In this document: in pieces, positions 1 through 25,623 of the stretch | How positions within the stretch are numbered: the stretch's first letter is position 1 | Layout: each line of letters opens with the position of its first letter | Origin: a virus | Strand: one strand, 5' to 3' | Virus record (IMG/VR): IMGVR_UViG_3300027712_000133 | Coordinates: 1-25,623 of that record | DNA length: 25,623 nucleotides | Position numbers and translations under genes: made by a program | The notes under the pieces: model-generated | What the model was told of the DNA's origin: nothing | The model's input: only the letters and a program-made list of their open reading frames with translations | Databases searched by the model: none

Positions 1-3000
1 CATTTTTATATGAAGATTTGATTTTGTAACCGCACTTGATTTTGCGTTAATGAAATCAGTAAGACCAGATGCATCTGAAAAAGCACCTGCTTTATTAAAT
101 CCTTTAAATGCTCTGATAAGTAATTCAGGAAGTGTACCTATCTCTCCATAATACGCCCTTCCATAACGTTTACTAAAATATGCTTTGATTGGTTTTGTAG
201 TATCTCCCTTCTCTAAAAATTCAAAAGCTTTTTTATTTCCATTGAATTTATTAAATACTCCATCCATATTGGCAAGACTTCCATTAACCAAATAGTTATT
301 CATCATATCTATAGCAGCTATTCCGTCTTTTATACTTAACCTACTTGGATCTATAGATGTAAAATTAGATAGCGTATTACTATCTTCCTCTGATAATTTA
401 ACTTCTTCACCAGTAAATGGATCTATTTTATTTTCATTTATGTGATCTATAATTCCTTTAAATCTATCAAAAGCATTACCAATTCCCTTCCTTACTAAAG
501 CTTGTTTTTCTGAATTAATTTCACTTACCTTACCTTCTCCTATTACCTTTTTTATTTGTTCATATGTATATTCAGATGAGTCAATGCCAGTAAGTTCTTC
601 AAACTGCGCTCTTTTATTTTGTTCATCCTCCTTACTTTGTTTAGATATCTGTTCGTTAACATAGTCCATTGCTTGTTTTGTGTCAACTACATCAACTACT
701 TTAATACCACCTTTTATAACCTTGCTACCACCAAGCGAAGCATGTATACTTGTAGCCATTTCATTGTACGCATCTATATCATCTACTCTTGAAGGATCTA
801 TTTCAGAGAATTGTTTTCCCAACTCTCTTAGCATAGGGTCTTTAGATTTATCGTTACTGAATTTCTTTATTAGCTTTAAAGATTTACTAGCAGTTCCTAG
901 CTTAGCATCATAGTCGTGATCAGCAAAAACCTTTTCAATATGAGCTTTAAATTTACTTACATGTTCTGGATTCTCAACGTTCAATGCATTTAATTTATTA
1001 ATCAAAGATTCTGTTTGATTAGCTGTGAAGTTACCACTCTTTACGCTTTCTTTTATATGTGTGGCGATATCATTCTTAACTTCTTTTATTTTTGTAAATC
1101 GTTCTTTATGTGTTCTACCTAAAGTTTTTAAAGCTTCGATACCAGCATTGAAAACATCTGTTACTTGATTAGATAAGTCTTTAACTTTTCCTTTTAGTTC
1201 CTTCTCTAAATTAGCTCTCTTTTCGTTTAGCTTATCTCTTTGTTCTTTAAGAGCTTGTTTTTTTAATAAACTATCTGCCTCTTTTGTTGCTGAAACAATA
1301 TCTGCAATTTGTTTTTTAACATCATTAAGTTCTTCTCTTAAATCCTTCTCTTTTTTAGATGGTCCTTTTGGAGCTTCTGCATAGTCTTTAGAAGTTTCAA
1401 GAGTTGGTTTTATAGCTTCTTCTGTCGGTTTAGTTTCTTCTGTTACTTTAGTTGGTTTTCCTAATAAATCTTCTACTGCTTTTACTAATTCAGGATTGCT
1501 TCCATCTATTTTAGCTTTATGATACGCTTCAGCAACATCAGACCTATATATATAGTCAGGCATAAATTTAACTGAGAAATCATAAAACGCTTCTTCATCT
1601 ACTATTCTTAAAGCCTCAGTTGTGGAATCTACATCTTTTAATGGATTTTCTTTAACTTCTTCTGTAGGTTTTACTTCTTTTTCAGGTGCAGTAACTTGTT
1701 CTTTTGCTGCTTCACTATCAACTTTTTCCTCCTCTACTTTTGCTTTAGCTTTCTGTTCTTCTCCCCAGTCTTTAGTCGCCTGGTCAATCACTTCTTTGTC
1801 GGTTATTTCTACTCCTTTTTCTTTTTGCTCATCAGTTAATTTTTTACTTAACTCATCCATTGCAACACGTTTTCTTTGCTCCATATCTGGAAGCACTTCG
1901 ATAACTGATGTTTGTCCAGTAAGTATATTCAACCTTGCTTTTTCAGTTTCTTTATACTCAATCTCTTTGGAGCGCAACATTTCTTTAACAAGCTCTGGAG
2001 AGTGTTTGCTTGCATTTGTTTTTATAATCAAAGCCTCTACTCTAAGTTTTGAAGCTTTATCGGTATGTTCTATAATTTTTGCAACTAATTCATCTGGTAG
2101 TTTTGATAAGTCACCTAATTTATCTGTAATTATTTTATGACTATCATTGGAAACTCTATCTATATGCGATCTTATTAAAGCTGATTCTTCAGGACTCAAA
2201 TCCTGGTTTTTTAAAGACTCATTTGCATCAATTATTAACTTTGCATTATCTCTTAAAACATTATATTCTTTAGTGTCGTAAAATGGCTTAGTAGCTGCTC
2301 CAATTATGTGTGGCGCATACGCATTCATTGCGTGTAGTATAGGAGCTGTTTTATATACTCCAGTATCTAAAAGTTGCTTATAGTCAATATCTTTTCCAAG
2401 ACCAAAATGCTTCACTCCTTGTTGAAGTATCTCCATTACCTTAAGTTCATTTCCTAATTTGAAACTTCCTTTTAAATTATCTTTTATAAATTCAGCTGCT
2501 TTTCTTCTGAACCCTTCTTTAACCAATGATGGACTTTCAGCCATAGCAGCCTCTATAGCCCTAGCTGAGTTTTTAACTGTATTTAATTGAGTTAACATTG
2601 GGGCTACTGTAGTTGCTCCATACATTAATGGAACTAGCATTTTTTGAGCTTGACTAGCTTTAATACCAGTTCTTTTTTCTTCTTCAATTATATCTCCGTA
2701 TTCATCTCCTCCAGTTGTAATAGCCATTGCAGCAACTCCGCCACCTCCAGTAGCCATAAGACCAGCCGTCATAAGAGTATTATCCGCAACAATATCTGTT
2801 ACTCCATGTATATAATCGACTACACTATGTGACTCCAATGTTTTTCTTAAATGCTTGCTATATTCATCAGATGCTTTTCTAATTACTTGAGCTTTTTCGT
2901 GTAGTTCTTTTGCAGCTCCTCCAAAACTCTCTAGATCAGCTCCCCATGCTAATGCATCAGCAGCTCCAGCAGTTAGTCTTATAGCTGAATTTATTATGTG

Positions 3001-4230
3001 GTTTTCAAAATCTAAAAAATGATTTCCTTCCGTCTGAAAAACATCGAATTCTTGTTTAAAAGTACCAAGATCTTCTTTATTTTTATTGAATTTATTATAA
3101 GAGTCGCTAAGATTATCTTGAGAATCCATAAAATCTTGCTTAGACCTTTTATAATCAGCAATCATTTCTTCAGATATTGCGCCTCCATTCTTTTGCAAGT
3201 CTAATAAGTCTTTCTCTTTCTTAGAAAAAACATCATATGATTGTTGTCTTAATGAATTTAGAAGCGGAAGTGATTTTATTATACCTTGATTTTCTGTATC
3301 TAGGTGTTTATAACTTTCCTCTGCATGTGTAGAAAGAGCCATTTGTTCTTTGTCTGATAAAGAGCTATTAACTGAGTTTAATCTACTCTGAACCAATCCT
3401 ATCTTTTTATCTTTTAAATATAAATCCTTTACTCTAGAATCTTTTTCTTCTTGAGTTAAAGTTTCTTTATTTTTTACAGCGTCACTTATTACCTCATCTT
3501 CAAATTTCTTCAAAGGCTTATCTACCTTCATTTTCAAAGATTTTTGATCTTCTGGATGAATATCAGCTATCTGAGAAACCACTCCAGATATTTTATTTAC
3601 ACCGATAGCAAAACCCTCTTTTATTCCTTGCCAAAGACCACCTCCTCTTTTGTCAGTATCGTAATCATCTTCAAAAGATTTTTGATCTTCTTCGGTTAAT
3701 GTTGTGGCTTGTTTAACTAATGGCAATACAGCTCCGAGTTCTTTTTGCTTCTTTAGATTTAAAAAGTAGTTTGACTCAACAGGTTTAGCTTCCTTCATTT
3801 TCTTTAAATCAGGAGTAGTAAATCCAGTATCTATCTTAGGGAAACCAGATGGTTGTTCTGCTACCTGTTTATTAGCTTTTCCACTTGAAGTAGCCGATGC
3901 CTGTGCTGGTATTTGTTGATCTGTAACCAAAGAATCGTATACACTTCTCGGTTGAGATTTTGAATCCCACGCTTGATTGATTGCAGAAGAATCCAATTTT
4001 GATTGAGAAGGTTCTTTTTTTTTTAATGGAGCTTCTACTACTAATGATTTATAGTCATTTATATTTCCGTTATACCCATCTTTTTTAAATAAATCATATG
4101 AATAATTTAATGCATTACTATCCTTTGATATTAAATCCTTAAATGAATTTACATCTCCATCATACCCATCTTTTTTAAATAATTCATGTGCATAATTTAA
4201 AGCTTTTGGATCTATTTGTAATTCAGCCAT
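1..4230 (-). CDS. Giant virion/DNA-ejection protein, partial (left end cut)
   Basis: An open frame of 1410 codons starts at ATG 4230 and shows no stop in the lines I read through to base 1, so the gene continues beyond the window. The protein opens with two copies of a 25-residue motif (residues 10-34 and 40-64, each ALNY..xLFKKDGYxG). A Ser/Lys/Gln-rich stretch follows, then long charged helical segments likely to form coiled coils. Around residues 480-500 there is a Gly/Ala/Met-rich hydrophobic patch (LMATGGGGVAAMAI), a candidate membrane-interacting segment. The C-terminal half seen here is Lys/Glu-rich, with a PTEEVK-type linker. It is the last gene after the nozzle, GNAT-fold, gp14-like and 497-aa genes, the place held by T7 gp16, which enters the cell and helps pull DNA in. 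I see no lytic transglycosylase motif at the N-terminus, where T7 gp16 has one. The role as cargo/ejection protein is inference from size, position and composition. Confidence 0.8.
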   Translation of the reverse strand, partial: MAELQIDPKALNYAHELFKKDGYDGDVNSFKDLISKDSNALNYSYDLFKKDGYNGNINDYKSLVVEAPLKKKEPSQSKLDSSAINQAWDSKSQPRSVYDSLVTDQQIPAQASATSSGKANKQVAEQPSGFPKIDTGFTTPDLKKMKEAKPVESNYFLNLKKQKELGAVLPLVKQATTLTEEDQKSFEDDYDTDKRGGGLWQGIKEGFAIGVNKISGVVSQIADIHPEDQKSLKMKVDKPLKKFEDEVISDAVKNKETLTQEEKDSRVKDLYLKDKKIGLVQSRLNSVNSSLSDKEQMALSTHAEESYKHLDTENQGIIKSLPLLNSLRQQSYDVFSKKEKDLLDLQKNGGAISEEMIADYKRSKQDFMDSQDNLSDSYNKFNKNKEDLGTFKQEFDVFQTEGNHFLDFENHIINSAIRLTAGAADALAWGADLESFGGAAKELHEKAQVIRKASDEYSKHLRKTLESHSVVDYIHGVTDIVADNTLMTAGLMATGGGGVAAMAITTGGDEYGDIIEEEKRTGIKASQAQKMLVPLMYGATTVAPMLTQLNTVKNSARAIEAAMAESPSLVKEGFRRKAAEFIKDNLKGSFKLGNELKVMEILQQGVKHFGLGKDIDYKQLLDTGVYKTAPILHAMNAYAPHIIGAATKPFYDTKEYNVLRDNAKLIIDANESLKNQDLSPEESALIRSHIDRVSNDSHKIITDKLGDLSKLPDELVAKIIEHTDKASKLRVEALIIKTNASKHSPELVKEMLRSKEIEYKETEKARLNILTGQTSVIEVLPDMEQRKRVAMDELSKKLTDEQKEKGVEITDKEVIDQATKDWGEEQKAKAKVEEEKVDSEAAKEQVTAPEKEVKPTEEVKENPLKDVDSTTEALRIVDEEAFYDFSVKFMPDYIYRSDVAEAYHKAKIDGSNPELVKAVEDLLGKPTKVTEETKPTEEAIKPTLETSKDYAEAPKGPSKKEKDLREELNDVKKQIADIVSATKEADSLLKKQALKEQRDKLNEKRANLEKELKGKVKDLSNQVTDVFNAGIEALKTLGRTHKERFTKIKEVKNDIATHIKESVKSGNFTANQTESLINKLNALNVENPEHVSKFKAHIEKVFADHDYDAKLGTASKSLKLIKKFSNDKSKDPMLRELGKQFSEIDPSRVDDIDAYNEMATSIHASLGGSKVIKGGIKVVDVVDTKQAMDYVNEQISKQSKEDEQNKRAQFEELTGIDSSEYTYEQIKKVIGEGKVSEINSEKQALVRKGIGNAFDRFKGIIDHINENKIDPFTGEEVKLSEEDSNTLSNFTSIDPSRLSIKDGIAAIDMMNNYLVNGSLANMDGVFNKFNGNKKAFEFLEKGDTTKPIKAYFSKRYGRAYYGEIGTLPELLIRAFKGFNKAGAFSDASGLTDFINAKSSAVTKSNLHIKM
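4039..4203 (-). repeat. Two-copy 90-bp-spaced repeat encoding LFKKDGY motifs
   Basis: Residues 10-34 and 40-64 of the giant protein are near copies (ALNYAHELFKKDGYDGD and ALNYSYDLFKKDGYNGN). The DNA is also alike: the stretch containing tacccatcttttttaaata recurs 80 bp apart at about 4075 and 4155. Short helical repeats of this lfk..GY.G type occur at the ends of other large Bacteroidota phage proteins, from memory. They probably form a small binding or packaging module. Confidence 0.75.
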
Positions 4231-4242
4231 TTTATTTTTTTA

Positions 4243-5736
4243 TTATTTAGGTTTATTAAATCTAGCAGCAGATGTAACTTTTTCGGTATTTGTAGTACCT
4301 GTTTTGGCAGGTTTAAACTTATTTAGTCCTTGAGATTTATCAACAGCATCCATCCATTTACTCAGCTCCCCAATACTTGCATTTTCTATAGTATGTCTTT
4401 CTCCTTTTTTATCAGTATATCTAGCACCTATATACGATTGCGCTAATCTAAAAAAGTCATCTGAATTATGATCACTTCCTGCATATAATTTATTCTCTCC
4501 TTTAGTTGTTTTAGAGTAGGTAGCTCCATTTGTTTTAGCACCTTCTGTCTCCGATGCAGAAGAAGCTGTTGACGCATATAGCTCTCCAGTTTTATTATTT
4601 CTCAAAAGAGTCACTGCTTGTTTTGTTCCAGTATCGTCTTTTCCATAAAGAGTATTTTGTGCAGAATATCCAGTTATGACAGTTCCTTTTTCTACCTTTT
4701 CAGTACCCCCATTTATTAAAGGTAATGTACTAGGTCTTAAATTAAATGCTCCAGAGAATCCCATGTTAGGAGGTGTTTTACCTTTTTTACCAGAACCAGA
4801 TCCGTCTCCTCCAGCTTTTGGAAGACTAGTCATTTTAAGTTCTTTATTATAAGAGTCGCTTATTATATTATTTGCATAATCATATAATTTCTTAGTCTGA
4901 TCTTCAGAGAAATTGTCTTTTTTTGGACCAACTTTTTTAGCTCCTTCTGGAAGCGAAGCTTCATATTGAGACCAAAGAGTTGCCTTAGTATCCCTATCAG
5001 ATATCCATGCACCAGCCTGATCCGCTATACTATCTTTTAAATGCTGATTTTGCTCTGTAGGAGTTACTATCATTCCTCCTTGTATTCTAGCTATTTCATC
5101 TTGCTTATGTGAAGCTTGAAATTTAGCTAAACTTCCTGCTAAATCAACTGTTTTCGGTATATCATAAACCTTATCTACAATCTCATTTATATTAGATGAA
5201 GAAACCTTACCGTCTTTTCCTTCGTAAGTAAACATCACTTCTCCATTAGGTTGGACTTGTGACTTTGTATTTTTTAGAAAATTACCTAAAGCATCAGGGT
5301 CTAAAAACTCTGTGTTTAATTTGTCGCGATTATCTTGAAGCCATTTTGATTTTTCTTGAATATACTTAGCTCCATTATTCATTATCTCAATAGCTTGATT
5401 AGCTTTTTCAGCATACTGATTTGCATATAAACTACTTACTTCTCCAGTACTAACTCCTTGTTGAAGATTATAAAGACCGTCTTTAAATTGAGATAGAGTA
5501 GATAATACTGGATCGTCATATTCATGTTTTCCAGAAGAAGTATAAGTTTTAATATCTTTTAACCTACTCATTTCTTCAGATATGCTTTTAGCCTTAGCAG
5601 CGGCTCTTTCCTGCTTTAACTTTTCTTGTAACGCTTGACCTTCTTGATACTTGTCAATATTACTAGAAATCATTTTTCCAAAATCAACTGGAGTTCCTTC
5701 TACCGTTGCGTATGTTCCTACATTTCCTATTGCCAT
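4243..5736 (-). CDS. Putative internal virion / ejection protein (T7 gp15 position)
   Basis: A 497-residue protein with no signal peptide or membrane helix. Residues about 20-65 and 100-145 are charged, Gln/Lys/Glu-rich helices. Residues about 308-323 are a Gly/Ser/Lys linker (AGGDGSGSGKKGK), and the C-terminal third is Thr/Ser/Lys-rich with many small polar residues. It starts 2 bp after the 204-aa gene and ends 12 bp before the giant gene, so the three are surely co-transcribed. I do not recognise a named domain. The position between a gp14-like and a gp16-like protein is that of T7 gp15, which forms part of the internal core and the periplasmic tube. At 497 residues it is shorter than T7 gp15 (about 747). 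The function is inferred from order only. Confidence 0.6.
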   Translation of the reverse strand: MAIGNVGTYATVEGTPVDFGKMISSNIDKYQEGQALQEKLKQERAAAKAKSISEEMSRLKDIKTYTSSGKHEYDDPVLSTLSQFKDGLYNLQQGVSTGEVSSLYANQYAEKANQAIEIMNNGAKYIQEKSKWLQDNRDKLNTEFLDPDALGNFLKNTKSQVQPNGEVMFTYEGKDGKVSSSNINEIVDKVYDIPKTVDLAGSLAKFQASHKQDEIARIQGGMIVTPTEQNQHLKDSIADQAGAWISDRDTKATLWSQYEASLPEGAKKVGPKKDNFSEDQTKKLYDYANNIISDSYNKELKMTSLPKAGGDGSGSGKKGKTPPNMGFSGAFNLRPSTLPLINGGTEKVEKGTVITGYSAQNTLYGKDDTGTKQAVTLLRNNKTGELYASTASSASETEGAKTNGATYSKTTKGENKLYAGSDHNSDDFFRLAQSYIGARYTDKKGERHTIENASIGELSKWMDAVDKSQGLNKFKPAKTGTTNTEKVTSAARFNKPK

Positions 5737-5738
5737 GA

Positions 5739-6353
5739 TTATCCTATTTTTGGTGGAGTATAGTTCATTTTTATTAAATTGCTATTTTGTAACTGTTCCG
5801 TAGTCATTCCTCCTCCTCCAGTATATCCATCTGCACTTTTTGCTGTAGCACCGCTACTTAAAGAACTTGCTGCGGACATTCCAGCCTGAGCAACTCCTCC
5901 AATACCAGCCCACATTTGCTGATTACCTTGACTAATTTGAGAGCTAAGTCCAGCTTTATCAGCGACAAATCTATTCTCTTTAATACCCATTATACTCATG
6001 TCAGCCTGAGCTTTTTGAGATTGTATATCTTTCTGTTGTTTATCTAAATCCGCTGCAATTTGTTGATTCTGTAAATTGCTCTGAGCCTGGACTCTACCAA
6101 CACCTCCAACTAAACCTCTTGCCCCAGCTCCTTGTAACGCTTCAATATCAGAAGCTTGTCCTCTTGCCGATTCTTCTCTTTGCAGGTCAGCCCCTAAAGT
6201 AGATACTTGCGCATTCGCATAAGGATTTACTGTTTCTGGAACTTTAAGATTTTTAAGCGCATTAGCTGCGCTCTTAGCTTGTTGCGCCCCTGCAACTGCT
6301 TGACTAGCCGCAGCTACACCTCCTATAATTGCCATTGTTGTTGCTACTCCCAT
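5739..6353 (-). CDS. T7 gp14-like internal virion / ejection pore protein
   Basis: A 204-residue protein rich in Ala, Gly, Gln and Ser. Residues 1-35 form a Gly/Ala-rich hydrophobic helix ending in a Gln/Lys/Ala stretch (AIIGGVAAASQAVAGAQQAK). Residues 55-125 are Gln-rich and probably helical. Residues 148-172 are a second small-residue segment (WAGIGGVAQAGMSAASSLSS). This is the build of T7 gp14 (about 196 residues), which has an N-terminal Ala/Gly helix followed by Gln/Ala/Lys and a C-terminal GSSAASAYASG-type segment, and which forms the outer-membrane part of the ejection channel. The ATG at 6353 lies inside the 3' end of the 137-aa gene (10 bp overlap), indicating translational coupling. 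The assignment rests on composition, length and order, not on a database hit. Confidence 0.65.
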   Translation of the reverse strand: MGVATTMAIIGGVAAASQAVAGAQQAKSAANALKNLKVPETVNPYANAQVSTLGADLQREESARGQASDIEALQGAGARGLVGGVGRVQAQSNLQNQQIAADLDKQQKDIQSQKAQADMSIMGIKENRFVADKAGLSSQISQGNQQMWAGIGGVAQAGMSAASSLSSGATAKSADGYTGGGGMTTEQLQNSNLIKMNYTPPKIG

Positions 6354-6757
6354 ATACTTTTTATCATTTCAGTTGTGTTACTACCTCCTTGTACAAAACC
6401 ACATTTCAAATACTTGTTCATAAGATTTTGGTTCTTTAAAGAGGAATATATTACGTTTCTATTATTTTCTTTTGCTAAATAAGATAGGTCGTTTATTAAT
6501 TTAACTAAGCTATCTTCTCTAATTTTTTTATCCTTAACGTCAGGATTACTTACTATAAATTCTATCCAGGATATTGGACTGTTTGTGTAGTATAAGAAAC
6601 CAGCACAAATAAGAGTCTGTGTTTCACTATCAACAATCATAATACCTGATAATCCATTGTCTGGTAAAATCTCTCTTGTAGGAGGACAAAACCTCCAGAA
6701 TTTCCACCAATCAACTAGCGTGTCGTAATCGTCTGTATTTAACCATCTGCTTTCCAT
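6344..6757 (-). CDS. GNAT-fold protein, T7 gp13 (DUF2833)-like
   Basis: A 137-residue protein with the outline of a GCN5-related acetyltransferase. The N-terminal helix region is DYDTLVDWWKFWRF, followed by a CPP..ILPDNGLSG turn (residues 24-38). Strands lie at 39-43, 49-56 and 62-69, a long helix at 80-97, and the closing N..MNKYLKCGF element at 110-121 is typical of the family. The acetyl-CoA loop (usually R/QxxGxG/A before the long helix) reads DVKDKKIRED at 73-82 and has no glycines, so catalysis is doubtful. T7 gp13 is a 138-residue protein, in a Pfam family of the acetyltransferase clan from memory, encoded just before gp14. This gene sits just before the gp14-like gene and overlaps it. 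A TAnnTTTG promoter element ends 5 bp upstream of the ATG. Fold assignment is fairly sure; role as a morphogenesis factor is inferred. Confidence 0.7.
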   Translation of the reverse strand: MESRWLNTDDYDTLVDWWKFWRFCPPTREILPDNGLSGIMIVDSETQTLICAGFLYYTNSPISWIEFIVSNPDVKDKKIREDSLVKLINDLSYLAKENNRNVIYSSLKNQNLMNKYLKCGFVQGGSNTTEMIKSIWE

Positions 6758-6762
6758 AGTGA

Positions 6763-6770
6763 CAAAGATA
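6763..6770 (-). promoter_or_regulatory. TAnnTTTG promoter -7 element before ejection cassette
   Basis: The minus strand reads TATCTTTG, then TCACT, then the ATG of the GNAT-fold gene. This matches the Bacteroidota -7 consensus TAnnTTTG in a 19-bp gap. No clear TTTG -33 box is seen. Because the start codon is only 5 bp further, the transcript would have almost no leader. Confidence 0.5.
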
Positions 6771-6776
6771 GCGTTT

Positions 6777-9700
6777 TTACATAAATGATTTAGATACTTC
6801 TGAGTTGACTTGATAAAGTTCAGACCTTGTATTTTTATCTAATGATAACGTTACGTTCATATAGTATCCAAGTAGTCCAGATGTCTCTACACTTTGTGGT
6901 TTGGTTGAATATATAAAGTCTCCTCCTACAAGTCCTACTACAGAGCTTAATGTAACTCCATTAGAAAGAATTGCAGTTATATTTCCAATCAATGTGCCAT
7001 TGGTTTTAAATACCTTATCTCCAACACTAACCATATTTGATACAAAACTATTTGTAATCACATTATTTCCAGATATAGAAGCTACAGTTCCTATTCCTTG
7101 TGTAGATGGTGTTGCTGTATCTACGTGTTGATTTACTGAATCTTCATCTCCTCTTATATATGCATAACTAACCCCTTCTTTTATCTGGTAGTCAGAAACA
7201 TCTATATGTCCATTTTGTTGATCGGTTATAGCAATAGCTTTCCAAGTATCAGTTCCTTCTGTAGATAATGTTCTAAATACTTTTCTAGTTCCAGGCTCTA
7301 TGTTCATGTTAAATGAAAAAGAAGATGGTGTTTGTGTTCCGTAGAATGTATTGTAATTTTGACTTTCATTATGTTTATATATCTCCCCTTGATAGCAAGA
7401 GTAAAAACCTCCATTTAATCTAGTCATATCTTCTGGGTTAAATGATTGCTTACTTACCCATCCATTGCTTTCATCAGAATAAAGCCAAGTAACATATTGT
7501 TTTACAGAATTCTTATCTGTATATTTTACATTGATTATATATACATTTAAGTATAAATCGTAAGCTCCTATTATTTCATCTATTATATTATCTGCGAATA
7601 ACCTTGTAAAGTCAAAGTTCATTCCGTAATTAGATATGGGAACTAATCCTTGATTTGATTTCTGCATTACAACACATCTTTTTATGTCTGGAAAGAACCT
7701 ATTAAAACCATAGAAGTCAAATGCTCCAGCATGTTGAACACCAAACTCTCCTTCTATTGCTTTTTGTTGACCTAGAACCTCTGGTATCTTTTGTAAGTTA
7801 GTACTTCCATCTGCATTGTACAATAAATCTTTTCCATAATAAACTACAGAGTATTTATCTTCTTGTATCACATCTATATTAGTATCAAAACCTTTTATAG
7901 TAACTATTTTTCCAAAAGACTTTTGCATGTCATCTTTATAGTTAGCTAGATACAAATTGAACTCATTAAGTCTATTTACATTAGTACTTTCTTGTAATCC
8001 TTCTCCGTATGTCAAATCAGCAAATCTATTTATTTGCCTATATTTATCTTGAGTTATGGCAGTTGGATTAAAGTCAATAGCTAATTTTTTTGAATTAAAT
8101 TTATCCATTATCTTATAACTTTCAGCTCCATTTCCCCATGAAATACAGTTCCATATGTCATTTAAATAATGTGTGTTTTGATCTGGTGAATATCCAGAAT
8201 GATGTAATCCATCAATAACACTATATGTAGTGGGTGCCTCAAAAAACAAAGCGGCATTGTCATCTATAGGAATTGTTTCGAATATAGTTGTTGGAGATTT
8301 GGACACCGTAAATGTAGCTATTAAGTATCTAGTACCACTACTGCTATAACCACCTTCTCTAGATGTAATAGTTAAGCTATCTCCAGTCCAAGATGTAATT
8401 ATGTTATCATCATCAAAAGTACCCCAAGCTAAAGGAAAAACTGTATTATACCAATCTTTAAAAGTTGGATATGGGTCATTTGATGAGTAATACTGATCAA
8501 ATTCCCACGCATGACCATTACTATGTTCATCTGAGTGTATGTATATATGTATTCTACTTCCAGATACTATACTTCCAGCTGGGATAATTGTTGTAGATAA
8601 ATCTAAGGTTACAGATGGGGGATTATGGTAATTAGCATTAGCAGTTACTATTATAGGAGCATCTGCTTTTATGTTAAATCCTATAGGTTTTATTTTTAAA
8701 TATAAACCAGACTGTGATGGTACAATTGAAGTTGTTCCCACAGTTAAAAAATCTTTAACCTGATCCTTAACTTCTAACGCCTTTGTTCTTCTAATACCAT
8801 TTACTGGACCATCTTTATCCGCCTTTACAAGTAGGTCATCTCCAGTTCTAACCTTATTTATATTTTCACCCTCAAGCAATAGCCATGCATATCCTAAATT
8901 TGTTGGATCTTCGAGAACTACATTTGAGTAAATAGTTTCGTAATCTCCTGTTATTTGCTTTATTGCAAACTTATATTTTTTAGCCCACGATGGAGGGTTA
9001 CTAATGGTTGTTACAGATAGTTTATTTATATGATCACTATAATCTGAAGGTATATTTACCATATTAGTTTTACTTACTAAGGCAGTGGATTTTCTTCCTT
9101 CTCCATCCATGTATATAATAGCAACCTCTACGTCTCTATTGCTATGTAAACTCTTTAGTTGATTTCCAGATTGACTTACAAACAAAGTGCTGTCTAGTGT
9201 AACAGTGTATTTTAAGTCAGACTCTAAATTTCTTCCTTCTGTAAAATCACCATATAAAATCCTATTGCCTATTATAGTTTGTGCATTTGCTAGTAATGGA
9301 ACATTATCATAATTTCTATAATATTGAGCATCAGGAAGTACTGAGTATATCTTATTCTCTTTAAAAACAAAATATTCATAAGTATTATCTGCATATCCTA
9401 GAGCTAACTTGTCAAACTTATCAATAATATAAACCGTATTGCTTTTGCTTTCTCTAAATAACAAATCGATACCAATAACATCTCTATCTCCAGTATTAAA
9501 ATATATTTGAACAGTATTATATAGATTTTCCATACCTTTATTTTCAAGTGTAGAGTAATCTATAGCAAAACCTTTAGGTGTAAAACAATACTCTGACCAT
9601 GAAGACATTGCGGAATAGTATCCATCATTATACTTATATCTGTAAGCAAATGATATATATTTGTCTTTTATAAAATTAGCAGTATCTTCTATAGTTGTCC

Positions 9701-10277
9701 CACTTCCAGGATCAATAGTTTGAGACATTGTAACGGATAAATCATTTAATGGAGGTGGTTTTATAACGCTAATCTCTGTAGATGTAAAGTCATTCAATCC
9801 ATATAACTTAGCTCTATCAATGTTTATTATTCTAGGAGGATTTAAATCACCAGTCCATGCCAAAAAATTACCTTCTCCTTCAGATGTAACTATAATATCA
9901 GATGCTTTTATTTTTGCATTTTTAGAAAAATTTAAAGCCCCTCCAGTAACAGATTGTAATACTCTAACTGTGCTTGAATTTGAGGAATTATATTCTATTA
10001 CAGCATCATAATTATCACCACAAACAAAATTGTATATTTTTCCATCAGATGATGATTTAGTAGTATGTATTGTGACTGGATTTAAAATACCGAAGTCAAC
10101 TGCTATATTGGTTTTTTTTACATTTCCAAGTGCATTCTTAACAACTCCTTTTTGACCTTCTTCTGATGTTATAATAGAAATATTCATTGCATCGGTTAAT
10201 TGACCCATAGGAACAAGTCTCTCATCCAAATCTTTATTAACAGTACCTATAAGGAAATTATTTGATATTTTAGTCAT
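6777..10277 (-). CDS. Tail nozzle / stabilisation protein (muzzle-type)
   Basis: A 1166-residue, strongly beta-rich protein with many Tyr, Asn, Ser and Asp residues and no membrane segment. The N-terminus (residues 10-50, with NKDLDERLVPMGQL and NALGN) matches the start I know from the large tail-stabilisation or muzzle proteins of crAss-like and related Bacteroidota podoviruses, where such a motif opens a beta-propeller. In position it corresponds to T7 gp12 and P22 gp10: after the adaptor proteins and before the ejection proteins. It likely forms the tube end of the short tail that contacts the fibres and closes the channel. It begins 3 bp after the 95-aa gene. Length is well above T7 gp12 (about 794), in keeping with the elaborate Bacteroidota versions. 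The general role is well supported by context; the exact fold is inferred. Confidence 0.75.
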   Translation of the reverse strand: MTKISNNFLIGTVNKDLDERLVPMGQLTDAMNISIITSEEGQKGVVKNALGNVKKTNIAVDFGILNPVTIHTTKSSSDGKIYNFVCGDNYDAVIEYNSSNSSTVRVLQSVTGGALNFSKNAKIKASDIIVTSEGEGNFLAWTGDLNPPRIINIDRAKLYGLNDFTSTEISVIKPPPLNDLSVTMSQTIDPGSGTTIEDTANFIKDKYISFAYRYKYNDGYYSAMSSWSEYCFTPKGFAIDYSTLENKGMENLYNTVQIYFNTGDRDVIGIDLLFRESKSNTVYIIDKFDKLALGYADNTYEYFVFKENKIYSVLPDAQYYRNYDNVPLLANAQTIIGNRILYGDFTEGRNLESDLKYTVTLDSTLFVSQSGNQLKSLHSNRDVEVAIIYMDGEGRKSTALVSKTNMVNIPSDYSDHINKLSVTTISNPPSWAKKYKFAIKQITGDYETIYSNVVLEDPTNLGYAWLLLEGENINKVRTGDDLLVKADKDGPVNGIRRTKALEVKDQVKDFLTVGTTSIVPSQSGLYLKIKPIGFNIKADAPIIVTANANYHNPPSVTLDLSTTIIPAGSIVSGSRIHIYIHSDEHSNGHAWEFDQYYSSNDPYPTFKDWYNTVFPLAWGTFDDDNIITSWTGDSLTITSREGGYSSSGTRYLIATFTVSKSPTTIFETIPIDDNAALFFEAPTTYSVIDGLHHSGYSPDQNTHYLNDIWNCISWGNGAESYKIMDKFNSKKLAIDFNPTAITQDKYRQINRFADLTYGEGLQESTNVNRLNEFNLYLANYKDDMQKSFGKIVTIKGFDTNIDVIQEDKYSVVYYGKDLLYNADGSTNLQKIPEVLGQQKAIEGEFGVQHAGAFDFYGFNRFFPDIKRCVVMQKSNQGLVPISNYGMNFDFTRLFADNIIDEIIGAYDLYLNVYIINVKYTDKNSVKQYVTWLYSDESNGWVSKQSFNPEDMTRLNGGFYSCYQGEIYKHNESQNYNTFYGTQTPSSFSFNMNIEPGTRKVFRTLSTEGTDTWKAIAITDQQNGHIDVSDYQIKEGVSYAYIRGDEDSVNQHVDTATPSTQGIGTVASISGNNVITNSFVSNMVSVGDKVFKTNGTLIGNITAILSNGVTLSSVVGLVGGDFIYSTKPQSVETSGLLGYYMNVTLSLDKNTRSELYQVNSEVSKSFM

Positions 10278-10280
10278 TTC

Positions 10281-10568
10281 TTATTTTCTTGGTTTTACTT
10301 TAGTATTTATAACTCCCTTTACTGCCGTATTGTTTTTACCATTGTATTTGTAGTCAGATACTTTCCCTCCATTTGATTTCACAGCTCTATCTTTAGCTCT
10401 TTCGGCTGGAGTCATGTTTCCTATAGCCACTCCTTTAGAAGTAGCTTTCCCTTTAGAGTCTATATTACCAGACTTCTTCATTTGACTAATTGCTATAGCG
10501 TATGCTGAACTTTTATTTATTCCTTTCGCCTCTAATTTAGAGACCAATCTTTCTACTATCTTTGGCAT
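10281..10568 (-). CDS. Small basic structural-region protein
   Basis: A 95-residue, very Lys-rich protein. Residues 3-35 form an amphipathic helix (VERLVSKLEAKGINKSSAYA), followed by Gly/Lys-rich turns. The motif TPAERAKDRAVKSNGG at about 53-68 then leads to SDYKYNGKNN, a pattern I associate with small uncharacterised proteins near tail genes of several phage groups. The charge suggests DNA or acidic-protein contact inside the virion. It lies between the 302-aa adaptor-like gene and the nozzle gene with only a few bases on each side, so it is co-expressed with tail parts. No specific function can be assigned. Confidence 0.7.
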   Translation of the reverse strand: MPKIVERLVSKLEAKGINKSSAYAIAISQMKKSGNIDSKGKATSKGVAIGNMTPAERAKDRAVKSNGGKVSDYKYNGKNNTAVKGVINTKVKPRK

Positions 10569-10578
10569 AATTTATTAT

Positions 10579-11487
10579 TTAAGCTAACCAGGTTCTTCTT
10601 CCTTTTAATAACTGCATTATTTTCTCTCCATCTATATCAGCCATTCTTAATTTGGTATTATTCAACTGAGAGAAGTATTCTTTTCTGAATCTATTGATTA
10701 TGTATTCTTGAACATTATATTTAGTATGAAGCATTTGCCAGGCTATGTAGTTTATTAAACAAGCCTCAGCCATTTTATGAACCTCAATTTCACTTTCGTC
10801 ACTAAATTCAAGACCATCTGATAAATACTCTAACGCAATTACCCTATATTTTAAATCAGAACTAAATTGTATAATACCAAGTTTTTTGTCTATATTAAAA
10901 GTTCCATTTTTATTAGCTTTAGATGTGTCTAGTCCGTAATTAGCACCTCCATAATTAGGTCCTCCAACATCACCAGACATTGAAATATAATCTGAAACAT
11001 CAAATTGATTTACATTTCCTAAGTCTGTACTTTTTGCATTATTAAAAGTAACACTCTCCCCTTCTAACGGATATCCTTCTTGATCAAATATAATATTAAA
11101 CTTATTATCTTGCAGATATGACGCAGTAACTATTGTGGTATCAGAGTTTTGCATTATAGGATGATACCTACCATTTTGGTCAACGTAGGATACTCTAACC
11201 CAATTAACATAATCTATAGGTAAAATTAATTGCAAGGCATCTCCAAGCTCAAGCTCCATAGTCTTAACCTCTTTTAGAGCATCGTAATTAAGTTCTTGCA
11301 ATGCTCTTTTGGCATGGTAGATTACTTGGTATCTTTTTGTGTTGGATGGAAGTATTCTGTCATCTCCAACATATGTTAACATAAATCTATTTACTACATC
11401 CTTAATAGTTACATATTGGTATCCTCCCCAGTTTTCACTTGGATCTTCATAGTAATTAATTGTAGGAATTGTTATTACATTGCTCAT
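10579..11487 (-). CDS. Head-tail adaptor / ring protein
   Basis: A 302-residue protein. Residues about 28-75 contain an alpha-helical segment (VNRFMLTYVGDD, then YHAKRALQELNYDALKEV), followed by a beta element LQLILPIDYVNWVRVSYVD at about 88-106. A Gly/Asn/Tyr-rich insert lies near 173-190 (GGPNYGGANYGLD). The C-terminus is helical and ends RRTWLA. The ARRALQE.NYD...EV / LP.DYVN..R pattern is one I know from ring or adaptor proteins of crAss-like and other Bacteroidota podoviruses. It lies between the 229-aa protein and the nozzle in an unbroken gene string. A role joining portal to tail is inferred from family resemblance and order. Confidence 0.65.
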   Translation of the reverse strand: MSNVITIPTINYYEDPSENWGGYQYVTIKDVVNRFMLTYVGDDRILPSNTKRYQVIYHAKRALQELNYDALKEVKTMELELGDALQLILPIDYVNWVRVSYVDQNGRYHPIMQNSDTTIVTASYLQDNKFNIIFDQEGYPLEGESVTFNNAKSTDLGNVNQFDVSDYISMSGDVGGPNYGGANYGLDTSKANKNGTFNIDKKLGIIQFSSDLKYRVIALEYLSDGLEFSDESEIEVHKMAEACLINYIAWQMLHTKYNVQEYIINRFRKEYFSQLNNTKLRMADIDGEKIMQLLKGRRTWLA

Positions 11488-11490
11488 GTT

Positions 11491-12180
11491 TTATCTTTGT
11501 TTTGCCATTTCTAATTGAGTCTGCGTATCTACATAGTTGGTTATTTCTTGCGAGTTAATAGAGATACCAGCATATGATAAAATCTTACTAACAAGAACTT
11601 CGAAACAACTTTCATGCATGTCAAAATCTTTATAATCAGATAATGATGGATTAAATAACGGATTTCCACCTACTGTATTATATGTCCATTTTGGAGATAC
11701 TGGAGTTCTTAAGTAATACATTTCAACGCCAGTAGTAATTGATGAAGGAAATATTCTAAAATCTTTTCCAACTCTAGTATATACTGGGTACGTTATTGAA
11801 TTAGAGACCAATGGGGTATTATTAAGTTTGTTTATATCAAGTTTTGAAACCTCCTCGACATCAGTAGTATTATAAGTTAATCCTTCAACTCTATGCACAT
11901 CTGTAACGACATATGTCCAAGTATCACCAGACTTGCTTAGTGGTGCGTATTGAGAAAATCTATCAATTCTTTCTCTTAGGTTTTTAGGTAAATCAGCAAA
12001 TTCTCCGTTAGTTAATCTATTTGATTGCTGTATGATGAGTCTGTTGTATGCGGAAAAATCACTTTCAAAAATAGAACGCTGAGCCATCTCTGCAAAAGAA
12101 TTGAATTCAAGTGGGGTTAAATAACCTCTACCATCTTTACTCAAGAAGTATAGGACTGTATTTCTAATTTCGTTTATCAT
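11491..12180 (-). CDS. Tail adaptor / tubular protein (gp11-like position)
   Basis: A 229-residue protein starting INEIRNTVLYFLSKDGRGYLTP and followed by FNSFAEMAQRSIFE (about residues 24-39). This is a helical N-terminus that I associate with conserved ring or adaptor proteins of Bacteroidota podoviruses. The middle is beta-rich (TWTYVVTDVHRVEGLTY), and the C-terminal helices end at QLEMAKQR. It is the first gene after the terminator and promoter between 12181 and 12320, so it probably begins a tail operon. In gene order it takes the place of T7 gp11 or P22 gp4, the adaptor between portal and nozzle. The stop is followed within a few bases by the next start. Confidence 0.65.
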   Translation of the reverse strand: MINEIRNTVLYFLSKDGRGYLTPLEFNSFAEMAQRSIFESDFSAYNRLIIQQSNRLTNGEFADLPKNLRERIDRFSQYAPLSKSGDTWTYVVTDVHRVEGLTYNTTDVEEVSKLDINKLNNTPLVSNSITYPVYTRVGKDFRIFPSSITTGVEMYYLRTPVSPKWTYNTVGGNPLFNPSLSDYKDFDMHESCFEVLVSKILSYAGISINSQEITNYVDTQTQLEMAKQR

Positions 12181-12203
12181 TGTAAAAAAATGTTTATTTA
12201 CTG

Positions 12204-12211
12204 CAAAGATA
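12204..12211 (-). promoter_or_regulatory. TAnnTTTG promoter -7 element before tail operon
   Basis: The minus strand reads TATCTTTGCAG about 24-31 bp upstream of the ATG of the 229-aa gene, after the terminator of the preceding gene. It matches the Bacteroidota -7 consensus. The upstream DNA is A/T-rich, without a clear -33 TTTG. Confidence 0.6.
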
Positions 12212-12240
12212 CGAAAATTAAAAAGTGATTAATTTATACA

Positions 12241-12275
12241 AAAAAAGGACTAGTATAATTAAATACCAGTCCTTT
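12241..12275 (-). terminator. Rho-independent terminator after the 248-aa gene
   Basis: Arms 12244-12251 and 12268-12275 pair perfectly (AAAGGACT/AGTCCTTT). The stem extends 4 more base pairs past one mismatch to a 6-nt loop. Read on the minus strand, the stem is followed by a run of six T, the form of an intrinsic terminator. It ends the 248-aa transcript before the tail promoter. Confidence 0.8.
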
Positions 12276-12320
12276 AAATTTACACACTATTAAAGCTAAT
12301 GAATAATAGGGCGATTTTTC

Positions 12321-13067
12321 TTAATCTAACTTAGACTTGATGAATGTCAATAAAAGCTGACCTTCTTTACCTTTGAAGTACCTTGCTAAAGAGTCATACT
12401 CATCATCCCCATGAGGAACAGTTAATACCACATCTTTACCATTATAGAATCTTCCAGAAGAATCATCATATCTTAGTATTCCTTCCATAGATGCTTTAAT
12501 ACCATATCCTCTAAGACCAATCATATCATCCTTTGCAATCTTAATAAATGTCTCTGGATAATCACGAGCATACAATCTTAAATCTCTTTTTAATTCAGAG
12601 CTAGACATTCCAGCCGCTTTGCTTCCGTAAATTGATAAAGCAACATTCTCTAATTCTGTAAGTTTTAATTCTCTCACAATTTTAGCAGCTTCATATTCAA
12701 GGTCTAAAATTTCCAATTCAATCTCTGCCTCTGCTTCTGGATCAAACAATTCAAATGTGTGTCCAAGTCTAGGGTGATGATCTAAGAATTTCTGTAGTGT
12801 TGGGTTTGTGTGAGGAACTACTAAGATACCACTTTCAAAAACAATGCTTCCTAGAATCGCTTCTCCTGTTTGTTCTGATACGAAAATACTCTCTTGATTA
12901 GTAGCGTATCTAAGCGGTTTTAATGTATTACTTTTTTTATCAAAGTATTGTAATGGAAGTTCTTCTTTGTGTCTATTGCTTAGCGTATAAGTAATAGGTC
13001 TTTCTCCTCCTGTGAGCATGTAAATTTTATTCTTTACTTCCTCAGCAACTTGTTTTTTTAAAGCCAT
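12321..13067 (-). CDS. Conserved head-region protein, function unknown
   Basis: A 248-residue soluble protein with no recognised domain. Residues about 15-85 look beta-rich (KIYMLTGGERPITYTL, later GSIVFESGILVVPHTNP). Residues 89-135 include LQKFLDHHPRLGH and a long acidic helix (EAEAEIELEILDLEYEAAK). The C-terminus has VPHGDDEYDSLARYF. It stands as its own transcription unit, with a promoter element about 56 bp upstream and a strong terminator 45 bp downstream, between the capsid gene and the tail genes. Isolated, separately promoted expression suggests a protein needed in quantity, such as a head decoration or completion protein, but the sequence alone does not show this. Confidence 0.75.
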   Translation of the reverse strand: MALKKQVAEEVKNKIYMLTGGERPITYTLSNRHKEELPLQYFDKKSNTLKPLRYATNQESIFVSEQTGEAILGSIVFESGILVVPHTNPTLQKFLDHHPRLGHTFELFDPEAEAEIELEILDLEYEAAKIVRELKLTELENVALSIYGSKAAGMSSSELKRDLRLYARDYPETFIKIAKDDMIGLRGYGIKASMEGILRYDDSSGRFYNGKDVVLTVPHGDDEYDSLARYFKGKEGQLLLTFIKSKLD

Positions 13068-13122
13068 TTTAATTTTTATTTAAGATTTTGTTTTATTACG
13101 GTGATTATCGCCGTTATTTTTG

Positions 13123-13130
13123 CAAAGGTA
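13123..13130 (-). promoter_or_regulatory. TAnnTTTG promoter -7 element for the 248-aa gene
   Basis: The minus strand reads TACCTTTGCAAA in the gap between the 248-aa gene and the homing endonuclease, which point away from each other. It agrees with the Bacteroidota -7 consensus and with the elements at 16370 and 12204. No clear -33 TTTG is visible. Confidence 0.6.
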
Positions 13131-13174
13131 AGGTATTTTAACTATCTTTACTTTAGATATAAAAAGATATAGTT

Positions 13175-13816
13175 ATGGGATACGTTTATAGACATATTAG
13201 ATTAGACAATGGATATCCTTTCTATATAGGGATTAGCAATAGTTGTGATGGTAAATATAAGAGAGCTAATGCTAGAGCAAAGAGAAATAATCTTTGGGGT
13301 AAAATAGTAGCTAAGACCAATTATGAAGTTGAAATATTATTTGAACATGATGATTATGAATTTATAAAAGAGAAAGAAAAAGAATTTATATCGTTGTATG
13401 GTAGAATAAATACCAAGACTGGGATATTATCTAATTTAACTGATGGTGGTGAAGGAACTATAGGTTGGATACCAACTAAAGAGCAAAGAGATAATCAGAG
13501 TAATAGAATGAAAGGAGATAAACATCCTCAGTTTGGTATTAAACATTCAGAAGAAAGAAACTTAAATAATAGTTTAGGTCAGTTAAATTTAAATAAAACC
13601 AATAAAGCATTATCTGATATGAATAAAAAGAATAAAGGTGCTTTAAATCCAGCATCTAAAAAGGTGGTTAATACTATTACTAAAGAAATATTTAATTCTG
13701 TAAAAGAAGCATCTTTATCAGTTGGATATTCTTCACCATATTTGAGTGAAATGTTAAGTGGAAAATACAAAAATAAAACAAACTTAATATATTACATAAA
13801 AAAAGAGGAGTGTTAA
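13175..13816 (+). CDS. GIY-YIG homing endonuclease with NUMOD DNA-binding motifs
   Basis: A 213-residue free-standing homing nuclease, the only plus-strand gene. The GIY-YIG catalytic domain is at residues 1-80: GYVY (2-5), FYIG (16-19), a basic helix with RAKRNN (34-39) and an acidic helix with KEKEKEFI (65-72). A NUMOD3-type motif follows (GDKHPQFGIKHSEE, 114-127). The C-terminal NUMOD1-type helix-turn-helix is at about 161-200 (VNTITKEIFNSVKEAS, then GYSSPYLSEML). Such enzymes cut a specific site in an empty allele and spread by repair copying. The gene sits between the capsid and 248-aa genes, and its last codons form part of a hairpin that serves as terminator for the capsid mRNA. Its own promoter is unclear; a near match, TATCTTTA, lies at 13143-13150. 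Catalytic residues look intact as far as I can see. Confidence 0.88.
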   Translation: MGYVYRHIRLDNGYPFYIGISNSCDGKYKRANARAKRNNLWGKIVAKTNYEVEILFEHDDYEFIKEKEKEFISLYGRINTKTGILSNLTDGGEGTIGWIPTKEQRDNQSNRMKGDKHPQFGIKHSEERNLNNSLGQLNLNKTNKALSDMNKKNKGALNPASKKVVNTITKEIFNSVKEASLSVGYSSPYLSEMLSGKYKNKTNLIYYIKKEEC

Positions 13817-13827
13817 AGCTCCTCTTT
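13798..13827 (-). terminator. Rho-independent terminator after the capsid gene
   Basis: Arms 13802-13810 and 13819-13827 pair perfectly over 9 bp (AAAGAGGAG/CTCCTCTTT) around an 8-nt loop. On the minus strand the stem ends in seven T, so it is a good terminator for the major capsid transcript. It also overlaps the last codons and stop of the plus-strand endonuclease gene. In that direction it is followed only by AATTAAC, so it would be weaker. Confidence 0.8.
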
Positions 13828-13857
13828 AATTAACATTATTTAACTACTTAATAATCA

Positions 13858-15228
13858 CTAAACTGCACTTGATTTTAATAATACAAAATTATTCCTACCC
13901 ATTACATTTAAACATCTTTCAGATAAAAGGTGTAACTCATTGGCATCCAATGAACTAGTGGTAGCTCCACCAGCACCACCCACAATCCAGGCTTTGTATC
14001 GGCGATCCTCTCCAGAATTACTTCTGTACTTGATATGCAAGAAAGGCAAAGTTGTATTAGCTCCTAAGATATTATCATAAACTGACATAGATCCAGCAGG
14101 ACAAATAACACCATTGATTGCAGACAAACCTTTTACAGCTCCACGTTTAGTTGGATCATTTAAATATTTCCAAGCTGTTTTGTGGAAAGTATAACCACCC
14201 CACATAATAGATTTGAAAGACAAAGCAATTGCTTTTTGTACGTCATTTTCAAAGATACCGTATTGCGCACCACCAGCATAAGTTGCATTTAATGCAGCCA
14301 TACCTTTGTCGAATGCTAAATCTTGGTTTCTTTTTGCAAACATCAAGTTCTCAGCGATAGCTCCTTGAGCATCTAAACGGTCAATGATACCAGCATAATC
14401 TACAGAGATATCAGATACAATTCCTTCAAAGATGTTACCAGCAGCAACAGCAGAGAAGAAACCTTCAGTACCTTTATATCCAGCTGTTTTAGCATCAGAT
14501 GCAGAATCGTATTTTTTACCCTCAACCATAGACATCTCTAACATATCATCAAAACGTTGACGAGTTTTAGCTCTATCTTTTAAATACCAAAGGTAACCTC
14601 CACCATATTCAGGAGCTACTTCAATCCAACCAATTTGAGTCATGTCAGATCCATTAACAATATCCACATCTTTGATGATGATAGGAGAGTTTTCGAAAAT
14701 ATTAGGATCGGTTGTCAATGAAGTTGCTTGACCTACAGTACCTTTTTTGAATTCAGAACCATAAACATAGATAGTCAATTGACTAGCAGTTGTTCCAACT
14801 CCAAATCCAGCAGCAAGTGTAGATACAGCAGTAAAGTCATCAGCATTTACGCTAGTTACAATACCAATATTCTCAACTCCAGTTACTGTGTTGTATATTA
14901 ATACAGTTTCATTTGGTCTTACAGCATGAGCAACAAGTCCAGTTCCAGAGAAAACATTTCCAGTTCTAGTAGCTGCTTTGTAAACTTTTGTCAAACGACC
15001 TTCTTCTGTCCATTTAACTAAGTCAGATGAGATAGCAAATTCAGAACCTTGTTTTTCTAAGAATCCTTTGATAGATTGATTACCATAAGATTGAAATTCT
15101 TTTTCATACAAATCGGGCATATACTGATTTGTAAAGTTAAAGTTAGATGCTTCTAAATAGTTAGAAGACGTTACTTCTTTTTTTGGAGATGGAGTGAAGT
15201 TTACTCCAGGGATTGCTAATACTGCCAT
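13858..15228 (-). CDS. Major capsid protein
   Basis: A 456-residue protein, the expected size for a HK97-fold capsid protein of a podovirus. It has a short flexible N-terminus, then YLEASNFNFTNQYMPDLYEKEF, a domain with many Gly/Ala/Val strands, and a long helical region including FDDMLEMSMVEGKKY (about 228-243). A C-terminal part holds FHKTAWKYLNDPTKRG and ends GRNNFVLLKSSAV. It is preceded by an acidic scaffold-like gene and by portal and terminase, the usual order. A terminator follows directly downstream, consistent with strong separate expression. The DNA looks richer in GCA, GTA and C-ending codons than its neighbours, as is usual for the most abundant virion protein. No cleavage site or protease gene was identified. 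The call rests on order, size and character and is quite secure. Confidence 0.85.
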   Translation of the reverse strand: MAVLAIPGVNFTPSPKKEVTSSNYLEASNFNFTNQYMPDLYEKEFQSYGNQSIKGFLEKQGSEFAISSDLVKWTEEGRLTKVYKAATRTGNVFSGTGLVAHAVRPNETVLIYNTVTGVENIGIVTSVNADDFTAVSTLAAGFGVGTTASQLTIYVYGSEFKKGTVGQATSLTTDPNIFENSPIIIKDVDIVNGSDMTQIGWIEVAPEYGGGYLWYLKDRAKTRQRFDDMLEMSMVEGKKYDSASDAKTAGYKGTEGFFSAVAAGNIFEGIVSDISVDYAGIIDRLDAQGAIAENLMFAKRNQDLAFDKGMAALNATYAGGAQYGIFENDVQKAIALSFKSIMWGGYTFHKTAWKYLNDPTKRGAVKGLSAINGVICPAGSMSVYDNILGANTTLPFLHIKYRSNSGEDRRYKAWIVGGAGGATTSSLDANELHLLSERCLNVMGRNNFVLLKSSAV

Positions 15229-15247
15229 TTTTTGTGTGTTTTAATTT

Positions 15248-16324
15248 TTATAATACCGTGAACATTTTAGTACTACTTCCAGATGTTGATCTTACCGTTG
15301 ACTGCCCCATATCTATATTCTTAGAGTTTGATACATCTGCTTTAATGGCATCTGATTTTCCAAGTTCATAAAAATGTTCAGCAATCTTGTCTGCATTCAT
15401 TCCTGCATGCAAAGCTTTGTGGTATTCTCCAGCATTTTTAAGTAGTCCTTTTTCATCAAGAAACTGTTGGAAAAAATTACTAATATCTTTTTGACTTTCT
15501 TTAACACCAGCTACGTCTAGCACGTTATAGTTTAATTTATTTCCAGAAACGTTGAAATCAAAACCTTTGAAATCAGCAGAAAATAACTTATCTGTCAAAT
15601 TAATAAAATTCTCTGTTTGCACAGTTTGAGCTTTTTGGCTCTGTTCTTGTTGAACATACATGTCATCTAAAGTTTGTTTCGCAACTTTATAATCTTCTGG
15701 TATCACGCTCTCGTCAAACCTTGCTACTGCGTATTGATCCTTTTGATTATTGAAGTACTCTAAAGCTTCAGATAATGTTTTTTTAAACTCTCGTTTCTTG
15801 TTTTTAACATCCTTCTCATCATCGTAATCAATGTCGTAAACGAATTTATCTTCGAATTCTTCACTAACTTCCTCTGAATCTAAATAAGGATTTTTATCTG
15901 CCAAGTATTTTTTAAGAACGTAATTAGGATCTTCTTTACCCCAATCTTTTTGAGTTTCCATAAAGTCCGAGTAAGACCTTCCTGTTTTCTCTTTATATTC
16001 TAAATATTTTTCTACGTCTTCTGGAATTTTCTTAGACTCTTTAGTTTTTACTAATTCATCAATAGAGTTAAATTCAGTCCCGTATTTTTTCTTTAAGTAT
16101 TCTGAAACCTGATCGTCATTTAATTCTTTTTCATTTGACAGAGTGACATCAATGTCATCCTGTAAAACCTCTTCCTCCTCTACTTGATCGGTAACTTGAT
16201 CTTCATTTTCAATCACCTCTTCTTCTTGCTCTACTTCAACGATTCCCTCACCAACAATTTCATCAATAAAGTCTTCTTGAGTTAAAGGCTCGTCACTATA
16301 ATCAATAGTTTTAAATATGCTCAT
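15248..16324 (-). CDS. Scaffold-like acidic protein
   Basis: A 358-residue, strongly acidic protein. Residues 10-65 are almost a Glu/Asp/Val/Gln run (VEQEEEVIENEDQVTDQVEE). The remainder is Lys/Glu/Asp-rich and predicted helical, with DQVSEYLKKKYGTEFNSIDEL at about 71-91 and further helices around FEDKFVYDIDYDDEKDVKNK. It has no membrane or signal segment. It lies directly before the capsid gene and after the portal gene, the standard site of the scaffolding protein in tailed phages, and shares a promoter with the capsid gene. An acidic N-terminus and helical body fit a scaffold, but no homology was shown. Confidence 0.7.
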   Translation of the reverse strand: MSIFKTIDYSDEPLTQEDFIDEIVGEGIVEVEQEEEVIENEDQVTDQVEEEEVLQDDIDVTLSNEKELNDDQVSEYLKKKYGTEFNSIDELVKTKESKKIPEDVEKYLEYKEKTGRSYSDFMETQKDWGKEDPNYVLKKYLADKNPYLDSEEVSEEFEDKFVYDIDYDDEKDVKNKKREFKKTLSEALEYFNNQKDQYAVARFDESVIPEDYKVAKQTLDDMYVQQEQSQKAQTVQTENFINLTDKLFSADFKGFDFNVSGNKLNYNVLDVAGVKESQKDISNFFQQFLDEKGLLKNAGEYHKALHAGMNADKIAEHFYELGKSDAIKADVSNSKNIDMGQSTVRSTSGSSTKMFTVL

Positions 16325-16369
16325 ATTATTTTTAGATTTAATTTAATTTCATTATAGAAATAATTTATG

Positions 16370-16377
16370 CAAAGGTA
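16370..16377 (-). promoter_or_regulatory. TAnnTTTG promoter -7 element for scaffold/capsid genes
   Basis: The minus strand reads TACCTTTGCATA, 45 bp upstream of the scaffold-like ATG, in the 72-bp gap after the portal gene. It is identical over its core to the element at 13123. It would give the capsid operon its own start site. Confidence 0.6.
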
Positions 16378-16396
16378 TTAAAATTATAGGTATTAT

Positions 16397-18817
16397 TTAT
16401 AATCTAAATCCGTTCAAGTCGTCAGAAATTGTCGATTCAAAATCTATAGGTCCTTTTTCATTTTTTCTTTGGTCTATAAGCTTAGATTGCTGCGTAGCTT
16501 GAATACCAGTTCTATCATCTTTTCTATCTTCTTTTACAGAATCTCTTTGATGTAAAGCTTCACTTTCTTTTTGTTTAATCTGCATTTGATAATTAAACTC
16601 CTTCTCCATTAAGATCATTTTAAGGTCAGCTTCTTTCTGTAACTCATCAAGTTTACCTTGGTTTATAGTTTGTTGAACCTGCATCTTAATTTGCCCTTCC
16701 ATTTGTGATTGCTGAGCTTTTGCCTGAGATGCTGCTTGAGATATTTGAATTTGTGAATCTTGATTAGCTTTAATCTTAGCCATCTCTGCGTCTTGAACTA
16801 CTTTAGCTTTTTTCTTTTTAGCCATCGCAAGAACTCTATAAGCCAATGCATAATCTCTAATGTTCATTATAGCAAACTTATCTTCAACACCAAGAGTCTG
16901 CGCCTGTATCTCTAAACTCAAATCAGCTTCTAGTTTTGCCTTTTGTTCTTCATCAAGTTCAAGGTCAACAAATATTCCAAAATCATACAGATGTAAATCC
17001 TTAATTGAATCAAGATCTACCATTGCTGTACTACCTATCTTATTTATAAGGTCCTCTCTTAATGGACTATATTCTAAAACGTCTGATATTCTGTAAGATA
17101 CACATTCGGCTAAGCCTCTAGTTATGTAGAATGTTGCATCTTGAAGATGTCTTGTTGCTACGTTTGAATTGTATGCAGCCATTTTTTGCAATCCAACTAA
17201 TGAATCCTTATCTGGCATTGTCCCATCACGAGCCTCATTAACACCAGTTACATCTCTAATCATTTGCAACTTGAATTGGTATTGACTCGTTAACGCTTGT
17301 AATTTTCCAGCAAATCCAGTACTTTGTATTTCCTGAATAACTCTTTTACCACCGTTAAACTCCCCTCCAACATTAGTATTCCTTGTAAGAATAGATCCAG
17401 TCTGCATAAACATATTAATAGCATCTGTATGTGTGTATTTATTACCGTTACCAAGATTAACCTGAGCTATCCCCTCCACATCTATCTCATGACCATCAGG
17501 TCTCATCTGCTGTAATACTTGCTGTATTTTTAAATTAATTATTTGAACTTCGTCAGAGAATGGTATCATTCTATTTACAATACTATCTATATGTCCGCTT
17601 TCATGCAATAATGGAGCACACACTACATAGTTTGGCATTACCTTATTCATATTTGATTTAGGTCTAACCATATTTTTAGCAACCTCCCATTTCAATATGA
17701 TGTCAGTTCCAAGAACCATAATACCCTCAAACCAAATTTCTTCCTCTTTTTTTAGAACATCATATAAACCTTCTTTTGAAAAACCTAAACTCTCATCTCT
17801 TTGAATTACTTTTTTTCCTCCAGATTTAGTTTTCTTTTCTTTCCATACTTTTTGTCTACTGCTTTTATAGTTAAAATATAGTAAACCAACTTTATCTTTA
17901 AATGCATCATTGGCATTATTCTCGTGTAAGTAGTAATATTTATTCCAAGAACTACCTATGCTTTGAATACTTTCTCTTTCCTCGTCATTTAGATCTGGAA
18001 AGTCTCTATAAACTTCAGATATCAATGTGTTCTTGAATTCTCCAAAGTAGTAGCAATCTTGAAAGTAAGGATCTTTAGTATAGCTATAAACCATGTCGGC
18101 AATATCTACGTACTCCAACTTAACCCCTTCTGATTTCACAAATCTATGTTTAGCAGCTCCGATTCCACAAACAACTAAATCTTTTACAACCTTTTTCTTT
18201 GACGTAAGATTAAATTTATTCTCATTAAACACAGTTTCAATAGCCATCTGTTCAGATAATTCTATAGAGGGTTTGTATTTCAATTGCATATGAATATCTA
18301 ATTCATCATTTGATTCTGGAAGATCTTCTACGTTTGTACTAAATGCATTGACTCCTAAAGTATCTTTTGCTTTTAACAAGAAGTCTTTAGATACCATATC
18401 TTTTTCTATCTCTTGTCTATACTTAATTCTATTTTTAGTAGAAACTGGATCAACAGAGAATGCTCTTACGCTATATTCTTTTTCGTTAATTCCATTTACA
18501 ACAACATCAACATATTTTGGTATAATTGGTATTGGAGAAAAGTTTAAATTCAGATAGGACATATCTCCATTTAATTTCATCGCATCTCTATATTTAGATG
18601 TATTTTGAATTCCTTGCGCATGAGCTCTTCTTCTAATAACCTCGGCTCTATTTGAATAAAACCTACAAGTACCATTGTCTCTTTTAAACCATTGATAAGA
18701 AATTGCTCTACCTACTTTAAGACCATACTCAGGTTTTACTTTGTCTGAAAAAGGGTCATTTTGTCTAGGCAATCCTGCATTAGTAATAATTACTGATAGT
18801 TCTTTTTGGGCTTTCAT
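16397..18817 (-). CDS. Portal protein
   Basis: An 806-residue protein following the large terminase, stop to start with no gap. The body contains the mixed alpha/beta stem and clip region, with RDVTGVNEARDGTMPDKDSL (about residues 535-554) and a long helix after it, a pattern typical of portals of Bacteroidota podoviruses. Residues 666-806 are a Gln/Lys/Glu-rich helical tail (ISQAASQAKAQQSQMEGQ), suggesting a long coiled-coil barrel that projects into the head, as in P22-type portals. It forms the dodecameric ring through which DNA enters and leaves. The order terminase-portal-scaffold-capsid is the classic head module. The length is larger than T7 gp8 (about 536) but usual for crAss-like types. 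Confidence 0.82.
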   Translation of the reverse strand: MKAQKELSVIITNAGLPRQNDPFSDKVKPEYGLKVGRAISYQWFKRDNGTCRFYSNRAEVIRRRAHAQGIQNTSKYRDAMKLNGDMSYLNLNFSPIPIIPKYVDVVVNGINEKEYSVRAFSVDPVSTKNRIKYRQEIEKDMVSKDFLLKAKDTLGVNAFSTNVEDLPESNDELDIHMQLKYKPSIELSEQMAIETVFNENKFNLTSKKKVVKDLVVCGIGAAKHRFVKSEGVKLEYVDIADMVYSYTKDPYFQDCYYFGEFKNTLISEVYRDFPDLNDEERESIQSIGSSWNKYYYLHENNANDAFKDKVGLLYFNYKSSRQKVWKEKKTKSGGKKVIQRDESLGFSKEGLYDVLKKEEEIWFEGIMVLGTDIILKWEVAKNMVRPKSNMNKVMPNYVVCAPLLHESGHIDSIVNRMIPFSDEVQIINLKIQQVLQQMRPDGHEIDVEGIAQVNLGNGNKYTHTDAINMFMQTGSILTRNTNVGGEFNGGKRVIQEIQSTGFAGKLQALTSQYQFKLQMIRDVTGVNEARDGTMPDKDSLVGLQKMAAYNSNVATRHLQDATFYITRGLAECVSYRISDVLEYSPLREDLINKIGSTAMVDLDSIKDLHLYDFGIFVDLELDEEQKAKLEADLSLEIQAQTLGVEDKFAIMNIRDYALAYRVLAMAKKKKAKVVQDAEMAKIKANQDSQIQISQAASQAKAQQSQMEGQIKMQVQQTINQGKLDELQKEADLKMILMEKEFNYQMQIKQKESEALHQRDSVKEDRKDDRTGIQATQQSKLIDQRKNEKGPIDFESTISDDLNGFRL

Positions 18818-21442
18818 CTATGCGTATTTGTGTAAATTTATAGTTATCGGTTCTACTTGTATTTGAGGTCTATATGAGTTTCTGCTTATTGCCATTAAAG
18901 CCAATCCAGAACTAATACCTAAATCATATGACCCTCTATTTCTAATATCAAACTCAAGCCAATCCTGTAATGTTCTATTGTAAGACATACATCCAATTTC
19001 TTGAGTATCATTATTCATTCCAACATATTTATTTATATAACTTTCTATAGCTGACGAGTGCATTTGAATAACATCCTCTGACGAGTTTGGAATACCGCCT
19101 ATCTCTCTTTCGGTAGAAGATAATCTGTTAGCTGCTTTATCAAATCTAGTAATTGCAAAGTTACGATAACCTCTGTTCTTAAAATGGTATAGTATTCTCG
19201 GTTTATTATTCTCAATTAAAATTGGCATACCATAGAAAACACAAGCCATTAGGACATCTTCAAAGAAAATTTCTGACGTTTGAGTTCTTGCAACATACTC
19301 TAAAAAAAATGAATTTGATGGCGCATTGCTTAATGTAAAATTAGTAACACCACTCAAAGCACCTTTAGATCCTCCAGAATTATTATTATCTTTTAAACTC
19401 TTTTTACTCTTTCCGTCAACAACCCCTGAGATATCATACGGATCACATCCAAAAGCTCCAATATTTTCGTTTAGCGGAGACCAGGAGTGTCCTCCCCATC
19501 CAGGTTTCATCTCTTTATTATTCTGCATGTTGTTATCAGGTATCCAATTTATTAAAAACTTACCCTTTCTATTAGGTGTCCAAATAACTTTTGAATCTAT
19601 GATACCATCTTTCCAGGAAAAGTCTCCTTGAACTAAAGTCTTCTCTATATCGCTATTTAAATTATATGCTATCTGATCATTTATTTTATCAATATTAAAC
19701 AATGCATTATCTAATTCATCTCTAAAAGCTTCATCTATAGTCATTGGAAATGCTCTTAACTCATCATTGTAAGCTACATCACTTTCCTTTCTTTTTGCTA
19801 ATCTCTTGGCTTCTAAGTATTTAATCGATCCTATTATTTTTTTAACTCCTTGAACGTTTATAAAGAACCCTCCTTTTTCAACTATCTCATGACATACTCC
19901 ATACTTATCTGTATACTCAGCCATGTTTTTTTGAGCTGGTAAGAAATAAGCATACAATCCACTAGGAGTTCTATTAGTTATTGAATCTCTTTTTTTAATT
20001 AAAGATTGATAATATAATCTTCTAAATTCATACCCACCATCCTTTATAGCGGCAACTGTAGATCCTACAAAAGCTTTACCAACAATAGTACCCCCTTCAT
20101 CCATAGTTGGAGAAACTTGACCCCAGTGTTTTTCAAAGCTTCTACCTTTTGTCCATTTAGATGCCTCATCGGCAAGATATCTAAACATCTTCTGACCATC
20201 ATATGACCCTTCGTTTGTAGGCTGATAATCAATCTTGGTATTTAAATAGTCATCTGTCTGAGTGTCTCTTTTCTTCTTAGCATCTTTAGACATATTTGAA
20301 GGCTTGGCAAATTCAATAAATACTTTTGAATCCTCCTTACCTCTAACTACAGGTCTAAAAAAGAACGGTAGATTTAAGTAAGCATAACTAAATTTAGAGA
20401 ATGCCTTTTTAGCATCTTCATCTGATTTAGATGTAATACCAAAGTTGGCATTGTTATTTGAAGTAGCTTCTTCTACAAATCTACAAACCTTTTCATAAGT
20501 ATATCCAGTACGTCTTGACTTAACAAAAAATTCACCTATGCATCTATCATCTATAACGCAAGCTTCAGTATGATAAAACATATCTAGCTGAGCATATCTG
20601 AAATTCATGTATCCACCGCTATCTTCCATCTTGCACCATTGTAATGCAAAATAATGATTACCAGTTAAATATATATAATCTCCATTATTCATAAACCAAA
20701 CACCTTCTCTCCTTCTTCTGAATTCCTCTAATATAAATTCAGTATAGGCGTCTACGCTATCTACACTAAGACCAGGATGTAATGGGGTTCTTCTCCAGAA
20801 CTGGTTTTCCTTCTTGTCTTTACTAAATAATATATCTTTTTTATTTTTAGGAATCTCTGGTAGAAATATATTAAGACCGTCTAAAGAAATCATTTTTCCT
20901 TTAGTTCCTTTTGGGTCTAATACAATAGCATCTTCTTTTTCATCATACCAATTCTTATGGTAATGAGATTTTGGATAAAATTCTCCCTTACTATATTTCT
21001 CTGGGAAACCAACCTTAAACTCCCTATCAGATAAGTTAAAATTCTCACTTGATATTTGAAGTCTTAATTCTATAAGGGAAGAATCTATCTCTACAATAGC
21101 TGTATGAATAGATGCTTTTGCCTTAATAGCTAAATGGTGTTTAGTTGGATCTATAGAACCGTAGTCTATTTTGTCACGTAAAGCCGATCTAAGCGTGATT
21201 GAGGAACTATCTCCAGCATTGACTAGTCTTTGTACATAGGTTTTTAATTTAGTCTCATTTGGGCTATTTTGATTGTTTTGCCATCTAAGAATCATTTGTT
21301 TTGCTGACCTAAAACTTTCAATCTTAGATTTCATTGCAGCATCAAACTTATCAGCTGTAATTTCAGATATGTCTATCTCATATTCAAGCCCTTCTATTAT
21401 ACTGTCAATCGCAAACTCTATGTCATTTGACAGTCCTAACAT
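18818..21442 (-). CDS. terL: Terminase large subunit
   Basis: An 874-residue packaging motor subunit. The ATPase domain shows a variant Walker A loop, KSRRTGYT (308-315), in which the usual Lys before Thr is replaced by Tyr. A Walker B element with catalytic acid, YLADEAS, is at 422-428, and a coupling motif, FVGST, at 458-462. The C-terminal nuclease half has the acidic GCDPYD (665-670) and the later ILIENN (741-746), as in RNase H-like headful nucleases. An unusual N-terminal extension of about 200 residues precedes the motor. The ATG overlaps the end of the 177-aa gene by 7 bp. It pumps DNA into the prohead with the portal. No small terminase gene was found in the window. Confidence 0.87.
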   Translation of the reverse strand: MLGLSNDIEFAIDSIIEGLEYEIDISEITADKFDAAMKSKIESFRSAKQMILRWQNNQNSPNETKLKTYVQRLVNAGDSSSITLRSALRDKIDYGSIDPTKHHLAIKAKASIHTAIVEIDSSLIELRLQISSENFNLSDREFKVGFPEKYSKGEFYPKSHYHKNWYDEKEDAIVLDPKGTKGKMISLDGLNIFLPEIPKNKKDILFSKDKKENQFWRRTPLHPGLSVDSVDAYTEFILEEFRRRREGVWFMNNGDYIYLTGNHYFALQWCKMEDSGGYMNFRYAQLDMFYHTEACVIDDRCIGEFFVKSRRTGYTYEKVCRFVEEATSNNNANFGITSKSDEDAKKAFSKFSYAYLNLPFFFRPVVRGKEDSKVFIEFAKPSNMSKDAKKKRDTQTDDYLNTKIDYQPTNEGSYDGQKMFRYLADEASKWTKGRSFEKHWGQVSPTMDEGGTIVGKAFVGSTVAAIKDGGYEFRRLYYQSLIKKRDSITNRTPSGLYAYFLPAQKNMAEYTDKYGVCHEIVEKGGFFINVQGVKKIIGSIKYLEAKRLAKRKESDVAYNDELRAFPMTIDEAFRDELDNALFNIDKINDQIAYNLNSDIEKTLVQGDFSWKDGIIDSKVIWTPNRKGKFLINWIPDNNMQNNKEMKPGWGGHSWSPLNENIGAFGCDPYDISGVVDGKSKKSLKDNNNSGGSKGALSGVTNFTLSNAPSNSFFLEYVARTQTSEIFFEDVLMACVFYGMPILIENNKPRILYHFKNRGYRNFAITRFDKAANRLSSTEREIGGIPNSSEDVIQMHSSAIESYINKYVGMNNDTQEIGCMSYNRTLQDWLEFDIRNRGSYDLGISSGLALMAISRNSYRPQIQVEPITINLHKYA

Positions 21443-21969
21443 GTAGCTACTATTTGGTTACTCCTAACTCTGTATAATCTTTCATCATAAAAATTAAATT
21501 CATAATTACTATAATCTTTAAGTACTACTCTATCTCCAACTTTTATTCCATTTTCCTCTGTAAATTTATTTCCATAAACCACCGTTGCAATGTTTGGAAC
21601 ATCTGCTCCTTCTTCGACTAATGGCTCAACAAATAAGAATGGATCTAAACTAATCTTTTCTCCACTAGGTTTTATTACCATATAAACCATTTCTGGATAG
21701 ACGAAATATAAATTGTCACTTATATAATTATTGGAATGTACTGGAAGACCTTGCTGATTAAATGTAATTCTAAATGTGTTATGATGTAATATAATTTCGT
21801 CTCCTATATTGACAACAGTCTTAAATACTTCTGGAACAGCATGAACTACTCCGATTCTATTTACATCCTTAGCTTCCTCTATAGAAGTATTCTTTACAAA
21901 ATAGTTATTGCTATTAACGTATTGAGAATCCCCTTTTGGTTTTACTATAAAAAATATTGGTGATTTCAT
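21436..21969 (-). CDS. Tandem GroES/Cpn10-like (gp31-type) co-chaperonin candidate
   Basis: A 177-residue protein made of two similar halves. Half one has an early strand FFIVKPKG (6-13), then IGVVHAVPE (39-47), VNIGDEIILHHNTF (53-66) and a closing NLYFVYPEMVYMVI (86-99). Half two has FLFVEPL (111-117), NIATVVYG (126-133), IKVGDRVVLKDYSNYEF (142-158) and a closing RLYRVRSNQIVA (164-175). The second half resembles the C-terminal part of GroES (G.V..VG...VKVGD.V.F.....S.ILA). T4 gp31 shows that phages encode such co-chaperonins to fold their capsid protein in GroEL. It lies just before terminase, within the head operon, where a capsid-folding helper would fit. The two-domain fold in one chain is unusual. 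A purely structural role is the main alternative. Confidence 0.5.
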   Translation of the reverse strand: MKSPIFFIVKPKGDSQYVNSNNYFVKNTSIEEAKDVNRIGVVHAVPEVFKTVVNIGDEIILHHNTFRITFNQQGLPVHSNNYISDNLYFVYPEMVYMVIKPSGEKISLDPFLFVEPLVEEGADVPNIATVVYGNKFTEENGIKVGDRVVLKDYSNYEFNFYDERLYRVRSNQIVATC

Positions 21970-21970
21970 A

Positions 21971-22183
21971 TTAATCTATTACATATTCTACATGACACAC
22001 AACTCTTTTCAGAAATGATTTCCATAACTGAACTTCATCTACTTCTGATATGTACACTTCGAAATAGTCTTTTTCTTTTATAATATCATGAATGTTTGAG
22101 TCGCTACTAGCGGGCTTACCTATTTGATAATGAATAGATTCTTTAAGATTATCTCCTACTGATATTTTTCTAATTTGTTTCAT
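21971..22183 (-). CDS. Small unknown protein
   Basis: A 70-residue protein with no recognised domain, signal or membrane helix. It begins MKQIRKISVGDNLKESIHYQ. It has an acidic middle (DIIKEKDYFEVYISEVDEVQ) and ends KRVVCHVEYVID. The stop lies 1 bp before the start of the 177-aa gene and the start 11 bp after the 122-aa gene, so it belongs to the same run. The layout of short strands around a helix is compatible with a small adaptor or regulator, but nothing more can be supported. Confidence 0.65.
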   Translation of the reverse strand: MKQIRKISVGDNLKESIHYQIGKPASSDSNIHDIIKEKDYFEVYISEVDEVQLWKSFLKRVVCHVEYVID

Positions 22184-22194
22184 ATTTAATTTAA

Positions 22195-22563
22195 TTAAAC
22201 CACATCTATGTTTCCACCACTACTTCCAGTACTGCTATTTGAATTTACTCTTATTGAATAATTCCAAACACCATCGCTTCTGGTTATAAAAGAACTTGAC
22301 AATGTATTTCCAATAGTATTTCTTGCGGACGCTATATTTACTCCGTCAATTGTAACACTTACATTGACGCTTCCAGCTGGAGAACTATATGTATATGCAT
22401 TTGCTCTAAACACATAACTTCCATTAGCTATTGTTATTGTACCAGAATAGGTTATATCATATACCCCAGTTCCACTTGCTGATGTAAAACTATCAAATGA
22501 AATCGTTCTAGATAGAACCACTTCAGAAACTGATTTATATATATTTTTTTTAAAACTATTCAT
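22195..22563 (-). CDS. Beta-rich fibre-associated protein
   Basis: A 122-residue protein rich in Ser, Thr, Asn, Val and Gly, predicted nearly all beta. Runs such as TYSGTITIANGSYVFRANAY (about 39-58) and NVSVTIDGVNIASARNTIG look like a jelly-roll or carbohydrate-binding-like sandwich (C1q/TNF-like in style), and the end is SSTGSSGGNIDVV. Its ATG shares one base with the stop of the preceding fibre gene (TAATG), a sign of translational coupling and of acting with that fibre. It is probably a tip, receptor-binding or cap domain encoded as a separate chain. This role is inferred from composition and position. Confidence 0.6.
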   Translation of the reverse strand: MNSFKKNIYKSVSEVVLSRTISFDSFTSASGTGVYDITYSGTITIANGSYVFRANAYTYSSPAGSVNVSVTIDGVNIASARNTIGNTLSSSFITRSDGVWNYSIRVNSNSSTGSSGGNIDVV

Positions 22564-23525
22564 TATGCTTTTGTATTTCCAAGTAAGTAGTATACATTAC
22601 TAGTTCCTTCTTGTTCTAAAGCAGCTTGATACCATTGTCCTTTTATTTTAAATCCAATTGAATTACGAAATGTAGTTCCAGATGATAAAAAACTAACATC
22701 AGCAGTTCCGTTTTGAATAAAACCAACAAAAAAATTATTACTTAACCCAGAAGGTACGGTTATGTTTATTGCAGTTGAATTATTATTTATTACTATTACA
22801 TAATTATTATCTGCCTGAGTTAAAGTGTACGATGCAGTTATTGTTTTCTGTAGATTATTTGTGTCTACAGGTATTGCTGGTTTATTTAAAATCTGTGATA
22901 CTCCACCATTAGAAGCCCAATCAGAATTAACTTGGGCAGAAGGGATAGTTGGTTTATTTAAAATTTGAGAAACACCGCTCACAGAACTCCAGTCGGAATT
23001 TACTTGTGGAGTAACTGTAGGTATGGTTGGCTTGTTTAAAATCTGAGACACTCCGCTAGAAGAATTCCAATCAGAATTAACTTGAGGTGTTACAGTTGGT
23101 TTGTTTAAAATCTGAGAAGCACCAGTAGTAGAATTCCAATCAGAATTAACTTGAGGATCTTTTAATAAAATAAAATCAGACGAAATTAATGGAGCTTGAT
23201 CTAATCCAACTATTACATCTTGTTTTTTTAATAAATATTTAGTGCCATTAATATTCACAACAACTACATCATATTGCAATATTGTAATATTAGGGTCTAA
23301 ACTATTTAAATAAGCATACGGAGTAGTATATGTGGATCCAATATAACTTAATTCACGAATATTTAAAGTGCCTCCAATTATAGGGTCAAACCCTGCCTTT
23401 AGGAATTTTAATATATTTCCCATGGAATAATTTCTTGTCCCATTTAAAGATTCAGCATCGCTTCCAAGCACTGTATCATATTCAGATACAATACCGTCAT
23501 TTGCATATGTTTGTATTCTAGCCAT
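22563..23525 (-). CDS. Tail fibre protein with QVNSDW repeats
   Basis: A 320-residue fibre protein. Residues 1-45 form an N-terminal segment (ARIQTYANDGIVSEYDTVLG) of the type that attaches a fibre to the tail, seen at the start of other Bacteroidota phage fibres. Residues 125-217 hold four copies of a QVNSDW...GxSQILNKP motif (at 125, 148, 174 and 198). The C-terminus from 225 is a beta-rich tip (TVPSGLSNNFFVGFIQNG) that resembles generic trimeric fibre ends. The motif spaces along a trimeric shaft. Spacing of 23-26 residues differs between copies by short Thr/Val/Ile-Pro linkers. It may bind the host surface with the 122-aa protein. Confidence 0.75.
   Translation of the reverse strand: MARIQTYANDGIVSEYDTVLGSDAESLNGTRNYSMGNILKFLKAGFDPIIGGTLNIRELSYIGSTYTTPYAYLNSLDPNITILQYDVVVVNINGTKYLLKKQDVIVGLDQAPLISSDFILLKDPQVNSDWNSTTGASQILNKPTVTPQVNSDWNSSSGVSQILNKPTIPTVTPQVNSDWSSVSGVSQILNKPTIPSAQVNSDWASNGGVSQILNKPAIPVDTNNLQKTITASYTLTQADNNYVIVINNNSTAINITVPSGLSNNFFVGFIQNGTADVSFLSSGTTFRNSIGFKIKGQWYQAALEQEGTSNVYYLLGNTKA
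22875..23153 (-). repeat. Four tandem repeats coding QVNSDW-ILNKP
   Basis: Four direct repeats of about 69-78 bp in the fibre gene. Each contains ttaaaatctg/ttaaaatttg and ctgattgg-like blocks on the reverse strand. Protein copies differ at only a few sites, so the set probably expands or contracts by recombination. Confidence 0.85.
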
Positions 23526-23537
23526 TTTATTTTATTT

Positions 23538-24005
23538 TTATTTTGATAAGATAGCAGAAATAACTGCTGTATTTTTTTTAATATACAAGAACATAAGTAA
23601 TAAAGCTATAGTTGCAATAACTACAATACCAATAATAATATATATAATCCAAGTAGAATTAAACTTCTCTGTTTTTGCAGATTCTTTTTCCTTTATGTTT
23701 TTTTGATACTCTATATTTTGACGAGTCAATTCTTCTATTCTACTAGCATAACAATCTACACTACTTACATTTCCTTGTTTATCATAAACTGTTTGTATAG
23801 TAGTTCCTTGTCTATTGGCTTTATATATTACAGTGTCTTTAAAGGATATTTTTGGTATTTCAAAATGAACCGTATCTCCAGCTCTAAAAGTTTTAACTTC
23901 TGTGTTCTCTTTGTAGTTAGAATTATCTTTTATCTTTCCAGATATTTTCTGTATATCACAAGATGTTAAAAACAATAAAGCCAGAGATACAATTAAATAC
24001 TTCAT
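23538..24005 (-). CDS. Lipoprotein with C-terminal membrane helix, u-spanin candidate
   Basis: A 155-residue protein. Residues 1-16 are a lipoprotein signal, MKYLIVSLALLFLTSC, with lipobox L-T-S-C and Cys16 as the lipidated residue. Residues 17-85 are a beta-rich periplasmic part. Residues 88-115 form a charged helix (RIEELTRQNIEYQKNIKEKE), and residues 119-142 a hydrophobic transmembrane helix. The order outer-membrane lipid anchor, periplasmic linker, coiled helix, inner-membrane helix is that of unimolecular spanins such as T1 gp11, which fuse the two membranes at lysis. The residue after the Cys is Asp, which would retain a lipoprotein in the inner membrane in Escherichia coli; Bacteroidota follow different sorting rules. 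Its start overlaps the stop of the 54-aa gene. No holin or endolysin lies alongside, so a structural or host-modifying lipoprotein is possible. Confidence 0.55.
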   Translation of the reverse strand: MKYLIVSLALLFLTSCDIQKISGKIKDNSNYKENTEVKTFRAGDTVHFEIPKISFKDTVIYKANRQGTTIQTVYDKQGNVSSVDCYASRIEELTRQNIEYQKNIKEKESAKTEKFNSTWIIYIIIGIVVIATIALLLMFLYIKKNTAVISAILSK

Positions 24006-24169
24006 TATTTTACAGATTTTCTAGCTACTTTAAATAGCAATGCTTTACCACCTTTTGTTAGAGTGGATTTTAATTCTGCTTTTTGTTGTGATTTGCTCTC
24101 ACCTTTTTCATGCTTAGCCATTGCTGATTTTGAAGCATATTTTTCTCCTGTTAATTTTTCAGTTATCAT
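24005..24169 (-). CDS. Small basic protein of 54 residues
   Basis: The gap between the 155-aa and 86-aa genes holds an open frame beginning MITEKLTGEKYASKSAMAKH and ending ARKSVK, 54 residues with a Lys content near one in four. Its TAA overlaps the ATG of the lipoprotein gene by one base (TAATG), the same junction used elsewhere in the window. It has no membrane segment and no Cys. The Lys/Ser/Gln character resembles other tiny phage proteins of unknown function. The placement and the overlap make it a probable real gene, but no role can be given. Confidence 0.7.
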   Translation of the reverse strand: MITEKLTGEKYASKSAMAKHEKGESKSQQKAELKSTLTKGGKALLFKVARKSVK

Positions 24170-24180
24170 AATTTATTTGT

Positions 24181-24441
24181 TTATTGTTCAATAGTTACTT
24201 CACCAGTATTAATGTCTACCTTAATTTTTTCACCAAATTGTTGTTTAATTTCTTCCTCTAATTCTTTATATTTACTTTGTTTTTCTAGGAAATTATTAAT
24301 TATATTTGATTTTGTCAATTCATATTGAATTAGCAAATCGCCTAAAGAATCTTTAGTTCTTCTTGATAGTTCATCAAATTCCTTAATTTTTTTTAGTTCA
24401 TTAGGACCAATAAATTTTACATCATTTTCTTTTAATTCCAT
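24181..24441 (-). CDS. Small coiled-coil protein
   Basis: An 86-residue protein that is mostly charged helix. It contains NELKKIKEFDELSRRTKDSL (about 14-33) and a second helix FLEKQSKYKELEEEIKQQFG (51-70), then a short IKVDINTGEVTIEQ end. It has no membrane helix or signal. It is preceded by its own promoter element in a 38-bp gap, unusual for this tightly packed run. Small coiled-coil proteins near fibre genes may aid fibre assembly, but this one is not assigned to a known family. Confidence 0.7.
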   Translation of the reverse strand: MELKENDVKFIGPNELKKIKEFDELSRRTKDSLGDLLIQYELTKSNIINNFLEKQSKYKELEEEIKQQFGEKIKVDINTGEVTIEQ

Positions 24442-24467
24442 TTTTTTTAGATTTTATTATTAAAGTA

Positions 24468-24475
24468 CAAATATA
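24468..24475 (-). promoter_or_regulatory. TAnnTTTG promoter -7 element before 86-aa gene
   Basis: The minus strand reads TATATTTGTACT, 26 bp upstream of the ATG of the 86-aa gene, in the 38-bp gap after the 126-aa gene. It fits the TAnnTTTG core but is the least conserved of the five elements. Confidence 0.45.
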
Positions 24476-24479
24476 GCAA

Positions 24480-24860
24480 TTATAAATTACTTAAAGTAAT
24501 TGAAACATTAGTTGGATTTTCAATAACATAAATACGTTCTTCAATTATTTTTTTCATATTGTCAAGTTTTGAAATCTCCTCGTATTCTACTACTTCTTCT
24601 TTCCAAACATTATTTTTTTTCTTTAATGTAGAAAAATCTTTCTCTAACCATCCTGCCACAATTTCATTTGTTAAAGCGTCAGCTGGAATAAAATCTTCTA
24701 CATTTGGAGAACCTAAACTTTGTAGTCCGTATAAATCTACTGAATTTCCTAATTCACTTGTTCCAATGTATCTCCAATGTACATTTTTAATTACGTTTTG
24801 TAATTCTCCTTGATTGATTTCGCAATCTAACGATTCTATTTTTAAGTTGTATGTTATCAT
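24480..24860 (-). CDS. Conserved phage protein next to tail fibre
   Basis: A 126-residue protein. The N-terminus runs MITYNLKIESLDCEINQGEL and then NVIKNVHWRYIGT. The middle has VDLYGLQSLGSPNVEDFIPA, then the helix LTNEIVAGWLEKDF. I associate this pattern (ldc.....l.nVv..vhW, then yG.q.Lg.p....F.p...Lt.e.v..W) with a widespread family of small uncharacterised proteins beside tail-fibre genes in marine and Bacteroidota phages. The C-terminal part is a Lys/Glu helix. It may be a fibre assembly factor. It starts 2 bp after the fibre gene. Confidence 0.65.
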   Translation of the reverse strand: MITYNLKIESLDCEINQGELQNVIKNVHWRYIGTSELGNSVDLYGLQSLGSPNVEDFIPADALTNEIVAGWLEKDFSTLKKKNNVWKEEVVEYEEISKLDNMKKIIEERIYVIENPTNVSITLSNL

Positions 24861-24862
24861 AA

Positions 24863-25623
24863 TTAATATACTCTATATGTTACGTATGTATTTGTTGCTG
24901 TTTTTGTTGTTCTAAATGTTGCCTGTGATAAAATTGGTATTGTTGTTAATCCTACAATTGTATGTGCTGTTCCTGCAGATAATGTCACTATTCCAACACT
25001 TGAACCAAGATTAATTACAGTCCATTCAAAAGCATTATTTATAGGAAGTAAACCACTTAATATTCCTGCATCAGTTAATGTACCTGTTGGTAATGTTAAT
25101 GTTACAGCAATTACACTTGTAACAGTAATAATACCCGTTAATAATTCTGCAATTGTTAACGTTGCTGTTACTGTTTTTGCCGTAGGAATTGGTTGCGCAA
25201 AGAATAAGTTACCATTTTGCAAACTTGCTCCTGTTACATCTAATTTTGCATTATGACTTGTTGTTCCTCCTAGTAATAAATTTCCGTAAATTGCCGTTGT
25301 AACTGTAGAACTATTTCCTAACACTGTTGTGTTGCTTCCAAGCCCTATACTATCATATCCAATTACTACTTGATTAGTTTGTGAATCAGCTAGTGGAGAT
25401 GTTCTCCATCCTAAAAATATAGAATTAGCTGAAGAAGTTACTGCTGTAGATTTATTTGCTATAAATTGCGCTGCGGTATCCCCTATAACTGTATTGCTAC
25501 TTCCTACGGTTAACCCAAGTAAAGTATTTCTACCTATAGCTATATTATTACTTGAGGTGGTAGATGCACTTAGACTGAGATAACCTATAGCTACATTATA
25601 TATTCCTGTAGTAGAAATACTTT
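24863..25623 (-). CDS. Tail fibre with YadA-head-like repeats, partial (right end cut)
   Basis: The frame is open from the stop at 24863 to the right edge, giving 252 residues of the C-terminal part; the start lies outside. The apparent GTG at 25324 is internal: the upstream codons continue in frame with the same repeat pattern. Residues from the window edge carry repeats of NVAIGY, NIAIGR, NTVIGD, NSIFLG, NQVVIG and TVLGN, spaced irregularly. These are the hallmarks of the beta-roll head of trimeric autotransporter adhesins and of many phage fibres. Next comes a LDVTGASLQNGNLFF segment, then a beta-rich tip with Thr/Val/Ile runs (KTVTATLTIAELLTGIITVT) that closes in TKTATNTYVTYRVY. It would form a trimeric receptor-binding fibre. 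No intramolecular chaperone domain is seen. Confidence 0.75.
   Translation of the reverse strand, partial: SISTTGIYNVAIGYLSLSASTTSSNNIAIGRNTLLGLTVGSSNTVIGDTAAQFIANKSTAVTSSANSIFLGWRTSPLADSQTNQVVIGYDSIGLGSNTTVLGNSSTVTTAIYGNLLLGGTTSHNAKLDVTGASLQNGNLFFAQPIPTAKTVTATLTIAELLTGIITVTSVIAVTLTLPTGTLTDAGILSGLLPINNAFEWTVINLGSSVGIVTLSAGTAHTIVGLTTIPILSQATFRTTKTATNTYVTYRVY

Follow-up and report, generated by a model that had tools for sequence, protein, structure and literature searches.

The closest described systems to the locus analysed here are those of flavobacterial phages, namely Cellulophaga phages phi40:1 and phi38:1 (Pervagoviridae) and phi18:3, phi46:3 and phi19:3 (Pachyviridae), together with the Flavobacterium elemo phages, Maribacter phage Panino and Tenacibaculum phage Gundel_1. 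According to published structure comparisons, Pachyviridae and Pervagoviridae lie beside Crassvirales (PMC9855967), and the cargo proteins of crAss001 reside in both head and tail (PMC10172136). In T7, gp14 is the first to exit and ends up in the outer membrane, and reviews equate the gp15 proteins chiefly through position and size (PMC8954989). The idea that a GNAT gene next to internal proteins corresponds to gp13 is already published for the cobaviruses, Roseobacter phage SIO1 and its relatives, in which the GNAT gene beside internal virion proteins B and D was equated with T7 gp13 (PMC6775973).

The window, that is, the whole stretch of DNA analysed, comprises 25,623 bases of one IMG/VR virus record and is a fragment whose contig end cuts the gene for a giant protein. 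A first-pass annotation had read four of its open reading frames as a T7-like gp13-gp16 cassette; all four were recovered on the minus strand where it had placed them, after the 1166-aa nozzle gene (Table 1). Two of the four sizes match T7, as it had noted (137 versus 138 and 204 versus 196 aa), whereas 497 aa does not match the 747 aa of gp15. The data establish the gene order, the predicted GNAT fold, the presence of homologues in virions of relatives, and an optional GNAT gene as against a universal 204-aa gene. Somewhat better than an even chance is our estimate that the locus is the internal ejection cassette of a Pachyviridae/Elemovirus-type podovirus, with the 204-aa protein as pore, the 497-aa protein as conduit, the giant as effector carrier and the GNAT protein as accessory.

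Table 1. Features of the muzzle and cassette region, with positions in the window.
Feature	Position	Strand	Evidence
Tail nozzle/muzzle protein, 1166 aa	6777..10277	-	phrog_14478 E 6.5e-208; Pfam PF25729 40.9 bits
GNAT-fold protein (predicted), 137 aa, gp13-like slot	6344..6757	-	AlphaFold, Foldseek, VIA; phi40:1 gp098 homologue
Gly/Ala/Gln-rich helical protein, 204 aa, gp14-like slot	5739..6353	-	phrog_13764 'virion structural protein' E 1e-27
497-aa protein, gp15-like slot	4243..5736	-	homologues gp121/gp100 MS/MS virion proteins
Giant, N-terminal 1410 codons, open at window edge, gp16-like slot	1..4230	-	homologues gp123/gp101 MS/MS virion proteins
Twin repeat copy 1 of giant, aa 7-34	4129..4212	-	self-alignment score 102, 0/60 shuffles
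Twin repeat copy 2 of giant, aa 37-64, then KKKE linker	4039..4122	-	self-alignment; DNA copies 63/84 identical

On its sequence, the window can be assigned to a Pachyviridae/Elemovirus-type flavophage, a podovirus. Its terminase (TerL) has 63% identity to those of Flavobacterium elemo phages and can be recognised in 87 phage records, which with a single exception bear the name of a flavobacterial host genus (Flavobacterium, Cellulophaga, Tenacibaculum or Maribacter); flavobacteria are the hosts of the closest known relatives of the window phage. The muzzle carries the crAss-type C-terminal domain crAss_MUZ_C (PF25729) at aa 974-1044 (40.9 bits; cut-off 27), and this domain together with the structure comparisons (PMC9855967) indicates that the virion backbone belongs, in tail and capsid alike, to a lineage related to crAss phages and not to T7. 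A 44-bp repeat of the cassette that recurs at 23500-23543 consists of just an A-rich leader and similar first codons.

The order muzzle, 137-aa, 204-aa, ~500-aa and giant protein recurs in about 100 related loci. A first set of relatives (~85 IMG/VR loci), gathered via the 137-aa protein, keeps the succession of capsid-region genes, ring proteins, muzzle, 137-aa, 204-aa, ~500-aa and giant genes, with usually a few bases separating the 137- and 204-aa genes, and the same cassette order was found in every cultured relative examined. The T7-like order after the nozzle, proposed from this single locus, thus recurs among relatives and is therefore not due to chance. Because this set had been selected by the 137-aa gene, a second was gathered via the ring protein (5-sequence alignment), in which the 23 loci with 2.5 kb or more of sequence beyond the muzzle were counted. 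The 204-aa family was present in all 23 and the 137-aa GNAT family in 14, showing that within this set the GNAT gene is optional and the 204-aa gene universal; in loci lacking the GNAT gene, the slot is either empty, with the 204-aa gene next to the muzzle, or taken by an unrelated ~160-180-aa protein.

Virion evidence comes from the relatives, rather than from the window phage, in the form of the depositors' record note 'annotation based on experimental MS/MS proteomics analysis'. In phi40:1 this note covers gp097 (muzzle), gp098 (137-aa homologue), gp099 (204-aa), gp100 (~500-aa) and gp101 (giant); with all five recorded as virion proteins, the view of the cassette as a virion-internal ejection set is well supported. 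In phi18:3, gp114 (muzzle), gp115, gp120 (204-aa), gp121 (~500-aa) and gp123 (giant) are noted as MS/MS-based, and gp116, the 137-aa homologue, is not flagged. The 137-aa profile also matches phi38:1 gp98, which has the same length (E 3.7e-16). The presence of the GNAT homologue gp098 in phi40:1 virions differs from the T7-like phage phiPsa17, where virion proteomics detected gp14-16 and gp13 is absent from the list (PMC4517105).

The GNAT fold suggested for the 137-aa protein is predicted with high confidence. AlphaFold with 36 homologues gave a model (pLDDT 96.0, pTM 0.90) with the usual GNAT strand-helix order, matched by Foldseek to PDB GNATs at E ~1e-5 and to viral predictions at 1.8e-12, and aligned by VIA with its PDB GNAT neighbours at Z scores of 14-16 (maximum 16.3) over ~130 residues; the contrary outcome, a model without the GNAT fold, did not occur. 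GNAT proteins form a huge superfamily, and the fold in common is therefore no proof of descent from gp13. At the sequence level, the 137-aa profile retrieved nothing useful from the PDB, and a Pfam scan gave no match to PF11090 (T7 gp13) at E<=0.1, with 160.8 bits for the T7 gp13 control. Nevertheless, the T7 gp13 profile ranked the 137-aa family first among ~20 flavophage families, and broader profiles of the two were collinear over 120 columns with a score of 31.8 (maximum over column-shuffled profiles 20.6; 0/200 as high), at an HHalign probability of only 45%. This signal is partly explained by the superfamily common to both. Furthermore, the 137-aa gene lies directly between the nozzle and gp14-like genes, as does T7 gp13.

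The 204-aa protein had been described as Gly/Ala/Gln-rich with two small-residue segments; the composition stands (50% Gly/Ala/Gln/Ser), and one strong small-residue hydrophobic segment lies at the N-terminus (aa 3-21). This segment is kept in 71 of 71 homologues and in 30 of 31 T7 gp14s, so that the protein displays the gp14-like traits of ~200 aa, an Ala/Gly/Gln-rich composition and a hydrophobic N-terminus. Its universality among the 23 ring-anchored loci, together with the conserved segment, fits an essential role as the proposed pore. AlphaFold with 43 homologues yielded a low-confidence model (pLDDT 66.6) with no PDB match, the PDB sequence search with its profile gave nothing useful, and the Pfam scan returned no match to PF24072 (T7 gp14) at E<=0.1 (T7 gp14 control, 160.1 bits). 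The T7 gp14 profile likewise ranked the 204-aa family first among ~20 flavophage families, through a short match of 49 columns with a score of 22.9 (shuffle maximum 18.3; 0/200 as high) and an HHalign probability of only 3%. Two further candidate links to gp14 were rejected: a Met-Cys start occurs in 30 of 36 T7-side proteins and only 3 of 71 flavophage homologues, all from related phages, and the gp14-like motif ALRxxGxxRxxIG, found in 16 of 103 flavophage and 2 of 31 T7-like proteins, is too rare to count.

The two small proteins of SIO1 each ranked the corresponding 137- or 204-aa flavophage family first. HHalign probabilities were 68% for the cobavirus GNAT against the 137-aa family and 6% for the cobavirus 144-aa protein against the 204-aa family; the latter link is weak since the 144-aa profile scored 23.2 against the 204-aa profile and 22.8 against the same profile reversed. 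The profile comparisons are suggestive, short of proof, of a remote homology of the 137-aa protein to T7 gp13 and of the 204-aa protein to T7 gp14.

The alternative that survives best, at a little under an even chance, is that the resemblance to T7 is one of analogy and not of homology: podoviruses that infect diderm hosts would repeatedly place a small hydrophobic, a mid-size and a giant protein after the nozzle, since late-operon order tracks assembly, and the GNAT gene would have been recruited independently. It would agree with the want of any significant pairwise or Pfam-level match to PF11090 or PF24072, with the low HHalign probabilities for gp13 and gp14, with a GNAT slot that is sometimes empty or otherwise filled, with the muzzle-cargo-cargo-RNAP order of crAss001, which has no GNAT, and with the crAss-related lineage of the phage (PMC9855967). 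It is harder to reconcile with the fact that T7 gp13, T7 gp14 and both cobavirus proteins rank the right family first of ~20 in each case, and with the collinear gp13 alignment; moreover, accepted T7-like phages (Syn5, P-SSP7 and phiKMV) are equally dissimilar to T7 in gp14-16.

The T7-like reading of the whole cassette stands for gene order, the GNAT fold and virion location in a relative; for homology of the first two members it is suggestive, and for homology of the last two it found no support. Profile comparison detected no similarity of the ~500-aa families and giants to T7 gp15 and gp16; this is weak counter-evidence, because the accepted counterparts in Syn5, P-SSP7 and phiKMV, compared as single sequences, show no detectable similarity to T7 gp14-16 either. 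The 497-aa protein has a conserved N-terminal segment, with the pattern (V/I)D(W/F) shared across the clade, and a remainder that is evolving fast, a divergence that explains why an IMG/VR scan with this protein found no relatives. The equation of the giant with gp16 holds as to position in the order, but full-length giants of relatives (1,439-3,694 aa) lie well above the 1318 aa of T7 gp16, and no SLT lytic transglycosylase (lysozyme) domain was found in the visible 1409 aa of the window giant or in the relatives' giants scanned (T7 gp16 control, 108.6 bits). The giants of relatives often carry domains of polyvalent proteins, which are thought to be injected together with phage DNA (PMC5512222): Kinase-PolyVal and LPD38 in one relative (L040), a PBECR3 nuclease in another (L062), and ART-PolyVal, ddrB-ParB or, in one giant, GNAT domains in others. 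The Panino giant has a tRNA methyltransferase-like part and an elemo giant a DUF3293, whereas no polyvalent enzyme or LPD domain was recognised in the visible part of the window giant. With its lack of SLT, its length in relatives and the injected nature proposed for polyvalent proteins, 'ejected effector carrier' is a more fitting description of the giant than 'gp16'.

At its N-terminus the window giant bears two tandem copies, DPKALNYAHELFKKDGYDGDVNSFKDLI and DSNALNYSYDLFKKDGYNGNINDYKSLV, followed by PLKKKE. Such a two-copy N-terminus was significant (p<=1/60) in 49 of 59 distinct giants, compared with at most 1 in 17-30 in six control families, and a KKKE or KKKD linker usually follows the copies. 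The repeat types are unrelated between phages yet doubled within each, and include a 28-aa two-helix-like unit, PPSDAV, LPSPEEVLG, IKPVIVADDGIN, DEFGIP and KYPEY; DEFGIP occurs twice in phi40:1 gp101, the MS/MS-detected giant. The doubling was not clearly seen in T7 gp16, SIO1 gp26, P-SSP7 gp16 or crAss001 gp45-gp50. We tentatively suggest, while thinking it doubtful, that the twin repeat could be an address tag in two copies, swapped as a unit between phages and serving as a docking code when the giant is packed or ejected.

A further alternative is that the set comprises counterparts of the Crassvirales cargo proteins C1 (gp45) and C2 (gp46) and not of T7 gp14-gp16. We regard this as unlikely, although a crAss-type muzzle domain adjoins the cassette, crAss001 has the order muzzle-gp45-gp46-giant, and the best match of gp45 is the 204-aa family (score 25.4, HHalign probability 3%), lying beside the predicted transmembrane helix of gp45 (PMC10172136). 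The window cassette gave no Pfam match to PF25725 or PF25712 (crAss cargo C1/C2; crAss001 gp45 and gp46 controls, 222 and 729 bits), gp46 remained at background against the ~500-aa families in HHalign, and no RNA-polymerase domain was found in the giants scanned. As candidate relatives of the 204- and ~500-aa proteins, gp45 and gp46 were set aside after profile comparison gave no convincing similarity.

The acetyl-CoA P-loop [RQ]xxGx[GA], the pyrophosphate-binding signature, occurs in 0 of 75 distinct sequences of the 137-aa family and in 10 of 30 T7-side gp13s; its absence from the family makes a non-catalytic role more likely, and the 137-aa protein is probably inactive as an acetyltransferase. 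That it works outside the ejection set, as an effector or moron with acetyltransferase activity that modifies host proteins after injection or expression, is improbable given the missing motif, the virion status of phi40:1 gp098, and a slot and strand that are unchanged in nearly all loci, even though the gene is optional and is encoded on the other strand in Gundel_1 and phi19:3, phi18:3 gp116 lacks the MS/MS flag, and GNAT domains occur among polyvalent proteins (PMC5512222), as in the relative's giant mentioned above.

Returning to the internal ejection cassette as the preferred reading, the 204-aa, 497-aa and giant proteins would be carried inside the virion and pushed out through the muzzle ahead of the DNA. 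The helical, hydrophobic 204-aa protein would most likely leave first and form a pore in the outer membrane, and the 497-aa protein most likely carry the conduit on across the periplasm; we infer this exit order, the pore and the conduit from T7 and crAss001. The giant would then cross into the cell, where in many relatives it may deliver effector enzyme domains, and the 137-aa GNAT-fold protein would most likely play, in the manner of T7 gp13, a non-catalytic part in assembly or as an accessory.

The analysis offers function-level names for four genes that are listed in public flavophage genomes merely as structural or hypothetical. It indicates that a crAss-related lineage uses the layout of nozzle, GNAT, small protein (proposed pore), conduit (proposed) and giant known from T7 and the cobaviruses. 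With a universal 204-aa gene and an optional GNAT slot, phages with and without the GNAT gene make the long-puzzling role of T7 gp13 testable, and cultured relatives (phi40:1, phi18:3 and the elemo phages) open the cassette to experiment.

Among known systems, the flavophage relatives have gene families and order in common with the window; the C-terminal part of the muzzle is a gene of its own in many of them and fused to the muzzle in the window, and the giants vary in length and enzyme domains. The Crassvirales virion (crAss001 gp44 muzzle, gp45/gp46 cargo, gp47/49/50 RNAP) has the muzzle C-terminal domain in common with the window and, likewise, cargo genes straight after the muzzle, but no GNAT gene. 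Cobavirus SIO1 has the same order of nozzle, GNAT, small Ala-rich protein (144 aa) and giant, and differs in a 564-aa protein placed after the giant, while its proteins resemble the window families only weakly. The T7 core/ejectosome module gp13-gp14-gp15-gp16 (Autographiviridae) resembles the cassette in its order after the nozzle, the sizes of the first two proteins, a GNAT-like first protein, a small-residue-rich second protein with a hydrophobic N-terminus, and virion-internal location; it differs in that there is no significant sequence match and that the gp15 and gp16 counterparts are unrelated in sequence and size. T7-like phages also show the same on/off pattern, with a gene at the gp13 position in T7, P-SSP7, Syn5 and HTVC019P and none in phiKMV and SP6; in these two the gp14-like gene comes straight after the nozzle, as in some flavophages without the GNAT gene. 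Taken together, the cassette has the same architecture as that of T7 and is its probable analogue.

The giant virion protein, whose N-terminal 1,410 codons lie in the window, begins with twin repeats, which are also present in the related phage loci L026, L032, L040, L144 and L171, among others. Their sequence type varies from phage to phage, the copy number is always two, and KKKE or KKKD usually follows; the repeats were significant in 49 of 59, relative to at most 1 in 17-30 for control families. Enzyme or effector domains were found in the giants of L040, L062, Panino, elemo and Gundel_1 (across the five: Kinase-PolyVal with LPD38, PBECR3, tRNA methyltransferase, DUF3293 and a weak GNAT match), and ART-PolyVal and ddrB-ParB in further giants (19 giants scanned).

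In the ~500-aa proteins, encoded at window 4243-5736 and at the corresponding place in 68 loci, the N-terminus follows a common conserved pattern that closes with (V/I)D(W/F), beyond which the sequences diverge rapidly; this partition suggests that the N-terminal part is a docking segment.

In loci lacking the GNAT gene, the slot between the muzzle and 204-aa genes can hold a different protein of ~160-180 aa, which by eye looks like a putative cupin-like protein. In Gundel_1 and phi19:3 the GNAT gene is oriented against its structural neighbours, being carried on the other strand, whereas in none of the other phages is this so. The muzzle C-terminal part is encoded by a separate gene in most relatives, such as phi18:3 gp115, a virion protein by MS/MS.

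Coordinates of the features in the window and in related loci
Feature	Location	Strand	Remark
Twin repeats of giant	window 4039-4212		giant aa 7-64
Muzzle C-terminal part	gene at window 6777-10277		aa 930-1166; fused to muzzle
GIY-YIG/NUMOD homing-endonuclease-like ORF	window 13175-13816	+	phrog_314, E 8e-17
GroES-like co-chaperonin (Cpn10)	window 21436-21969	-	
GNAT-replacing protein, ~160-180 aa	L195 15579-16061		
GNAT-replacing protein, ~160-180 aa	L227 8137-8652		
GNAT-replacing protein, ~160-180 aa	L230 16205-16744		

Elsewhere in the window, the homing-endonuclease-like ORF is an insertion with structural genes on both sides, and the co-chaperonin gene overlaps the large terminase gene at its start; elemo phages likewise carry a GroES-like co-chaperonin.
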